In this document: positions 1 to 64,000 of the stretch, piece after piece | Layout: each line of letters opens with the position of its first letter | How positions within the stretch are numbered: the stretch's first letter is position 1 | Assembly (NCBI RefSeq): GCF_012524075.1 | Contig: NZ_JAAZUI010000003.1 | Coordinates: 124,001 to 188,000, forward strand | DNA length: 64,000 nucleotides | From: Lutibacter sp. B1 | Lineage (GTDB): Bacteria; Bacteroidota; Bacteroidia; Flavobacteriales; Flavobacteriaceae | Direction: 5' to 3' | The notes under the pieces: generated by a model | Seen by the model: only the letters and a program-made list of their open reading frames with translations | Databases searched by the model: none | Told to the model about the DNA's origin: nothing | Translations under genes and position numbers: made by a program

Positions 1-1
1 G

Positions 2-859
2 TCAATACTTTCAAAACTAAAACCTTTATTATATGTATTGCGTTTACTGGCAATAGCACTGTTAATTATAGCTTTGGCCAGACCAAGAAATGTAGAGGTA
101 AGTAAACGTACAAAAACCAATAAGGGAATTGATATAGTTATGGCTATAGATGTTTCGGCAAGTATGTTGGCTCGCGATTTAAAACCAAACAGATTAGAAG
201 CTTTAAAAAAAGTAGCTATAGAATTTGTTAATCAACGGCCAAATGATAGAATTGGAATTGTAGTGTATGCCGGAGAAAGTTTTACGCAAACACCAATAAC
301 AAGTGATAAGCGAATTATTAGAAATACTATTTCTGAAATAAAATGGGGTCAGCTAGAAGGAGGTACAGCAATAGGAATGGGATTAGGTTCTGCAGTAAAC
401 AGGTTAAAAGAAAGTAAAGCAAAAAGTAAAGTTATTATTTTATTAACCGATGGTGTAAATAATACAGGTTTTGTAGACCCAAAAACAGCAACTGAGTTAG
501 CTGTTGGATTAGGTATTAAAGTTTATACAATAGGATTAGGAACAAATGGAACAGCGTCATTTCCGTATGCAAAAGATCCTCAATCAGGAAAATTATTATA
601 CAGAAATTCACCGGTAGAAATAGACGAAGATTTATTAAAATATATAGCAAAAGAAACAGAAGGTAAATACTTTAGAGCAACTGATAATTTGAAGCTAAAA
701 GCTATTTATGATGAAATTAATAAGTTAGAAAGAACTGAAATAGAAGAATTTAAATACTATAATTATCAGGAAAAATACAGGCTTCTAGTTATTATAGCAG
801 GTTTATTAATTATTCTGGAAATATTTTTAAAGAACACAGTATTTAAGAGTTTTATTTAG
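2..859 (+). CDS. batA: BatA, VWA-domain membrane protein (5' end outside the window)
   Basis: This is the first gene of the Bacteroides aerotolerance operon. The protein is membrane-anchored with a periplasmic von Willebrand A domain and is thought to act in stress or oxygen tolerance. The frame stays open to the left window edge and encodes hydrophobic residues before any plausible start, so the true start lies outside; TTG at 38 is internal. In the visible 285 residues there is an N-terminal membrane segment, then the VWA domain with the MIDAS motif DVSAS (about 50-54) and a LLTDGVNNTG strand, then a C-terminal membrane helix just before the stop. It lies 109 bases upstream of batB in the same direction. 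Family assignment is firm from domain order and neighbours; the molecular function is not established. Confidence 0.9.
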   Translation, partial: SILSKLKPLLYVLRLLAIALLIIALARPRNVEVSKRTKTNKGIDIVMAIDVSASMLARDLKPNRLEALKKVAIEFVNQRPNDRIGIVVYAGESFTQTPITSDKRIIRNTISEIKWGQLEGGTAIGMGLGSAVNRLKESKAKSKVIILLTDGVNNTGFVDPKTATELAVGLGIKVYTIGLGTNGTASFPYAKDPQSGKLLYRNSPVEIDEDLLKYIAKETEGKYFRATDNLKLKAIYDEINKLERTEIEEFKYYNYQEKYRLLVIIAGLLIILEIFLKNTVFKSFI

Positions 860-930
860 TAATAGATGTTAAAAGGTGTAATTGTTTAAGTGTGTAACTA
901 TTAACAGGTTATTTAAAATGAAGAAAAACA

Positions 931-957
931 ATTAAACAATTTCATGATTAAACAATT
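931..957. repeat. Short direct repeat in the batA-batB spacer
   Basis: The 109-base spacer between batA and batB holds two copies of ATTAAACAATT (931-941 and 947-957), with related AATTGTTTAA and AAACAATT steps on either side. Other gene junctions in this operon are overlapping or a few bases long, so this spacer is unusually large. No ORF or terminator is visible in it. Confidence 0.45.
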
Positions 958-968
958 AAAAAACAATT

Positions 969-2003
969 ATGTATCAAATAGAAGAACCAACATATTTTAT
1001 ATACTTAGCAATTATACCTGTTATATTTGTGCTGTTTTTGTTGGTGCTTTGGTGGAAAAAAAGAACACAAAAACAATTTGCAGATAGTGATTTAATTCAA
1101 AAATTAAGTCCGGAAAAATCTACATTTAAATCGTTCTTAAAAATAATAGCAGTATTAATAGCTTTAGCATTTTTAATAGTTTCTTTAACAAATCCAAAAA
1201 TGGGAACTAAGTTAGAAACAGTTAAACGTCAAGGAGTTGATATTGTTTTTGCCTTAGATGTTTCAAAAAGTATGCTCGCTGAAGATATAGCACCCAGCAG
1301 GTTAGATAAGGCGAAACAAATAATTACGCGAATTATCGATCAATTGGGAAGCGACAGAGTTGGAATTATTATTTATGCAGGAAATTCATATCCGTTATTA
1401 CCAATTACAACCGATCATGCAGCCGCAAAAATGTTTTTACAAAATGCAAATCCGGATATGGTTTCAAGCCAAGGAACAGCAATTAATGAGGCTATTGAAA
1501 GGGCAATAACATATTTTGATAATAACGAGCAAACCAACCGATTTTTATTTATAGTTTCTGATGGTGAAGACCATGAAGAAAATACCATTTCTACAGCACA
1601 AGAAGCAACAAAACAAGGAATAAAAATATATACTGTTGGTGTTGGTACCGAAAAAGGAGGTCCAATCCCAATTCAAAGTATTGGCGGAATAACTTATAAA
1701 AAAGATAATGAAGGAGAGGTGGTTATTACCCAAATGAAAGAACAAGTATTAAGAGATATTGCTAATGAAGGTAATGGGAAATATATAAATGGAAATAAAA
1801 CACAAGAAACCATAGATTTTATAGAAAATCTATTAATAAAAGCTGATAAAAGTGAATTTGAAACTAAGCAATTTTCAGATTATAAAGATCAATTTCAATG
1901 GTTTATAGGTTTAGGATTGTTATTTCTAATTATTGATGTATTGTTATTAGAAAAGAAAACGAAGTGGGTACAAAAATTAAATTTATTTAATGAAAAGAAG
2001 TAG
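969..2003 (+). CDS. batB: BatB, VWA-domain membrane protein
   Basis: This is the second VWA protein of the aerotolerance operon, 344 residues. Two N-terminal membrane helices (about 9-29 and 54-75) are followed by a VWA domain with a complete MIDAS signature DVSKS (97-101) and SDGEDHE further on, then a C-terminal membrane helix (about 309-327). The VWA domain should bind Mg2+ and face the periplasm. The start is an ATG directly after the repeat-containing spacer. Its 3' end overlaps batC by 14 bases, suggesting translational coupling. Paired VWA proteins BatA and BatB are the hallmark of this operon in Bacteroidetes; the precise biochemical role is unknown. Confidence 0.92.
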   Translation: MYQIEEPTYFIYLAIIPVIFVLFLLVLWWKKRTQKQFADSDLIQKLSPEKSTFKSFLKIIAVLIALAFLIVSLTNPKMGTKLETVKRQGVDIVFALDVSKSMLAEDIAPSRLDKAKQIITRIIDQLGSDRVGIIIYAGNSYPLLPITTDHAAAKMFLQNANPDMVSSQGTAINEAIERAITYFDNNEQTNRFLFIVSDGEDHEENTISTAQEATKQGIKIYTVGVGTEKGGPIPIQSIGGITYKKDNEGEVVITQMKEQVLRDIANEGNGKYINGNKTQETIDFIENLLIKADKSEFETKQFSDYKDQFQWFIGLGLLFLIIDVLLLEKKTKWVQKLNLFNEKK

Positions 2004-2796
2004 TTTGATCATCGTATTTTTATGTTTTACAACACTCTTATTTTCTCAGCAAAAAGATTCAAAAAAACTGGAACGACAAGCAAGAGAAGATGTTAGGGAA
2101 GGAAACAAGTTATACAATCAGTTAAAGTTTGAAGAGGCTGAAATTGCTTATAAAAAAGCATTGTCTAAAAACCCGAATTATCCAAAAGCTTCCTATAATT
2201 TAGGAAATACAATTTATCAACAAAATAGAGGTAAAGAAGCTGTAAGTCAGTTTGAGTTGGTTGAAAAAACTGTTAAAGATAAAATGAGTAAGGCAGAAGC
2301 GTATCATAATATGGGAAACGCTTTTATGAAAGAAAAACAGTATGATAAAGCGGTTAATGCGTTTAAAAATTCATTAAGAAATAATTCAAAAGACGATGAA
2401 ACCCGCTACAATTTGGCAATGGCCCAAGAATTATTAAAAAATCAACAACAAAATAAGGATAATAAAGACAACAAAGATAATAAGGACAATAAAGACGATA
2501 AAAACAAAGATCAGAAAGATAAAGAAGGAGGAGATCAGGATAAGAAAAACGATAAAAACGAAGATAAAGATAAAGGGAAAGACAAAGAAGATGATAAAGG
2601 AGATCAACAAAAAAATGATCAGAATCAAGATAAAAAAGATGAACAAAAAGATCAAAAACCACGACCAAATCAATTGTCTCCGGAACAAATGAAACAATTG
2701 TTAGAGGCAATGAATAACGAAGAAAATAAAACTCAAAAGAAACTGAATGCTCAAAAAGCACAGGGTAAAAAAATAAAACAAGAAAAAGACTGGTAA
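1990..2796 (+). CDS. batC: BatC, TPR protein with a long charged tail
   Basis: Secreted or periplasmic TPR protein of 268 residues. A signal peptide (1-19) is followed by three to four tetratricopeptide repeats (about 30-150, e.g. KASYNLGNTIYQQ, AEAYHNMGNAFMKE) and then a low-complexity stretch (about 151-226) made almost entirely of Lys, Asp, Asn, Gln and Glu. The stretch begins with an exact NKD triplet iteration, and its DNA is a purine-rich aat-aaa-gac type repeat. The TPR part probably holds the Bat proteins together. The charged tail is typical of BatC but its length may vary by repeat slippage. It overlaps batB by 14 bases and is 5 bases from batD. Confidence 0.9.
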   Translation: MKRSSLIIVFLCFTTLLFSQQKDSKKLERQAREDVREGNKLYNQLKFEEAEIAYKKALSKNPNYPKASYNLGNTIYQQNRGKEAVSQFELVEKTVKDKMSKAEAYHNMGNAFMKEKQYDKAVNAFKNSLRNNSKDDETRYNLAMAQELLKNQQQNKDNKDNKDNKDNKDDKNKDQKDKEGGDQDKKNDKNEDKDKGKDKEDDKGDQQKNDQNQDKKDEQKDQKPRPNQLSPEQMKQLLEAMNNEENKTQKKLNAQKAQGKKIKQEKDW

Positions 2797-2801
2797 TTGA
2801 A

Positions 2802-4565
2802 ATGAAATTAATGAAGTTTTACATACTAAGCATTTTATTAGTTACAACACAAGTAATTTTTGCTCAAATTGAGTTTAAAACCTCTGTGAGTAAAAATAAG
2901 CTAGGTGTAAATCAGCGTTTTAGAATTGAATTTACGGTAAATAAGCAAGGAGCAGATAATTTTAAACCTCCTTCATTCACTAATTTTAGAATAGCAGGAG
3001 GTCCAAGTTCATCAGTAAATCAATCGTGGATAAATGGTAAATCAAGCTATTCTCAATCGTATATTTATATTTTAGAACCCAAAAGTGAAGGCGAATTTAC
3101 CATAGAGTCTGCAACTATTGAATATGATGATGAAATTGTAAAATCCAATCCTGTAAAAATAACAGTAACATCTGCAGTTGAAATTCCTAAAGACCCTAAT
3201 AATCCTCATTATATTGCACAGCAGAATATACATTTGGTTGCTGAAGTTTCCGATTTAAGCCCTTATGTTGGAGAAGGAATTTATGTGGTTTATAAACTAT
3301 TTGTTAGTGAAAATATAAGCGTTCACGATTGGAGGGTAAGTGAATCTCCTGAATACAATGGCTTTTGGAATCAAGATATTGAGGTTAAAGATTTAAATGT
3401 AAAAAAAGGGAAGTATAATGGGGAAGATTATCGATACCTTGTTCTTAAAAAAGCGGTTCTAATTCCGCAAAGAGCAGGTAAATTGATTATAGAACCTATA
3501 AAAATGGATTTTTCAGTTGGAATTCCAACCGGTAGAGGAGATTTTTTTGGAAATATGATTACCAGAAATATAAATTTTTCAACCGAATCAGCAGAAAAAA
3601 ACGTGAATGTAAAAGCCTTGCCTGAAGAAGGAAAACCGGTTGATTTTACAGGTGCTGTTGGTGAGTTCGAATTTAAAGTTACTACAGATAAAAATGTTTT
3701 GAAAGCCAACGATGCTGCTCAAATAAAGGTTGAAGTTTCGGGTAAAGGAAATTTAAAATTATTTGAAATTCCTAAAATAACAACACCTGCAGAGTTAGAA
3801 GTTTATACACCGGAGCATAAAGAGCAAGTAGTAACTTCGTTAAATGGTTTAAGAGGAAGTGTTTCCGATATATATACAGTAGTTCCTCAGTTTAAAGGAA
3901 AATATAAAATTCCGGAAGTTTCATTTACATATTTTAACCCAAAAGAGCAAAAATATAATACAATAAAAGCTGATGCTATTTTTGTTGATGTTACTGAAGG
4001 TAAAGAGTTACCTACGGCAAGTAACACTAATGAAACAACAAAACGTACAGTTACTGCAAGCGACAATAATTTTAAATATATTGCTTTAGATACATCATTT
4101 GAGCCAAAGGAAGAACAAGATTTCCTTCATTCAAAATTATTTTACGTATTGCTTTTATTACCATTTTTAGCTGTACCAATAGGAATATTTATAGGAAATA
4201 AAAGAGCAGAACGTGCAGGCGATGTGTTTGGAAACAAAATTAGAACAGCCAATAGATTAGCTAGAAAATATCTATCAGAAGCCAAAAAACAGTTGGGCAA
4301 TAAAGAAGGATTTTATATTGCTTTAGAAAAGGCATTGCACAATTTTTTAAAAGCAAAACTATTTGTTGAAACATCCGATATTTCAAAAGAAAAAATATCT
4401 GAATTATTACAAAATAAAGGTGTTAACAAAGAAACAATTAGTGAGTTTATTGATGTTTTAAACGATTGCGATTTTGCACGTTATACACCAACTACCGATG
4501 TAATGATGCAACAAGAATTTGAAAAAGCAAAAGAAGTGTTAACTAAAATTGATAAACAATTGTAA
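2802..4565 (+). CDS. batD: BatD, oxygen-tolerance protein
   Basis: Protein of 587 residues with a signal peptide (1-21), a large periplasmic beta-sandwich region containing the typical BatD core (FKTSVSKNKLGVNQRFRIEF near the N-terminus), one membrane helix at about 448-468 (FYVLLLLPFLAVPIGIFIG) and a cytoplasmic helical tail of about 115 residues. BatD is the most characteristic member of the operon and is thought to be a membrane platform next to the VWA and TPR proteins. The start ATG follows the batC stop by 5 bases, and the stop lies 2 bases before batE. The operon order A-B-C-D-E is complete. Confidence 0.92.
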   Translation: MKLMKFYILSILLVTTQVIFAQIEFKTSVSKNKLGVNQRFRIEFTVNKQGADNFKPPSFTNFRIAGGPSSSVNQSWINGKSSYSQSYIYILEPKSEGEFTIESATIEYDDEIVKSNPVKITVTSAVEIPKDPNNPHYIAQQNIHLVAEVSDLSPYVGEGIYVVYKLFVSENISVHDWRVSESPEYNGFWNQDIEVKDLNVKKGKYNGEDYRYLVLKKAVLIPQRAGKLIIEPIKMDFSVGIPTGRGDFFGNMITRNINFSTESAEKNVNVKALPEEGKPVDFTGAVGEFEFKVTTDKNVLKANDAAQIKVEVSGKGNLKLFEIPKITTPAELEVYTPEHKEQVVTSLNGLRGSVSDIYTVVPQFKGKYKIPEVSFTYFNPKEQKYNTIKADAIFVDVTEGKELPTASNTNETTKRTVTASDNNFKYIALDTSFEPKEEQDFLHSKLFYVLLLLPFLAVPIGIFIGNKRAERAGDVFGNKIRTANRLARKYLSEAKKQLGNKEGFYIALEKALHNFLKAKLFVETSDISKEKISELLQNKGVNKETISEFIDVLNDCDFARYTPTTDVMMQQEFEKAKEVLTKIDKQL

Positions 4566-4567
4566 AA

Positions 4568-5323
4568 ATGATGAAAAGAGTTGTTTTAATACTATCACTT
4601 TTTTTTAGTTTGATAATTCATTCTCAAACTGCAAATGAATTATTTTCAAAAGCGAATGAATTGTATAAAAATGGAAATTACAACAAGGCAATTGAATTGT
4701 ATTTGGATATTGAAAAACAAGACTTTGTATCGGCAGAGTTGTATTTTAATTTAGGAAACAGTTATTATAAGCTGAATAAAGTTGCTCCATCCATTTATTA
4801 TTATGAAAAAGCGTTAAAAATTAATCCAAATCACCAAGACTCTATATCAAACTTGGCTTTTGCAAAGCGAATGACAATTGATGTGATTGAAGATTTACCC
4901 AAAACTTTTTTACAGCGTTTTTCTGAAGCTGTTATTCAAAAATTAACATTTGATTCTTGGGCTACTATTGCAGTTATTGCTTCTTTTTTAGCTTCAATAT
5001 TGTTTTTAATGTATTATTTTTCAAATTCTTCAAAAAAGAAATTGTTCTACTTTAATACAAGTATTTTTACAGTTTTTGTATTGTTAGTAACGCTGTTTTT
5101 TGCATTCAGCAATTATAAAATTGAACAAAAGAATAGAACAGCTATAATTTTTGCACCAAAAACTGAAATTAAAAATGCTCCAACTAAATCAGGTGACGAA
5201 GTTTTTGAACTTCATGAAGGCACAAAAGTTGTTGTTTTAGATGAGTTAGATAACTGGAAAAAAATTAAAATAGCCGACGGTAAAACAGGCTGGATAAAAG
5301 CCGAGGATTTGAAAGAAATTTAA
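4568..5323 (+). CDS. batE: BatE, TPR and SH3-like domain protein
   Basis: Last gene of the aerotolerance operon, 251 residues. It has a signal peptide (1-19), TPR motifs (about 20-105; AELYFNLGNSYYKLNK), two membrane helices (about 133-153 and 160-182) and a C-terminal bacterial SH3 domain (about 190-251; KNAPTKSGDEVFELHEGTKV, ending GWIKAEDL). SH3b domains of this kind usually bind peptidoglycan or peptides. Its stop codon shares the tetranucleotide TTAA with the convergent cvpA gene, so no terminator lies between them. Confidence rests on the domain order plus the operon. Confidence 0.9.
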   Translation: MMKRVVLILSLFFSLIIHSQTANELFSKANELYKNGNYNKAIELYLDIEKQDFVSAELYFNLGNSYYKLNKVAPSIYYYEKALKINPNHQDSISNLAFAKRMTIDVIEDLPKTFLQRFSEAVIQKLTFDSWATIAVIASFLASILFLMYYFSNSSKKKLFYFNTSIFTVFVLLVTLFFAFSNYKIEQKNRTAIIFAPKTEIKNAPTKSGDEVFELHEGTKVVVLDELDNWKKIKIADGKTGWIKAEDLKEI

Positions 5324-5832
5324 TCGCTTGTATTTTCTGATTTTTCATCAACTACATTTACAAAACTAGGGAACAATACAGGTGCTAAATTTTTAACCGA
5401 CTCGTATAAAACCGACTCTTCTTTTTGTTCACTTGAAAGAAAGGGAATAGTATTGTTTAGTTTATTGAATATTAGTAAAACTATGCTCAATATCAATCCA
5501 ATTTTTAAAGCACCAAAAACACCTCCCAATAACTTATTTAACAAACCTAAAGCTGCAAAATCAGCAATTTTAGTAAACAGTTTCCCTAATAAAGCTATTA
5601 CCAGTACAATTGCAGCAAATGTAATTGCAAACGAAACTATAGTAATGTATTTTTCATCCCAAGAAACTCTTTCTGCTAAAAAATTTCCTACAAAATAAGA
5701 GAAGTGTATTGCTCCGTAAATTCCCGCAATTAATGAAACTAAAGATGCTACTTCAACAAATAAACCTTTAAAAAGCCCTCTAATAAATCCAAATACCAAT
5801 AGAGCAGCAATGATAATATCAAAAGTATTCAT
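5320..5832 (-). CDS. CvpA family membrane protein
   Basis: Small integral membrane protein of 170 residues with four hydrophobic helices (TFDIIIAALLVFGFIRGLF at the start, AFAAIVLVIALLGKL in the middle), matching the CvpA/colicin V production family. In E. coli CvpA is needed for colicin V export and envelope integrity. I chose the ATG at 5832 (MNTFDII) because the family begins there and the upstream extension (MFGCKYTNRI...) overlaps the promoter of the divergent gene. Its stop overlaps the batE stop. It is a single-gene unit facing batE; the role in this organism is inferred from family only. Confidence 0.85.
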   Translation of the reverse strand: MNTFDIIIAALLVFGFIRGLFKGLFVEVASLVSLIAGIYGAIHFSYFVGNFLAERVSWDEKYITIVSFAITFAAIVLVIALLGKLFTKIADFAALGLLNKLLGGVFGALKIGLILSIVLLIFNKLNNTIPFLSSEQKEESVLYESVKNLAPVLFPSFVNVVDEKSENTSD

Positions 5833-5841
5833 AAATAATTT

Positions 5842-5875
5842 TTTGTAAATATACATTATTCGATTTGTATATTTG
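5842..5875 (+). promoter_or_regulatory. Bacteroidetes-type promoter for the gene at 5897
   Basis: TTTG at 5842-5845 and TATATTTG at 5868-5875, 22 bases apart, fit the -33/-7 consensus used by the Bacteroidetes primary sigma factor. The start codon lies 21 bases after the -7 box. Confidence 0.6.
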
Positions 5876-5896
5876 CAGCCAAACAAACGTTTTAAA

Positions 5897-6250
5897 ATGT
5901 CAAGAGATCAAAAAATAAAAGAAAACTGGGAGCAATTAACTAAAATATTATCTGATAAATTTGGTGATGGAGAAGAACTTAATTTGGATGCTATTATTTA
6001 TTTAATAGGTGTTCAAGAGTTAGGTCAGGGACCAAAAGAGTTTAAAAAAGATGATAAAGTTAATTTAATGCATATTGCTATTTGCCGCTTACTGGAGCCT
6101 TTTGGTTATTATGAATTTGATTTTTTTGACAACGACGGATGGCCTCACTATAAAGTAATTGAAGAGTTACCGGTTTTAAAAGCCGGAGAACAAACGGTGT
6201 TAATGAAAGAGGCTATTGTAATGTATTTTCAACAAAACGGACTGATTTAA
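5897..6250 (+). CDS. Conserved hypothetical cytosolic protein
   Basis: A 117-residue soluble acidic protein beginning MSRDQKIKENWEQLTKIL. It has no signal peptide or membrane segment and looks like a small alpha/beta domain with a DLNAIIYLIGVQELG-like helix and a Tyr-, Phe- and Asp-rich middle (YYEFDFFDNDGWPHY). I recognise it only as a protein recurrent in Flavobacteriia, without known function. The ATG at 5897 was preferred to one 24 bases upstream, which would lie inside the promoter. Its stop shares TTAA with the convergent SDR gene. Confidence 0.8.
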   Translation: MSRDQKIKENWEQLTKILSDKFGDGEELNLDAIIYLIGVQELGQGPKEFKKDDKVNLMHIAICRLLEPFGYYEFDFFDNDGWPHYKVIEELPVLKAGEQTVLMKEAIVMYFQQNGLI

Positions 6251-7047
6251 GTTACTGCCGATTTTCGAATTATTTTTGAAAGTAAGTTTGGAGTAAAGCG
6301 TTTTAAATAAACAGCCAGTACTTCTTTAAAACCACCAATATAAACTTCTTGCTTTTCTTTTTTAACAGAGGGCAATAATTTTTTAGCAAAATTTTCGCTT
6401 GTTAAGCCATTTTTAGTTGCTGTATCCATTTTGTTTTGAGGTGTTCCATCTCCCGTAAGTGCATTAATTGAAACGTTAGTTTGAACAAAACCCGGACAAG
6501 CAATAGTAATTTGTATATTGTGTTTATAAATTTCGGCTCTTAAGCTGTCAAAAAAACCATGAAGCGCATGTTTTGATGCAGCATAAGATGAACGTAACGG
6601 AGTTCCAACTTTTCCAACAATGCTCGATGTAATTACAAAACAACCTTCATTTTTAGTTATAAAATGAGGTAAAAGCGCTTTGGTTAAAGCAATGGTTCCT
6701 AAATAATTTATATCCATTATCCTTTTATCAACATCAACAGAAGTATATTTGGCATACGAACGCTGACTTATTCCTCCATTATTAAAAAGGATATCAACAC
6801 TTCCAAATAAAGCTAAAGCTTCGCTTACTTTAGGTTTTAAAGTTGAATATTTTTCTAAATCTAAAGGTAAAACTCTTATATTTTCAGAATTAACACATTC
6901 GTTTTTTACTTTATTAAGTGCGGCTTCATTTCTAGAAGAAAGAATTAATTTAGCACCAATATCAAGTTTAGAAATTTCAAGTGCAATTGATTTTCCTATA
7001 CCTGAAGAAGCACCCGTTATCCAAATGGTTTTATTTGTGAAATTCAT
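6247..7047 (-). CDS. SDR family oxidoreductase
   Basis: Classical short-chain dehydrogenase/reductase of 266 residues. The NAD(P)-binding motif TGASSGIG is at 11-18, the NNGG motif at 89-92, the catalytic Ser at about 141 and the Tyr-x-x-x-Lys pair YAASK at 155-159, so the active site is complete. The substrate cannot be told from sequence. The C-terminal extension (YLKRFTPNLLSKIIRKSAV) resembles the DHRS7-like subgroup that acts on lipophilic substrates. It is a monocistronic unit; its 3' end overlaps the preceding convergent gene by four bases. Confidence 0.9.
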   Translation of the reverse strand: MNFTNKTIWITGASSGIGKSIALEISKLDIGAKLILSSRNEAALNKVKNECVNSENIRVLPLDLEKYSTLKPKVSEALALFGSVDILFNNGGISQRSYAKYTSVDVDKRIMDINYLGTIALTKALLPHFITKNEGCFVITSSIVGKVGTPLRSSYAASKHALHGFFDSLRAEIYKHNIQITIACPGFVQTNVSINALTGDGTPQNKMDTATKNGLTSENFAKKLLPSVKKEKQEVYIGGFKEVLAVYLKRFTPNLLSKIIRKSAVT

Positions 7048-7082
7048 AAGAATATATTTTTACACAAAATAATAAATTTAAG

Positions 7083-7090
7083 TACATTTG
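7083..7090 (+). promoter_or_regulatory. Possible -7 box upstream of the TlpA-like gene
   Basis: TACATTTG matches TAnnTTTG and lies 40 bases before the ATG at 7131. No convincing -33 element is visible at the right distance, so this is tentative. Confidence 0.35.
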
Positions 7091-7130
7091 GTTCAATTAT
7101 TGAGAAAATATTCCAAAATAGTAAGACCTC

Positions 7131-8477
7131 ATGCTAAAAAAAATTATACTGTCGTTATTATTGCTTATTACATTTTTAGGCTATAGCCAAAATACCATAA
7201 AAGGGAAGTTAAATCCTCAAACTGATACTTATAGTTGGGTTATTTTGTACCAACTTAAAGGAGCAAAGCAATTGTATATTACCAACTCTGTTATAGAAAA
7301 TAGTCAATTTACACTTGAAATGCCCGAGAAATCAGAACAAGGAATGTATCGTTTAGTATATAGTATGGATAATGGTAAAAATATTGACTTTATTTATAAA
7401 AATAATAGTGTTGAAATAACATTCAATCCTGAAAACCCTTTAGAAAATATAAGTTTTATAAACTCCGAAAATAATAGTAAATATTATAATTATTTAGCAA
7501 AATCTTCTTTAATCAAAAAGAAATTAGATTCGTTGCAATTAACGTATTTTAAGCTAATTGATGAAAAAGAAAGATTAACTACTGAAAATTTATATAAAGA
7601 AGGGCTGAATTCATATCAACAAATAGAGCAATCAATAGTATTGAATAGTACAGATACATTGTTTAATAATATACTTAAAATGAAAAAAAAGTATTATGCT
7701 CCTCAACTATTTTCATCAGCTCAAGAATATTTGAATAGCGAAAAAATGCATTTTTTTGATTCTTTTAATTTTTCTACCGAAGAATTAGAAACTTCAACCC
7801 TATTGGCAGAAAAAATTGTAGACTATATTTTTTATTTGAATGTTTCTGATGATGCTGAAGTCCAAAATAAATTGTACAAAAATGCTGTTAATGAGGTTAT
7901 GCAAAAAATTGGCGATAATAATGAAGTTAAAAGCGAAATTTTGTCAACCGTTTTATATACTTTTTCTCAATTAGAAAATATTGAATTAACAAACTTTTTA
8001 GTTGATAAATACAATAGTTTACCTGAAAAATATATCAATAAATCACTTGTGGAAGAAGTAGAATCGTTGATAAAACTTGCCATTGGAAAAACAGCACCCG
8101 ATTTTAGTTGGAAAGAAAAAAGCAAGGAAATAAAGTTATCAGAACTTGATGTGGCAGAAAAATATATTTTGGTTTTTTGGAGCACTTCGTGTTCTCATTG
8201 TTTAGAAGAAGTTCCTAAATTATATGATTACACAAAAGACAAAGAAAATATACATGTTATTGCCGTTGCATTAGAAAAAGATGAATTAGGTTTTAATCAC
8301 TATACATTGAATTATGTAAAGTGGACGAATGTTTTAGGCTTAAAAAAATGGGAAAACTCAATTGCAAAAGAGTATAAAATTACAGCAACACCAACTTATT
8401 TTGTGTTAGATAAAGATAAAAAAATTATTGCTAAACCCGATTATTTTGAAGATGTAAAAGCTTTTTTTGAAAATTAA
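7131..8477 (+). CDS. TlpA-like thiol-disulfide oxidoreductase with N-terminal DUF4369-like domain
   Basis: Periplasmic protein of 448 residues. A signal peptide (1-19) is followed by a beta-rich DUF4369-like N-terminal domain (about 20-110), a helical middle (about 115-310) and a C-terminal thioredoxin fold (about 315-448). The redox motif is CSHC at 354-357 within WSTSCSHCLEEVPK, and the cis-proline loop is ATPTYF near 418. Such proteins reduce or isomerise disulfides in the periplasm and are abundant in Bacteroidetes. The partner is unknown. Its stop overlaps the yraN stop by four bases (TTAA). Confidence 0.88.
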   Translation: MLKKIILSLLLLITFLGYSQNTIKGKLNPQTDTYSWVILYQLKGAKQLYITNSVIENSQFTLEMPEKSEQGMYRLVYSMDNGKNIDFIYKNNSVEITFNPENPLENISFINSENNSKYYNYLAKSSLIKKKLDSLQLTYFKLIDEKERLTTENLYKEGLNSYQQIEQSIVLNSTDTLFNNILKMKKKYYAPQLFSSAQEYLNSEKMHFFDSFNFSTEELETSTLLAEKIVDYIFYLNVSDDAEVQNKLYKNAVNEVMQKIGDNNEVKSEILSTVLYTFSQLENIELTNFLVDKYNSLPEKYINKSLVEEVESLIKLAIGKTAPDFSWKEKSKEIKLSELDVAEKYILVFWSTSCSHCLEEVPKLYDYTKDKENIHVIAVALEKDELGFNHYTLNYVKWTNVLGLKKWENSIAKEYKITATPTYFVLDKDKKIIAKPDYFEDVKAFFEN

Positions 8478-8833
8478 AAGTGTAAAAAAGCATCTTCTAA
8501 ATGTTCAATTTTGAAGCTATTTTGATTTTTTATAATTGCAATAATGTCAAACCTAACTTCAACATCTAAATTTTTTGAAATAATATATTCGTTAATTGCT
8601 TCGACCAAGAGTTTTATTTTTTTAGAATTTACAAAATCTTGTGGATTTCCAAAATAATTGGTGGAACGTGTTTTAACTTCAACAATGGCTAAAACATCAT
8701 TTTTTAATGCAATAATGTCAACTTCCGCTTTTTGAAAGCGCCAATTTTGCTCTAAAATTTTATAGCCATTTTTCACAAGAAATTCTACTGCAATTTCTTC
8801 TCCTTTTTTTCCTAGTTCATTGTGTGATGCCAT
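8474..8833 (-). CDS. YraN/UPF0102 family nuclease-like protein
   Basis: Protein of 119 residues with the UPF0102 fold related to Holliday-junction resolvases and restriction endonucleases. The GxxGE start (LGKKGEEIAVEFLVKNGY) and the PD-(D/E)xK-type core EVDIIALKNDVLAIVEVKTR with E, D, E and K are all present. The length is normal for the family. Cellular function is unsettled; the nuclease role is inferred from the fold. The 5' side carries a degenerate palindromic repeat (8857-8933). Confidence 0.88.
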   Translation of the reverse strand: MASHNELGKKGEEIAVEFLVKNGYKILEQNWRFQKAEVDIIALKNDVLAIVEVKTRSTNYFGNPQDFVNSKKIKLLVEAINEYIISKNLDVEVRFDIIAIIKNQNSFKIEHLEDAFLHF

Positions 8834-8856
8834 TTTTTATAAGTAAATCGATATTC

Positions 8857-8933
8857 TTATCTTGAATTTGTTTCAAGGACGCATAATATTCAGTGTTTTG
8901 ATATGTGATGCTGAAACAAGTTCAGCATTATGA
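8857..8933. repeat. Degenerate paired-palindrome repeat, copy 1
   Basis: Two small palindromes, CTTGAA/TTCAAG (8861-8878) and ATGCTGAA/TTCAGCAT (8908-8928), in inverted arrangement with about 30 bases between them. This is the same architecture as the elements at 11138 and 31914, but the outer CGTCA ends are eroded. It fills the space between yraN and tex. Confidence 0.65.
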
Positions 8934-8958
8934 AATTACTCTATTTTAAGCGCTTTGT

Positions 8959-11106
8959 TTATTTATAATTCATCGTAAGCTGAATTCGTTTACGCTCAAC
9001 ATCAACTTCCAACACTTTTACAATAACTTGTTGGTGTAAGCTTACAATTTCGGTTACATCACTCACAAATTTATCTGACAAATTAGAAACGTGAACCAAG
9101 CCACTTTCTTTAATACCAATATCTACAAAACAACCAAAATTGGTAATATTATTTACAATTCCTGGTAATAATTGTCCAATTCTTAAATCGTTAATAGTTC
9201 TAATATCCTTATTAAATGTAAAAACTTTAGCTGTTGAACGAGGGTCTAATCCGGGTTTTTCAAGTTCTTTCACAATATCCTCAAGAGTTGGTAAACCAAC
9301 TGTTTCGCTGCAATACTTTTTTAAATCTATTTTTTGTAAAAGCTCTTTATTTCCAATTAATTCAGCTACATTTTTATTTAAATCTTTCGCCATTTTTGCA
9401 ACAATAGCATAACTTTCCGGATGTACAGCCGAGTCATCTAAAGGATTTTTCGCATTTTTAATTCGTAAAAATCCTGCACCTTGTTCAAAAGCTTTATCGC
9501 CCAGTCTTGGTACTTTTTTAATATCATTTCTTGAAGAAAAAGCACCTTTTTCAGTTCTGTAACTCACAATATTTTCAGCCAATTTTGGACCAATTCCAGA
9601 CACATAACTTAACAATGAAGTACTTGCGGTATTGATATTTACACCAACGGCATTTACACAACTTTCTACAACGGTATCCAAACTATTTTTTAATTTGGTT
9701 TGATCTACATCGTGCTGGTATTGCCCAACACCAATAGATTTTGCGTCGATTTTTACCAATTCAGCCAAAGGATCTGCTAAACGACGACCAATAGAAACTG
9801 CCCCACGAACAGTAACATCGTAATTTGGAAATTCATCACGCGCAATTTTTGAAGCAGAATAAATTGATGCTCCCGCTTCACTTACCACAAAAACCTGAAT
9901 ATCTTTGTTAAAGCGCATTTTTCTGATTAGTTGTTCTGTTTCTCTTGATGCTGTTCCGTTTCCAATGGCAATGGCTTCAATTTTATACGCATCAACCAGC
10001 GAGTTTATTTTTTTCATCGCACCAATAGAATCATTTTTAGGAGCGTGAGGATAAATGGTTTCATTATACTCCAAACCGCCTTGTGCATTTAAACACACAA
10101 CCTTACAGCCTGTTCTAAAACCCGGATCAATTGCCAATATGTTTTTTTCACCTAAAGGAGATCCTAATAATAATTGTTTTAAATTTTTTGCAAAAACAGC
10201 AATCGCTCCTTCATCAGCTTTTTCTTTTGCCATATTTAAGATTTCATTCGACAATGCAGGAAACAACAATCGTTTGTATGAATCTTGAATTGCTTTTTTA
10301 ATTTGAACGGAACAATCGTTATTAGAACGGATAATTCTATCTTCTATTTTGATTAAAGCTCTTTCATCATCAATTTCAATTTTTACACGAATAAAACCTT
10401 CTTTTTCTGCTCTTAAAATGGCTAACAATCGGTGTGAAGGAATTCTATTTAACGCTTCACTCCAATCAAAATAATCTCTAAATTTTTGCGCTTTCTCACT
10501 TGTGCTGAGCGGAGTCGAAGTATCTTCTTTTACTTTAACTACTTTGGTGTTTATTGTAGCGAATTTTTCTAACTGATAACGAATATTATTTCGAACATCG
10601 GTACGTTCATTAACCCATTCTGCAATTATATAACGTGCACCTTCTAAAGCTTCATCTTCAGTTTTAACCTCTTCTTTTACATATTTTAAAGCAATAGATT
10701 TAATATTTGTTGCATTCTGACTCATTATAATCTTCGCCAACGGTTCTAATCCATTTTTACGAGCAGTTTCGGCCTTTGTCTTACGTTTTTTCTTAAAAGG
10801 AAGGTAAATGTCTTCTAAAACAATTAAATCGTTCGTATTGGCTATTTTTTGCTTTAATTCTTCCGTTAAAACTTCTTGCTCCTCTAAAGCTTTAAGAATA
10901 GTTACTTTTCGTTTTTCAAGCTCTTCAAATTGCGATTTGTATTTTACAATTTCACCTATTTGAACCTCGTCTAAATTTTGGGTGCGTTCTTTTCTGTAAC
11001 GCGAAATAAAAGGAATGGTACAATCTTCATTTAATAACTGAATGGTATTTTCAATGCTTTTTTCAGGAAGATTGGTGTTGGATTTTATGTAGTTTACTAA
11101 TTGCAT
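8959..11106 (-). CDS. tex: Tex family RNA-binding transcription accessory protein
   Basis: Protein of 715 residues with the full Tex order: N-terminal helical domain, YqgF/RNase H-like domain (about 325-425; LAIDPGFRTGCKV), helix-hairpin-helix region (about 490-560; GIGPKLAENIVSYR) and C-terminal S1 RNA-binding domain (about 640-713; GCFVDIGIKESGLVHVS). Tex binds nucleic acid and affects transcription and stress tolerance. Residues about 195-202 (TSTPLSTS) are encoded by a known type of intergenic repeat (10501-10520) and look like an in-frame insertion between the helical domains. It is a single-gene unit flanked by palindromic repeats on both sides. Confidence 0.92.
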   Translation of the reverse strand: MQLVNYIKSNTNLPEKSIENTIQLLNEDCTIPFISRYRKERTQNLDEVQIGEIVKYKSQFEELEKRKVTILKALEEQEVLTEELKQKIANTNDLIVLEDIYLPFKKKRKTKAETARKNGLEPLAKIIMSQNATNIKSIALKYVKEEVKTEDEALEGARYIIAEWVNERTDVRNNIRYQLEKFATINTKVVKVKEDTSTPLSTSEKAQKFRDYFDWSEALNRIPSHRLLAILRAEKEGFIRVKIEIDDERALIKIEDRIIRSNNDCSVQIKKAIQDSYKRLLFPALSNEILNMAKEKADEGAIAVFAKNLKQLLLGSPLGEKNILAIDPGFRTGCKVVCLNAQGGLEYNETIYPHAPKNDSIGAMKKINSLVDAYKIEAIAIGNGTASRETEQLIRKMRFNKDIQVFVVSEAGASIYSASKIARDEFPNYDVTVRGAVSIGRRLADPLAELVKIDAKSIGVGQYQHDVDQTKLKNSLDTVVESCVNAVGVNINTASTSLLSYVSGIGPKLAENIVSYRTEKGAFSSRNDIKKVPRLGDKAFEQGAGFLRIKNAKNPLDDSAVHPESYAIVAKMAKDLNKNVAELIGNKELLQKIDLKKYCSETVGLPTLEDIVKELEKPGLDPRSTAKVFTFNKDIRTINDLRIGQLLPGIVNNITNFGCFVDIGIKESGLVHVSNLSDKFVSDVTEIVSLHQQVIVKVLEVDVERKRIQLTMNYK
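10501..10520 (-). repeat. Intergenic-type repeat inside the tex coding sequence
   Basis: The 20 bases tgtgctgagcggagtcgaag are, on the minus strand, a copy of the TTCGACTCCGCTCAG-type sequence that recurs widely between flavobacterial genes. Here it is read in frame within tex as part of TSTPLSTS. The surrounding code is AT-rich, so this GC-rich block stands out. Confidence 0.55.
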
Positions 11107-11137
11107 TTATTTTAAATATAATTAACATAAATATAAA

Positions 11138-11215
11138 CGTCACCTGAATTTATTTCAGGGTCTCTTAATTATTAATACAAATAGGATGAGATGCTGAAAC
11201 AAGTTCAGCATGACG
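11138..11215. repeat. Paired-palindrome repeat, copy 2 (intact)
   Basis: A 78-base element bounded by inverted CGTCA (11138-11142) and TGACG (11211-11215). Inside each end is a small palindrome: CCTGAA/TTCAGG (11143-11159) and ATGCTGAA/TTCAGCAT (11191-11211). It lies between metG and tex on the same strand and could fold as a double hairpin in RNA. Confidence 0.75.
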
Positions 11216-11228
11216 AACAAATTATTTT

Positions 11229-13286
11229 TTAACTTATCTGCTCGCCATTTTTTACCGAATCATTTTCAGGTTCAATAAAAGCTAATTTCCCGTCAGGAGT
11301 ATCAGTCATTAAAATCATTCCTTGACTTTCAATTCCTTTTAAAACGCGTGGAGCTAAATTTACCAAAACGGTTACTTTTTGACCAATAATTTCTTCAGGG
11401 GAGAAGCTTTCGGCAATTCCAGAAACTATAGTACGTGTATCAATACCAACATCAACTTTTAGTTGTAACAATTTTTTGGTTTTTGGTACTTTAACAGCTT
11501 CAACAATAGTTCCCACTCTAATATCCAGCTTTGTAAAATCATCAAATTGGATGGTTTCTTTTTGTGGTTCTACAACTTTATTTTCGGCTTCATTAGCTAG
11601 TTTGGTTGTTTCTAATTTATTTAGTTGAACTTGAATTTCGCTATCTTCAATTTTAGCAAACAATAATTCTGCTTTTCCTATTTGATGATTTTCAGCAAGT
11701 AAAACATCTTTTTCAGCAACATCATTCCATTGTAAATTTTCAGAAATATTCAGTATTCCTTTTAATTTTGAAGCTGAAAAGGGTAAAAATGGCTCAGCAA
11801 CAACAGACAATCCTGTTGCAATTTGCAAGGCAACATATATAATTGTTTTAACTCTATCCGGATTTTCTTTAATCAACTTCCAAGGTTCTTCATCAGCCAA
11901 ATATTTATTTCCTAAACGCGCTAAATTCATCAATTCTTGTGATGCTTCTCTAAATCTGTAACGCTCAATAGAATCTGCAATTATTGATGGAAATTTTTGT
12001 AATTTTTCCAACGTTTCATTATCAACATCTGAAAATTCATTTGGTTCAGGAACAATACCTTTGTAATATTTATTGGTTAACACTACAACTCTATTGATAA
12101 AATTTCCAAAAATAGCAACCAATTCATTGTTATTTCTTGCCTGAAAATCTTTCCAAGTAAAATCGTTGTCTTTTGTTTCTGGTGCATTTGCAGTTAATGT
12201 ATAACGCAACACATCTTGTTTATCAGGAAAATCTTCTAAATATTCGTGTAACCAAACTGCCCAATTTTTTGAAGTTGAAATTTTATCGCCTTCTAAATTT
12301 AAAAATTCATTTGCAGGCACATTTTCAGGTAAAATATAACTTCCTTCAGCTTTTAACATCGCCGGAAAAATAATACAATGAAACACAATGTTATCTTTTC
12401 CAATAAAATGAATAAGCTTAGTGTCTTTATCTTTCCAATAAGGTTCCCAATCTTTTCCTTCACGTGCAGCCCATTCTTTAGTTGATGAAATATAACCAAT
12501 AGGAGCATCAAACCAAACGTATAGTACTTTTCCTTCAGCTTCTTCTACAGGCACAGGAATTCCCCAATCTAAATCGCGTGTAACAGCCCTTGGCTTTAAA
12601 CCATCATCTAACCACGATTTTACTTGTCCTAACACGTTGGTTTTCCAATCGTTTTTATGACCTTCAACAATCCATTCTCGTAACCATTTCTCGTACTTAT
12701 CTAATGGTAAATACCAGTGTTTTGTAACCTTCATTGTAGGTACATTTCCTGTAATTGCCGATTTTGGATTGATCAAATCTGTTGCATTATGACTTGTACC
12801 GCATTTTTCGCATTGATCTCCATAACTTTCTTCATTACCGCATTTTGGGCAGGTTCCAACAACAAATCTATCTGCTAAAAACTGATTTGCTTCTTCATCA
12901 TATAATTGCTCGGTTGCCTCTTCAATAAATTTACCTTCATCGTATAATTTCTTAAAAAATTCTGAGGCTGTTTTATGGTGAATTTTAGCAGATGTACGCG
13001 AATAATTTTCAAAAGAAATGCCAAAATCAGCAAATGATTTTTTAATAATTGCGTGGTATTTATCTACAATATCTTGTGGCGTAACACCTTCTTTTTTTGC
13101 TTTTAACGTTATTGGTACGCCGTGTTCATCAGAACCGCAAATAAAGGCAACATCATTTCCTGTGCTACGTAAATAACGTGCGTAAATATCAGCTGGCACA
13201 TATACTCCTGCTAAATGTCCTATATGAACCGGACCATTTGTATATGGTAAAGCCGCTGTAATTGTATATCTTTTTGAATTGCTCAT
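11229..13286 (-). CDS. metG: Methionyl-tRNA synthetase
   Basis: This enzyme charges tRNA-Met with methionine using ATP, in the cytosol. The 685-residue protein has the class I HIGH motif at 21-24 (GPVHIGHL), a four-cysteine zinc finger ([18 protein letters not shown]), the KMSKS-loop equivalent [10 protein letters not shown] and a C-terminal EMAP/tRNA-binding domain (about 580-685; [18 protein letters not shown]). I placed the start at 13286 ([15 protein letters not shown]) because the Rossmann fold begins there; an in-frame upstream ATG would add 29 unrelated residues. The KMSKS loop reads KISTS, which is normal in this group. Confidence 0.96.
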
Positions 13287-13389
13287 CAAAATTAATTTAA
13301 GAAAGTGCAAAAATAAGGATTGTTTATTAGAAAAGTGAAAAGTTGATTCGGTTTTCGTAATTTGCATTATCATTTATTAATTTTAAAGA

Positions 13390-14283
13390 ATGATTCAACC
13401 GGTTAATTTAAAGAAAGATGATACTGTTGCCATAATTTCAACAGCCCGAAAAATTACTCCCGATAAAATTATACCAGCCATTAGGTTGCTTGAAAGTTGG
13501 GGTTTAAACGCAGTTTTAGGCGATACTATTGGCTCGGAAGAAAATCAATTTGCAGGAAGTGATGAGATACGAATAAACGATTTTCAAAAAATGCTCGACA
13601 ATCACAAAATAAAAGCTATTTGGTGTGCTCGAGGTGGATACGGAACAGTTCGAATTATTGACCAACTTGATTTTACGGAATTTAAGAAAAATCCTAAATG
13701 GATTATTGGTTATTCCGACATTACGGTTTTACACAACCATATCCATAATTTTAGCATTGAAACCATTCATGCTACGATGCCTTTAGATATTGAAAAAAAC
13801 ACCAAAATGGCTTTAACATCCTTAAAAAAAAGTATTTTCGGAAAGCCTGTTTCTTATAAAATTCCTTCTTCAGAAGAAAATAAATTGGGAAGTGCTAAAG
13901 GAGAACTTATTGGAGGAAATTTGTCTATTTTATACAGTTTATTGGGAAGTAATTCATCTATAAATACTTCTGAAAAAATTCTTTTTATTGAAGATTTAGA
14001 CGAATATTTATATCATATTGACAGAATGCTGATGAACTTAAAAAGAAACGGTTATTTTGAAAATTTAAGAGGACTCATTGTGGGAGGAATGACAGATATG
14101 CACGATAACAGTATTCCATTTGGTAAAAATGCCAAAGAAATTATTCTAGATATTGTTTCTGAATACGATTTTCCGGTTGTTTTTGATTTTCCTGCCGGGC
14201 ATTTAAATGATAATAATGCCTTAGTTTTAGGACGAAATGTAAAATTAGAGATTAACAACCAAACGGTAACGCTTTTGTTATAA
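13390..14283 (+). CDS. LD-carboxypeptidase (S66 family, murein recycling)
   Basis: Cytosolic serine peptidase of 297 residues that removes the terminal D-Ala from murein tetrapeptides during peptidoglycan recycling. The family Ser-Glu-His triad can be placed at Ser109 (IIGYSDITVL), Glu201 (LFIEDLDEY) and His271 (FPAGHLNDN). There is no signal peptide, in line with LdcA. The gene is divergent from metG and convergent with ssb, with a bidirectional terminator after it. Confidence 0.9.
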   Translation: MIQPVNLKKDDTVAIISTARKITPDKIIPAIRLLESWGLNAVLGDTIGSEENQFAGSDEIRINDFQKMLDNHKIKAIWCARGGYGTVRIIDQLDFTEFKKNPKWIIGYSDITVLHNHIHNFSIETIHATMPLDIEKNTKMALTSLKKSIFGKPVSYKIPSSEENKLGSAKGELIGGNLSILYSLLGSNSSINTSEKILFIEDLDEYLYHIDRMLMNLKRNGYFENLRGLIVGGMTDMHDNSIPFGKNAKEIILDIVSEYDFPVVFDFPAGHLNDNNALVLGRNVKLEINNQTVTLLL

Positions 14284-14400
14284 AATATATAAGATAAAAC
14301 GATTGTTATTCTAAATGAAGTGATAACAAATGAAGAACCTCATTAAATAACAATACAGATTCTTAGTTGCACTATAACAATAGGAGTTTTCAAAACAAAA

Positions 14401-14424
14401 AACCGCCAATTGACGGTTTTTCTC
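14401..14424. terminator. Bidirectional terminator between LD-carboxypeptidase and ssb genes
   Basis: AACCGCCAATTGACGGTT (14401-14418) forms a hairpin with one mismatch, flanked by an A-run on the left and a T-run on the right, so it can stop transcription from both sides. The rest of the interval 14284-14446 shows no gene. Confidence 0.8.
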
Positions 14425-14446
14425 TTTTTCAAAGCAAACTTCCCAA

Positions 14447-14782
14447 TTACTTACCTCCAAGTAGTAGAAGCTCATTTACAACAACTTCAGTTATATAGCG
14501 TTTTTCACCATTTTTATCTTCATAACTTCTTGAAGTTAATTTCCCTTCAATAGCTATTTCTCTTCCTTTTTCTAAATATTGTTCAACAATTTCAGCAGTT
14601 TTATTCCACGCTACTACATTGTGCCATTGCGTATCAGTTACTTTTTCTCCTTGTGCATTTTTATAAGATTCATTTGTAGCGATAGAGAATTTCGCTAATT
14701 TTTTTCCTGAATCTAAAGTGATAATTTCCGGGTTGTTTCCTAAGTTTCCAATTAACTGTACTTTGTTTCTTAACGTACTCAT
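14447..14782 (-). CDS. ssb: Single-stranded DNA-binding protein (short form)
   Basis: OB-fold SSB of 111 residues beginning MSTLRNKVQLIGNLGNNPEI and ending VNELLLLGGK. The core ssDNA-binding motifs (KLAKFSIATNESY, TQWHNVVAWNKTAEI, EGKLTSRSYEDKNGEKRY) are intact. It lacks the disordered tail and acidic DDDxPF tip that recruits replication and repair partners. Short tail-less SSBs are common as a second SSB in Flavobacteriia, so a full-length one probably exists elsewhere. It is divergent from the HNH gene at 14962. Confidence 0.9.
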   Translation of the reverse strand: MSTLRNKVQLIGNLGNNPEIITLDSGKKLAKFSIATNESYKNAQGEKVTDTQWHNVVAWNKTAEIVEQYLEKGREIAIEGKLTSRSYEDKNGEKRYITEVVVNELLLLGGK

Positions 14783-14870
14783 AAGATAAGGTTTAAATTA
14801 TGTTGAATATCATTCGTTCAATTCAACAGGGCAAATATCTTATGTTTTAAAAATGATATTCGGTTTAAAT

Positions 14871-14930
14871 ACATTTACTTTCGATAGTAAATGTTTGTAG
14901 TCGTTTGTAAACGGATATTTTGTATATTTG
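14871..14930 (+). promoter_or_regulatory. Palindromes and promoter between ssb and the HNH gene
   Basis: A nine-base-arm palindrome ACATTTACT/AGTAAATGT (14871-14894), a second one CGTTTgtAAACG (14902-14913) and a -7 box TATATTTG (14923-14930) lie in the divergent region. The palindromes overlap the expected -33 zone of the rightward promoter and could be operators acting on either gene. Confidence 0.5.
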
Positions 14931-14961
14931 TAGTACTACTTTACTAAAAAAACCTAAAATT

Positions 14962-15519
14962 ATGATAGTTAATTATAGAAATGAGGTATGGACACCATAC
15001 AAAATGGAAAGTTGGAGTGATGAAGACGAGTATTTAATATCCAACTACGGAAGAATAAAAAGAAAAAAAGTAACTGAAGATGAATGGCAGCTATCTAAAA
15101 CATCATTAGTAGGAGGCTATCCTTCTTTTTGGATTCGAAAAAAAGGAAAGAGTAGAACTTCATCCAGTTATGTTCATAGGGCTGTTGCAAACATTTATTT
15201 AAAAAAAAGAGAAGATCAAAAATTTGTAATTCATTTAGATTTTGATAAAACAAATAATGAAGCTTCTAATCTAAAATGGGCAAATAAAGAAGAACTTAAG
15301 CAACATCACACTAAAAATCCTGAGTTAATTAAACGAAAAGGAGAAATTAAATATTCAAAACTCACAGAAGGTAGAGTTAGAATGATAAAAAGAAAAATAT
15401 TCGACCCTAACAGAAGAACCAGAATGCGTTTAATTGCTAAGCAATTTGGAATATCTGAAATGCAATTATACCGTATAAAATCTGGTGAAAACTGGGGTCA
15501 TGTAAAAATTGACGGATAA
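14962..15519 (+). CDS. NUMOD4 and HNH endonuclease-like protein with C-terminal HTH
   Basis: Protein of 185 residues. An N-terminal NUMOD4 DNA-binding motif (EVWTPYKMESWSDEDEYLIS then NYGRIKR) is followed by an HNH-like core (YVHRAVANIYL, then FVIHLDFDKTNNEASNLKWA) and a C-terminal helix-turn-helix (LTEGRVRMIKRKI, RLIAKQFGISEMQLYRIKSG). The usual VNH of the second motif is VIH here, so nuclease activity is uncertain. Homing-type proteins of this build occur as free-standing chromosomal genes in Flavobacteriia, where they may be regulators. Start set at MIVNYRNEVW; the upstream in-frame extension overlaps the -7 box. A zinc-ribbon gene follows 17 bases later. Confidence 0.78.
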   Translation: MIVNYRNEVWTPYKMESWSDEDEYLISNYGRIKRKKVTEDEWQLSKTSLVGGYPSFWIRKKGKSRTSSSYVHRAVANIYLKKREDQKFVIHLDFDKTNNEASNLKWANKEELKQHHTKNPELIKRKGEIKYSKLTEGRVRMIKRKIFDPNRRTRMRLIAKQFGISEMQLYRIKSGENWGHVKIDG

Positions 15520-15536
15520 AAAGATTAAAAATTTAA

Positions 15537-15884
15537 ATGAAAAAAAATTGCTTAGAATGCGGCGAACCGCTTAATGGTCGTATTGACAAAAAATTTTGCT
15601 CTGATTATTGTAGAAACACTTATAATAATAAGATTAACAAAGAAAGTAAAAACCTAATTAGAAACATTAATAACAGGCTTCGAAAAAATCATCGTATTCT
15701 TTCTGAACTAAATACTTTGGGAAAAACAAAGGTGACCAGAAAAAAACTTTTGGATGATAATTTCGACTTCGATTTTATTACTTCTATTTATACCACAAAA
15801 GCGGGGAATACCTATTTTTATGTTTACGATCAAGGATATTTGCCTATAGAAAACGACTATTTTTTGCTCATAAAAAAAGATTAA
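15537..15884 (+). CDS. Small zinc-ribbon protein
   Basis: Protein of 115 residues starting with a four-cysteine zinc ribbon (CLECGEPLNGRIDKKFCSDYC), then a basic helix rich in Asn and Arg and a compact C-terminal beta region (NTYFYVYDQGYLPIENDYF). It resembles the DUF2116-type Zn-ribbon proteins found in Bacteroidetes. It sits 17 bases behind the NUMOD4/HNH gene and is probably co-transcribed, but no function is known. Confidence 0.75.
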   Translation: MKKNCLECGEPLNGRIDKKFCSDYCRNTYNNKINKESKNLIRNINNRLRKNHRILSELNTLGKTKVTRKKLLDDNFDFDFITSIYTTKAGNTYFYVYDQGYLPIENDYFLLIKKD

Positions 15885-15980
15885 TTATTTGATATTTAGT
15901 AATTAAGTTTAAAGTTTTTTGCTAAAAATAACGAGTTTCTAAAAAATAAATTAATTTAGAAGTACTCAATTTTTTAGTTT

Positions 15981-18290
15981 ATGGCTTCAAAAAAATACCG
16001 TCGTATTATTTCACTACTCTTAATTGTAGGAGCAGTTTATTATAGTTTTTATTCGTTAATGCCTTCTGAAAAAATAGAAGAAACCGCAACTTCTGCAGAG
16101 TTTTCTATTAATAATGCATTGCGTCATTTAAAAGAAATTTCAAAAAAGCCTCATTATACAGGTTCAGAAGAATTAGGTGTGGTTAAAAACTACATAGTTT
16201 CTCAATTAGAGGCTTTAGGACTAAAAGTTGAAATTCAAGAGCAAACAGCCATAAATAAAAAATGGAAAGCCGCTACAAACACAGTAAATATTTTAGCTCG
16301 AATTAAAGGAACTGAAGAAGGGAAAGCACTACTGTTACTTTCACATTACGATTCCAATCCGCATTCTTCACTTGGCGCAAGTGATGCAGGAAGTGGAGTT
16401 GTAACAATTTTAGAAGGTGTAAGAGCTTTTCTTACTCAAAATAAACAACCAAAAAACGATGTTATTATTTGTATTACGGATGCTGAAGAGCTTGGTTTAT
16501 TGGGAGCGAATGCTTTTGTAAACCATCATCCTTGGGTAAAAGATGTTGGGTTAGTACTTAATTTTGAAGCTAGAGGAAGCGGAGGTCCAAGTTACATGTT
16601 GCTAGAAACTAATGGAGGAAATAAAAATTTAATTGAAGCATTTCAACAAGCAAAAACACCCTATCCGGTTGCAAATTCTTTAATGTATAGCATTTATAAA
16701 ATGCTGCCAAATGATACTGATTTGACTGTGTTTAGAGAAGATGCTGATATTGATGGTATTAATTTTGCTTTTATTGATGATCATTTTGATTATCATACAG
16801 CACAAGATTCTTATCAGCGATTGGATATAAGCACTTTAAAACATCAAGCATCTTATTTAACAGCAACACTAAACTATTTTGCATTCAATAATTTGGATAA
16901 TTTAAAAGCTCAGGATGATTTTGTTTATTTTAATTTTCCGTATTTCGGAATGGTTTTTTATCCGTTCTCTTGGGTTACACCTATTTTTATAGTGTGTGTT
17001 TTTGCATTTTTAGGTTTAATTTTTAGTGGATTTACAAAAAGAAAATTAAGGGTTAAAGGAATTGTAAAAGGCTTTATTCCTTTTATACTTTCTATTGTAA
17101 TTTCGGGTGTAACGGCTTATTTTGGATGGAAACTATTGCTTAAAATTTATCCGCAGTACAACGATATTTTACAAGGATTTACCTATAATGGTTATATTTA
17201 TATTATAGCATTTGTATCGTTAACAATTGCTATATGTTTTTGGTTTTATAAAAGTTTTTTTCAAAAAAGAACAAATCAAGATTTACTTATTGCACCATTG
17301 CTAGGTTGGATTATACTGAATGGATTTATTGCTTTTTATTTAAAAGGTGCAGGGTTTTTTATACTTCCTGTTATTGTTTTATTGATAATTTTGGCCGTTC
17401 TACTATTTTCTGATAAAGAAAATAACACCTTATTATTTACTATTTTAACAATTCCGGTATTGGTAATTTTTGCTCCTTTGGTAAAAATGTTACCTGTTGG
17501 GTTAGGATTAAAAATGTTAGCAATAAGCAGCGTGTTTACAGTGTTGTTATTTGGAGTTTTAACACCTGTTTTTTACAACTATTCTAACAACAAACAGTTA
17601 ATCAAACTTTTTAGTTTAATTGGATTAATAGCGCTTATTTCAGCGTCATTCACGTCTTCTTATTCAAAAGACAGGATGAAACCAAACAGTATTTTATATG
17701 TGCTTGATACAAATAAAAAGGAAGCATATTGGGGAACCTATAATTTAAAGTTAGATCAATTTACCAAACAATTTTTAGGTGAAAAACCTACTGAAGGAAG
17801 TTACGATGAAAATACGACCGCCAGTAAATATAAAACCAAAATAAAATGGCATACAAAAGCTGAGATTAAAGATTTAAAAAAGCCGTTGATTCAAGTACTT
17901 TCCGATACTGTAATTAATAAAAACAGAAAAGTTTGTTTGAGTATTATTTCTGAAAGAAATGCCAATAAAATTGAAATATTATCTAAAATCCCAATCAGAT
18001 TTAAGTCTTTTAAAGTTAACGATGAAGATTTAAAACGTAAATGGAGTAATCCGTATGTGCTTACAATTGATAAAGGAACAGTTTTGACCTATTATTTAAC
18101 TAAGAATGAGATAATTGATATAGAAATGATTGTTGATGAAGGTCAACAATTTGATTTAGATATTTTAGAAGCTAAGTACGATTTGTTTACTAATCCTCAG
18201 TTTGATATTCTACCTCGTACAGAGGAAATGTTGCCAATGCCTTTTGTTTTAAACGATGCAACGGTTGTAAAAACCAATATTCAATTTTAA
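15981..18290 (+). CDS. M28 family zinc peptidase with C-terminal membrane domain
   Basis: A 769-residue aminopeptidase-type protein. One N-terminal membrane helix (about 7-24) is followed by the M28 domain (about 40-310) with the dinuclear zinc ligands visible as SHYDSNPHSSLGASDAGSG (His, Asp), TDAEELGLLGA (Glu-Glu), NFEARGSGG and DDHFDYHT (His). Eight or nine membrane helices (about 325-560) and a soluble periplasmic tail follow. The peptidase domain should face the periplasm. The DUF2891 lipoprotein gene starts 2 bases after its stop and is likely in the same operon. Confidence 0.9.
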   Translation: MASKKYRRIISLLLIVGAVYYSFYSLMPSEKIEETATSAEFSINNALRHLKEISKKPHYTGSEELGVVKNYIVSQLEALGLKVEIQEQTAINKKWKAATNTVNILARIKGTEEGKALLLLSHYDSNPHSSLGASDAGSGVVTILEGVRAFLTQNKQPKNDVIICITDAEELGLLGANAFVNHHPWVKDVGLVLNFEARGSGGPSYMLLETNGGNKNLIEAFQQAKTPYPVANSLMYSIYKMLPNDTDLTVFREDADIDGINFAFIDDHFDYHTAQDSYQRLDISTLKHQASYLTATLNYFAFNNLDNLKAQDDFVYFNFPYFGMVFYPFSWVTPIFIVCVFAFLGLIFSGFTKRKLRVKGIVKGFIPFILSIVISGVTAYFGWKLLLKIYPQYNDILQGFTYNGYIYIIAFVSLTIAICFWFYKSFFQKRTNQDLLIAPLLGWIILNGFIAFYLKGAGFFILPVIVLLIILAVLLFSDKENNTLLFTILTIPVLVIFAPLVKMLPVGLGLKMLAISSVFTVLLFGVLTPVFYNYSNNKQLIKLFSLIGLIALISASFTSSYSKDRMKPNSILYVLDTNKKEAYWGTYNLKLDQFTKQFLGEKPTEGSYDENTTASKYKTKIKWHTKAEIKDLKKPLIQVLSDTVINKNRKVCLSIISERNANKIEILSKIPIRFKSFKVNDEDLKRKWSNPYVLTIDKGTVLTYYLTKNEIIDIEMIVDEGQQFDLDILEAKYDLFTNPQFDILPRTEEMLPMPFVLNDATVVKTNIQF

Positions 18291-18292
18291 AA

Positions 18293-19396
18293 ATGAGAAA
18301 TTTAACGTTATTAATTATTTTAAGTTTGGCAGTTGCTTGTAACCAAAATAAAGATCAACAAAAATCAAAATATTTATCAGAAGATATAACATATCCAAAA
18401 CCTGAATTAAATGCTAAAAGTGCAACGTATTTGTATCATTTTGCATACGAATGCATTGATAAAGAATATCCCAATAAATTAGGACAGGTTTTAGGTGATA
18501 GCACATATTTAAAAGAACCTTCAGAACTGCATCCTGCTTTTTACGGCTGTTTCGATTGGCATTCTTCAGTTCATGGGCATTGGGCACTGTTAAATATTAT
18601 AAAACATCAACCTAATTTTGAGCTTAAAGAAGAAATTTGGCAAAAACTTAAAAAAAATATAACGAAAGAACATATTTTAAAGGAAGTTGACTATTTTGAT
18701 GATATTCATAATAAGAATTTTGAAAGAACGTATGGTTGGGCTTGGTTATTAAAAATTGCAGAAACTTTACAGGATTGGGATAATGATAATGCAAAAGAAT
18801 TATATACAAACTTGAAACCTTTGGTTGAATTGATTGAAAACAAATATGCCGAATTTTTACCTAAATTAAAGTATCCTATTAGAGTTGGTGAGCACCCAAA
18901 TACAGCTTTCGGAATGTCTTTTGCGTTAGATTACGCAAAAAAATATTCACCTAAACTAGATAGTATAATTACGCAAAAAGCTAAAGAATATTATTTAAAC
19001 GATAAAGGATGCCCAATAACTTGGGAACCCGGAGGTTTCGATTTTATATCACCTTGTTTACAAGAAGCTTCATTAATGTTAAAAGTGCTTCCAAAAGATG
19101 AATTTGAAATTTGGTTAGATGATTTTTTGCCAAATTTCAGAACCAATCCTACAGCGTATTTAAAAGTTGCTGAGGTAACTGACAGGTCTGATGGTAAGTT
19201 GGCTCATTTAGATGGTTTAAATTTTAGTAGAGCTTGGTGTTTGTATGAAATAGGAAAAGAGTTAAACAATAAAAAAATGCTCAATTTGGCAAATGAGCAT
19301 TTTAATTATAGTTATACAAAAATGGACTCCGGTGAATATGCCGGAGCTCATTGGCTAGCTTCTTTTGCTTTATATGCTATACTAAAAAGTAATTAA
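18293..19396 (+). CDS. DUF2891 lipoprotein
   Basis: Protein of 367 residues with a lipoprotein-type signal (LSLAVACNQN, Cys at 16) and the DUF2891 alpha-helical toroid-like domain, recognisable from HPAFYGCFDWHSSVHGHWAL, WAWLLKIAETL and LDGLNFSRAW. The conserved Trp-His and Glu residues suggest a sugar- or peptide-processing fold, but no activity is established. It follows the M28 peptidase closely. Its stop shares TTAA with the convergent pyk stop. Confidence 0.85.
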   Translation: MRNLTLLIILSLAVACNQNKDQQKSKYLSEDITYPKPELNAKSATYLYHFAYECIDKEYPNKLGQVLGDSTYLKEPSELHPAFYGCFDWHSSVHGHWALLNIIKHQPNFELKEEIWQKLKKNITKEHILKEVDYFDDIHNKNFERTYGWAWLLKIAETLQDWDNDNAKELYTNLKPLVELIENKYAEFLPKLKYPIRVGEHPNTAFGMSFALDYAKKYSPKLDSIITQKAKEYYLNDKGCPITWEPGGFDFISPCLQEASLMLKVLPKDEFEIWLDDFLPNFRTNPTAYLKVAEVTDRSDGKLAHLDGLNFSRAWCLYEIGKELNNKKMLNLANEHFNYSYTKMDSGEYAGAHWLASFALYAILKSN

Positions 19397-20838
19397 CTTT
19401 TAATAGGGGTTTTAAATTCGGTTATGCGAATGGTATTGGCCATACCTCTCTTTTTAACAGGCATAGAAGTAATGTTAATAGCGTACTCACCTTCGTTTAA
19501 GTAACCGCGTTTGTGCGCCAGATTATTGATGTCTTCAATAGTTTGATCGGTACTAACAAAGCGATCGTAAAATACACCTTTAACTCCCCACAATAAATTT
19601 AGCATGGCTAAAATTCTTCTGTTTGAAGAAAATACCAAAATATTTGATTTTGGTCTCCATGATGATATATGGAAAGCTGTAAAACCAGAGTCGGTTAATG
19701 TTGTAATTACTTCTGCGTCTATAGAATTAGCCATAAGTGCAGCTTGATGACAAATGGTTTTAGATATAAAACGTTCGTTAATACATTGTACATATTCTTC
19801 AGGTACTGATATTAAAGGTGAATTTTCAACGCTTTCAATAATTTTACGCATTTGCTTAATTACCTCTAATGGAAATTCTCCAACCGATGTCTCACCTGAA
19901 AGCATAACGGCATCTGCGCCATCCATAATAGAGTTTGCAACATCATTTACTTCTGCTCTTGTAGGAACTTGATTTGTAATCATTGTTTCCATCATTTGCG
20001 TTGCAATTATTACAGGAATATGTGCTTTTTTAGCTTTTAACACTAAACGTTTTTGAATTAACGGAACTTTTTCCATCGGTACTTCAACTCCTAAATCTCC
20101 ACGAGCCACCATCAAACCATCGCAATAAGGTGTTAATTTGTCAATATTAGCAACAGCTTCAGGTTTTTCAATTTTTGCAATTATAGGAATTTTATATGCT
20201 GAATGCTCTTTAATTATTTCTTTAAGATGTATTAAATCCTCAGGAGTTCTTACAAAAGATAATGCAATCCAATCAACTTCCATTTCAATAGCAAATAAAA
20301 CATCTTTTTTGTCTTTTTCGGTAAGTGCAGGTAAAGATATTTTTGTGTTAGGTAAGTTTACACCTTTTTTAGATTTTAATTTACCACCACGTAATACTTT
20401 TGTTGTAACATTTTTATCTCTATCGGTTGCAGTAACTTCAAATAAAAGTTTACCGTCATCAACTAAAATTTGCTCACCAACTTCAACATCTTTTGGGAAG
20501 TTTTGGTAGGTCATATAAGCTTTTTCGGCAGTTCCTTCGCATTTTTCAGTAGTAAAGGTAAAAGTATCGTCTATTTTTAAGTTTACGTTTTCAGCCATTA
20601 CGCCTACACGTAATTTAGGACCTTGTAAATCGGCTAAAACAGCAACATTAAATTCACGTCTTTTATTAATTTCTCTAATTATTTTTATTCTTTCTTCAAC
20701 ATCAGCATATTCTGCGTGTGAAAAATTAACTCTGAATACATTTACACCAGCTTCCATCATGTTTTCAATAATTTCCTTAGTGCCGCAAGCAGGGCCAAGG
20801 GTTGCAACTATTTTGGTGCGTTTTCTGTTTTTTGCCAT
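19393..20838 (-). CDS. pyk: Pyruvate kinase
   Basis: Glycolytic enzyme converting phosphoenolpyruvate and ADP to pyruvate and ATP. It has 481 residues with the N-terminal KRTKIVATLGPACG, the B-domain, the substrate-binding ADLQGPKLRVG, the signature IIAKIEKPEAVANID, MVARGDLGVEV and the metal region MDGADAVMLSGETSVG. The C-terminal domain contains the allosteric-type pocket. It lies 2 bases after the IPExxxVDY gene on the same strand, an arrangement typical of Bacteroidetes. Confidence 0.97.
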   Translation of the reverse strand: MAKNRKRTKIVATLGPACGTKEIIENMMEAGVNVFRVNFSHAEYADVEERIKIIREINKRREFNVAVLADLQGPKLRVGVMAENVNLKIDDTFTFTTEKCEGTAEKAYMTYQNFPKDVEVGEQILVDDGKLLFEVTATDRDKNVTTKVLRGGKLKSKKGVNLPNTKISLPALTEKDKKDVLFAIEMEVDWIALSFVRTPEDLIHLKEIIKEHSAYKIPIIAKIEKPEAVANIDKLTPYCDGLMVARGDLGVEVPMEKVPLIQKRLVLKAKKAHIPVIIATQMMETMITNQVPTRAEVNDVANSIMDGADAVMLSGETSVGEFPLEVIKQMRKIIESVENSPLISVPEEYVQCINERFISKTICHQAALMANSIDAEVITTLTDSGFTAFHISSWRPKSNILVFSSNRRILAMLNLLWGVKGVFYDRFVSTDQTIEDINNLAHKRGYLNEGEYAINITSMPVKKRGMANTIRITEFKTPIKS

Positions 20839-20840
20839 TG

Positions 20841-21299
20841 TTAAAAAATTAGATTATTTTTTGATTTTAATATACTTGGTTCAATTGAGTATGAAGTTAT
20901 TATTTGGTTAATTTTATTTAAATTTTCAACTAATTTTATGCTGAAACTTTGGCTGTTACAACCTTCAATTTTTAAAAAAAAATCAACTTTCTTTTTTTCC
21001 GGTATTAAATAATAGGTTGTGCTATAATTACCTCCAAATAACCCTTCATTATTTTTATCGTTTTCAAGTTGTATATCCTTGTTATTTATTAAATAATAAT
21101 TAATAAAATTAATATCATCTTTATACTCAAACATTGGGAATTCTGCATTTGAATCTTTAAAATCTAAATGATGTTTAAACCTTACAAATTTAGTTTTTAA
21201 ATGCTTGTTTATTAGATATGCCAACCTGTAATCTTCTTCAGTTGAGTGAATACCTATTAATGAATAATCATCTTCTAAATCAAGTGTTAATAGTTGCAT
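20841..21299 (-). CDS. IPExxxVDY family protein
   Basis: Protein of 152 residues with the family signature IPEKKKVDF (the last residue is Phe where the name has Tyr). The family is restricted to Bacteroidetes and is encoded beside pyk and rnc, as here. It is soluble, with no signal peptide. Function is unknown; the conserved location suggests a link to central metabolism or simply an old operon. Confidence 0.85.
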   Translation of the reverse strand: MQLLTLDLEDDYSLIGIHSTEEDYRLAYLINKHLKTKFVRFKHHLDFKDSNAEFPMFEYKDDINFINYYLINNKDIQLENDKNNEGLFGGNYSTTYYLIPEKKKVDFFLKIEGCNSQSFSIKLVENLNKINQIITSYSIEPSILKSKNNLIF

Positions 21300-21356
21300 A
21301 TAAAAAATGAATATTGATATTGCAAAAGTACCATTGTTTAATTATAGTAACTAATT

Positions 21357-21382
21357 ATTTTACGAAAGCGTATTCGTAAAAT
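21357..21382 (-). terminator. Hairpin after rnc
   Basis: ATTTTACGAA (21357-21366) and TTCGTAAAAT (21373-21382) form a perfect ten-base stem with a six-base loop, starting six bases beyond the rnc stop. The following U-run is weak, so it may end the acpP-fabF-rnc transcript or only protect its 3' end. Confidence 0.55.
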
Positions 21383-21387
21383 TCATT

Positions 21388-22128
21388 TTAAGAGTTCGAC
21401 ATTTCATTTTGGAAAGCGTAATATGCTCTTTTAGAAGCTGTTTCTTCAGCTTTTTTCTTTGAAGTTGCTCTTCCTTTAGCTATTATTTTACCTTCTAAAT
21501 ATAATTTAACACTAAAATGCATTACTTCATCATTTCCGGTGTCTTCATAAACGTCATAAAGAAAATCTTTTTTCTGTTTTTGGCACCATTCAATAAATAA
21601 GCTTTTATAGCTTGTTATTTTACCTTCTAATTTTGGAACATCTATATAAGGTACTATTACGCGTTTATTTATAAATTTTTTACAATAATTATAGCCTCTA
21701 TCTAAATAAATAGCCCCAATTAACGCTTCAAAAACGTTTCCATGAATATTTTCACCAAATTTTGATCTTGAAATACTGCTTTTTACAAAGCGTAATAAGT
21801 CTAAATCTCTTCCTAATTCATTCAAATGTTCTCTACTAACTATTTTAGAACGCATTTGAGTAAGATATCCTTCATCTCCGGAAGGAACTTCTTGGAATAA
21901 ATAGGAAGCTATAACTGCACTAAGCATAGCATCTCCTAAAAATTCTAAACGTTCAAAATTAACAGGATGTCCTGTAGTTTTATCTACAGCTTTTATTGAA
22001 CGATGAATAAAAGCCTTTTTGTAAAGTTCAATATTTTTAGGGGTAAAACCTATAATCTTTTTTAAATCAACAAAAAATACCTCGTCTTCTTTTGAGCGAG
22101 TTTCAATAATTTTTCGAATGAAGTTCAT
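21388..22128 (-). CDS. rnc: Ribonuclease III
   Basis: Double-strand-specific endoribonuclease for rRNA and mRNA processing, 246 residues. The catalytic signature ERLEFLGDAMLSAVIASYLF is intact, the second acidic cluster is present (VFEALIGAIYLDRGY), and a dsRNA-binding domain occupies about 165-240 (YKSLFIEWCQKQKKD to ASKRAYYAF). It is the third gene of acpP-fabF-rnc, 15 bases after fabF. Confidence 0.96.
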   Translation of the reverse strand: MNFIRKIIETRSKEDEVFFVDLKKIIGFTPKNIELYKKAFIHRSIKAVDKTTGHPVNFERLEFLGDAMLSAVIASYLFQEVPSGDEGYLTQMRSKIVSREHLNELGRDLDLLRFVKSSISRSKFGENIHGNVFEALIGAIYLDRGYNYCKKFINKRVIVPYIDVPKLEGKITSYKSLFIEWCQKQKKDFLYDVYEDTGNDEVMHFSVKLYLEGKIIAKGRATSKKKAEETASKRAYYAFQNEMSNS

Positions 22129-22143
22129 TCAGTTTTGTTGTTG

Positions 22144-23394
22144 TTAGTCAAGTTTTTTAAAAAGAACACAAGCATTGTGTCCTCCAAAGCCAAATGTGTT
22201 GCTCATAGCAACATTTACATTACGTTTTTGTGCTTTGTTAAACGTAAAGTTTAATTTACTGTCAATTTGATCATCATCGGTAAAATGATTTATTGTAGGA
22301 GGTACTATTCCATTTTTAATTGCTAGTATTGAAGCAATAGCTTCTACAGCTCCTGCAGCACCTAATAAGTGACCCGTCATTGACTTGGTTGAATTAATGT
22401 TTAGTTTGTAAGCATGATCTCCAAAAACATCAACAATTGCTTTTGATTCGGCAATATCACCCAAAGGAGTAGCTGTACCATGCATATTAATAGCATCAAC
22501 ATCTTCAGGTTTTAAACCGGCATCTTTTAAGCAGTTTATCATTACACTTTTAGCTCCTAAACCATCAGGATGTGGAGCGGTAATATGGAATGCATCGGCA
22601 GATAAACCTCCACCGCTTATTTCAGCGTAAATTTTGGCTCCTCGTGCTTTTGCGTATTCATATTCTTCTAGTATAAGTGTTCCCGAACCTTCTCCCAAAA
22701 CAAAACCTTCTCTGTCTTTATCAAAAGGGCGAGAAGCAGTTGCAGGGTCATCATTTCTTGTAGAAAGTGCTTGTAAGGAGTTAAAACCTCCCATACCTGC
22801 CATTGTAACAGCAGCTTCGGAACCTCCTGATATCATAACATCAGCATATCCTAATCGAATGTAATTTAATGCGTCAATTAGTGCGTTTGCTGAAGATGCG
22901 CAAGCTGAAACAGTAGCGAAGTTTGGACCTCTAAATCCATATTTGATTGAGATTTGGCCTGGTGCAATATCTGCAATCATTTTTGGAATAAAGAAAGGGT
23001 TAAATCTTGGTGTACCATCACCGGAAGCAAAATTCAAAACCTCATTTTGAAAGGTTTCTAAGCCACCAATACCGGCACCCCAAATAACACCAACTCTATC
23101 TTTATCAATTTTTTCTAAATCTAATTTTGAATCGATAATAGCTTCATCAGTAGATACCATAGCATACTGAGTAAATCTATCCATCTTTCGAGCTTCTTTT
23201 CTGTCAATATATTGAGTGACATCAAAGTTTTTCAGTTCACAGGCAAAACGAGTTTTGAACTTGGTTGCATCAAAATATGTAATTGGAGCTGCCCCGCTAA
23301 CACCGTTAATGAGGCCGTTCCAATATTGCTCGATATTATTACCTATTGGCGTTAATGCACCAAGTCCAGTTATAACAACTCGTTTGATCTCCAT
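22144..23394 (-). CDS. fabF: Beta-ketoacyl-ACP synthase II
   Basis: Condensing enzyme of type II fatty acid synthesis, elongating acyl-ACP with malonyl-ACP. It has 416 residues with the catalytic Cys165 (TVSACASSANAL) and the two His motifs MHGTATPLGD (about 305) and TGHLLGAAGAVEA (about 342); the C-terminal NTFGFGGHNA is also typical. It lies 7 bases after acpP, the usual cluster, and 15 bases before rnc. Confidence 0.97.
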   Translation of the reverse strand: MEIKRVVITGLGALTPIGNNIEQYWNGLINGVSGAAPITYFDATKFKTRFACELKNFDVTQYIDRKEARKMDRFTQYAMVSTDEAIIDSKLDLEKIDKDRVGVIWGAGIGGLETFQNEVLNFASGDGTPRFNPFFIPKMIADIAPGQISIKYGFRGPNFATVSACASSANALIDALNYIRLGYADVMISGGSEAAVTMAGMGGFNSLQALSTRNDDPATASRPFDKDREGFVLGEGSGTLILEEYEYAKARGAKIYAEISGGGLSADAFHITAPHPDGLGAKSVMINCLKDAGLKPEDVDAINMHGTATPLGDIAESKAIVDVFGDHAYKLNINSTKSMTGHLLGAAGAVEAIASILAIKNGIVPPTINHFTDDDQIDSKLNFTFNKAQKRNVNVAMSNTFGFGGHNACVLFKKLD

Positions 23395-23401
23395 ATAAAA
23401 A

Positions 23402-23638
23402 TTACTTTTTTGCTTCTTCTATATAGCTAATTGCTTGACCTACAGTACCGATGTTTTCAGCTTGATCATCTGGGATTTGAATATCAAATTCTTTTTCAAA
23501 TTCCATGATTAATTCAACAGTATCAAGTGAGTCTGCTCCTAAGTCGTTAGTGAAGCTTGCTTCTGTTGTTACTTCATTTTCGTCAACGCCTAACTTATCT
23601 ACGATAATGGCTTTTACTCTTGATGCAATGTCTGACAT
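23402..23638 (-). CDS. acpP: Acyl carrier protein
   Basis: Acidic 78-residue four-helix carrier protein with the phosphopantetheine attachment site Ser37 in [12 protein letters not shown]. It shuttles acyl chains in fatty acid synthesis and is the first gene of acpP-fabF-rnc. A well-formed promoter lies 31 bases upstream. Confidence 0.97.
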
Positions 23639-23668
23639 AATTCTTTAATTTTAAATTTAATTACTGGG

Positions 23669-23697
23669 CAAAAATATAAAACTTTATTTAAAACAAA
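23669..23697 (-). promoter_or_regulatory. Promoter of the acpP-fabF-rnc operon
   Basis: Read on the minus strand, TTTG (23694-23697) and TATTTTTG (23669-23676) are 17 bases apart and match the Bacteroidetes -33/-7 pattern. The acpP start lies 31 bases downstream. Confidence 0.65.
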
Positions 23698-23810
23698 ATC
23701 GTTTAATTGATAAAAGATGAATTCTAATACTTAAAATTATACAAAGTTTTTTTATTTAGCCAGTAAAAGTTGTTAATAATTTATTTTATTTGCTAAACAA
23801 CATTATAGAT

Positions 23811-24386
23811 ATGAAACGTATAATTATACTTGCTTCTGGTTCTGGCACAAATGCCGAAAACATTATAAAGTATTTTAATAATCACAAATCGATTTCTGTT
23901 GTTCAGGTGCTTTCTAACAAGAAAGATGCCAAAGTATTGGATAGGGCTAAAAGGTTAAAAGTGAGTAATTTAAGTTTTGATAAAAATGCTTTTGTTAATT
24001 CAAATGAAGTGTTGGATATTTTAAAAAATAATGCCGATTATATTATTTTAGCCGGGTTTTTATGGAAAATACCAGCGAAAATTATAGAAGCTTTTCCTAA
24101 TAAAATTATTAATATTCACCCTGCTTTATTGCCAAAATATGGAGGAAAAGGTATGTATGGTGTGCATGTGCATAACGAAGTTGTAAAAAATAAAGAAAAA
24201 GAAAGCGGTATAACAATACACTATGTTAATGAAAATTATGACGAAGGAGCAATTATTTTTCAGAAAAGTGTAAAAATTATACCTGAAGATACTCCTAATG
24301 ATGTTGCAAATAAAGTTCATAAATTAGAATATGAATATTTTCCTAAAATTATTGAAAAAGTTATTTTAGAGAATGACAAAAACTAG
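23811..24386 (+). CDS. purN: Phosphoribosylglycinamide formyltransferase
   Basis: Purine biosynthesis enzyme that transfers a formyl group from 10-formyl-THF to GAR. It has 191 residues with the N-terminal GAR-binding loop ILASGSGTNAENI, the catalytic region INIHPALLPKYGGKGMYG and the folate site VNENYDEGAIIFQ. The start is the ATG at 23811 (MKRIIILASG); an upstream in-frame start would add seven residues before the first beta strand. It overlaps rnhA by 14 bases. Confidence 0.94.
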   Translation: MKRIIILASGSGTNAENIIKYFNNHKSISVVQVLSNKKDAKVLDRAKRLKVSNLSFDKNAFVNSNEVLDILKNNADYIILAGFLWKIPAKIIEAFPNKIINIHPALLPKYGGKGMYGVHVHNEVVKNKEKESGITIHYVNENYDEGAIIFQKSVKIIPEDTPNDVANKVHKLEYEYFPKIIEKVILENDKN

Positions 24387-24861
24387 TGAGGTACATATTT
24401 TTACTGATGGTGCTTGTAGTGGAAACCCAGGTCCCGGAGGTTATGGTATTGTAATGGAGTGGGTTGGTAAACCTTATAAAAAAGAGTTTTCAGAAGGGTT
24501 TAAAAGAACTACAAATAACAGGATGGAATTGTTAGCGGTTATTGTTGCGCTAGAAAAAATGAAAACATCTGATGTAAAAATTACTATTTTTTCCGATTCC
24601 AAATATGTTGTTGATGCAGTGGAGAAAAAGTGGTTGTTAGGGTGGCAAAAAAAACAATTCAAAGATGTTAAAAATCCTGACTTATGGAAAAGATTCCTGA
24701 AAGTCTACAATCCTAAAAATACAGTTTTTAAATGGGTAAAAGGGCATAATAATCATCAGCAGAATGAACGTTGTGACTTTTTGGCTGTTGAAGCAGCTAA
24801 AAAAGAGAATTTAAAAGATGATGTAGGTTACGGTAATAATGGAGAAAAATTACTCTTTTAA
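24373..24861 (+). CDS. rnhA: Ribonuclease HI
   Basis: Degrades the RNA strand of RNA-DNA hybrids. Its 162 residues contain the four catalytic acids in HIFTDGACSGNPGPGGYG (Asp), NNRMELLAVIVALE (Glu), IFSDSKYVVDAV (Asp) and NERCDFLAVEAA (Asp). The basic protrusion WLLGWQKKQFKDVKN is also present. It starts within the purN 3' end (14-base overlap) and its own 3' end overlaps the convergent lipoprotein gene by 12 bases. Confidence 0.95.
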   Translation: MTKTSEVHIFTDGACSGNPGPGGYGIVMEWVGKPYKKEFSEGFKRTTNNRMELLAVIVALEKMKTSDVKITIFSDSKYVVDAVEKKWLLGWQKKQFKDVKNPDLWKRFLKVYNPKNTVFKWVKGHNNHQQNERCDFLAVEAAKKENLKDDVGYGNNGEKLLF

Positions 24862-25263
24862 TAAGACAAATTCTTGTAAGGTATTTATTAGATTTTCTAT
24901 TCCTTTAGGTAAGTTATTGTGCTCAAATTCAAAATTATAATCGGCTTCATTAAGTTTTAGTTTGAAATTTGCAGGAATTGCTTTGTCTACGGCAACATTT
25001 TCTGCTGAAAGATTGTTTTTCAATTTGGAAAAATCAATTTCTGAAATTATTTTTTGTAGCTCTGCAAGCTTTTTATTAGTTAAAACTTTTTTTGAGATAT
25101 TGTTATTTTCAGAAATTTCTAATGTGTTTTCTTTTAAATTTATGGTTAAATGATAACCTCTTGTTTGTGCAACATAGCTTAATTCAGTTTTTGTACTATT
25201 TTCCTGGCTTTTACATGAAATAGAAATGATGAATACTATTAAAATTGTACTATAAAGTTTCAT
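24850..25263 (-). CDS. Small hypothetical lipoprotein
   Basis: Protein of 137 residues with a lipoprotein signal (IVFIISISCKSQ, Cys at 17). The mature part is a single beta-rich domain (YHLTINLKENTLEISEN; KLKLNEADYNFEFEHN). I do not recognise a named family. It ends 12 bases inside rnhA on the opposite strand and is separated from the M43 protease gene by a terminator, so it is probably transcribed alone. Confidence 0.75.
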   Translation of the reverse strand: MKLYSTILIVFIISISCKSQENSTKTELSYVAQTRGYHLTINLKENTLEISENNNISKKVLTNKKLAELQKIISEIDFSKLKNNLSAENVAVDKAIPANFKLKLNEADYNFEFEHNNLPKGIENLINTLQEFVLLKE

Positions 25264-25293
25264 TTAAAGTGTTTTAGATATTTAAAGATATTA

Positions 25294-25321
25294 AAAAAAG
25301 GAGCAATTTGCTCCTTTTTTT
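25294..25321 (-). terminator. Terminator of the M43 protease gene
   Basis: GGAGCAA/TTGCTCC (25300-25314) flanked by an A-run on the left and T-run on the right. It lies about 20 bases after the protease stop on the minus strand and can also act in the other direction. Confidence 0.8.
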
Positions 25322-25342
25322 GATTTTAGAGATATGATGTGT

Positions 25343-26404
25343 TTAATTTATAAAGCTTTCTCTTGCTCCTCCAGAAGCGAATAGAGCTCTCATTCTATCA
25401 TTTTGACCAATTGTGAACATATACATACAATCGTCATAAACATAGTCCATGTAGTTCATAGTCATGTCGTTTGTTTTACATTTCACAGTTGGATAAGTTG
25501 GGCAACCATAGTTTGCACTATCTGATGTTGGGGTGTCATCAACAAAATCATCTTGACGGCATCTACCATCACCCCATATGTGACGTAAATTTAACCAGTG
25601 ACCAATCTCATGAGTTGCAGTTCTACCGTGTCCGTATACACCACCAGCCGCATTTTTACCAAAATAATCAGAACCAATAACAACACCATCGGTAACTAAA
25701 GTTCCTCCCGGGAACTGTGCATAACCTAATATTCCACCACCTATTTCACAAACCCAAAGGTTTAAATAAGTTGTTGGGTCAGTAGCGTCAATTCCTCCTT
25801 CGCTTGAGTATTTCATAGCGTCGCTTGTTCCCCAAGTAGTTTTTGTAGATGTTTTTCTGTTAACTCCTGCAAGTGTAAAAGTAATATCAGCATTGGCAAC
25901 TAAATCAGCAAATTCTGCAGGAACACTACTTGTATTAGAATTGTTATTGTTAAAATCTTCATTTAAAATAGCTATTTGAGAATCAATATGTGCTTGTGTT
26001 ACCGGGTGAGCAGCGTCTTCAAGAATATTTACAATAACAGGAATAGTAATAGTACCTGTATATACAGGATCTGTAGTTGGGTCAGGAGTTGTTCCTCCAC
26101 CTCCGGGAGTTCCGCTAGGTTTTTTTGCAGAAATAAAAGTTCTGGTATGTTTTTCAATGGCAAACATTCTATTTTCCAACCCGGGATTTTCTTTTAGTTG
26201 TCTGTTCAAAACTTTCATACTGTAACATTTATCATTTTTAGCTCCTTCTGATGCTTTTGAAGATAGGTCATCATAAGTATACACATAAAAATCGCTCATG
26301 TCTATGTTTACAGCTTCTTGATTTGGAATTACTTCATCAGAATTATTCTGACATGCCACTACTGTTAATGCCACAGCAGCAAAAGTAAAAATTAGTTTTT
26401 TCAT
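25343..26404 (-). CDS. M43 family zinc metalloprotease lipoprotein
   Basis: Secreted metalloprotease of the pappalysin/cytophagalysin type, 353 residues. The lipobox is TVVACQNN (Cys at 18), suggesting anchoring in the outer membrane. A Gly/Pro/Thr-rich linker (about 97-115) precedes the catalytic domain with the zinc motif HEIGHWLNLRH (from about 265) and the Met-turn MNYMDYVYDDCMY. Paired cysteines in CRQDD, YGCP, VKCK and DDCM should form the family disulfides. There is no T9SS C-terminal domain, so lipoprotein export is the likely route. Substrate unknown. Confidence 0.88.
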   Translation of the reverse strand: MKKLIFTFAAVALTVVACQNNSDEVIPNQEAVNIDMSDFYVYTYDDLSSKASEGAKNDKCYSMKVLNRQLKENPGLENRMFAIEKHTRTFISAKKPSGTPGGGGTTPDPTTDPVYTGTITIPVIVNILEDAAHPVTQAHIDSQIAILNEDFNNNNSNTSSVPAEFADLVANADITFTLAGVNRKTSTKTTWGTSDAMKYSSEGGIDATDPTTYLNLWVCEIGGGILGYAQFPGGTLVTDGVVIGSDYFGKNAAGGVYGHGRTATHEIGHWLNLRHIWGDGRCRQDDFVDDTPTSDSANYGCPTYPTVKCKTNDMTMNYMDYVYDDCMYMFTIGQNDRMRALFASGGARESFIN

Positions 26405-26580
26405 AAATTGTTTAAATAAATTTTGGTTAATAATTGGGGTTAAATCTTTTTACTAAGCCCGCCGAATTTATTAAAAAAAAGTTAAAAAGCAATTAATTGT
26501 GTAAAAAAAAAGAAAAAACATTGTAATATGTAAACTATATAAATGTTTTTATTATTCTTTTCTCAGTTGATATTTTTCTA

Positions 26581-27795
26581 TTATGAAAGCATCATTTTTG
26601 CTTTAAGTAAAGCTTCGTACAATAAGTCAATTTCTTCAAATGTATTGTAGAATGAAAAAGAGGCTCTAACTGTACCCGGAATTTTATAAAAATCCATGAT
26701 AGGTTGGGCGCAGTGATGACCGGTTCTAACGGCAATACCCAGTTTGTCTATTATTGAACCAATGTCGTATGGATGAATGTTGCCAATATTGAATGAAAGA
26801 ACAGATGTTTTTTCTTTAGCAGTTCCGTATATCCTTAAGCCTTCAATTTGCAACAGTTTTTTTGTGGCGTAGTTTAATAATTCTGTTTCGTAGGCAGAGA
26901 TATTGTCAAATCCTAAATTGTTTAAATAATCAATGGCGGTTCCAAAAGCAATAACTCCTGCTATGTTTGGTGTGCCTGCTTCAAATTTATGAGGTAAATC
27001 GGCATACGTTGTTTTTTCAAAAGTTACTTGCTTAATCATTTCACCACCACCTTGGTAAGGAGGTAATTTATTTAACCATTCCTCTTTTCCGTATAAAATT
27101 CCAACTCCTGTTGGTCCACATAGTTTATGTGCAGATGCTACATAAAAGTCTACATTTAATTCCTGAACATCAGGTTTAATATGTGGACAAGCCTGCGCAC
27201 CATCAATTAAAACAGCAGCATTAACTGCATGAGCTTTGTCTATAATTTGTTTGATAGGATTGATAGTTCCTAAAGCGTTGGAAACATGATTTACAAAAAC
27301 CAATTTAGTTTTGTTCGAAAGTATTTTGTTGTACGCATCCATCAATAATTCCCCTTCATCATTCATAGGAATTACTTTTAAAATAGCTCCGGTTCGTTCA
27401 CATAGCATTTGCCAAGGAACAATATTAGAATGGTGTTCCATTGCCGAAACAATAATTTCATCATCCTTTTGTAATAAGGAAGTAAAACCTGTTGCAACAA
27501 TATTTATACTGTGAGTAGTACCTGCGGTTAAAATGATTTCATAGTTCTTTTTTGCATTAAAATGATGTTGCAATTTTATGCGAGCTTGTTCGTACGCATC
27601 AGTAGCTTTTTGACTAAGAGTGTGAACACCTCTATGAATATTTGCATTTAAAGTTGAGTAATAGTTAACAATACTGTCAATAACAACCTGAGGTTTTTGG
27701 CTTGTTGCAGCATTATCTAAATACACTAATGGTTTTCCGTTTACGGTTTGTGTAAGTATTGGAAAATCGGCACGAACTTTATTGATATCTATCAT
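26581..27795 (-). CDS. sufS: SufS cysteine desulfurase
   Basis: PLP enzyme that takes sulfur from cysteine for Fe-S cluster assembly, 404 residues. The PLP lysine is Lys224 (ASAHKLCGPTGVG) and the sulfur-accepting Cys362 is in VRTGHHCAQPIMDF, the SufS-type short loop. The ATG at 27795 (MIDINKVRADFPIL) is preferred over an in-frame GTG two codons upstream. It is 25 kb from sufABCD here but shares a candidate operator with that operon (27804-27820). Confidence 0.93.
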   Translation of the reverse strand: MIDINKVRADFPILTQTVNGKPLVYLDNAATSQKPQVVIDSIVNYYSTLNANIHRGVHTLSQKATDAYEQARIKLQHHFNAKKNYEIILTAGTTHSINIVATGFTSLLQKDDEIIVSAMEHHSNIVPWQMLCERTGAILKVIPMNDEGELLMDAYNKILSNKTKLVFVNHVSNALGTINPIKQIIDKAHAVNAAVLIDGAQACPHIKPDVQELNVDFYVASAHKLCGPTGVGILYGKEEWLNKLPPYQGGGEMIKQVTFEKTTYADLPHKFEAGTPNIAGVIAFGTAIDYLNNLGFDNISAYETELLNYATKKLLQIEGLRIYGTAKEKTSVLSFNIGNIHPYDIGSIIDKLGIAVRTGHHCAQPIMDFYKIPGTVRASFSFYNTFEEIDLLYEALLKAKMMLS

Positions 27796-27803
27796 TTTCA
27801 CTT

Positions 27804-27830
27804 TTTAGAATGATTCTAAATACAAAGTTA
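27804..27830 (-). promoter_or_regulatory. sufS -7 box with overlapping perfect palindromic operator
   Basis: TTTAGAAT-g-ATTCTAAA (27804-27820) is a perfect 8-1-8 palindrome. It lies directly downstream of a -7 box TAACTTTG (minus strand, 27823-27830), where it would cover the transcription start. Related sites occur before the siderophore receptor and before sufA. I infer an iron-responsive (Fur-like) operator; the regulator is not in the window. Confidence 0.6.
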
Positions 27831-27870
27831 CAAAACTACAAAATTGATATTGTTTCTTGTAAAAATCTTT

Positions 27871-28992
27871 TTAATTTATCTTTTTATAACTCCACACTGC
27901 CAGTCCGTTCATAATAACAGCATATCCAAGGGTTTTTATAAATTGTGGAAAAATATCAGAAAAACTGGCTCCTTTTAACATTACCATACGCATAACTTGT
28001 ACAAAGTATTTAATGGGATTAAATTCAGTAATGTATTGAGCCCAAGTTGGCATACTTTCAACAGGAGTAAAGAGTCCGCTCATTAATAAGAAAACAACCA
28101 TAAAAAACCACGCAATAAACATGGCTTGTTGTTGAGTATCCGTAAAATTTGAAATAAACAATCCTATTCCTAAAATTACTAAAAGATACACCGAAGTATA
28201 AAAATACATTAACCCTAAACTGCCCACTATTGGAATGTTAAAAATCAATTTTGCAATAATCAAACCTATAGTTAGTAACACCAATCCAATCATCCAAAAA
28301 GGGAAAAGTTTTCCGATAATAAATTGATATTTTTTTATAGGTGTAACGTTTATTTGCTCTAATGTTCCAATTTCCTTTTCACGAACAATATTCATTCCTG
28401 ATAAAAAAAGCGTAATAAGTGTAACCAATAAAACCAAAATACCGGGAACCATGTAGGTTTTGTAATTTAAAGTTTCGTTATACCAAAAAGAAGTAATGGT
28501 TGTTATATTTTTAGGCATATTTATTACATCTGAAGGTTGCATTAACTCAACTCTTGCATTTTTATTGAAGTTTTGTACAATTTCAGTTATATACACATTT
28601 TCTACTCCGGCGGCCGATCCGTTTATGGCGTCAATTGTAACGCCTAAATCTGTTTTTTTATGTTTTAACAGAGTCTTTTCAAAATATTTTGGAATTTCTA
28701 AAATTACATCAACATCTCCATTAAGCATGGCAGAATTTGCTTCTTTTGTTGATGGAAATCTGGCAACTAAATTAAAATACTTGGAAGCATCAAACTTATC
28801 AACTAATGCTCTTGAGAACGAAGTATTATCGGAATCAATATATGAAAATTTAATGTTTTTAATTTCAAATGTTGCTGCATTAGAAAGTATAATTAACTGA
28901 ATTAAAGGCACGGCAAAAATGATTGGAAGCATTCCTTTATTTCTAAAGATTTGCTTGAATTCTTTTTGAATTATGTATCCTATTATTTTCAT
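27871..28992 (-). CDS. ABC-2 type transporter permease (YbhR/YbhS-like), second copy
   Basis: Integral membrane subunit of 373 residues with one N-terminal helix (about 21-40), a large periplasmic loop (about 45-170) and five C-terminal helices, the ABC-2 layout. The conserved GTLEQINVTPIKKYQFIIGK and ESMPTWAQYITEFNPIKYFV motifs are present. It is the last gene of the efflux operon; its ATG overlaps the previous permease stop by one base (TAATG). Together the two permeases should form a heterodimer driven by the two ATPases. Substrate probably hydrophobic or cationic drugs, by analogy with YbhFSR. Confidence 0.88.
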   Translation of the reverse strand: MKIIGYIIQKEFKQIFRNKGMLPIIFAVPLIQLIILSNAATFEIKNIKFSYIDSDNTSFSRALVDKFDASKYFNLVARFPSTKEANSAMLNGDVDVILEIPKYFEKTLLKHKKTDLGVTIDAINGSAAGVENVYITEIVQNFNKNARVELMQPSDVINMPKNITTITSFWYNETLNYKTYMVPGILVLLVTLITLFLSGMNIVREKEIGTLEQINVTPIKKYQFIIGKLFPFWMIGLVLLTIGLIIAKLIFNIPIVGSLGLMYFYTSVYLLVILGIGLFISNFTDTQQQAMFIAWFFMVVFLLMSGLFTPVESMPTWAQYITEFNPIKYFVQVMRMVMLKGASFSDIFPQFIKTLGYAVIMNGLAVWSYKKIN

Positions 28993-30098
28993 TATTCTAA
29001 TCTTATTTTATACTTTTTAATACTCAGCATAATAAAAAATAGTGTCATACCAATTAAAATCAACGTTTCTTTCCATAAGTAGGATATACCAACACCTTTT
29101 AACATAATTCCCTTTAAAATAATAACAAACCATTTAGCCGGGATAATATTGGTTATTGCTTGTAAAATCCAAGGCATACTTGAAATGGGGAAAATAAATC
29201 CTGATAAAATAATAGTTGGCAGCATTAAGGTTACCAAGGAAATCATCATAGCTTTTTGTTGATTTTCCGATACAGTTGAAATTAAAATTCCTAATGAAAG
29301 CGATGTAATAATAAATAAAATGTTTTCAGCAACTAAAAAAAGTAAGCTCCCTTCAATAGGCATTTCAAAAACCAAAATACTCAATAAAACAATTACAGTT
29401 GCATTAAAAATAGATAGAAGAATATATGGAACAACCTTCCCTATAATTACCTGAAAAGGTTTTAATGGTGAAACCAATAACACTTCCATAGTTCCAAATT
29501 CTTTTTCACGACTGATGGAAATTGATGTCATCATTGCAGAAACTAACATTAAAATAATGGTCATAACACCTGGAACAAACATAAAAACGCTTTTGAGCTC
29601 AGGATTGAAAATCATTTTGGTGTTTGGATTTATTTGATAAGCTAAATGAATGTTTTTATTAATTTGTTGTTGGTAATTTCGCAAAATTGAATTTATATAA
29701 TTACTTATGGTATTTGCTGTATTTGGATCGCTGGCATCTGTAATTATTTGAATGGAGGCATTGTTTTCTTTAGTTAATTTTTTACTAAAATCTTTTTCAA
29801 AAATTAAAACGGCTTTAATTTTTCCTTTTTTAAATGAACGTTCAATTTCAGTTTCATTAGCAATGTATTCTTTTATGCTGAAGTATTTTGAAGAAGCTAT
29901 TTTATTGATAATTTCTTGAGTAGTTACATCTTTTGAATGGTCTAAAATAGCAATATCAACATTATTAATTTCGTTGGTAATGGCAAAACCAAATAAAATT
30001 ATTTGAACTATAGGCATACCTAAAAGAATAAACAATGAGCGTTTATCTCTTATTATATGATAAAATTCCTTTTTTATAAAGCCTATAAATCGTTTCAT
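28992..30098 (-). CDS. ABC-2 type transporter permease (YbhS-like), first copy
   Basis: Permease of 368 residues with the same topology as its neighbour: N-terminal helix (about 23-41), large extracytoplasmic loop and five C-terminal helices. The coupling motif is FGTMEVLLVSPLKPFQVIIGK. It is similar in length and layout to the downstream permease, as expected for an old duplication. A small palindromic repeat lies immediately upstream of its ATG (30100-30129), leaving little room for other signals. Confidence 0.88.
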   Translation of the reverse strand: MKRFIGFIKKEFYHIIRDKRSLFILLGMPIVQIILFGFAITNEINNVDIAILDHSKDVTTQEIINKIASSKYFSIKEYIANETEIERSFKKGKIKAVLIFEKDFSKKLTKENNASIQIITDASDPNTANTISNYINSILRNYQQQINKNIHLAYQINPNTKMIFNPELKSVFMFVPGVMTIILMLVSAMMTSISISREKEFGTMEVLLVSPLKPFQVIIGKVVPYILLSIFNATVIVLLSILVFEMPIEGSLLFLVAENILFIITSLSLGILISTVSENQQKAMMISLVTLMLPTIILSGFIFPISSMPWILQAITNIIPAKWFVIILKGIMLKGVGISYLWKETLILIGMTLFFIMLSIKKYKIRLE

Positions 30099-30099
30099 T

Positions 30100-30250
30100 A
30101 GCCCTCTCTAACTCTCCCAAAGGGAGAGGTTTTTTTTATTAGTTACAGATTACTTTTGTTTTCCAAAATTTTGCCATGGCATTTCATTTTTTTCTTCATG
30201 ATTAATTTTCAGTATGAGTTCCGTTCCCTTTGGGAAGGGTTAGGGATGGA
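30100..30250. repeat. CCTAAC-type repeat pair in inverted orientation
   Basis: Two copies of a CTAAC...CCCAAAGGGA unit face each other: 30100-30129 on the plus strand and 30226-30250 on the minus strand. They bracket about 95 bases with no gene apart from the end of the ATPase. The inner copy is read as the last codons of the upstream ATPase (SPSLTLPKGN). The pair resembles a small non-autonomous mobile element or paired palindromic repeat. Confidence 0.6.
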
Positions 30251-30975
30251 CTTCTTGCCAGTTTTAAAAACACATCATTCATATTGGTTGCGTTATATTT
30301 TTCTTTTAGTTTTTTAGGCGTGTCTAACGCTTCAATTTTGCCGTTTACCATTATAGAAACTCTATTGCAATATTCTGCTTCATCCATATAGTGTGTGGTA
30401 ACAAAAATGGTTGTTCCGGTATTGGCAGTTTGGTATATCATTTCCCAAAACTGACGTCGGGTAATTGGGTCAACACCACCGGTTGGTTCATCTAAAAAAA
30501 CTATTTTAGGATTGTGTAATAATGCAACGGAGAATGCTATTTTTTGTTTCCAGCCTAAAGGCAAAGAGCCTACTAATTTATTGGCAACTTCTTGTAATGC
30601 TAAATCATTTATCAGTTGTGTTGTTTTTTCTTTTATTTGATTTTTTTTTAAACCGTAAATTCCTCCAAAAAAAGTGATATTCTCTTTTACTGTTAAATCA
30701 TCATACAGAGCAAATTTCTGGCTCATATAGCCAATATTTCTTTTAATATTGTCTCTGTTTTTATAAACATCGAAACCTGCAACTATAGCTTCGCCAGATG
30801 TTGGCATAGAAATCCCGATTAACATTTTCATTGCGGTGGTTTTTCCTGCACCGTTTGCACCTAAAAACCCAAAAATTTCACCTTTTTTTACTTCAAAAGA
30901 AATAGCATCAACAGCAGTAAAATCACCAAATTTTTTGGTAAGAGATTGAACTTGTATTACGTTTTGGCTTTCCAT
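30202..30975 (-). CDS. ABC transporter ATPase (YbhF-like, second half)
   Basis: Nucleotide-binding subunit of 257 residues. Walker A is GANGAGKTT and Walker B is KIVFLDEPTGGVDP with H-loop THYMDEAEYC. The signature position reads LPLGWKQ instead of LSGGQ, a degenerate form. The C-terminal 16 residues or so (SPSLTLPKGN...) come from a repeat and are probably not part of the ancestral protein. In E. coli YbhF the two ATPase halves are fused; here they are separate genes six bases apart. Confidence 0.9.
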   Translation of the reverse strand: MESQNVIQVQSLTKKFGDFTAVDAISFEVKKGEIFGFLGANGAGKTTAMKMLIGISMPTSGEAIVAGFDVYKNRDNIKRNIGYMSQKFALYDDLTVKENITFFGGIYGLKKNQIKEKTTQLINDLALQEVANKLVGSLPLGWKQKIAFSVALLHNPKIVFLDEPTGGVDPITRRQFWEMIYQTANTGTTIFVTTHYMDEAEYCNRVSIMVNGKIEALDTPKKLKEKYNATNMNDVFLKLARSPSLTLPKGNGTHTEN

Positions 30976-30981
30976 CTAAAG

Positions 30982-31884
30982 TTATTTGGTTAATTCCATA
31001 AAAACATCTTCTATGGTAGGTATTGTATTATTAATTTCTACATCTTTTAAGTTTTTACTTTGCAAGAAATCATATAATTCTTGTGAATTAAAAAGATCTC
31101 TTTTATCGGTATAATGTACATTTTCACCAAAAGGATATACGCTGTAATTATGCTCATATTCATTCAAACATTCTATAAGATTGTGCATGTTTTCTGCTGA
31201 AATGTTATAGATATTTTTAGGATAATGATTGATAATTTCTTGAGGCGTGTCTATTTGCATTATTTTGCCATGTTGAATCAAAGCAATTCTATCGCACAAT
31301 TCAGCTTCATCCATATAAGGTGTAGAGACCAAAATAGTGATGCCTTTTTGTTGAAGACGTTTTAGCATTTCCCAAAATTCTTTACGAGAAACCGGATCAA
31401 CGCCCGTTGTGGGTTCGTCTAAAAACAACACTTTTGGTTTGTGAATTAAAGCGCATGATAATGCCAGTTTTTGCTTCATTCCACCCGATAATTTTCCGGC
31501 TCTACGTTTTTTAAAAGGTTCAATTTGAATGTATATTTCTTTAATTAAATCGTAATTTTCTTCAATAGTAGTTCCAAAAATGGTAGCATAAAACTCTAAA
31601 TTTTCTTCAACCGTTAAATCTTGATATAATGAAAACCTGCCGGGCATATAACCCACATTTTTTCTGATGTTTTTATAATCTTCAACAACATCAAAACCTG
31701 CAACAGTAGCATTTCCTTTATCAGCAAAAAGAAGTGTGGTTAAAATTCGGAAAAGAGTCGATTTTCCTGCACCATCAGGACCAATCAATCCAAATAATTC
31801 TCCTTCTTTTACGTCAAAAGAAATATTTTTTAATGCAGTCACATTTTTAAATGATTTGCTGATATTTTGTGCTTTAATTCCCAT
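30982..31884 (-). CDS. ABC transporter ATPase (YbhF-like, first half)
   Basis: Nucleotide-binding subunit of 300 residues with canonical motifs: Walker A GPDGAGKST, signature LSGGMKQ, Walker B KVLFLDEPTTGVDP and the H-loop STPYMDEAELC, where the usual His is Pro. The C-terminal extension (about 225-300) is typical of drug and Nod-type exporters. I set the start at the ATG at 31884 (MGIKAQNISKSF); the in-frame upstream start is a TTG. Since this copy has the intact signature and its partner a degenerate one, the pair probably forms one canonical and one degenerate ATP site. Confidence 0.9.
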   Translation of the reverse strand: MGIKAQNISKSFKNVTALKNISFDVKEGELFGLIGPDGAGKSTLFRILTTLLFADKGNATVAGFDVVEDYKNIRKNVGYMPGRFSLYQDLTVEENLEFYATIFGTTIEENYDLIKEIYIQIEPFKKRRAGKLSGGMKQKLALSCALIHKPKVLFLDEPTTGVDPVSRKEFWEMLKRLQQKGITILVSTPYMDEAELCDRIALIQHGKIMQIDTPQEIINHYPKNIYNISAENMHNLIECLNEYEHNYSVYPFGENVHYTDKRDLFNSQELYDFLQSKNLKDVEINNTIPTIEDVFMELTK

Positions 31885-31913
31885 TTTGTTCGATTGCAAA
31901 TGAAGTTAAATTT

Positions 31914-31993
31914 CGTCATTCTGAACTTGGTTCAGAATCCCAATATATTGATTGCTAATTATTGTGAGAACCTGAAACAAGTTCAGGTTGACG
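31914..31993. repeat. Paired-palindrome repeat, copy 3 (intact)
   Basis: An 80-base element bounded by inverted CGTCA (31914-31918) and TGACG (31989-31993), with inner palindromes TTCTGAA/TTCAGAA and CCTGAA/TTCAGG. It has the same architecture as the element at 11138 and sits between the hlyD-like gene and the first ATPase, inside the presumed operon. Confidence 0.75.
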
Positions 31994-32032
31994 ATGTTCA
32001 AAAATTTTAATCTTCTCATTTTTTAAAATAAT

Positions 32033-32950
32033 TTATTCTCCCTTTTCTTTGGAAAGGGGCGGGGATTGTACCCACATTTCGGCAGGCATTCCAATTTTAA
32101 GACTTCCGTCGTTTTTAACATCAACTTTTACGGCATATACCAAGTTTACACGTTCTTCTTTAGTTTGAATTATTTTAGGAGTAAATTCAGCTTCAGAAGC
32201 AATCCACGTAATTATTCCTTCGTAACTTTTCATGGCAGCACCCGAATCAATTTTAACAGTAACTTTTTCGCCAATTTTTATAGATGAAAGTTGTGTTTCG
32301 CTTATAAAAACTCGTAGTTGCATAGTGCTTAAATCTGCAATTTTATAAAGAGGTTTTCCAAACGATGTGATTTCATTGGGCTCGGCATATTTTACCAAAA
32401 CAGTTCCGTTAATCGGATTTATAATGTTGCTTTTTTGAAGCTGATCTTCAATTTGATTTATTTGTACATCAATATTTTTTAATTCATTAATTGTTGGTGA
32501 ATTTTGAATTTCTACACTTCTTATTTGTTGTTTAATTACATCAATTTCGCCATTAACATCATCTAACTGTTTTTGAGTTCCTGCGTTTTCTTTTATAAGG
32601 TTCTCAATTCTATTTTTTGAAATAGTAGCGGTTTTTAATTTGGCATTTAGCACACTTATTTGAGATAAAACACCTTTTGATTTAGATGATATTACATTTT
32701 TAGAAACTTCCAATTGTTCCTTTTTTAACGTAAGTGGAATAGTATCTATATATCCTACAAATTCTCCTTGTTTTAAGGTTTGCCCTTCTTCTACTGTAAA
32801 CTGCATAAGTTTTCCGTTACTTTCCGATGAAACTGTAATTTCAGTAGCTTCAAAATTACCATAACCATCTGCTTTATCGCTGTTGCTTTTGCAAGAAAAA
32901 AAGAAGCCGGTTATCACAATTACTCCTGTTAGTATTTTTATAATTTTCAT
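32033..32950 (-). CDS. HlyD family efflux adaptor (YbhG-like)
   Basis: Periplasmic adaptor of 305 residues linking the ABC permeases to the outer-membrane channel. It has a lipoprotein-type signal (ITGFFFSCKSN), half of a lipoyl domain (about 40-70), a coiled-coil hairpin (about 78-170), the second lipoyl half (about 178-200, INGTVLVKYAEPNEI) and a beta-barrel domain. The last ten residues or so (SPPLSKEKGE) are encoded by a repeat, so the native C-terminus was probably a little different. Located between tolC-like and ATPase genes, as in ybhGFSR. Confidence 0.88.
   Translation of the reverse strand: MKIIKILTGVIVITGFFFSCKSNSDKADGYGNFEATEITVSSESNGKLMQFTVEEGQTLKQGEFVGYIDTIPLTLKKEQLEVSKNVISSKSKGVLSQISVLNAKLKTATISKNRIENLIKENAGTQKQLDDVNGEIDVIKQQIRSVEIQNSPTINELKNIDVQINQIEDQLQKSNIINPINGTVLVKYAEPNEITSFGKPLYKIADLSTMQLRVFISETQLSSIKIGEKVTVKIDSGAAMKSYEGIITWIASEAEFTPKIIQTKEERVNLVYAVKVDVKNDGSLKIGMPAEMWVQSPPLSKEKGE
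32038..32067 (-). repeat. CCC-type junction repeat at the end of the HlyD-like gene
   Basis: On the minus strand the unit reads AATCCCCGCCCCTTTCCAAA followed by GAAAAGGGAG. It belongs to the same family as the units at 30100, 30226 and 33036 and supplies the final codons before the stop. Confidence 0.55.
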
Positions 32951-33035
32951 ATGAATTTGTTTAAGTTTTTTTTTGATATTGGGTAATTTGTTTTGAGATA
33001 ATGTTGCTCCTTATTTATACTTTCTACTTAAATAA

Positions 33036-33067
33036 GGAATATTTCCCCTTTGGGGTTAGGGGATTCC
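33036..33067 (-). repeat. CCCCTAACCCC repeat supplying the tolC-like stop codon
   Basis: On the minus strand the unit contains ATCCCCTAACCCCAAAGGGG. The TAA inside CCTAACC is the stop codon of the TolC-like gene (33056-33058). This is a well-formed copy of a repeat often seen between flavobacterial genes. Confidence 0.65.
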
Positions 33068-34315
33068 TTGTGTTAAATTATAGTTTGATTTTGCCAGTAA
33101 CAGCTCAATTTTATGAGTACTTAAATTGTTTTCATCTTCATATAAATTGGTTAATTCAGTAATATATGCTGATGAGGTTATAACACCATTTTTTAATTGA
33201 GATTCGGCTGATTTTAAAATCTCTTTTCTCAACTCGATTATTGATTTATCAGATTCTATTAGTTCTGAAATTCTTAAAATATCAGTTTCTTGTTGTGTTA
33301 ATTCAATAGTTGTATTTAATTTAAAAGCAGCGGTTTCAGTATCAATAATATCTTTATTAATCAATAATGATTCTCGTTGTTTTTTGTTTGCATTCCAGTC
33401 AAAAACATTCCAATTTAGTTTAATGCCTAAATGATAATAGGTTTGAAAAGAATTGTCTAGCATATTTAATCCGGGATTCCCGTAACCACCAGTTGCAAAA
33501 CCCAATAGTTTTGGATTGTTTTGTTTTGAAATTAATTTTTCTGAAGTTTCCAAATAATCTTTTTGTAATTGAAACAATTCTAATTCAGGTCTTTTTATTT
33601 CGGTAGTTAAGTTGGTTAAAATAGTTGGAGTTTCTAATGTTGCTGATTTTGAAATTGGTTCTCCAATAAGGTTAGAAAGTGTTTCAATTAAATTGGTTTT
33701 GTTTAAATCAAGCTCAAAAAATTGCTGTGCTATTTTTAAAAGCTCAGCTTCTAAAACTTTGTCTGACGCAGGTAATAAAGCACCATATTTAATTCCGGCT
33801 TTAACTTCTTCTAATTTTGAGTTCAACTGATTTTTTTTAGCAGTTAGTAAGTTCTTTTTTTCTTGTATAAGCAATATGGAAAAATAGAGTTGATTTACAC
33901 GTTTTTTTAATTGATATAAAGTTACTTCAACTTGTTTTTGTTGCGTTTTTAACTCGTCAGATTTTACGTGTGTAGAAGCATTTACCATACCGCCATCGTA
34001 AATTAACTGATTTACAGAAATTGTTGCTTTATACTGATCTTTATTGGGAGGTTCTATGCTAATATTGGGAATTTTAACAGGCATTTGCGTAATATCAGAT
34101 TGGTAAGTTGCTTGAGCCGAAAAATCGAATTGAGGTAATTTTTCGGTTTTAATAACTTCTATATCCAATAAATTCTGTTTTTCGTATAACTGACTTTGCT
34201 TAGCCAAAGGATAGTTTTTTGTAACCAAATTATAACAATCCTTTAAATTCAAATTTTCTTGAGCTAACGAATTAAATGAGATAAGTATAAGTATAATTTT
34301 AGCTAAATTTCTCAT
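33056..34315 (-). CDS. TolC family outer-membrane efflux protein
   Basis: Outer-membrane channel subunit of 419 residues with signal peptide (1-18) and two homologous TolC halves of long coiled-coil helices (about 20-210 and 225-419), e.g. LNLKDCYNLVTKNYPLAKQ and NVFDWNANKKQRESLLINK. It should trimerise and dock on the HlyD-like adaptor. The gene lies 4 bases after the TetR regulator, and its last codons (QGIP) and stop are taken from a CCCCTAACCCC repeat, so a few original C-terminal residues may be lost. Confidence 0.9.
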   Translation of the reverse strand: MRNLAKIILILISFNSLAQENLNLKDCYNLVTKNYPLAKQSQLYEKQNLLDIEVIKTEKLPQFDFSAQATYQSDITQMPVKIPNISIEPPNKDQYKATISVNQLIYDGGMVNASTHVKSDELKTQQKQVEVTLYQLKKRVNQLYFSILLIQEKKNLLTAKKNQLNSKLEEVKAGIKYGALLPASDKVLEAELLKIAQQFFELDLNKTNLIETLSNLIGEPISKSATLETPTILTNLTTEIKRPELELFQLQKDYLETSEKLISKQNNPKLLGFATGGYGNPGLNMLDNSFQTYYHLGIKLNWNVFDWNANKKQRESLLINKDIIDTETAAFKLNTTIELTQQETDILRISELIESDKSIIELRKEILKSAESQLKNGVITSSAYITELTNLYEDENNLSTHKIELLLAKSNYNLTQGIP

Positions 34316-34319
34316 TATT

Positions 34320-34931
34320 TTAAATTTTTATCGAATTAATTATAAAATCTGCCACTTCTGTTTTACGATCTTCCAACAGTTGATGATATTGTTTGTCATT
34401 TAATTTTAAAAACTCTTTTAATATAGGTTTAGACACAAAAGGGAAGATATTTAAAGCTAATACATTAATAAATAATTGTTCCGGTTTTATGGGTTTAATA
34501 ATGCCTTCATTTATTTCTTTTTTTACCGTATTCTTAAAATTTTCAATATTGGGAAAATATTGATTTGTAATTAGTTTGGTTATAAATTCGGGATTTCTAT
34601 TTAATTCTTGGATGATAAAATTAGGCAAAAAAGGGTGCTTAATTACAAATGAAATATAATTGTTTGTAAAATTTTTGATTTTGTCAAAAATAGAGGAGTC
34701 ATCATTTAAAATCTTATTTATTTCAGGTGCTAATACGAAAAATAAGCTTTTAAATACAGCTTCAAAAAGTAATTGTTTACTCCTAAAATAGTAGTGAAGC
34801 AAAGCTTTATTTATACCGGCTTCATCTGCAATTTCCTGCATTCGAGCACCATCCATTCCTTTTTGTTGAAAAACACGCTTGGCGGCATTTAAAATTTCAG
34901 TTTCAGTAGTTACATCTTTTTCTTTAGCCAT
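34320..34931 (-). CDS. TetR/AcrR family regulator of the efflux operon
   Basis: Repressor-type protein of 203 residues. The N-terminal TetR helix-turn-helix spans about 10-55 (ILNAAKRVFQQKGMDGARMQ, EIADEAGINKALLHYYFRSK). The C-terminal ligand domain resembles the CecR/YbiH group that controls ybhGFSR in E. coli. It is the first gene of the operon, 4 bases before the TolC-like gene. Its own promoter carries repeated TTTGGTT(T)AAC palindromes, implying autoregulation. Confidence 0.9.
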   Translation of the reverse strand: MAKEKDVTTETEILNAAKRVFQQKGMDGARMQEIADEAGINKALLHYYFRSKQLLFEAVFKSLFFVLAPEINKILNDDSSIFDKIKNFTNNYISFVIKHPFLPNFIIQELNRNPEFITKLITNQYFPNIENFKNTVKKEINEGIIKPIKPEQLFINVLALNIFPFVSKPILKEFLKLNDKQYHQLLEDRKTEVADFIINSIKI

Positions 34932-34939
34932 AATTTAAC

Positions 34940-34994
34940 TATTTGGTTTAACCATTTGGTTAACAAATCTAAAATATTTTACGAAACTTTCAAA
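34940..34994 (-). promoter_or_regulatory. Promoter and candidate TetR operator of the efflux operon
   Basis: On the minus strand TTTTG (34991-34995) and TAGATTTG (34964-34971) are 19 bases apart, a very good -33/-7 pair. Between the -7 box and the tetR start, 34940-34966 contains two units of ATTTGGTT(T)AAC with palindromic cores GGTTTAACC and TTGGTTAACAA, positioned to block transcription. Confidence 0.65.
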
Positions 34995-35070
34995 ATAAGT
35001 ATAAATTAAAAAATGTGCTCTGCAAATAAATGAAGAACAGATTGTTATAAATAAGAATACTAAATTTAGG

Positions 35071-36201
35071 CTATACCTTTTTCTTTTTTAATTTATTTAA
35101 CCAAATAATTGTGCCGGTAATAGGTAAGCTGGTAGCTATTAAACACGCTAAAAAATAGATTGTTTTTGAAAATGTTCCAAATATAGAACCTGTATGCAAT
35201 GGTTTTACAAGCGTTGCAATTTGTTCGTTTAAAGGTTTTTTACTAAAAATTTCCTTTTTTAGCATATTTCCATAAATGTCAACTGTTAATTTATCGGCAG
35301 TTTCAGGTGACCAACTTTTACTATTGTATTTTCTAAATTGGTACACTGCATTTTTAGCGGTTGGAAAAGTAACAGAAAGTTTACCATTATAATTTAACTC
35401 TTCGTTTGTTATTTTTATGGCTTCATTTAAAGAAATTTTGGAAATACTATCTTTTTTTACAATTTCAAAAGGAGCGTCTCTTTTACCAAATAAAGGACTT
35501 CCTAAAATTTTTCCCATACCTTCTCTATAACTGTCAAAAGACCAAGCAAGACCTGTTAAGCCCATAATCACAATAAAAATACAAGCATAAAAACCTAAAG
35601 TATTGTGTAGATCGTGGTTTATTCGTTTCCAGTTAGCATTGGTTTTAATTTTTAAGCCATGTTTAAAATTTTTCCATTTTAATTTTTTAGGAAACCACAA
35701 AATTATACCTGAAATGGCTAAGATTAAAAAGATGATGGTAGCAACACCTACTATGGGTCTGCCCACTTTTAAATCCAATAATAACCAACGATGTAATTTA
35801 AACATGGTAAGCATAAAATTATCAGCAGCAGTTGTTTTGGGTTTTACAATTTCTTGTGTGTAAGGATTCATTAAAAAAATAGAGCCTCTTCTTTCTTTAA
35901 TGTCTTTTTTTACTTGAAATTCATAAGGTTGATTATTTTTACTTGGTATAGTTACGCCTGTTACAAATCCTTTTTCTGATGTTTTTAATGAAGTTACAAG
36001 TTTATCTATATCTATATCAATTTCTTTTGAAGGCTGTTCTACAGTAATTTTATCGCTAAAAAAATCTTTTATTTCATGTTCAAATGCTAAAACAGTTCCG
36101 CTTAAGCATACTAAAAATAGAATGATACCACTTGCTAAGCCTAGCCATAAATGAATATCATTAATAAAATTTCTTAAACTGTAATTAATTTTTTTAGCCA
36201 T
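35071..36201 (-). CDS. PepSY-associated membrane protein (iron-related reductase family)
   Basis: Membrane protein of 376 residues with four helices (about 22-45, 148-170, 197-220, 345-365) and PepSY-like periplasmic regions, matching the PiuB/FhuF-neighbour family of iron-regulated membrane proteins. Conserved His (WLGLASGIILFLV near NDIHLW; HRWLL; HDLHNTLGFY; HTGSIFG) could bind heme. Start chosen at 36201 (MAKKINYSLRN), the family start. It follows the TonB siderophore receptor on the same strand, 75 bases away, and probably reduces or releases iron from the imported siderophore. Confidence 0.85.
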   Translation of the reverse strand: MAKKINYSLRNFINDIHLWLGLASGIILFLVCLSGTVLAFEHEIKDFFSDKITVEQPSKEIDIDIDKLVTSLKTSEKGFVTGVTIPSKNNQPYEFQVKKDIKERRGSIFLMNPYTQEIVKPKTTAADNFMLTMFKLHRWLLLDLKVGRPIVGVATIIFLILAISGIILWFPKKLKWKNFKHGLKIKTNANWKRINHDLHNTLGFYACIFIVIMGLTGLAWSFDSYREGMGKILGSPLFGKRDAPFEIVKKDSISKISLNEAIKITNEELNYNGKLSVTFPTAKNAVYQFRKYNSKSWSPETADKLTVDIYGNMLKKEIFSKKPLNEQIATLVKPLHTGSIFGTFSKTIYFLACLIATSLPITGTIIWLNKLKKKKV

Positions 36202-36223
36202 AACTGTTATTTTGTTAATGAAA

Positions 36224-36254
36224 GGTGCAGTTTTAAAAACTGCACCCAAATATA
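36224..36254 (-). promoter_or_regulatory. Hairpin and -7 box between the receptor and PepSY genes
   Basis: GGTGCAGTTTT (36224-36234) and AAAACTGCACC (36236-36246) are perfect 11-base arms. Immediately upstream on the minus strand is TATATTTG (36247-36254). The hairpin may end the receptor transcript or serve as an operator for a separate PepSY promoter. Confidence 0.55.
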
Positions 36255-36276
36255 AAATAAATTATACGTATTCTTT

Positions 36277-38658
36277 TTAGAATGAATAGGATACAATTGC
36301 TGCAAATGTTCTTGGATCTGTTTGGTTTATAAAACTAGTTCTATAGGCGTTATAACCTATTTCATCAAATACATTATTTGCAGTAACTTTTAAATTCCAA
36401 TTTTCATTAAACTTATAATTTGCTTGAATGTTAACAAGTGTATATTCATCTACATCAAACGGTTTTTGATTTGGTACAATTCCTTCATGAGTTACTGGTC
36501 CGGCTGACCAATCGTTTATTGGTCGCTTCCCTGTATAATAAGCACCGGCACCTAAAGATAATCCTTCTAAATTTCCTCTAAAATGATAATTACCATACAC
36601 ATTAAAAGTGTGTTTTGGTGTGTTTAATGGTGCTGAGCCATAAACGTAAGAAGTATGTTTTTTATATTGTGCATCAATGTATGAATATCCTGTAATAACT
36701 TCAAAGTTTTCTAATATTCTACCGGTTAATTCAACTTCAATACCTTGACGTTGATCATTACCACCTTTTTCATAAAACCCGGTAGCTACCCAGTTTTCAT
36801 CATAAACAGGAAGATTAATATCTTTATTATTTATTTTAAATAAAGTAAGGTTAAAACGTAAGCGATTGTTTAACCAATTGGTTTTAACACCGGCTTCAAG
36901 TTGATCGTAGCGCTCATTACCTAGTTCTTTGCCATTTTCACTTAATCTTGAAGCTGTTCTTGGGTAAGAACTGTTTGTGTAAGAAGCAAATATATTTACA
37001 TTTTCAATAGGTGTAAAAATAACTCCTGCTATTGGATTGAATGCATCACTTGTATTATTTTCTGTTGCATTTATGGTTTCTGTTGAACTGTAACGTAAAC
37101 CTAAAAAGGTTTTAAACCAAGAGTTAAAAGTTATAACATCTTGAGCAACAAAACCAATTGATTTTGATTCTGCTCCACCCGTGCTTGCTGCTCCAAACTC
37201 AATAGTAGATGGTAATGTTATACTATTGTTTTTACTAAAAACATCAATTACATCTACGTTTCTGGCAGATTGACTAAAACTACTATATTTTGTTGTTCTG
37301 TAATCAAATCCTACCTGAAAAGTGTGTTTGAGAGATCCTGTTTCAATGTTATCTCCAATTAAATCAAATTGTATCACGCTGTTATCATCACTACGCGTAG
37401 AAATACCATAATTTCTATTTCTTAAATTATAAATAGGCTCATCGTCTTGTACTACAACGTTACCAAGACTTGCTCCTTTGTCATCTAAATCTAAAGCAGA
37501 TTTATAATAAGCTCCTTTTAAAGTCAATTTATCACTTAATGCTCTGTCAAAACGAATTGCGTAGGTAGTGTTTTTAGTAATAGACCTGTCATTTTTGTAA
37601 CCAATAAAAATATCATGTGGTAAATCGTAAATGGCATTTATATCATTTTCATCTAAATTTACGGTACCTAAGTCCGGAGTACGGCTATCGTCAAAATAGT
37701 CCATTTCAAAAGTAACTGTAGTTTTATCATCTATTTTCCATTGCAATGAAGGATTGATATAAAAGCGCTCTGATGAAATTCCTTTTCTATAATTATCACC
37801 TCTTTCCAAAGCACCATTTATTCTAAAAGCCAATGTTTCGTTATTGTTAAGTGGCCCATAAACATCAAAAGACGGACGAACTTGACCATAACTTCCAACT
37901 CTTAATGAGGCATTGCCTCCAAATTCATATTTAGGAGTTTTTGTAACAATATTAATTACACCACCCGGACTTCCTAAATCTGTAGCAACACCTTGTGTAA
38001 TAGAAGCAGCTCCTTTTAATACTTGAATATTATCAACACCTTGCATATCGGTTAAAATTCCAACTCCTCTAAAATCAGAGTGTATTCGAACTCCGTTTTT
38101 TAGAATTGGAATTCCTCTAAAACCTCTTGACGACATACTTTCTCTTTTATTCCCATACGTAGCAAAGGTATATACACCGGGAACGTTTTTAGTTGCTTCA
38201 GAAATTGTTAAAGCACCTTGATCTTTTATAAGTTTATCTGAAATTACAGAGATACTTTGTATCTGTTCATAAGGTTCTAATGGTAAGCGAGTTAGTGTTT
38301 CGATTTTATCAGGATGTTTAAATCTGTTTCCAAAAACCTCTACTTGTTCTAATTCTGTATCATTTTCAAGGTTGAAATGAATATTAAAAGCTTCATTTTC
38401 TTTTAGAATAATTTGTTTACGTAAAGTTTTATAACCAACAGCACTAATTCTAATACTATGTGTTCCTATAGGAACTTTCGAAATTTGAAAAACACCATCT
38501 TCATTAGCAGAAGTGCCTTTATGTAAGTTTTCAATAATAATGTGTGCGAAAGGTACAGGATTATTTTGTTTATCTAAAACAGTACCGTTAATTTCTGATT
38601 GTTGTGAGTAAGCGGCTTGAAGGCTTAAAAATACAAGGAATAATAATTTTTTATACAT
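36277..38658 (-). CDS. TonB-dependent siderophore receptor
   Basis: Outer-membrane receptor of 793 residues. A signal peptide (1-19) is followed by a carboxypeptidase-like regulatory domain (about 22-100; GTVLDKQNNPVPFAHIIIEN), a plug domain (about 125-235; ISEATKNVPGVYTFATYGNK, then SRGFRG, GGVINIVTK) and a 22-strand barrel ending in Phe (VSYSF). This is the FhuA/FecA-type siderophore family. I start it at 38658 (MYKKLLFLVFLSLQ) because the signal peptide begins there. The 5' region has an iron-type operator candidate, and the PepSY gene follows. Confidence 0.93.
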   Translation of the reverse strand: MYKKLLFLVFLSLQAAYSQQSEINGTVLDKQNNPVPFAHIIIENLHKGTSANEDGVFQISKVPIGTHSIRISAVGYKTLRKQIILKENEAFNIHFNLENDTELEQVEVFGNRFKHPDKIETLTRLPLEPYEQIQSISVISDKLIKDQGALTISEATKNVPGVYTFATYGNKRESMSSRGFRGIPILKNGVRIHSDFRGVGILTDMQGVDNIQVLKGAASITQGVATDLGSPGGVINIVTKTPKYEFGGNASLRVGSYGQVRPSFDVYGPLNNNETLAFRINGALERGDNYRKGISSERFYINPSLQWKIDDKTTVTFEMDYFDDSRTPDLGTVNLDENDINAIYDLPHDIFIGYKNDRSITKNTTYAIRFDRALSDKLTLKGAYYKSALDLDDKGASLGNVVVQDDEPIYNLRNRNYGISTRSDDNSVIQFDLIGDNIETGSLKHTFQVGFDYRTTKYSSFSQSARNVDVIDVFSKNNSITLPSTIEFGAASTGGAESKSIGFVAQDVITFNSWFKTFLGLRYSSTETINATENNTSDAFNPIAGVIFTPIENVNIFASYTNSSYPRTASRLSENGKELGNERYDQLEAGVKTNWLNNRLRFNLTLFKINNKDINLPVYDENWVATGFYEKGGNDQRQGIEVELTGRILENFEVITGYSYIDAQYKKHTSYVYGSAPLNTPKHTFNVYGNYHFRGNLEGLSLGAGAYYTGKRPINDWSAGPVTHEGIVPNQKPFDVDEYTLVNIQANYKFNENWNLKVTANNVFDEIGYNAYRTSFINQTDPRTFAAIVSYSF

Positions 38659-38673
38659 ATTGTTTTTATTTAG

Positions 38674-38743
38674 ACTTATTATAAATAAGTGCAAATATAT
38701 ATTTAAAAATTGATTTATAAAAATTATTTAGAACGATTTTAAA
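38674..38743 (-). promoter_or_regulatory. Regulatory region of the siderophore receptor
   Basis: On the minus strand there is a -7 box TATATTTG (38692-38699). A palindrome ACTTATT-ata-AATAAGT (38674-38690) lies at the expected start of transcription. A site TTTAGAAC-g-ATTTTAAA (38727-38743) sits upstream and matches the sufS operator at 15 of 17 positions; its extended palindrome reaches ATTATTTA...TAAATAAT. Confidence 0.55.
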
Positions 38744-38879
38744 TAATATTTTACATTTTGTAAAAATGAAGTGTTGTAGTTATTACTTTATAAAGATTTA
38801 TATAATAATTCATTAACTATACATACTATTGATTACTAAGTTAATTGGTTATATTTGTTAAAATAAAAAATGAATTTTA

Positions 38880-40229
38880 ATGAAAAAATTAGCCTATTTT
38901 TTAATTCCTATACTGGTAATTGGCATAGCTGTTACTGTTTATAATAATTATCCTAAACTAGATATTGTTACAGGTTTTGCTGCTAAAAGTGTTTGTTCTT
39001 GCACATTTGAAGCAGGTAGAGATTTAAAATCTATAGAAGAAGGAGATAATGATGTAAATATGGTTGAAAAAGCAAAAAATACAATTAATAAAGATGAAAA
39101 ATCGGTTACATCAACGTTTTTTGGATTAAAAAAACGGAAAGCTGTTTATAAAGAAGGTGTTGGGTGTGTGCTTATTTCAGATGAATCGCATATACAAAAA
39201 CGTGATATTTTTAAGCCAAATAGATATATAGTTATCAACAATAAAATTCCTTATCCTTATGGTTCTAAGAAGCAAAAAGATACCATTTTTGAAAATATTG
39301 ATTACGATAAATTGAAAATTGCAGTTGAAAACGCTTTTGATAAAGAAGGAGAAATTAAGAAAAGAACAAGAGCGGTTGTTGTAATTTATAATAATCAAAT
39401 TATTGCCGAAAAATATGCTCCCGGTTTTACAAAAGATACTAAATTGTTAGGTTGGTCTATGACCAAAAGTATTGTTAGTGCCGTTATTGGTGTTCTTGAA
39501 AAACAAGGTAAAATAAATGTAAATCAAGCTAATTTATTTGCTGAATGGCAAAATGATGAGCGTTCTAAAATAACACTAAACAATTTATTACAAATGAATA
39601 GTGGTTTAGAGTGGGTTGAAGATTACAATAATATATCTGATGTTACCAAAATGCTGTTTTTGGATGAAGATATGACCAAAACGCAACTAAATAAACCATT
39701 GGTTGGCGAGCCAAATAACACATGGAATTATTCTTCGGGAACTACAAATTTATTATCGGGTTTTGTTCGTAATCAATTTAAAACACCTCAAGAATATTTG
39801 GATTTTTGGTATACAGAATTGATTGATAAAATAGGGATGAATTCTATGGTAATTGAAACCGATTTAAGCGGTAATTATATAGCTTCTTCTTACGGATGGG
39901 CAACTGCCCGTGATTGGGCTAAATTTGGTTTGTTGTATTTACATAAAGGCAATTGGAACGGTGAACAAATTTTAAACGAATCGTGGATTGACTATACGGT
40001 AACTCCTACAAATGGATCAAATGGAGCTTACGGAGCTCAATTTTGGTTAAATGCAGGAGGAGTTTATCCAAATGTGCCAAAAGATTTGTTTTCATGCAAT
40101 GGCTACCAAGGGCAGCACGTGTTTGTAATTCCTTCAAAAAATATGGTTATTGTCAGGTTTGGTTTAACTGAGAATCCCGAGTTTGATTTTGATACTTTTT
40201 TAAGTGAAATAATTCAAAATATTCACTAA
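38880..40229 (+). CDS. Serine beta-lactamase-like hydrolase
   Basis: Membrane-anchored serine hydrolase of 449 residues. It has an N-terminal helix (about 4-22) and a class C beta-lactamase/6-aminohexanoate hydrolase fold with SxxK motif SMTK in GWSMTKSIVSAVIG and the YSS motif in NYSSGTTNLLSG, plus GYQGQHVFVIP near the end. Such enzymes act as esterases, amidases or peptidases; the substrate cannot be called. It is transcribed alone, with a long hairpin behind it. Confidence 0.88.
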   Translation: MKKLAYFLIPILVIGIAVTVYNNYPKLDIVTGFAAKSVCSCTFEAGRDLKSIEEGDNDVNMVEKAKNTINKDEKSVTSTFFGLKKRKAVYKEGVGCVLISDESHIQKRDIFKPNRYIVINNKIPYPYGSKKQKDTIFENIDYDKLKIAVENAFDKEGEIKKRTRAVVVIYNNQIIAEKYAPGFTKDTKLLGWSMTKSIVSAVIGVLEKQGKINVNQANLFAEWQNDERSKITLNNLLQMNSGLEWVEDYNNISDVTKMLFLDEDMTKTQLNKPLVGEPNNTWNYSSGTTNLLSGFVRNQFKTPQEYLDFWYTELIDKIGMNSMVIETDLSGNYIASSYGWATARDWAKFGLLYLHKGNWNGEQILNESWIDYTVTPTNGSNGAYGAQFWLNAGGVYPNVPKDLFSCNGYQGQHVFVIPSKNMVIVRFGLTENPEFDFDTFLSEIIQNIH

Positions 40230-40260
40230 AAAGCAGGTATTAAATTTTTCATTTCAGTAT

Positions 40261-40346
40261 AATACATGCATTCTAAATATGTTAAAAATATAAAGTTGCA
40301 AATAATTAACATAATTTAATTATTTGCAACTTTTATTGCATGTATT
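40261..40346. terminator. Long two-part hairpin after the serine hydrolase gene
   Basis: A perfect 18-base stem (40292-40309 with 40316-40333, loop cataat) is enclosed by a second ten-base stem AATACATGCA/TGCATGTATT (40261-40270 with 40337-40346). There is no clear U-run after the outer stem. It may end transcription or stabilise the 3' end. Confidence 0.55.
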
Positions 40347-40453
40347 CATGTATTTTGAAATTTTAGACACCTTTTTCTATAAAATAATAAAGTTTTTTTA
40401 TTAAATAATTAAGAAAAACATATTGTTAAATATGAATAGTAAAAATAAAATTA

Positions 40454-40534
40454 ACCCATTTATTTATTAAAATGGGTAGTTTGTTAAGAAACTTAAAAAT
40501 AGGATTATTGGGTTCTAAAATTTATATATTTTTG
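40454..40534 (+). promoter_or_regulatory. Hairpin and promoter upstream of the LuxR gene
   Basis: ACCCATTT/AAATGGGT (40454-40477) forms an eight-base-arm hairpin. Downstream, TTG (40508-40510) and TATTTTTG (40527-40534) make a promoter with 16-base spacing. The leader to the ATG at 40648 is about 110 bases and AT-rich. The remaining part of 40347-40647 shows no gene. Confidence 0.5.
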
Positions 40535-40647
40535 CGACCGATTTCAAAAAAATAACCGGTTAATACTCAAATGCAATAATTTAAATAATAGAGTGTTTAA
40601 TCATTATTGAGGTCATTTTTGAAAAAAGTTTGAGCAAAATAGACAGA

Positions 40648-41370
40648 ATGGAGAAGTATAATAATTTAGTAAATCTTTGTATCGAAAATTTATCGGATAA
40701 ACTAAAATGTGAAGAATTTAAAAGTTGGTTTGAAAATTATCTGGATTTTTTCAAGCCTGATTTTATAACTATTTTAGATTTAAAAAATGAAAATAGAGTA
40801 ATTTTTAATGAAAATTTTAATTTCAAATTTGCAGAAGGAAAAGAAGAAACTATTGAAGGCATTATAAGTTCGGTTGATGAAGATCAAAAAGAGAAGATGT
40901 ATAAAATTGATAAAATAGTATATAAATTTGCGAAGAAGAACAGTTTTATTGATAGAAAATACTTGTTTCATATGTTATTTACAGCAAGTTTTGAAGGAGA
41001 ATCTAAAACATATTTAAGAGATATTTACGTATTATCAAACGGGATTCTTTTAGTGTCACTAAAAAATGTATCTGTTTTAGCCGGAGTGCAAAAAAATATA
41101 AATGTAGATATTAAGCATTATAAAAATAATAAAGAAGTAATTGATAAAAATTTATTAAAGTTAAAGGAAGAAATAAATAAGGTTATAACTCCAAAAATTA
41201 ATTTAACCAAAAGAGAGCGAGAAATATTAGAATTAATTGCTGCAGGAAAAACCAGTGAAGAAATAGCTGAAACTTTATCAATATCTGTTTTTACGGTAAA
41301 TACACACAGGCAAAATATTATTAAAAAATTCAACGTTAAAAATACCGCAGCACTTATTCAATTGCTTTAG
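40648..41370 (+). CDS. LuxR-type transcriptional regulator
   Basis: Cytosolic regulator of 240 residues. The C-terminal GerE/LuxR helix-turn-helix spans about 183-240 (LTKREREILELIAAGKTSEE, TLSISVFTVNTHRQNIIKKF). The N-terminal 150 residues look like a divergent PAS-type sensor (FFKPDFITILDLKNENRVIF). No receiver domain is present, so it is not a response regulator of the classical kind. Start taken at the ATG at 40648; an in-frame TTG lies six codons upstream. It stands alone just before the surface-protein region and may control it. Confidence 0.85.
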   Translation: MEKYNNLVNLCIENLSDKLKCEEFKSWFENYLDFFKPDFITILDLKNENRVIFNENFNFKFAEGKEETIEGIISSVDEDQKEKMYKIDKIVYKFAKKNSFIDRKYLFHMLFTASFEGESKTYLRDIYVLSNGILLVSLKNVSVLAGVQKNINVDIKHYKNNKEVIDKNLLKLKEEINKVITPKINLTKREREILELIAAGKTSEEIAETLSISVFTVNTHRQNIIKKFNVKNTAALIQLL

Positions 41371-41521
41371 GTAAAATACTTAATTTTAAGTATGGTGTTT
41401 CAAAAAAAGAAGAATTAACTTAGGAGCAACACTTATTTACTGGCAATCTCTAAATGAAGCCCATAAAGACAAATAAAGTAAAAGAAAACTTTGCGGAGTA
41501 TTAAAACACTAAACAAAGTCT

Positions 41522-41550
41522 TTTGTATATAAAAATATAAGTTACTTTTG
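41522..41550 (+). promoter_or_regulatory. Promoter of the DUF11 surface protein gene
   Basis: TTTG (41522-41525) and TACTTTTG (41543-41550), 17 bases apart, match both consensus boxes. The ATG at 41606 is 55 bases downstream. Confidence 0.65.
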
Positions 41551-41605
41551 TACAGTGTATTACATTTTTATCAAAAAAAGATACACGCTAATCAAATTAT
41601 CATTC

Positions 41606-44600
41606 ATGAAAAAAGAATACGTTATAAATTTTATTTCCAAAATAAAAAATATAAAAACTTTATTAATTATAGTTGTAATATATTTATTTAATACAAATAT
41701 AACTACAGCACAATGTACAGATTGTACTGTAACAGGACCAACAAGTGGAGATGTTACTGTTCCTGCCAATTCGGTTATGTGTTTTACATCTGGAGCGAGT
41801 ATCAATAATATTACTTTTGCCGACAACAGCAAAATTTGTATTGCATCAGGTGTTACTGTTTACATTAATATCAACACAAATTCTACAACAGGAAACAATA
41901 TTGATATAGAAGTATATGGTACTTTACAGTTTAGTAATCCACCCGATTTTAAGGCTAATGTAGATATAACTGTTCATGAAGGTGGAGTTCTCAACTCAGG
42001 GAAAAATGGGAAATCTGATATTAAATTTAGTGGTACAGGTAGTAATACCCTATTAAATAATGGAGAATTTAATGTCAACGTTTTAACATTTTCAGGATCA
42101 ACTCAAACCAATACAGTAGATAATTATGGTACTATGAATATTGGTAGCAATGTTAACCTTGAAAGTTCTACTACTCAATTTAGAAATGAAGGTGAATTAT
42201 ATATAGGTCAAAGTTTTAATAGTAACAGTTATAGTAGTTATGTTAATTGCGGTTATGTTAATACAGGAACTTCTTTTAATTTGCAAGGAAGCCTAGTTAT
42301 TAATACAGGTACTTTTATTTCAAATGGAGGAGCGATAGACTTTAGTAATTCACTATCAAGATTTGAAAATTACGGTGAAGTAAGTGTGGGTAGTGTCAAC
42401 TTAGGCGGAAATGGTAGTACTATATACAACCAAGGGTTATTTACATTATCAAGCAATTTTCAAAATGATGGTAATTTAACAGGACCAACGGATGATACTA
42501 AAAAAGGTTATTTTGTAGTGGGAGCTGCCGGAGCTATGAATAGCGGAACCATTGGCCCTAATCTCGATTTTAAAAATATAAGCGTTTCGCCAAATACTAA
42601 TGCAGCAAGCGTATTTGGTAACAATGTGGGAAGCCTTACTTTTAAGACGAATGTAACATATGATTGCCAGGCAAAAGGTACTTGTTCCGCTCCACAAGTT
42701 ACAACAGGTGTAAATTGCCCATTAATAGATGGTACATTGGTTACTTGTAATATAGAAGATGTTGGTCTTACCAATGTAACTTGTAGTAACAATGGAACAA
42801 CAGGTTTGTCGTCCGATGATACGTTTACATTTACATTAAACCCAACAGGAACTAATCTTAGTCCAACATATTCCATAACGGGTGATATTGAACGTTCAAA
42901 TATACCTTATGGTACACCGGTAAATTTTGGACCTTATGCTATTTTAGGAGGTACAATTAATATAACCATTACAGACGCGTATAATTTTTGCTCAACAGAA
43001 TTATCAATTTCCCCACCGGGGACTTGTTCCGTTCCCGCATATACAACAGATACAGATGGCGATGGCATTACCGATGATATAGATTTAGATATTGATGGCG
43101 ATGGAATTCCTAATTCTCAAGAGCTGAGCGATTGTGTATCTTCAGCCGACACATTTTTAGAAACATTTGGAGCAGGTTCAAATTTTGGTGCAGAAAGTCA
43201 AATTTTACCAGGTTCAACATCTTACTTATATCGATCAAATATTGATTCTAATAACAATTACTTGGAAGATGGACAATATACATTTGCAAATTCTCCACAG
43301 GCAACTCACTGGGATTGGCAGGATATGGAAGACCATACTGAAGGAGATGTAAATGGCTATATGATGGTGGTAAACGCAGCGTTTGAACCAGGCGAATTTT
43401 ATAGGGTTGCGGTTGATGTTGAGCCAAATACTTATTATGAATTTTCAGCTTGGTTGGTTGTGGTGAATTCCCAAGAAACTGTTGATAGGTATTGTGGTGC
43501 CGATTTGGTTTTGGCTGATGCGAAATTTCAAGTGGAAAACAGTTCTGGGATAATTGGTTCTACTGTAACAGGTGAAATTCCTTTTTCAGATCCGGCTGAA
43601 TGGGATAAATACCAATTTACATTTAAAACAGGAGCAACTGATACTTCCATAGATATAGTATTAATCAATAACGCTCCGGGTGGTTGTGGTAACGATTTGG
43701 CAATTGATGATATACAATTAACCCCTTTATGTGATACCGATGGCGATGGTGTATTAAATCATTATGATTTAGATGCCGATAACGATGGAATTCATGATCT
43801 TTTAGAAGCCGGTGGAACAGATGCTGATAACGATGGATTAACTGATAATTTTATCGACGTTAATCGCAATGGATTAAATGATGCCTATGATTATGAATGT
43901 ACCGGTTTAATAACTACTACAGGATATGCAGTATCTTCTCCTTCAAACAGTGGAGCTTCCAATCCTACAAATGCGTTGGGAGAACCTGATAATACGCTTG
44001 CTGTTTTAGATAGAGGAAACGAATATGTTGTGCTGGAGTTGCAAAATATCGTTCCATCAGGAACAGTTATTACTTTAAGACATAATAGGACAAATGGAAC
44101 AAGAGCTACAAGTGTAAGAGTAGAACAATCTTTAGATGGAAGTTCGTATTCAAATGCAAAAACATATAGCGCATCGTCAACCACATTTGTAAATAGTTCA
44201 TACACCTTAGCAGCTAATGCTAAATATATTAAAATAACAAACACTGGAGGAGGATGGAATCCTGCGGATATTGGTATTGACGCATTAAGCTATTCTTATA
44301 CTGTTGATCCTTGCGACGGTATAGTTGGAGTGCCTTTAACTATTCCTGATACTGATGCTGATGGGTTGCCTGATTATTTGGATTTAGACAGTGATGCTGA
44401 TGGATGTAGCGATTCTAACGAAGCTTATGTTTTAGATTCTTCTGTAGTAGTAGGAAATGCCGATGGAAATATTGCAGGAACAGATGATATGTATTATGGT
44501 ACATCACCAGTTTATGAAAATCCTGATGGTAGTGTTATGGGAGCTTCATACCCGGGAACAACTTCGGCAGTAACAGATAGTAGTGTTTATATAGCTTGTA

Positions 44601-44962
44601 GAGCCGATTTAGAGTTAACAAAAACAGTAGATAAAACTACACCAACTGTAGGAGAAACAATAATTTTTACTTTAACATTGGTAAATAATGGAGCAAGTGC
44701 TACTACTTTAGTTCAAGTAAAAGATCTTATGCCGGAAGGTTTAATGTATAATTCTGAAGGCACAGTTGTTCCATCAGGTACAACATATAATAGCACTACA
44801 GGAGTTTGGAATTTAGGAAATATAATTGTTAAAAGTGGAAATCAATATGTGTTAAAAATAGCAGCAGTTGTACAGCCAAATTGTGGAGACATTACAAACT
44901 TTGCAGAGGTAGTAAACAGTATTGTTATTGATTCTGATTCAACACCAAATAACAATCAATAA
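41606..44962 (+). CDS. Large secreted surface protein with TSP3-like and DUF11 domains, no sorting domain
   Basis: Protein of 1118 residues. A long signal peptide (ending NTNITTAQC, about 35) leads into Gly/Asn/Ser-rich beta-helix repeats (about 40-330). Three calcium-binding TSP3-like Asp-rich segments follow (DTDGDGITDDIDLDIDGDG near 490; DTDGDGVLNHYDLDADNDG; DTDADGLPDYLDLDSDADG), with a carbohydrate-binding-like domain and a discoidin-like domain (GYAVSSPSNSGASNPTNALG) between them, and a single DUF11 repeat at the end. DUF11 proteins of this type normally continue to a type IX secretion sorting domain; this one stops at DSDSTPNNNQ. It may be truncated. Start set at MKKEYVINF. Confidence 0.82.
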   Translation: MKKEYVINFISKIKNIKTLLIIVVIYLFNTNITTAQCTDCTVTGPTSGDVTVPANSVMCFTSGASINNITFADNSKICIASGVTVYININTNSTTGNNIDIEVYGTLQFSNPPDFKANVDITVHEGGVLNSGKNGKSDIKFSGTGSNTLLNNGEFNVNVLTFSGSTQTNTVDNYGTMNIGSNVNLESSTTQFRNEGELYIGQSFNSNSYSSYVNCGYVNTGTSFNLQGSLVINTGTFISNGGAIDFSNSLSRFENYGEVSVGSVNLGGNGSTIYNQGLFTLSSNFQNDGNLTGPTDDTKKGYFVVGAAGAMNSGTIGPNLDFKNISVSPNTNAASVFGNNVGSLTFKTNVTYDCQAKGTCSAPQVTTGVNCPLIDGTLVTCNIEDVGLTNVTCSNNGTTGLSSDDTFTFTLNPTGTNLSPTYSITGDIERSNIPYGTPVNFGPYAILGGTINITITDAYNFCSTELSISPPGTCSVPAYTTDTDGDGITDDIDLDIDGDGIPNSQELSDCVSSADTFLETFGAGSNFGAESQILPGSTSYLYRSNIDSNNNYLEDGQYTFANSPQATHWDWQDMEDHTEGDVNGYMMVVNAAFEPGEFYRVAVDVEPNTYYEFSAWLVVVNSQETVDRYCGADLVLADAKFQVENSSGIIGSTVTGEIPFSDPAEWDKYQFTFKTGATDTSIDIVLINNAPGGCGNDLAIDDIQLTPLCDTDGDGVLNHYDLDADNDGIHDLLEAGGTDADNDGLTDNFIDVNRNGLNDAYDYECTGLITTTGYAVSSPSNSGASNPTNALGEPDNTLAVLDRGNEYVVLELQNIVPSGTVITLRHNRTNGTRATSVRVEQSLDGSSYSNAKTYSASSTTFVNSSYTLAANAKYIKITNTGGGWNPADIGIDALSYSYTVDPCDGIVGVPLTIPDTDADGLPDYLDLDSDADGCSDSNEAYVLDSSVVVGNADGNIAGTDDMYYGTSPVYENPDGSVMGASYPGTTSAVTDSSVYIACRADLELTKTVDKTTPTVGETIIFTLTLVNNGASATTLVQVKDLMPEGLMYNSEGTVVPSGTTYNSTTGVWNLGNIIVKSGNQYVLKIAAVVQPNCGDITNFAEVVNSIVIDSDSTPNNNQ

Positions 44963-45651
44963 AAATAATAGTTTAAAAAAAGATTCCAAATTAAAAAGAA
45001 TATTGAGAGTCAGTCAGCCCAAATAAGGATAAATTATCGTATAATTTAAAATATTAATTTTCGCTTTTTTGTTTCAATTTTAATTGATAAAGAGTTTTTT
45101 TCCTTGTCTTTTTAAGTAAAATTTTATATTTAAATGTTAAATTATTGACACTTAAGAAACTAAAGTAGCATATTAATTGTTGGAATTATTGTAACTTTGC
45201 AGACTAAAAAAACTAAAAAAAGTCAAAATACTTAAACATCAGTATAGGTTACTAATATTCTGTACTATAACTTTGTTGCATTACCCACAAATCGTATAGT
45301 TTAACTAAAGCACCCTCTATATTATTTATTAAAAATAAAATAATGTAGCAAAATAAAATAGAGTATAAATGTGTTTTAAGTGTTTTTTTTGTAATGTTGT
45401 AACGCCTTGTTTTGTAGGTGAATGTACTAAAGTTAAGTTATTTTAAAGACAATTTATTAAAATAAATAAGCTGTTTGTTTACCAAAACAAGAAACTAGTT
45501 AAAAGTTTAAAAAATAACCAAAAATAAAAGTTTCGATAGTCTATTTTTGCACAGCAAAAAAGTAATAAAAAAGAAATTAGAATAATAAAAATAAAAAAAC
45601 TTATCAACATATAGTTAAGTTTTATAAATCAGTTAATTAAGCCCAATATGT
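44963..45651. other. AT-rich non-coding stretch between two surface-protein genes
   Basis: About 690 bases without a supportable ORF in any frame. It contains several -7-like boxes on the plus strand (TAACTTTG at 45192-45199 and 45268-45275, TATTTTTG at 45542-45549) but no good -33 partners. The last is the best candidate for driving the genes downstream. It may contain the decayed remainder of the preceding gene. Confidence 0.5.
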
Positions 45652-45954
45652 ATGAATAATTTTATTGAGTTTGTTTTTTGTTAATGGACATATCCAAGCT
45701 ATTGATATTGATGGTAATGGCATTGATGATTTATGCTATAAAAAGCTACCTGTTGTTGAAGAAACCTGTCCGGAAAAAAATAATATCCCATTAAATGTTT
45801 CGCTTTTTTCAGATTGTAATTACACCAACTTAGAAATAATTAAAATAGATGGTAATTCTAATTATGTTGTAAGAGAAGAAATTACATTAATTATTGCAAT
45901 ATTAATACACCAATAACAATTGAAGGAAGATTTAAAAAAATATATAGAAGATGA
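45652..45954 (+). pseudogene. Small gene broken by two frameshifts, directly before the adhesin
   Basis: Three overlapping frames read as one about 100-residue protein if two single-base slips are repaired. It begins MNNFIEFVF at 45652, continues from about 45680 as FVNGHIQAIDIDGNGIDDLC and CYKKLPVVEETCPEKNN, and after a second slip near 45890 ends NYCNINTPITIEGRFKKIYR-R and stop. The first shift lies in a T-run (near 45672-45680). The reconstructed stop TGA at 45952-45954 overlaps the ATG of the adhesin (ATGA), a normal coupling arrangement that supports the reading. Function unknown; the DIDGNGIDDL motif suggests a secreted calcium-binding-like piece. Confidence 0.5.
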
Positions 45955-48698
45955 AAAAACTTTTACTTCTAACACATAAAAGAAATATAAGCTTTAGAAC
46001 ATTCGTTCCGGATGTTTTAAAGTATTTCTTTTTTATAATATTTACTGTTGTATTTGCATTTACAGGGAAAGCACAAACCCCAGTTGAAGATGATGCTTCA
46101 GCGGTAACTATTACGGTAATAGATACAACACCTCCAACAGTAATAGCTCCTGGAGAAGTTTCTGTTGAAGGATGTGATACAAGCATTATTACAGCATCAA
46201 ATGCAGGATTTGCTTATAGTGTAACTGAGATAACTATATCTGAAGCAGAATATGAAAATTATGTTGGTGCTAATACAGTATCAGATAATGGAGCAATTTC
46301 TTCAATTACATATAAAGATGAAATAACATCAACTTCTTCTTGTCCTATTATAGTAACAAGAACTTTTACTGTTATTGATACATGTGGTAATATAACTGTT
46401 GTAAACCAAATTATTACAGTCCAAGATAGTATAGCCCCTACGGCAACAAAACCTGATGATATAACTGGAATACAATGTATAAGTGATATTCCGGTGGTAG
46501 ATGTAACTTTAGTAAATGATGAAGCGGATAACTGTACTACAAACCCTACAGTAGCTTTATTTTCTGAATCTAATAATAATGGTGTTGGATCTGTAGATAG
46601 TCCATATATTGTAACTAGAACTTATAGAGTTACAGATGAATGTGGAAATTATATTGATATTTCTCACACGATAACGGTATTAGATACTATTTTACCTATA
46701 GCTGTGAATGATAATTACACTACGAGTGAAGATGTTTCTATTAGTGGCGATGTTACATCAAATGATTTAGGATTATGTGATGAATTTACAGTAACGGACT
46801 ACACGCAAGGTTCAAACGGAACCGTAGTGGTGAATGCAGATGGTACGTTTACGTATACCCCGAATGCGGACTATAATGGAGAAGACAGCTTTACCTATAC
46901 GATAGAAGATGCCAATGGCGATACATCAACAGCGAGAGTAACGGTAACGGTAGTTCCAGTGAACGATTTACCGGTAGCGGAAGCAGACGCCTATACCACG
47001 GAAGAAGACACGGCTGTAAGCGGCAATGTATTGACGGATGGCACAGGGGATTACTTAGGCGATGCGCCAACGACAGTAACGGACTACACGCAAGGTTCAA
47101 ACGGAACCGTAGTGGTGAATGCAGATGGTACGTTTACGTATACCCCGAATGCGGACTATAATGGAGAAGACAGCTTTACCTATACGATAGAAGATGCCAA
47201 TGGCGATACATCAACAGCGAGAGTAACGGTAACGGTAGAACCTACAGTGGACATCATTGATGATGATGTTACTACTATTCAAGATTCACCAATCGATGTT
47301 GATATTTTTGTTAATGATAATGACATACCAACAGAAGGAATATTGACAGTAATAGACCCTATACATGGAATAGTAACGGTAGGTGACGGAGGTACATCGA
47401 ATGATCCAAGCGATGATGTTGTTACTTACACACCGGATACGGATTACACAGGTGAAGATACTTTTGCCTATACGGTATGTGATGCAGTAGGTAATTGTGA
47501 TACAGCAATTGTTAATATAACAGTTGTTCCTTATACAGATACGGATGGTGATGGTATTTCGGATATTTATGAAGATTTGAATGGTGACGGCAATTTATCA
47601 AATGATGATACAGATGGTGATGGGATACCAAATTATATGGATACTGATGATGATGGTGATGGTATACCAACAATTGATGAAGGAGCTGATCCTGATGGTA
47701 ACTCAAACCCATCTGATGCGGTTGATACGGATAATGATGGTGTACCGGATTATTTAGATCCATTTGACGGTACATTAATAAATGTTGTTAACGACCAAAT
47801 AGATATGTTGGAAAATTCATCAATAGTAATATCTATATTTGAGAATGATTTAAACATCCCAATGGAAGGAACAATTACTGTAACAAATCCGGTAAATGGA
47901 AATGTGGCTGTTAATAATAATGCTACTCCAAATGACCCAAGTGATGATGTGATTACGTATACGCCAAACACGAATTATGTTGGTGAAGATACTTTCGAGT
48001 ATACAGTCTGTGATACAGCTGGTAATTGTGATACCGCAACGGTAGCTGTAACAATAATTCCGGAAATTAATTTGGAAGATGATTTATTTGAAATTGAATC
48101 GCTTGATCCTATTGAAGTTAATATATTTGATAATGATACTAATATTCCGATGGAAGGTACATTAAATGTAAGTAATCCTGAAAATGGAACTGTTAGTATA
48201 GATGATAATGGAACACCAAATAATCCAAGTGATGATGTAGTTACATATATACCGGGAAATAATTATGTAGATAGGGATATATTCACTTATACTGTTTGTG
48301 ATAATAATGGTAATTGTCAAACAGCTACAGTTGAAATTGTAGGAGGTGTAGCACCTGATTGTTATTCCAACTTCCCAGGTCAAGAGAATAGTAATTATGA
48401 AGGGTATGGTTTTTCACCTAACGGCGATGATTATAATGATTACTTTGTAATTGAAGATTTGGAATTATGTTTTCCTGATTACAAAATAGAAATTTATAAC
48501 AGATGGGGTAATATAGTATTTGATTATAAACATAATGGAGATTCAAGCAGTAAACCAATTTGGTGGGATGGTAGATCTAATGGAAGAATGACAATTAACA
48601 AAGGAGAAATTCTTCCTGCAGGTACATATTTCTATATAATTTATCCTAACAAAGATAATTATAAGCCTATATCAGGATATGTTTATTTAACTAAGTAA
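45951..48698 (+). CDS. Cell-surface adhesin with tandem-95/cadherin-like repeats and gliding-motility C-terminal domain
   Basis: Secreted protein of 915 residues. It has a signal sequence (cleavage near TGKAQ, residue about 43), HYR-like domains (DTTPPTVIAPGEVSVEGCDT; DSIAPTATKPDDITGIQC), two near-identical 95-residue tandem repeats (TVTDYTQGSNGTVVVNADGT), three further cadherin-like repeats (PSDDVVTYTPDTDYTGEDTF type), a TSP3-like Asp-rich linker and a C-terminal gliding-motility domain (about 830-915; GFSPNGDDYNDYFVIEDLEL, YNRWGNIVFDY, YFYIIYP). That domain is a type B sorting signal for the type IX system. A PorP/SprF gene follows, the usual partner. Confidence 0.92.
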   Translation: MKKLLLLTHKRNISFRTFVPDVLKYFFFIIFTVVFAFTGKAQTPVEDDASAVTITVIDTTPPTVIAPGEVSVEGCDTSIITASNAGFAYSVTEITISEAEYENYVGANTVSDNGAISSITYKDEITSTSSCPIIVTRTFTVIDTCGNITVVNQIITVQDSIAPTATKPDDITGIQCISDIPVVDVTLVNDEADNCTTNPTVALFSESNNNGVGSVDSPYIVTRTYRVTDECGNYIDISHTITVLDTILPIAVNDNYTTSEDVSISGDVTSNDLGLCDEFTVTDYTQGSNGTVVVNADGTFTYTPNADYNGEDSFTYTIEDANGDTSTARVTVTVVPVNDLPVAEADAYTTEEDTAVSGNVLTDGTGDYLGDAPTTVTDYTQGSNGTVVVNADGTFTYTPNADYNGEDSFTYTIEDANGDTSTARVTVTVEPTVDIIDDDVTTIQDSPIDVDIFVNDNDIPTEGILTVIDPIHGIVTVGDGGTSNDPSDDVVTYTPDTDYTGEDTFAYTVCDAVGNCDTAIVNITVVPYTDTDGDGISDIYEDLNGDGNLSNDDTDGDGIPNYMDTDDDGDGIPTIDEGADPDGNSNPSDAVDTDNDGVPDYLDPFDGTLINVVNDQIDMLENSSIVISIFENDLNIPMEGTITVTNPVNGNVAVNNNATPNDPSDDVITYTPNTNYVGEDTFEYTVCDTAGNCDTATVAVTIIPEINLEDDLFEIESLDPIEVNIFDNDTNIPMEGTLNVSNPENGTVSIDDNGTPNNPSDDVVTYIPGNNYVDRDIFTYTVCDNNGNCQTATVEIVGGVAPDCYSNFPGQENSNYEGYGFSPNGDDYNDYFVIEDLELCFPDYKIEIYNRWGNIVFDYKHNGDSSSKPIWWDGRSNGRMTINKGEILPAGTYFYIIYPNKDNYKPISGYVYLTK
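46788..46953 (+). repeat. Perfect 166-base direct repeat, copy 1 (adhesin)
   Basis: Identical at every base to 47073-47238, with a period of 285 bases, i.e. 95 codons, the size of the tandem-95 unit. The block is visibly richer in GC than its surroundings. Confidence 0.9.
47073..47238 (+). repeat. Perfect 166-base direct repeat, copy 2 (adhesin)
   Basis: Second copy of the 46788-46953 unit. The 119 bases between the copies share the same higher GC content and codon choice. Confidence 0.9.
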
Positions 48699-48709
48699 TA
48701 AAATTATAT

Positions 48710-48738
48710 GAGGAGTGGATTTTAAAAATCCACTCCTC
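48710..48738 (+). terminator. Strong hairpin between the adhesin and PorP/SprF genes
   Basis: GAGGAGTGGATTTT (48710-48723) and AAAATCCACTCCTC (48725-48738) are perfect 14-base arms. No U-run follows, so it may be an intercistronic stabiliser or partial terminator that lowers expression of the next genes rather than a full stop. Confidence 0.65.
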
Positions 48739-48755
48739 TAAATAATCAATTGAAT

Positions 48756-49676
48756 ATGAAAATAATTAAATTAATAATTTTAGGGGTGTTTGCATTAAAT
48801 ATATCATTAATGTACAGTCAGCAAGATCCTCAATATACCCAATACATGTATAATATGCATGTATTAAATCCTGCTTATGCAGGCTCTCAAGGTACTTTAA
48901 GTATAGGTTTATTGGGGAGAACACAATGGGAAGGTATTGATGGTGCTCCTAGAACTATAACCGCAACGATAAATGCTCCAATAGGTAAAAATGTTGGTAT
49001 GGGATTTTCTGTAATTGCTGATGAAATAGGCCCTGTTAAAGAGCAAAATGTATATGCAGATTTTTCTTATACAATAGAAACTTCAGATGAAGGCAGACTT
49101 GCTTTTGGGATTAAGGGAGGATTTACATTTCAAACAATTGATTTTTTAAGATTATCTACAAACCAACAAGATGATCCTTTATTTGCAGAAAATTTAAATG
49201 AAACCTATCCAAATTTTGGAGCCGGTGCTTTTTATTATACTGATGAATTTTATATAGGATTATCAATGCCAAATATGTTAGAAACAAGGCATTTTGAAAA
49301 AAAGAAAGGAATCATAAGTAAAGCCTCTGAGAATATGCACTATTTTTTAACAAGTGGTTATGTATTTGATCTTTCATATGATGTAAAATTAAAACCATCT
49401 GTTATGCTTAAAGCTGTTAGCGGAGCTCCTTTATCTGTTGATGTATCCGCTAATGCATTAATTTACGATGCTTTAGAGTTAGGTTTGTCGTGGAGGGTTG
49501 ATGATTCTGTAAGTGGAATGATTAATTTTTTAATAACAGATAACTTAAGATTAGGCTATGCTTACGATTATACTTTAACAAACCTTGGAGATTTTAATAA
49601 TGGTTCTCATGAAGTGTTTTTATTGTATGATTTAGATTTATCTAGAAGAGATTTAAGATCACCAAGATTCTTTTAA
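48756..49676 (+). CDS. PorP/SprF family type IX secretion protein
   Basis: Outer-membrane beta-barrel protein of 306 residues: signal peptide (1-18, ending MYSQQDPQYTQYMYN), the family start QYTQYMYNMHVLNPAYAGSQ, and a barrel ending in Phe (SRRDLRSPRFF). PorP/SprF proteins help secrete or anchor a partner adhesin with a type B C-terminal domain, the gene directly upstream here. The first ATG (48756) is chosen; an in-frame TTG lies two codons before it. Confidence 0.92.
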   Translation: MKIIKLIILGVFALNISLMYSQQDPQYTQYMYNMHVLNPAYAGSQGTLSIGLLGRTQWEGIDGAPRTITATINAPIGKNVGMGFSVIADEIGPVKEQNVYADFSYTIETSDEGRLAFGIKGGFTFQTIDFLRLSTNQQDDPLFAENLNETYPNFGAGAFYYTDEFYIGLSMPNMLETRHFEKKKGIISKASENMHYFLTSGYVFDLSYDVKLKPSVMLKAVSGAPLSVDVSANALIYDALELGLSWRVDDSVSGMINFLITDNLRLGYAYDYTLTNLGDFNNGSHEVFLLYDLDLSRRDLRSPRFF

Positions 49677-49692
49677 TTAAAATTAACGGATA

Positions 49693-51786
49693 ATGATTAA
49701 AAAAATTACCATAATATTTATTTTCCTTACTGTTTTTATTTCAAAGGCACAGGAGGACAGATATACCATAACGAATCTTAAAATTAATAATAGTTATTCT
49801 AATTTTGGAACTACATTTTATGGAGATGATAAAGTGGTATTTTCAGCACCAAAAAAGAAATCTTATATAATAAGAAATGTTTGGGAAGGAAATAATCAAC
49901 CTTTTTTAGAATTATATATTGGTGATATTCAAGAAAATGGACAATTAGCTAATGTAAAAAAGTTTTCTGATGAAATTAATACACGTTATCACGAAGCTGA
50001 TGTTGCATTTACCAAAGATAAAAAAACGGTTTATTTTTCTAGGAACAATTATTTTGACGGAAAATTTAAAAAGGACTCTACAGGTATTGGTTTAATTCAG
50101 TTATACAGAGCTAAAATAAATAATGAAGGAGATTGGGTAAATATTGAGCCAATGCCTTTTAACAATGACAACTTCTCAACCGGTCACCCTGCTTTAAGTG
50201 CCGATGAAAAAACATTATATTTTATTTCTGATATGCCGGGTGGTTATGGAATAACTGATATATATAAAGCTGAAATTTATAAAGACGGCAGTTTTGGAAA
50301 ACCTGAAAATTTAGGTCCAAAAATAAATACACCTGAAAGAGAAATGTTTGTTTCTATTAGTGGTAACGATGAATTGTATTTTTCTTCAGACGGAAGGAAA
50401 GATGGTTTGGGAGGACTGGATCTATATGTTTCAAAAATTACTAAAGACGGAATAACTGAACCTGAAAATTTAGGAGAACCTATGAATAGTAATAAAGACG
50501 ACTTTTCATTTATTCTGGATTATGAGACCAGAAGAGGCTATTTTTCTTCAAATAGAGCCGGTGGTAAAGGTGATGATGATATTTATACTTTCATACAAAA
50601 TATTCCAATTGAATTTGAGTGTACTCAAAAAGTAGAAGGTTATGTTACCGATGCCAGTACAGCTAAAATTTTACCGGGTGCATTGGTTACGTTATATGAT
50701 GGTTTAGGAAATAAATTAGATAGCATGGTTGTTGGGAATACAGCTAAATACAATTTTAATTTAGATTGTAATAAGTCATACAAAGTTATAGGAACTAAAG
50801 AAGCGTATTTGCCTTACACGAAAGAATTTTATACAGCAGAAGGAGAGGAGCTTAATGTGCCATTAAGTTTAATGCCAAAACCTGCAGAAGAATTTTTACT
50901 GGAAAGAGGAAAATGTATAGTTAAAATTAATGCTATTTATTTTGATTTTGATAAGGCTGATATTAGACCTGATGCCGAAATTGAATTGAATAAAGTTGTG
51001 GATGTAATGAATAAATATCCTGATTTAATTATTGAAGGCGGTTCACATACCGACAGTAGAGGAACTTTTAAATACAATCAAACATTATCATACAGAAGAG
51101 CATTTTCTACAGTTCAATACATTATAGGAAAAGGAATTGATCCAAATCGTATATCTGCTACCGGTTATGGTGAAACTCAATTGGTAAATGGTTGTTCAGA
51201 TGGTGTTAATTGTTCAGAAGAAGAGCATCAGGCCAACAGAAGAACGGAATTTGTTATTGTGAATTATGAAGATATAAAATATAAATATCCTGAAATTTGC
51301 CCAACCAAGGCTATTTCTACCAAAGAACAATTGGAATTAAAACGACTAGAAGAAATTAAGCAAAAACGATTTTTAGAATCATTAAAAACTGAATTTGTAA
51401 CTGCTCATGGTAATTTAATGATAAACATAAACCCAATTTATTTCGATTTAAATTCATCGTATTTTGGAAAAGAAGTTGAAAATGAGTTGAAAAAAGTGGT
51501 TGAAGTGATGACCAGATACCCTGAAATTATTATTGAATGTGGTTCACATACCGATTCTAGAGCCAGCAGTAATTATAATACATGGTTATCTGAACGTAGA
51601 GCTAAAAGAATTGTAGATTATATAATTTCAAAAGGTATTTCTCCAGATAGAATTTACGAAAAAGGCTATGGTGAAACTAACTTAGTAAATAACTGTAAGG
51701 ATGGAGTTAAATGTTCTGATAGCGAACATGAACAAAACCGCAGAACAGAATTTGTTGTAATTAACCCGGAAGTTATTAAGAAATAA
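49693..51786 (+). CDS. OmpA family protein with PD40 repeats and two OmpA domains
   Basis: Outer-membrane-associated protein of 697 residues with signal peptide (1-19), WD40-like PD40 repeats (about 70-290; AKKTVYFSRNNYFDG-type, STGHPALSADEKTLYFISDM), a carboxypeptidase-regulatory-like domain (about 310-375) and two peptidoglycan-binding OmpA domains (about 405-515 and 575-690). Each has the NxxLSxxRAxxV-type core (YRRAFSTVQYIIGKGIDPNR; SERRAKRIVDYIISKGISPD). The duplicated OmpA domain is unusual. It is the third gene of the adhesin operon and probably fixes the secretion machinery to the cell wall (PorE-like). Confidence 0.92.
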   Translation: MIKKITIIFIFLTVFISKAQEDRYTITNLKINNSYSNFGTTFYGDDKVVFSAPKKKSYIIRNVWEGNNQPFLELYIGDIQENGQLANVKKFSDEINTRYHEADVAFTKDKKTVYFSRNNYFDGKFKKDSTGIGLIQLYRAKINNEGDWVNIEPMPFNNDNFSTGHPALSADEKTLYFISDMPGGYGITDIYKAEIYKDGSFGKPENLGPKINTPEREMFVSISGNDELYFSSDGRKDGLGGLDLYVSKITKDGITEPENLGEPMNSNKDDFSFILDYETRRGYFSSNRAGGKGDDDIYTFIQNIPIEFECTQKVEGYVTDASTAKILPGALVTLYDGLGNKLDSMVVGNTAKYNFNLDCNKSYKVIGTKEAYLPYTKEFYTAEGEELNVPLSLMPKPAEEFLLERGKCIVKINAIYFDFDKADIRPDAEIELNKVVDVMNKYPDLIIEGGSHTDSRGTFKYNQTLSYRRAFSTVQYIIGKGIDPNRISATGYGETQLVNGCSDGVNCSEEEHQANRRTEFVIVNYEDIKYKYPEICPTKAISTKEQLELKRLEEIKQKRFLESLKTEFVTAHGNLMININPIYFDLNSSYFGKEVENELKKVVEVMTRYPEIIIECGSHTDSRASSNYNTWLSERRAKRIVDYIISKGISPDRIYEKGYGETNLVNNCKDGVKCSDSEHEQNRRTEFVVINPEVIKK

Positions 51787-51792
51787 AAAAAT

Positions 51793-51875
51793 AAAGAGTT
51801 GTGGAAGAGGGTTTATTCTTCTATAGTAGATATTTTGTGGGGAAATTCTACACTCAAAACCTCACACAACTCTTT
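51793..51875 (+). ncRNA. Candidate structured RNA element, copy 1
   Basis: A perfect 11-base outer stem AAAGAGTTGTG (51793-51803) with CACAACTCTTT (51865-51875) and an inner GAGG/CCTC stem (51807-51810 with 51860-51863) enclose a core shared with copy 2. The core includes TTCTTCTATAGTAGA, TTTTGTGGGGAAATTC and TACACTCAA. A short GTAGA/TCTAC stem lies inside (51826-51830 with 51847-51851). A T-run follows, so it can act as a plus-strand terminator. It starts 7 bases after the ompA-like stop. Confidence 0.6.
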
Positions 51876-51953
51876 TTTTGTTAAAAAAAGGATTTAAATG
51901 TATTAAAAATTAAAATTGAACGTTAATAAAATAATAAGTTTTTTAAATAAAAT

Positions 51954-52038
51954 AAAAGAGTACTAATTGAGGTTCTTTTCTTCTATAGTAGACATTTTGT
52001 GGGGAAATTCTACACTCAATACCTCAATCAACTCTTTT
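51954..52038 (+). ncRNA. Candidate structured RNA element, copy 2
   Basis: The core matches copy 1 with only a few changes over 57 bases (51969-52025 against 51807-51863), but the outer stem sequence is different and still pairs: AAAAGAGT (51954-51961) with ACTCTTTT (52031-52038) and ATTGAGG (51966-51972) with CCTCAAT (52022-52028). A run of seven T follows. Conserved core plus changed but paired stem is the pattern expected of a functional RNA. Confidence 0.6.
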
Positions 52039-52040
52039 TT

Positions 52041-52064
52041 TAATTCTTTTTATAAAAAGAATTA
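52041..52064. repeat. Perfect palindrome after RNA element 2
   Basis: TAATTCTTTTTA and TAAAAAGAATTA form 12-base perfect arms without a spacer, directly after the T-run of copy 2. It may extend its termination signal. Confidence 0.5.
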
Positions 52065-52090
52065 ATGAACGCTATTTTAATAGCAACAAA

Positions 52091-52118
52091 AAAAAACACT
52101 GCATTTGCAGTGTTTTTT
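52091..52118. terminator. Bidirectional terminator between the adhesin operon and sufD
   Basis: AAAAAACACTGCA and TGCAGTGTTTTTT (52091-52103 with 52106-52118) give 13-base arms with A- and T-rich feet. It sits 22 bases beyond the sufD stop and serves both converging transcripts. Confidence 0.85.
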
Positions 52119-52139
52119 AATTTATAGATAAAAAAAGTA

Positions 52140-53468
52140 TTATAGCTCAAAACCTAAATCAACACCTAATTTTTTGGCTATTAATTTGCTAATTCTCTTT
52201 TTTAATTGGGGAATTTTAATTTTGTTGACTACATCATTTCCAAAAGCATAAAGTAATAAGGCTTTAGCTTCTTTTTTAGGTATTCCTCTTGATTGCATAT
52301 AAAATAAAGCACTTTCATCTAATTGTCCAATAGTACAACCGTGAGAACATTTAACATCATCAGCAAAAATCTCTAATTGTGGTTTGGCATTAATTGTAGC
52401 ACCATCATCAATTAAAATAGTATTGTTTTGCTGAAATGCATTTGTTTTTTGTGCTTCTTGTTGTACAATCACTTTACCATTAAAAACTCCTGTAGATTTA
52501 TCGGCATAAATTCCTTTATACAATTCGTGGCTTTCACAATTTGGAAATTTATGGTTAATTAAAGTATGATTATCTACATGTTGTTTTTCATTTAAAATAG
52601 AAACACCATTAAGGTTTGATGTAATATACTCGCCTTCATGGTAAAACTCTAAATTATTTCTGGTTAAATTTCCTCCAAATGAAAAGGTATTAACAGAAGC
52701 TACACTCTGTTGTTTTTGCGAAACAAATGTATTGTCAATTAATGAAGATTTCTCTGTGTCATTTTGAATTTTATAATAATCAACAATAGCTCTTTTATGT
52801 GCAAAAATTTCAGTTACCGAGTTTGTAAAAGCTGTGTTGTTAGATAAATTTTGATGACGTTCAATAATTTGAACATGTGAATTTTCTCCAACAATAACCA
52901 AATTACGTGGTTGCAATAATACCTCTTTTTCACTACCTGTTGAAAAATGAAGAATTTGAATTGGCTTTTGTACAATGGTGTTTTTTGGGATGTTAATAAA
53001 AGCACCTTCTTTAGCAAATGCGGTATTAAGTTCAGCTAAACTATTATTTTCTTTGGCAATTGAATTAAAATAATTATCAATTACCATTTTGTATTTTGGT
53101 CTTGATAAAGCTGATGATAAAACACAAACATCACAATCTTCGTGTGTAGTATCTGATAAAAAAGAACTAAAAACACCATCAATAAAAATTAGTGTGTAAG
53201 ATTCAATTTCATTTATTAAATACTTTTCAATGTATTTAAAACCAATAGTTCTTTCAGTTTGTATTGAAGGGAAAAGACTAAAATCATGTTTTAATAAAGG
53301 TTTTAGACTTGTATATTTCCATTCTTCATCCTTTTTTGTAGGAAATCCTTCCTTCTCAAAATTTTGAATAGCTTTAGCTCTAATTGAATGTACATTTGAA
53401 TCAAGGTCAAAAACACCATTATTTTCAAATGCCAAAAATGAAGAAACTAACTTATCTTTTAATTCCAT
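52140..53468 (-). CDS. sufD: SufD, Fe-S cluster scaffold subunit
   Basis: Protein of 442 residues with the SufBD beta-helix core (about 160-400; HTLINHKFPNCESHELYKGI, then DDVKCSHGCTIGQLDESALF). SufD pairs with SufB and SufC in the SufBC2D complex that builds Fe-S clusters. The conserved Cys-His near DDVKCSHGC is present. It is the last gene of the suf operon, 7 bases after sufC, and is followed by a strong terminator. Confidence 0.94.
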   Translation of the reverse strand: MELKDKLVSSFLAFENNGVFDLDSNVHSIRAKAIQNFEKEGFPTKKDEEWKYTSLKPLLKHDFSLFPSIQTERTIGFKYIEKYLINEIESYTLIFIDGVFSSFLSDTTHEDCDVCVLSSALSRPKYKMVIDNYFNSIAKENNSLAELNTAFAKEGAFINIPKNTIVQKPIQILHFSTGSEKEVLLQPRNLVIVGENSHVQIIERHQNLSNNTAFTNSVTEIFAHKRAIVDYYKIQNDTEKSSLIDNTFVSQKQQSVASVNTFSFGGNLTRNNLEFYHEGEYITSNLNGVSILNEKQHVDNHTLINHKFPNCESHELYKGIYADKSTGVFNGKVIVQQEAQKTNAFQQNNTILIDDGATINAKPQLEIFADDVKCSHGCTIGQLDESALFYMQSRGIPKKEAKALLLYAFGNDVVNKIKIPQLKKRISKLIAKKLGVDLGFEL

Positions 53469-53475
53469 AATAATT

Positions 53476-54213
53476 TTATTTCAACCAGTCGTATCCTTTT
53501 TCTTCTAATTCTAAAGCTAATTCTTTACCTCCGGATTTTACAATTTTACCATTATGTAAAACATGAACAAAATCAGGAATAATATAATCTAATAAACGTT
53601 GGTAATGTGTAATTACTAAAACTGCATTGTCTTTATTTTTTAGTTTGTTAACTCCATTAGCAACCACTTTCAAAGCGTCAATATCTAAACCGGAATCAGT
53701 TTCATCTAAAATTGCCAATTTAGGTTCTAACATTGCCATTTGAAAAATTTCATTACGTTTCTTCTCACCTCCAGAAAATCCCTCGTTTAAAGATCGCGAT
53801 AAAAACTTACGATCAATTTCTAACAAATCTGCTTTTTCACGAATCAATTTCAGTAAATCTTTTGCAGGTAAATCATCCAAACCGTTTGCTTTTCTGGTTT
53901 CGTTTATAGCAGTTTTAATAAAATTGGTAACTGTTACTCCAGGAATTTCAATTGGATATTGGAACGATAAAAAGATACCTTTATGAGCTCTTTCTTCAGG
54001 TGCTAAATCTTCTAAATCTTCACCATTTAAAATTACTGAACCCTCTGTAACTTCATATTCTTCTTTTCCTGCGATAACTGCTGAAAGCGTACTTTTACCG
54101 GAACCATTTGGTCCCATAATTGCGTGAATTTCACCTGCTTTTATTTCGAGATTTATTCCTTTTAAAATCTCCTTATCATTTATACTTGCGTGTAAATTTT
54201 TTACTTGTAACAT
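53476..54213 (-). CDS. sufC: SufC, Fe-S assembly ATPase
   Basis: ABC-type ATPase of 245 residues with Walker A GPNGSGKST, signature FSGGEKKRNEIF, Walker B PKLAILDETDSGLDID and H-loop ITHYQRLLDYI. It powers the SufBC2D scaffold. The upstream spacer to sufB is interrupted by a four-helix-bundle gene and its flanking repeats, so sufC is 448 bases from the sufB stop rather than adjacent. Confidence 0.95.
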   Translation of the reverse strand: MLQVKNLHASINDKEILKGINLEIKAGEIHAIMGPNGSGKSTLSAVIAGKEEYEVTEGSVILNGEDLEDLAPEERAHKGIFLSFQYPIEIPGVTVTNFIKTAINETRKANGLDDLPAKDLLKLIREKADLLEIDRKFLSRSLNEGFSGGEKKRNEIFQMAMLEPKLAILDETDSGLDIDALKVVANGVNKLKNKDNAVLVITHYQRLLDYIIPDFVHVLHNGKIVKSGGKELALELEEKGYDWLK

Positions 54214-54256
54214 TTTTAAATAGTATTAAAGTCTAAAAGACAAAAGTCTTAAAGCC

Positions 54257-54613
54257 TTATTTTTTTAAATATTTTATAAACCCACTTATCATTTTTGAAA
54301 TTTCAAGTGTGTCATTTTTTAATTCATTAAAATCATTTTCATTTAAATATTCCAAATCATGAGCTAAATAAAGTTGAGAGCGAACCTCACCAGCCGATGC
54401 TTTTGCAACATTTAAAAAATAAATAAACTCTTTGTCAGAACTTCGTTCAAAACCTTCTGCAATATTTGAACTTATTGAAACAGTAGCTTTTCTAATTTGT
54501 CTGCAAAAGTCAAAATCTTTAGAAAACAAATTGTTATTAGTTTTTACATAAATCAATTTATTTAAGCTTCTTGCTTTTTTCCAACACTCAATATCTTCAA
54601 AAAAACGTATCAT
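54257..54613 (-). CDS. Four-helix-bundle protein (23S rRNA intervening-sequence type) inside the suf operon
   Basis: Intact 118-residue protein of the four-helix-bundle/S23 family, recognised by the motif VSISSNIAEGFERSSDKEFI and the C-terminal LEISKMISGFIKYL. In spirochaetes and others the family is encoded by sequences inserted in 23S rRNA genes; in Bacteroidetes it occurs as free-standing genes of unknown function. It sits between sufB and sufC, flanked by AAGTNTAAAAG-type repeats (54614-54655 upstream, 54222-54256 downstream). The pattern suggests an inserted cassette. It has a paralogue 1.6 kb away that is broken. Confidence 0.85.
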   Translation of the reverse strand: MIRFFEDIECWKKARSLNKLIYVKTNNNLFSKDFDFCRQIRKATVSISSNIAEGFERSSDKEFIYFLNVAKASAGEVRSQLYLAHDLEYLNENDFNELKNDTLEISKMISGFIKYLKK

Positions 54614-54660
54614 AAACTTTTTATAGCTTTTACACTTTTAACTTTTACACTTTTGACTTA

Positions 54661-56109
54661 TTAACCTACGGATCCTTCTAAACTAATTTCTAATAATTTT
54701 TGTGCTTCAACAGCAAACTCCATTGGTAGCTTATTTAATACCTCTTTACTAAACCCATTTACAATTAAGGCGATAGCTTTTTCGGTACCTATACCACGTT
54801 GATTGCAATAAAATAATTGGTCTTCACCAATTTTACTTGTTGTGGCTTCGTGCTCAATTTGAGCTGTTTTATTTTTTGATTCAATATAAGGAAATGTATG
54901 CGCTCCACATTTATTACCCATTAATAATGAGTCACATTGCGAAAAATTACGGGCATTATTAGATCTAGGACTTACTTGAACTAAACCTCTGTATGAGTTT
55001 TGTGATTTTCCTGCTGAAATTCCTTTAGAAATAATAGTGCTTTTTGTATTGTTTCCTAAATGAATCATTTTTGTACCGGTATCAGCTTGCTGAAAGTTAT
55101 TGGTAACTGCAATTGAGTAAAATTCGCCAACAGAGTTATCGCCTTTTAATACACAACTTGGGTATTTCCAAGTTACTGCACTACCGGTTTCAACTTGTGT
55201 CCAAGAAATTTTAGCATTTGTTTCGCATAAACCACGTTTGGTTACAAAATTGAAAACACCACCTTTTCCTTCTTTGTCACCCGGGAACCAGTTTTGAACT
55301 GTTGAATATTTTATTTCGGCATCATCCAATGCAATTAATTCAACAACTGCTGCGTGTAATTGGTTTTCATCTCGTTGAGGCGCAGTACATCCTTCTAAAT
55401 AGCTTACGTAACTTCCTTCGTCAGCAATTACTAAAGTGCGTTCAAATTGTCCTGTTCCACTTTCGTTGATTCTAAAATAGGTTGATAATTCCATAGGGCA
55501 AGTAACACCTTTTGGAATATAACAGAAAGAACCATCAGAAAAAACGGCCGAATTTAAAGCTGCATAGAAATTATCTGTTTTAGGAACAACGCTTCCCATA
55601 TATTTTTTAACCAATTCAGGATGCTCTTGTATAGCTTCTGAAATTGGGCAAAATATAATTCCTTTTTCGTTTAATGTCTTTTTAAAAGTTGTAGCAACCG
55701 AAACTGAATCCATAACCACATCAACAGCAACATTAGATAAACGTTTTTGTTCATCTATTGAAATCCCAAGTTTTTCAAAAGTTTTTAATAACTCAGGATC
55801 AACTTCATCTAAACTTCCTAATTTTTCTTTTTTCTTAGGAGCTGAATAGTAGCTTATATCTTGAAATGAAGGCTTTTTATAGTGAACATTCGCCCAATTA
55901 GGCTCTTCCATTTCTTTCCAAATTTTGAAAGCTTCCAAACGCCATTCAGTCATCCATTTAGGTTCATTTTTCTTTTTAGAAATTGCAATTACAACATCTT
56001 CATTTAAACCCACAGGAAATTTATCAGCTTCAATATCTGTATAAAAACCGTACTCGTATTCTTTGGTTTCCAGTTCTTTTTTTAAATCGTCTTCAGTAAA
56101 TTTATTCAT
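54661..56109 (-). CDS. sufB: SufB, Fe-S cluster scaffold subunit
   Basis: Protein of 482 residues, the main scaffold of the SufBC2D complex. The SufBD core spans about 200-470, with the conserved [20 protein letters not shown] and the cluster-ligand region [20 protein letters not shown] and [20 protein letters not shown]. It is flanked on both sides by four-helix-bundle genes, unlike the compact suf operons of other bacteria. Confidence 0.96.
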
Positions 56110-56137
56110 AAGTTTTAAAAGTTTTAAAGTTGAAAGT

Positions 56138-56514
56138 TTATAAAGTTGAATTTAAATATTTAATAAACCCACTTATTAACTTAGAAACTTCACTTAATTT
56201 ATCTTTTAAATTATTAAATTCTTCAAAATTAATATATTCTAAATTGTAAGCTAAATAAATTTGAGATCTACATTACATTTTCCGGCAGAAGCTTTAGCTA
56301 TAAACAAAAATCGAATAAATTCTTTTGTTGTTTCTCTTTCAAATCCCTCAGCAATATTTGATGAAATTGAAATAGAGGATCTTCTTATTTGAACTCGTAA
56401 TCCGAAATCTTTAGTAAAAGTTGTATTTGTGTTTGTAACGGAATAAATAGTTTTATTTAGTTTTCTTGACTTTTGCCAAGCAATAATATTTTCTAATGAA
56501 TCTAATTTTGCCAT
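56138..56514 (-). pseudogene. Frameshifted second four-helix-bundle gene in the suf operon
   Basis: Paralogue of the gene at 54257 (SISISSNIAEGFERETTKEF). The frame stops early after KASAGKCNVDLKFI. The original C-terminal half remains readable downstream in another frame: RSQIYLAYNLEYINFEEFNN through [15 protein letters not shown], stopping at 56138. The break coincides with a tandem 5-base duplication (ATGTA-ATGTA, about 56268-56277); removing one copy restores an open frame (AGKCRSQIYLAYNLEY). Flanks carry AAGTTTAAAAGT-type repeats. It lies between sufA and sufB. Confidence 0.8.
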
Positions 56515-56550
56515 TAACTTTTTAAACTTTACAAACTTTTAACTTTTTAA

Positions 56551-56880
56551 CTATAAAGAAAAACTTTCGCCACAACCACAAGTTCTATTAGCATTCGGAT
56601 TGTTAAATACAAAACCTGTTCCATTTAATCCACCGGAATATTCCAATGTTGTTCCAACAAGGTATAAAAAGCTTTTTTTGTCAACAATAATTTTTACATC
56701 ATTATCTTCAAAAACCTTATCACCTTCTTGTTGTTCTTTGTCAAATTTTAATTCGTATGAAAGCCCAGAACAACCACCACTTTTAACTCCAACTCTAACA
56801 TAATCAGTATTTGGGTTAAAGCCGTCATCATTCATAAGCTCAAGAACTTTCTTTTTTGCTATGTCTGAAACTTTTATCAT
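56551..56880 (-). CDS. sufA: SufA/HesB-type Fe-S carrier
   Basis: Fe-S carrier of 109 residues with the three ligand cysteines of the family: GGCSGLSYELKF and the C-terminal CGCGESFSL. It is the first gene of the suf operon and takes clusters from the scaffold to target proteins. The upstream region has a -7 box and a sufS-like operator. A paralogue insertion separates it from sufB. Confidence 0.92.
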   Translation of the reverse strand: MIKVSDIAKKKVLELMNDDGFNPNTDYVRVGVKSGGCSGLSYELKFDKEQQEGDKVFEDNDVKIIVDKKSFLYLVGTTLEYSGGLNGTGFVFNNPNANRTCGCGESFSL

Positions 56881-56886
56881 TACTTA

Positions 56887-56917
56887 AATAGATTAATTCT
56901 AAATTAATGCAAATATA
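56887..56917 (-). promoter_or_regulatory. sufA promoter with sufS-like operator
   Basis: On the minus strand the -7 box is TATATTTG (56910-56917). Just downstream, 56887-56903 fits TTTAGAAT-n-ATTCTAAA at 13 of 17 positions, with one half-site perfect. It lies over the expected transcription start, as at sufS. Confidence 0.5.
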
Positions 56918-57079
56918 GTTGTTAAATATGATATTTATCACATTTAAACAATTGAATTACACAATAATCTAATAGATATATCTTATAAAAACAAAAATAC
57001 AGTTTTCCTTCTAAAATGTTTAAAACAATGTTACTCTTTTTGTTTTGTTATTATAAACAAATACAAACTAACTTTTCAA

Positions 57080-57087
57080 TATCTTTG
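57080..57087 (+). promoter_or_regulatory. thiL -7 box very close to the start codon
   Basis: TATCTTTG matches TAnnTTTG and is only 4 bases from the ATG at 57092, so the transcript would be leaderless or nearly so. No -33 element at normal spacing is obvious. Confidence 0.45.
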
Positions 57088-57091
57088 CAAA

Positions 57092-58141
57092 ATGATAGAA
57101 GATAAAAACCAAGCACGTACAAGTTTGTCTGAATTAGGGGAATTCGGATTGATAAATCATTTAACAAAAAATATTACTATTAAGCAAAAGTCAACCACAA
57201 AAGGTGTTGGAGATGATGCTGCTGTAATTGAATTTAAAGATAGTCAAGTTTTAATTACTACAGATTTATTAATTGAAGGTGTGCATTTTGATTTAAGTTA
57301 TATGCCTTTAAAACATTTAGGTTATAAAGCTGTAATGATAAACTTATCTGATATTTATGCGATGAATGGTAATGCTACGCAAATAACAGTTTCAATAGCA
57401 GTTTCAAACCGTTTTCCTGTAGAAGCTATAGAAGAATTATATGAAGGAATTTATTTGGGCTGTAAAATGTACAATGTTGATTTAATTGGGGGAGACACTT
57501 CATCATCTACAAAAGGACTTTTAATAAGTATTACTGCTGTTGGAGAAGTTAAAAAAGAAGATATTGTTTATAGAAATGGAGCAAAACCAAACGATTTGTT
57601 GGTTGTAACAGGCGATTTAGGAGCTGCTTATTTAGGTTTACAAGTGTTAGAACGAGAAAAACAAGTTTTTCAGGTAAATCCAAATTCGCAACCCGATTTA
57701 ACAGATTATTCTTATTTAATTGAAAGACAGTTAAAACCTGAAGCTAGAAAAGATATTGTAAAATTATTGAAAGAATTAGATGTAAAACCAACTTCAATGA
57801 TTGATATTTCTGATGGATTATCTTCCGAAATATTACATATTTGTTCGCAATCTAAAGTTGGATGTAATTTGTATGAAGAAAAAATTCCTTTAGACCCTCA
57901 AGTAATTTCAACTTGTGAAGAATTTGAATTAAACAGTACTACAATTGCTTTAAGTGGAGGTGAAGATTACGAATTGTTATTTACCATTTCGCAAGAAGAT
58001 TTTCCTAAAATAAAAGGGAATCCACATTTAACGGTTATTGGTCATATTATTGATGAAAGTGAAGGTGCAAATTTAATTACCAGAGCAAATCAGAAAATAC
58101 AATTAACGGCTCAAGGGTGGAATGCTTTACTAAAAAAGTAA
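57092..58141 (+). CDS. thiL: Thiamine-monophosphate kinase
   Basis: Cytosolic kinase making thiamine diphosphate from thiamine phosphate with ATP, 349 residues. The PurM-type fold is shown by GVGDDAAVIEF, TTDLLIEGVHFDL, the metal-binding LIGGDTSSSTKG, MIDISDGLSSEILHI and SGGEDYELLFTI. All acidic motifs are present. It is a single gene facing the alpha/beta hydrolase gene, with a weak ACACC/GGTGT hairpin (58162-58179) in between. Confidence 0.94.
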   Translation: MIEDKNQARTSLSELGEFGLINHLTKNITIKQKSTTKGVGDDAAVIEFKDSQVLITTDLLIEGVHFDLSYMPLKHLGYKAVMINLSDIYAMNGNATQITVSIAVSNRFPVEAIEELYEGIYLGCKMYNVDLIGGDTSSSTKGLLISITAVGEVKKEDIVYRNGAKPNDLLVVTGDLGAAYLGLQVLEREKQVFQVNPNSQPDLTDYSYLIERQLKPEARKDIVKLLKELDVKPTSMIDISDGLSSEILHICSQSKVGCNLYEEKIPLDPQVISTCEEFELNSTTIALSGGEDYELLFTISQEDFPKIKGNPHLTVIGHIIDESEGANLITRANQKIQLTAQGWNALLKK

Positions 58142-58244
58142 TTTTATAAATTATCAATGTTACACCTGAGTAGGGGTGTCTTTTGGTTTAGATTTCTAAA
58201 TGTTTTTATTGAGGTTCTTTTTTACAAGAATGACATTAACCTTT

Positions 58245-59027
58245 TTATTTGCAATTTTTTATAAAAGAGTTCAAAACACTTACTAATTCATTTTTGTTTT
58301 CTATATGGCTCATATGCCCATCAGGAAATTCAACTTTTTGAACTTTAGTGTTTTTAGTCTGTTCAATTAAAGAATTATAATCTAACGCAGGGTCTTCTTT
58401 TCCAATAATCATTTGTATCGGATAAGAAGCATTTTTTAGAATTGAAGTATTGTTTTTTCTAATTTTCATTCCTTCAAGAGCTGCTATAATACCTTGTGGA
58501 CTTATTTTTAAAGCTTCATTGGTTATTTCCTCTATTTCTTTTTTGTAAAGCTCTCTATTTTTTTCAGCAAAAAGCATTGGAATAGACAGTCTAACAAATG
58601 TTTTATGATTTTGTTTTACAGCTTTAATACCTCTGTTTCTATTCATTATTTTTTCTTTAGAATCGGGTAAAGCAGTTGAATTCATTAAACATAAACCTTT
58701 AATATTTTTAGGAAATAATTTTGCAAACTCCAAAGCAATATAACCACCCATACTATGTCCAATCAGAATGTATTTTCTTAATTTTAAATGGTCTAAAACC
58801 TTTTTGATCATTAAAGCCTGATCTTCCATAGTATGTACATAACCATGACTTTCAGTTTCGCCATGCCCTAATAAATCTATACAAACAACTCTGTATTTTT
58901 GAGAGTATACTTCAGTAATAGTATTCCACATAGCCCTGTTTTCTAAAAACCCGTGTAACAAAACAACAGCTTTTCCTTTTCCTGTTGTTGAGAAGTGAAC
59001 ATTGGTATTTTTACATAGTATATCCAT
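58245..59027 (-). CDS. Alpha/beta hydrolase
   Basis: Cytosolic hydrolase of 260 residues with nucleophile Ser92 (ILIGHSMGGYIALEF), oxyanion region VVLLHGFLENRAMW, acid in IGKEDPALDY (about 213) and His in FPDGHMSHIENK (about 239-242). The active site is complete. It resembles esterase, lipase or menaquinone-pathway (MenH-like) enzymes, but the substrate is unknown. It lies 34 bases downstream of the ACT-domain gene on the same strand. Confidence 0.88.
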   Translation of the reverse strand: MDILCKNTNVHFSTTGKGKAVVLLHGFLENRAMWNTITEVYSQKYRVVCIDLLGHGETESHGYVHTMEDQALMIKKVLDHLKLRKYILIGHSMGGYIALEFAKLFPKNIKGLCLMNSTALPDSKEKIMNRNRGIKAVKQNHKTFVRLSIPMLFAEKNRELYKKEIEEITNEALKISPQGIIAALEGMKIRKNNTSILKNASYPIQMIIGKEDPALDYNSLIEQTKNTKVQKVEFPDGHMSHIENKNELVSVLNSFIKNCK

Positions 59028-59061
59028 ATTATAAAAATAACTGTTTTTAAGCTTAAATATT

Positions 59062-59718
59062 TTAATTCTTTAAACTTTTTATTGCTGAAAAAGCTTTGTC
59101 AACAACCTCATCTTCAACTAAAATGGTGAATTCGTTAGTTGTAGAAACCACTTCGTATAATGAAATACCTTCCCAAGCAAGGCGTTTAAAAAACTGATAA
59201 TACAATCCGGCAATTTTTGTGTTTTCTTTAGGTAAACCTATAGTTATAGCCGATAAATTATCTTGAACGGTAGTACAATCTTCGTTTTTATAACTTTCTT
59301 CAATATGCTTTTTTAATGCAGTGGTAATTAAAACATTACTTTCGTGTACACCACGGGTAAAAGTGTAAAAAATATGAGGATCTTCTTTTATAACCTCCAA
59401 CATTTTTAAATGACTGTGAATTAAGCTGCTTGAGTTTTTAAAAGTATAATCTGAAAGATCGGAACGAACGGTAATATCTCCTAAATTTTGTAAAACTTTA
59501 TTTAATTTAATTTTATTCGCCATTTCTTTTGGCGGACTGTAACGTCGTAAAGCCATCATTATAGCGCCCGATTTTACAGGTTTGCGTAACATTTTTGAAA
59601 TAGGATCTTTTAATTCTTCAGCTAAAGCGCTGTAATTTAAAATGTTTCGAGTTAAGGCATCTTCTAAAAACGGTTGTGAAACTAAAATTTCTTCAACACA
59701 AGTGGCAATTGTTTTCAT
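59062..59718 (-). CDS. Stand-alone ACT-domain protein related to aspartate kinase regulation
   Basis: Protein of 218 residues with an N-terminal helical part (about 1-85; LEDALTRNILNYSALAEELK) and a C-terminal ACT-like region (about 140-215; LSAITIGLPKENTKIAG, YEVVSTTNEFTILVEDEVV). No kinase domain is present although similar proteins are sometimes labelled aspartate kinase. It is divergent from lysC, which argues for a regulatory role in the same pathway. Function is inferred from ACT fold and position only. Confidence 0.75.
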   Translation of the reverse strand: MKTIATCVEEILVSQPFLEDALTRNILNYSALAEELKDPISKMLRKPVKSGAIMMALRRYSPPKEMANKIKLNKVLQNLGDITVRSDLSDYTFKNSSSLIHSHLKMLEVIKEDPHIFYTFTRGVHESNVLITTALKKHIEESYKNEDCTTVQDNLSAITIGLPKENTKIAGLYYQFFKRLAWEGISLYEVVSTTNEFTILVEDEVVDKAFSAIKSLKN

Positions 59719-59742
59719 TTGTTAAATAGTTAACAGTTTGTG

Positions 59743-59775
59743 CAAAAATAGTTTATAATTTTTAAATAATAACAA
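59743..59775 (-). promoter_or_regulatory. Promoter of the ACT-domain gene
   Basis: On the minus strand TTG (59773-59775) and TATTTTTG (59743-59750), 22 bases apart, fit the consensus. The start codon lies 24 bases further on. Confidence 0.55.
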
Positions 59776-59821
59776 TAAGTTGAAAATCCTTTTAATTTCG
59801 CATATTCAAAATAAAAAATAA

Positions 59822-61144
59822 ATGAAAGTTTTAAAATTTGGAGGAACCTCGGTAGGTTCAATTGAAAATATTAAACGTGTAAGAGAAATTATTACGGATG
59901 GAGATAAAAAAATTGTGGTTCTTTCAGCAATGTCTGGTACTACAAATGCTTTAGTTGAAATTTCCGACTTCATAAAAAATAACAACTCTAATCAAGCTTT
60001 GGTTAGTATAGATAATTTGTACCATAAATACACTATTGTTTTAGATGATTTAATTGAAGTTTCAGAATTAAAACAAGAAGTTGGTAATTATATTGATAAG
60101 GTTTTCGATTTTTTAAAGGCTTGTTCTTCAGAAAAACATTCAGAATTTTTATACAATAAAATTGTTGCACAGGGAGAATTGTTGTCTACATTCATTTTTA
60201 CAAAATATTTAAATCAGGAAGGAGTAAACGCAAGGTTATTACCTGCTTTAGATTTTATGAGAATTGATAAACTGCATGAGCCGGACGATTTTTATATCAA
60301 ACAAAATTTACAAAGAATAATTAATGATGCCTTACCTGCAGATATTTATATTACTCAAGGTTTTATATGTTTAGATGCGTATGGTAATGTAGCTAATTTA
60401 CAACGTGGTGGCAGTGATTATACCGCAACAATTATTGGAGCGGTAGTTGAAGCTGATGAGGTACAAATTTGGACTGATATTGATGGAATGCACAACAACG
60501 ATCCACGATTTGTAGAAAATACACATGCAATTTCAAATTTATCTTTTGATGAAGCAGCAGAGTTAGCTTATTTTGGAGCTAAAATATTACATCCGCAAAC
60601 AGTTATGCCGGCTCGCGAAGCTAATATTCCTGTACGTTTAAAAAACACGATGGATCCGGAGTCTTACGGAACTTTAATTTCACAAGAAACAAAAGGTGAT
60701 GGTATTAAAGCGATTGCTGCAAAAGATAATATAACAGCGATAAAAATTAAATCGGCCAGAATGTTGTTGGCTCATGGTTTTTTGAAAAAAGTATTTGAAA
60801 TTTTCGAAAAATACGAAACTTCAATTGATATGATTACAACTTCAGAAATTGCAGTTTCATTAACTATTGATGATGATAGTAATTTGAGTTCAATAGTAGA
60901 AGAACTTGAGAAATTTTCAACTGTAGAGGTTGATAATCAGCAAACGATAATTTGTTTGGTTGGTCATTCTATAGTAAAACATCATGAAACGCATAAATTA
61001 TTTAAAGTATTACAAGATATTTCTGTTAGAATGATTTCTTATGGAGGAAGTAATAATAATATTTCACTTTTAGTAAATACAAACGATAAAATTACAGCGT
61101 TGAAACGTTTAAATAAATACGTTTTTGATTTAGTAATTTCATAA
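59822..61144 (+). CDS. lysC: Aspartate kinase
   Basis: Monofunctional aspartate kinase of 440 residues, first step of the lysine/threonine/methionine pathway. The N-terminal KFGGTSVGSIENIKR, the catalytic NLQRGGSDYTATIIGA and IWTDIDGMHNNDP are intact. Two ACT domains follow (about 300-440; SARMLLAHGFLKKVFEIFEK, IICLVGHSIVKHHETH), so feedback control is likely. The gene is divergent from a stand-alone ACT protein and is followed by a terminator. Confidence 0.95.
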   Translation: MKVLKFGGTSVGSIENIKRVREIITDGDKKIVVLSAMSGTTNALVEISDFIKNNNSNQALVSIDNLYHKYTIVLDDLIEVSELKQEVGNYIDKVFDFLKACSSEKHSEFLYNKIVAQGELLSTFIFTKYLNQEGVNARLLPALDFMRIDKLHEPDDFYIKQNLQRIINDALPADIYITQGFICLDAYGNVANLQRGGSDYTATIIGAVVEADEVQIWTDIDGMHNNDPRFVENTHAISNLSFDEAAELAYFGAKILHPQTVMPAREANIPVRLKNTMDPESYGTLISQETKGDGIKAIAAKDNITAIKIKSARMLLAHGFLKKVFEIFEKYETSIDMITTSEIAVSLTIDDDSNLSSIVEELEKFSTVEVDNQQTIICLVGHSIVKHHETHKLFKVLQDISVRMISYGGSNNNISLLVNTNDKITALKRLNKYVFDLVIS

Positions 61145-61171
61145 ATTGCTTAGATTAATTTGGTTAAATGA

Positions 61172-61198
61172 AACTCGGGATTTAATTCCGAGTTTTTT
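61172..61198 (+). terminator. Terminator after lysC
   Basis: AACTCGG and CCGAGTT (61172-61178 with 61188-61194) followed by TTTT. It overlaps the 3' end of the convergent AraC-type gene (stop at 61197). Confidence 0.75.
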
Positions 61199-62939
61199 AT
61201 TTAGTTGATTCTTGTTTTTCAATTTTTTTGATAAAATAAGAAGGATAAATACCTGTTTTTTTATAAAATGCTTTAGAAAATGACTCAGCATTGTTAAAAC
61301 CAACTTCATTAGCAATTGCTTTTATAGAATATTTTCTACAGATTTCACTTTCTTTTAAAGTTTCAATGCAGTAATCAATTCGTAAATCGGAAATGTAAGT
61401 ACTAAAATTTTTTCCTTTATAAAAATTAATAATTTTTGATAAATAATTTGAATTTGTGTTGAGAGATTTTGATAAACTGTTTAATGTAATGCTATTGTCT
61501 AAAAAAAGATTGTTGGCTTCAAAATTATTCAGTCCATCTATAATTAATTGTAAAGTTTCCTCGGGAATACCCATTAATTTTTCTGATGCTTTTTCAGAAT
61601 GATTTACGTCTTTAAGATTACCGGAAATAAGTTTATTAAAGCGTTGCTTATATAAACGATGTTTTTTTACAAGCCAAATAACAACGCTTAGGGCAACAAG
61701 TATTATTAATGATAATAAATAGATTATGAGTGATGATTTTTTATTTTTTGAATTTAAAGATTTTATAATTTTTTCTTTTTCTGAAAGAAGTTGAGGTGTA
61801 TCATATTTTTTAACAATAGCTTCATTTAAATGAATACTATTTCTTTTAATAATGCTGTCAATATATAGAAGGCGATCAATATATTTTAGCTGATTTTCGA
61901 TATCATTAGCTTGCTTATAGTAGTTCACAAAATATTCTTGAATATCTCTAACTTCCGGTACAACATCCTGCGAGGCTTCATAAATAGAGTCAGCTTTTTT
62001 AAAGTGATAAAATGCTTTTTCGTCTGAATTTAAATCTTTAAAAATCAACCCTCTATAATAATGTTGGTTTAATAGTGCATTTGTTGATAATTTATCATAA
62101 GGGAGAGCTTTATCTAAACTATCTATTGATGCTTTATAATTTTTTTTGTAATAGGTAGCTATACCGGCTTGAGATACAAAAATGAAGTAATTAAACTTAT
62201 CATTTTTATTTATTGAATTATGTATGCCTAAATTTATATAAATTAATGAAGAATCCGGTTTTTTTTGTAAAATATAGATGTTAGATAAGTGAAAATATAC
62301 TTTTAGAACAAGTTCATCATAGCTTTTTAATTTTTTTAATTCGTTTGTTTTAAGTGTTTTAAGTTGGGATTTAAAAATATTTTTAGCCTCGTTATAGTTT
62401 CCCAAAAAATATTTTAATTCTCCAATGGCATTTTTAACGTAAAAGAGTTGGAATAAGTTATTTCTTTCAGAAGCGTATTTATGTGCAGTTAAATAATTAT
62501 TTAAAGCAATACTGTAATTTCCTTTTATGAAATAACATTGTCCTTTTAACAAATATCCAAATCCAGGGTAAATAGGACTATAAATTTTTTCAGTAAATTG
62601 AATTAAACTATCACAGTATTTTATGGATTCTCCTATGTTTAAAGAACTATTAATAGATGCTAATTTTGAATATCCACTTGCAATTTTTATGGTATCATTT
62701 TCATTTTTTGCTTTGTTCAAATAGGTACTTGCAAAGACTTTTGATTTTAGAGAATCTGAAGAGTATATATTAAGTTTTTCGAATAGATCACTATAGCTTT
62801 TTTTTTGTAATGAATCTGGTATATAAAATTTTTGTGTTTTTTGAGAATAACCATAAGTTAAATAAGTTATTATCAGTATAAAAATGATTTTTTTTAAATG
62901 TATAAGTAATGATGAATAATGAACATTATTTTTTTTCAT
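61197..62939 (-). CDS. Membrane-bound TPR-AraC family transcriptional regulator
   Basis: Protein of 580 residues in the layout common in Bacteroidetes: signal/anchor (about 15-30), tetratricopeptide repeats (about 60-380; FYVKNAIGELKYFLGNYNEA), a membrane helix (about 405-424; IIYLLSLIILVALSVVIWLV) and a C-terminal AraC helix-turn-helix (about 475-575; YSIKAIANEVGFNNAESFSK, FYKKTGIYPSYF). The TPR part lies outside the cytoplasm or in the periplasm and senses a signal. Targets are unknown. Confidence 0.9.
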   Translation of the reverse strand: MKKNNVHYSSLLIHLKKIIFILIITYLTYGYSQKTQKFYIPDSLQKKSYSDLFEKLNIYSSDSLKSKVFASTYLNKAKNENDTIKIASGYSKLASINSSLNIGESIKYCDSLIQFTEKIYSPIYPGFGYLLKGQCYFIKGNYSIALNNYLTAHKYASERNNLFQLFYVKNAIGELKYFLGNYNEAKNIFKSQLKTLKTNELKKLKSYDELVLKVYFHLSNIYILQKKPDSSLIYINLGIHNSINKNDKFNYFIFVSQAGIATYYKKNYKASIDSLDKALPYDKLSTNALLNQHYYRGLIFKDLNSDEKAFYHFKKADSIYEASQDVVPEVRDIQEYFVNYYKQANDIENQLKYIDRLLYIDSIIKRNSIHLNEAIVKKYDTPQLLSEKEKIIKSLNSKNKKSSLIIYLLSLIILVALSVVIWLVKKHRLYKQRFNKLISGNLKDVNHSEKASEKLMGIPEETLQLIIDGLNNFEANNLFLDNSITLNSLSKSLNTNSNYLSKIINFYKGKNFSTYISDLRIDYCIETLKESEICRKYSIKAIANEVGFNNAESFSKAFYKKTGIYPSYFIKKIEKQESTK

Positions 62940-62969
62940 AAATTTTTAACTGCAATACATTACATATAA

Positions 62970-62977
62970 CAAAAGTA
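62970..62977 (-). promoter_or_regulatory. Possible -7 box of the AraC-type gene
   Basis: On the minus strand TACTTTTG fits TAnnTTTG and lies 31 bases before the start. No -33 partner is evident. The 62940-63290 interval has no gene; it holds this box and the candidate short transcript described at 63152-63268. Confidence 0.4.
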
Positions 62978-63151
62978 AAAAAAAATGATTTTAAAGAAGC
63001 TTGTTAATTAAACTAAATATTATACTTTTTAACAAAAGAGTAATCTTATTTAATTTTCTTAAATCAATAATAAATGGTATAAAATTGTTAATAAACGGTC
63101 TAAATTCATGAATATAGAGTTATTTACTTTTTATGTTAGTTTTTAGTGATG

Positions 63152-63268
63152 TACATTTGTGTTAAATATTAGACCTCAGATTTTTAGAATAATAATCAAC
63201 CCTAAAGTTTGAGTATAATTTTGAGGAAAATTGCAAATAAAAAAACTCGAGACTAGTCTCGAGTTTTT
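63152..63268 (+). other. Possible short transcript with its own -7 box and terminator
   Basis: TACATTTG (63152-63159) fits the -7 consensus on the plus strand, and no plus-strand gene follows. About 80 bases later the perfect palindrome at 63241-63268 could end a roughly 100-base RNA that also contains CCTCA/TGAGG arms (63174-63178 with 63222-63226). No -33 box is visible and the terminator is equally explained by pepP, so this is only a suggestion. Confidence 0.25.
63241..63268. terminator. Perfect palindromic terminator after pepP
   Basis: AAAAACTCGAGACT and AGTCTCGAGTTTTT are 14-base arms with A/T-rich feet, so it works in both directions. It lies 23 bases past the pepP stop. Confidence 0.85.
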
Positions 63269-63290
63269 TTATTTTAAATAGTTTAAAAAA

Positions 63291-64000
63291 TTAAGAATTC
63301 ATTAAATCTTCAATTTCCTCAACTTCAATAGGAATATTTTTCATTAAGTTAAAAGGTTCTCCTTTTTGTTGAATTACAACATCATCTTCAATTCGAATAC
63401 CTAAACTTTCTTCTGGAATATAAATACCGGGCTCAACTGTAAAAACCATACCGGCTTGCATAGGCGTTTTTAGCGCTCCGTAATCATGCGTATCTAAGCC
63501 TAAATGGTGTGAAGTTCCGTGCATAAAGTATTTTTTGTATGCCGGCCAGTTTGGGTCTTCGTTTTTAACATCAGTTTTATCAATTAAACCTAAGCCTAAT
63601 AATTCAGAAGTCATTATTTTACCAACTTCTTTATGGTATTCAGCCCAATAAGTTCCGGGAGTCAACATCTTGGTAGCTTCATTTTTAACTCTTAAAATAG
63701 CATTATAAACAGCCTTTTGTCTGTCAGTAAAACGACCATTTACAGGTATTGTACGAGTCATATCACTTGAATAGTTAGCATATTCTGCACCAACATCAAG
63801 CAGTAACATATCACCATCTTTACATTCTTTATTGTTTTGAATATAGTGTAAAACACAAGCGTTAAATCCGGAACCAATAATTGGAGTGTATGCAAAACCT
63901 TTTGATCTGTTCCATAAAAACTCGTGCATAAATTCCGCTTCAATTTCGTATTCCATAACTCCTGGTTTTACAAATTGCAGAATTCTTCTAAAACCTTTTT
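63291..64000 (-). CDS. pepP: Aminopeptidase P, M24 family (5' end outside the window)
   Basis: C-terminal part of a metallo-aminopeptidase that removes an N-terminal residue before proline. The frame continues to the window edge with coding sequence (KGFRRILQFVKPGV) before the Met at 63956, so the true start lies outside. The metal ligands are visible: Asp in LLLDVGAEYA and YSSDMTRTIP, His in FMHGTSHHLG, Glu in FTVEPGIYI and GIRIEDDVVI. The pita-bread fold is complete at the C-terminus. A perfect terminator follows. Confidence 0.92.
   Translation of the reverse strand, partial: KGFRRILQFVKPGVMEYEIEAEFMHEFLWNRSKGFAYTPIIGSGFNACVLHYIQNNKECKDGDMLLLDVGAEYANYSSDMTRTIPVNGRFTDRQKAVYNAILRVKNEATKMLTPGTYWAEYHKEVGKIMTSELLGLGLIDKTDVKNEDPNWPAYKKYFMHGTSHHLGLDTHDYGALKTPMQAGMVFTVEPGIYIPEESLGIRIEDDVVIQQKGEPFNLMKNIPIEVEEIEDLMNS

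Follow-up and report, generated by a model that had tools for sequence, protein, structure and literature searches.

Two tandem hairpin elements behind the last gene of an outer-surface operon in Lutibacter sp. B1 are, judged from sequence, probably divergent members of a lineage-specific family of RNA elements. There is about an even chance that the family as a whole is to be explained as a terminator-like 3′ hairpin that would present a site for a trans-acting factor, with multi-unit versions as possible decoys. In the following, the window is the whole stretch of 64,000 nucleotides that was analysed.

The Element Pair and Its Locus

A repeat finder aligned two copies (51787-51879 and 51949-52041) with 84% identity over 93 nt, 162 nt apart from start to start, and the resemblance stops a few bases past the stems. 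A preliminary description of the window had reported two tandem copies with a nearly identical 57-base core, and this holds: the cores at 51807-51863 and 51969-52025 agree at 52 of 57 positions, with a longest identical run of 26 nt, and a 26-nt core pattern allowing up to 3 mismatches matched twice in the window and never in 100 shuffles. The features of the locus are as follows.

48750-49676, + strand: porP/sprF family gene, upstream of ompA in the operon (checked with Pfam)
49693-51786, + strand: ompA with two OmpA domains, last gene of the operon (checked with Pfam)
51793-51877, + strand: copy 1, hairpin element with U-run, starting 7 nt past the ompA stop codon
51793-51803, + strand: copy 1, 5′ arm of the outer stem, AAAGAGTTGTG
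51865-51875, + strand: copy 1, 3′ arm of the outer stem, CACAACTCTTT, leading into the T-run
51807-51863, + strand: copy 1, predicted second stem GAGG/CCTC at the ends, with the core inside
51826-51851, + strand: copy 1, predicted inner hairpin GTAGA/TCTAC and ATTT/AAAT, loop TGTGGGG
51954-52041, + strand: copy 2, hairpin element with U-run
51954-51961 and 52031-52038, + strand: copy 2, outer stem AAAAGAGT / ACTCTTTT
51966-52028, + strand: copy 2, second stem ATTGAGG (51966-51972) / CCTCAAT (52022-52028), with the core inside
51988-52013, + strand: copy 2, inner hairpin, the core being the same as in copy 1 (core pattern match)
52091-52122, strand unassigned: plain hairpin terminator (AAAAAACACTGCATTTGCAGTGTTTTTT), separate from the elements and lying between them and sufD (by eye)

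The outer arms of copy 1 are separated by 61 nt, and its inner hairpin contains TTGTGGGGA, which is common to the wider family. Both copies end in a T-run, and they lie directly behind the porP-ompA operon, which had been described as a surface-adhesion operon. The sufD gene, named from a reading of its sequence, is convergent to this operon, so that the hairpin pair sits in the gap between them; an ordinary terminator follows the pair anyway. Compared with dinucleotide shuffles, the predicted folds had z-scores of -3.28 (copy 1) and -3.04 (copy 2) on the + strand and of -4.18 and -3.83 on the - strand.

The flanking stems had been said to differ in sequence and yet to pair. The pairing was borne out, but full substitution was not: the outer 3′ arm of copy 2 is nearly unchanged (CAACTCTTT), and the differences lie mainly in the 5′ arm of the outer stem and in the second stem. 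For this reason the two window copies alone provide little compensatory evidence, and the better support for stems that appear substituted but still paired is the wider family rather than the window pair.

Elsewhere in the window, two short frames of the same type (54257-54613 and 56251-56514; ..SISSNIAEGFER..) lie inside the suf gene cluster; they presumably resemble the four-helix-bundle proteins linked to 23S rRNA intervening sequences.

Close Copies

When up to 3 mismatches were allowed, the window core matched at just two places in its own genome (G000), and 2 of the 38 genus genomes contained it. The second positive genome, G004, carries at locus L058 an element behind the orthologous ompA, 68% identical to that of the window; its second stem is GGAGU/ACUCC as against GAGG/CCUC in the window, and the outer stem is identical in both. 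A tree of sufD from 30 of the 38 genomes left the sister relation of G000 and G004 open. In G004 an extra gene with an OmpA-type C-terminus (L058:1741-2847) lies between the element and sufD. A similar gene adjoins sufD in other members of the genus (tblastn) and is absent from the window, where the two elements occupy the gap that holds this gene in G004.

Searches that started from these close copies brought little more. The exact 16-nt window core occurred in 55 stretches of a genome contigs database, none of which had the flanking element. A covariance-type model of the three close copies (model R1; the window pair and that of G004), run against 397 genomes of the family and 38 of the genus, gave 21 further matches that were read besides the three copies, all chance-like. 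The window-core pattern gave one extra match in the 397 family genomes, on a coding gene, and its control gave 4. Phages and viral contigs contained zero matches to the element, and plasmids a single weak one (E 0.8, 79.6% over 51 nt).

The Wider Family

In a survey, 30 ompA loci were inspected by eye, being the best match per genome among the matches listed rather than every ompA gene. A plain hairpin terminator lies behind ompA in about 21 of the 30. Besides the window and G004, an element of the form CTAC[C/A]GTT[G/T]TGGGG..GACGAC was seen behind ompA at L130, L134 (twice), L135 and L136; in three of these elements the enclosing stem is of the GGCAGCC..GGCTGC type and leads into a T-rich run. 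Allowing up to 3 mismatches, the 21-nt core TACTACCGTTGTGGGGACGAC was present in 36 of the 38 genus genomes at 1-8 places each, compared with 3 matches in total for the reversed control.

Collection with up to 4 substitutions led from 94 loci to 150 distinct cores, the neighbours of which define four recurring settings. CAP, thioesterase, OmpA and PorP were verified by Pfam; pdhA, gcvP, YkgJ and the other neighbours were named from sequence reading. Class A elements lie 33-179 nt behind ompA and on its strand. Class B elements have a thioesterase gene on one side and, in many loci, a gene for a CAP-domain lipoprotein on the other. Class C comprises 15 loci between pdhA and gcvP, both on the opposite strand, and 11 of the 15 have two cores. 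Class D loci have 1-6 cores and adjoin a CAP gene in 10 of 11 cases and a YkgJ-like gene in 6 of 11. The standard core also occurs in the genome of the window itself, behind two ompA paralogues (C42 and C150) and at a class B locus (C112). This last locus (L217:1300-1900, reverse strand) contains 4-5 tandem core-like units with varied outer stems.

Beyond the genus the element is rare. A standard 20-mer with up to 2 mismatches matched, in 395 genomes of the order, only G000 and one long open frame (control, 1). A standard 17-mer with up to 1 mismatch was found in 10 of 397 family genomes, namely 3 of the genus, 3 credible ones outside it and 4 with matches in long open frames, in a search whose control gave about 17 matches. 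Of the 394 family genomes sampled outside the genus, 3 thus have credible copies: G149 and G345, which belong to one genus, and G425, which belongs to another. These copies have stems GCAGTCG..CGACTGC or ACAGTTGTAA..TTACAACTGT and a T-rich end, and a gene read from its sequence as MarR-like or CAP-like is near them.

Two further observations concern the CAP-lipoprotein gene. Between the arrays and this gene lies a small frame of about 47-63 aa, oriented opposite to the elements, with the conserved end RIYINTL.P.F.Y.N..G....P.KC.LL. The motif (for example at L192, L195, L217, L230, L263, L264 and L271) was seen in 30 of 89 locus groups, and a CAP gene is present in 22 of the 30; two such frames had no match in Pfam or NCBIfam. 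At six loci (L187, L193, L194, L223, L229 and L275) the CAP-lipoprotein gene is flanked by two elements in direct orientation, an arrangement that resembles a cassette; the two elements are separated by roughly 780-860 nt.

Structure and Strand of the Family

Whether a core is enclosed by a stem was assessed for 149 of the 150 cores (full flanks without N were required). Among exact cores, 67 of 68 are enclosed by a stem better than those from all 20 shuffles of the 3′ flank. Of the 81 inexact cores, 32 have an outer stem that is clear by the same shuffle test, and the class D arrays are mostly without one. An alignment (A2) was then made of 37 out of 44 dereplicated elements, which derive from the 72 of 149 with GCAG or ACAG on the 5′ side and CTGC or CTGT on the 3′ side; 7 truncated or odd elements were removed by hand. 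Its outer stem is 95% paired (n = 37) with two-sided changes at 6 of 10 pairs, a pairing that is partly selected for because four of the pairs lie in the strings by which the rows were chosen; the shuffle-based test is independent of this choice. Over the whole structure there are 42 two-sided cells as against 16.6 in shuffles, and shifting the partner by one column lowers the pairing from 96% to about 32%. UUG/CAA, CCG/CGG, CUG/CAG and CCA/UGG versions of the outer stem can be read directly in the sequences. Around a core that hardly varies, the outer stem changes in sequence, and it encloses roughly 55-60 nt.

The proposal of a structured RNA, with a preserved core inside substituted but paired stems, is therefore supported by stem pairing and covariation in the wider family. 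The expected recurrence after ompA is also seen, in G004 and behind paralogues across the genus. None of the outcomes named beforehand as refuting the proposal turned up: further copies exist, their stems pair, and as to a known repeat or mobile-element end, no Rfam family reached its cut-off, phages and viral contigs gave no match and plasmids one weak match. The notion of a conserved core stands as such but its extent does not, since conservation in the family is strongest over the shorter UACUACC-GUUGUGGGGACGAC rather than over the 57 nt described.

The inner part has two alternative predicted folds, GUUGU-GGGG-ACGAC and CUAC-CGUU-GUGG. In 178 cores, counted under the demand for GT..AC at the two innermost pairs, which themselves prove nothing, the third inner pair is U-G in 97, U-A in 49 and C-G in 22. 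The outermost inner pair is standard in just 134 of the 178, which counts against GUUGU-GGGG-ACGAC. This hairpin is nevertheless favoured as the predicted structure over CUAC-CGUU-GUGG, because its third pair varies yet pairs and because CUAC is missing from the arrays and from the first class B element.

Of 99 elements, 83 have the better fold on the + strand, and G-U pairs number 240 of 2646 on the + strand and 86 of 2405 on the other; both would be expected if + is the RNA strand. As the species compared are related to one another, the P value calculated for this contrast overstates its significance at face value. After the stem, 70 elements have a mean of 5.9 T in 8 positions, compared with 4.9 on the other strand.

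Predicted Transcription

The -7 consensus of flavobacterial promoters is TAnnTTTG. In 7 of 15 class C loci, the exact TATTTTTG, which fits this consensus, lies shortly upstream of the first stem; downstream of the elements comes an ordinary terminator, a hairpin with a T-run. Together, the box and the downstream hairpin suggest that class C is transcribed by itself, as an RNA of roughly 230 nt. All 22 class B loci shown have a further element, with CGUGGGGACGAC, upstream of the standard one, and class B would hence be multi-unit. In the genome of the window TATATTTG precedes this upstream element; in the other 21 loci the exact -7 box is absent from the stretch shown. The + strand of classes B and C carries no annotated transcript, and we infer transcription and termination of the elements from these signals.

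The Window Pair as a Probable Member of the Family

Several features connect the window pair with the family. In both copies the outer stem is paired and a U-run comes after it. Their sole remaining piece of the standard core is UUGUGGGGA, which lies 48 nt past the ompA stop codon (57 nt in G004), a class A placement; of the 37 standard cores located no more than 150 nt from an ompA stop codon, 27 lie at 39-64 nt. AGUUGU/ACAACU of the window outer stem is also present in standard elements. In genome G021, an ompA that is 68% identical to that of the window over residues 200-696 is followed by a near-standard element; against membership, no element was seen by eye behind the orthologous ompA of G009 and G013.

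Other features also speak against membership. The core UACUACCGUUGUGGGGACGAC, with 3 mismatches allowed, matched four places in G000 and none in the window, and the inner part of the window copies, GUGGGGAA, disrupts the GGGG-loop hairpin. A family covariance model built without the window copies (model R2) missed both under default filters. With filters off, copy 1 was a weak match, the top one of 30 in 50000-54000 (17.0 bits, E 0.022 in 4 kb), and copy 2 was unmatched up to E 10. In G004 the model gave 17.7 bits, second to a chance-like match of 17.9 bits. The function of the window copies may have been altered or lost since their divergence.

Possible Function and Alternative Explanations

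A standard element would be a long hairpin, whose outer stem and U-run stand where relatives carry a plain intrinsic terminator. The interior of the stem would display a near-invariant module, UACUACC followed by the GGGG-loop hairpin GUUGU-GGGG-ACGAC, which is most likely recognised by a single trans-acting factor, with an RNA-binding protein as the probable candidate. A site of this kind would be expected to show what is seen here: a core that stays constant, a stem that is free to change but paired, a small number of recurring sites, positions in 3′ UTRs and multi-unit loci. In 3′ UTRs the module may mark, protect or regulate mRNAs of surface proteins, and the multi-unit transcripts could be a regulatory RNA or a decoy for the same factor. 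A more elaborate version is a decoy-type network in which one RNA-binding protein recognises UACUACC-GGGG modules at the 3′ ends of surface operons and is titrated by the multi-unit RNAs, the small protein and the CAP lipoprotein maybe belonging to the circuit; this is only a tentative possibility. The explanation by an RNA-binding protein is favoured, with middling confidence, over four others.

The elements might instead be base-pairing sRNAs, with the conserved UACUACCGUUGUGGGG as a seed for target mRNAs and no dedicated binding protein. The conserved part is indeed short and largely exposed in the predicted fold, and class C resembles a free-standing gene. Nevertheless, we regard this as rather unlikely: the third inner pair, in its U-G, U-A and C-G forms, points to a hairpin rather than a seed, and sites complementary to the window core number 55 and 71 in G000 and G004 compared with 72 and 74 for the control, no excess in a count that covers the window core rather than the standard one and leaves short seeds beyond its reach. 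It is somewhat less probable still that the elements are elaborate intrinsic terminators only, perhaps bidirectional, with the core as an inherited passenger. A stem and U-run where relatives have plain terminators would be accounted for in this way, but a passenger would not remain near-invariant while the stem changes, the arrays retain the core without the stem, and the window copies and class C have an ordinary terminator downstream anyway.

The palindromic, intergenic, tandem and multi-copy nature of the elements, and the six loci where a CAP gene lies between two direct-orientation elements, would also suit a repeat at the DNA level (REP-like, MITE-like or a recombination site), spreading or being recognised as folded single-stranded DNA. 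This explanation is improbable, since positive genomes have 1-8 copies at recurring loci, whereas REPs are high-copy in the available text on them (PMC3733652), since the concentration of G-U pairs on one strand fits RNA, and since phages and viral contigs gave no match and plasmids one weak match. What is conserved could finally be a short peptide frame (..SIV.ILWGN.T..) instead of an RNA element, as the frame is open, with the core in phase with the ompA stop codon, in all three close copies. However, the differences between copies 1 and 2 number 6, 6 and 6 at codon positions 1, 2 and 3, and those from G004 number 9, 6 and 11, spread over all positions. A peptide search of 38 genomes listed 9 of them at E up to 10, and the 8 loci read besides the three copies were chance-like. 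With the differences falling on all codon positions and the peptide sequence not kept in the wider family, this reading was rejected as very improbable.

RNA-based control in Bacteroidota is poorly understood. If the RNA-binding-protein explanation applies, a near-invariant module repeated at outer-surface operons and multi-unit loci would be a bait for such a factor, and the element would show a terminator stem that bears a conserved recognition module in its loop.

Comparison with Known Systems

The motif had been described as unrecognised, and this agrees with Rfam: neither the window nor any of eight element loci contains a match to a family of Rfam 15, Flavo-1 included, at its gathering cut-off, three more element loci gave no match up to E 0.1, and nothing credible appeared in L058 at loose E-values. 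The best match in the window at loose E-values, BSnc120, has 26 bits against a cut-off of 114 and falls on the plain terminator (52061-52135), not on the elements; it was rejected. In the available text of papers on flavobacterial structured RNAs, T9SS small RNAs, REPs and CsrA of Bacteroidetes (PMC3733652, PMC9723704, PMC7366714, PMC9029176, PMC2864571) there is no description of the element, though an earlier one is possible, and the string GTTGTGGGGAC occurs only in papers that, from their available portions, were judged unrelated. Obvious homologues of Hfq and ProQ are noted as absent from Bacteroides in the accessible part of one of these papers (PMC7366714). The family is thus apparently undescribed so far.

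Flavo-1 (RF01705) and other Bacteroidetes motifs in Rfam are likewise candidate structured RNAs of flavobacteria, but none of them matched the window or the eight element loci at its cut-off. The GUCCY-hairpin, entered for Bacteroidetes as not in Rfam in the table available from PMC2864571, has a name that may recall GUCCCC on the reverse strand of the core, a comparison of name and table entry. Closer in form are REP palindromes of the GTAG and CGTC families, which are short, intergenic and often tandem, CGTC REPs being known from Bacteroidetes according to the available text of PMC3733652. The elements are likewise short intergenic palindromes that are often tandem, but instead of being dispersed in high copy they number 1-8 per positive genome, at recurring loci, and they have an outer stem that is long and variable in sequence, with G-U pairs specific to one strand.

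In decoy RNAs of the CsrB/RsmZ type, several hairpins with G-rich loops occur in one RNA and similar sites occur in mRNAs. Loci of classes B, C and D contain, as read from their sequences, several GGGG hairpins and would, if transcribed as one RNA, resemble CsrB (RF00018) and RsmZ in this respect. They have no Rfam match, the GGGG loop of the element is set in GUUGU/ACGAC with a fixed UACUACC before it, and GGA is not wholly in the loop. Intrinsic terminators share with the element a stem that is directly followed by a U-run and lies behind operons; in place of their short loop, however, the stem of the element encloses roughly 55-60 nt with a near-invariant module.
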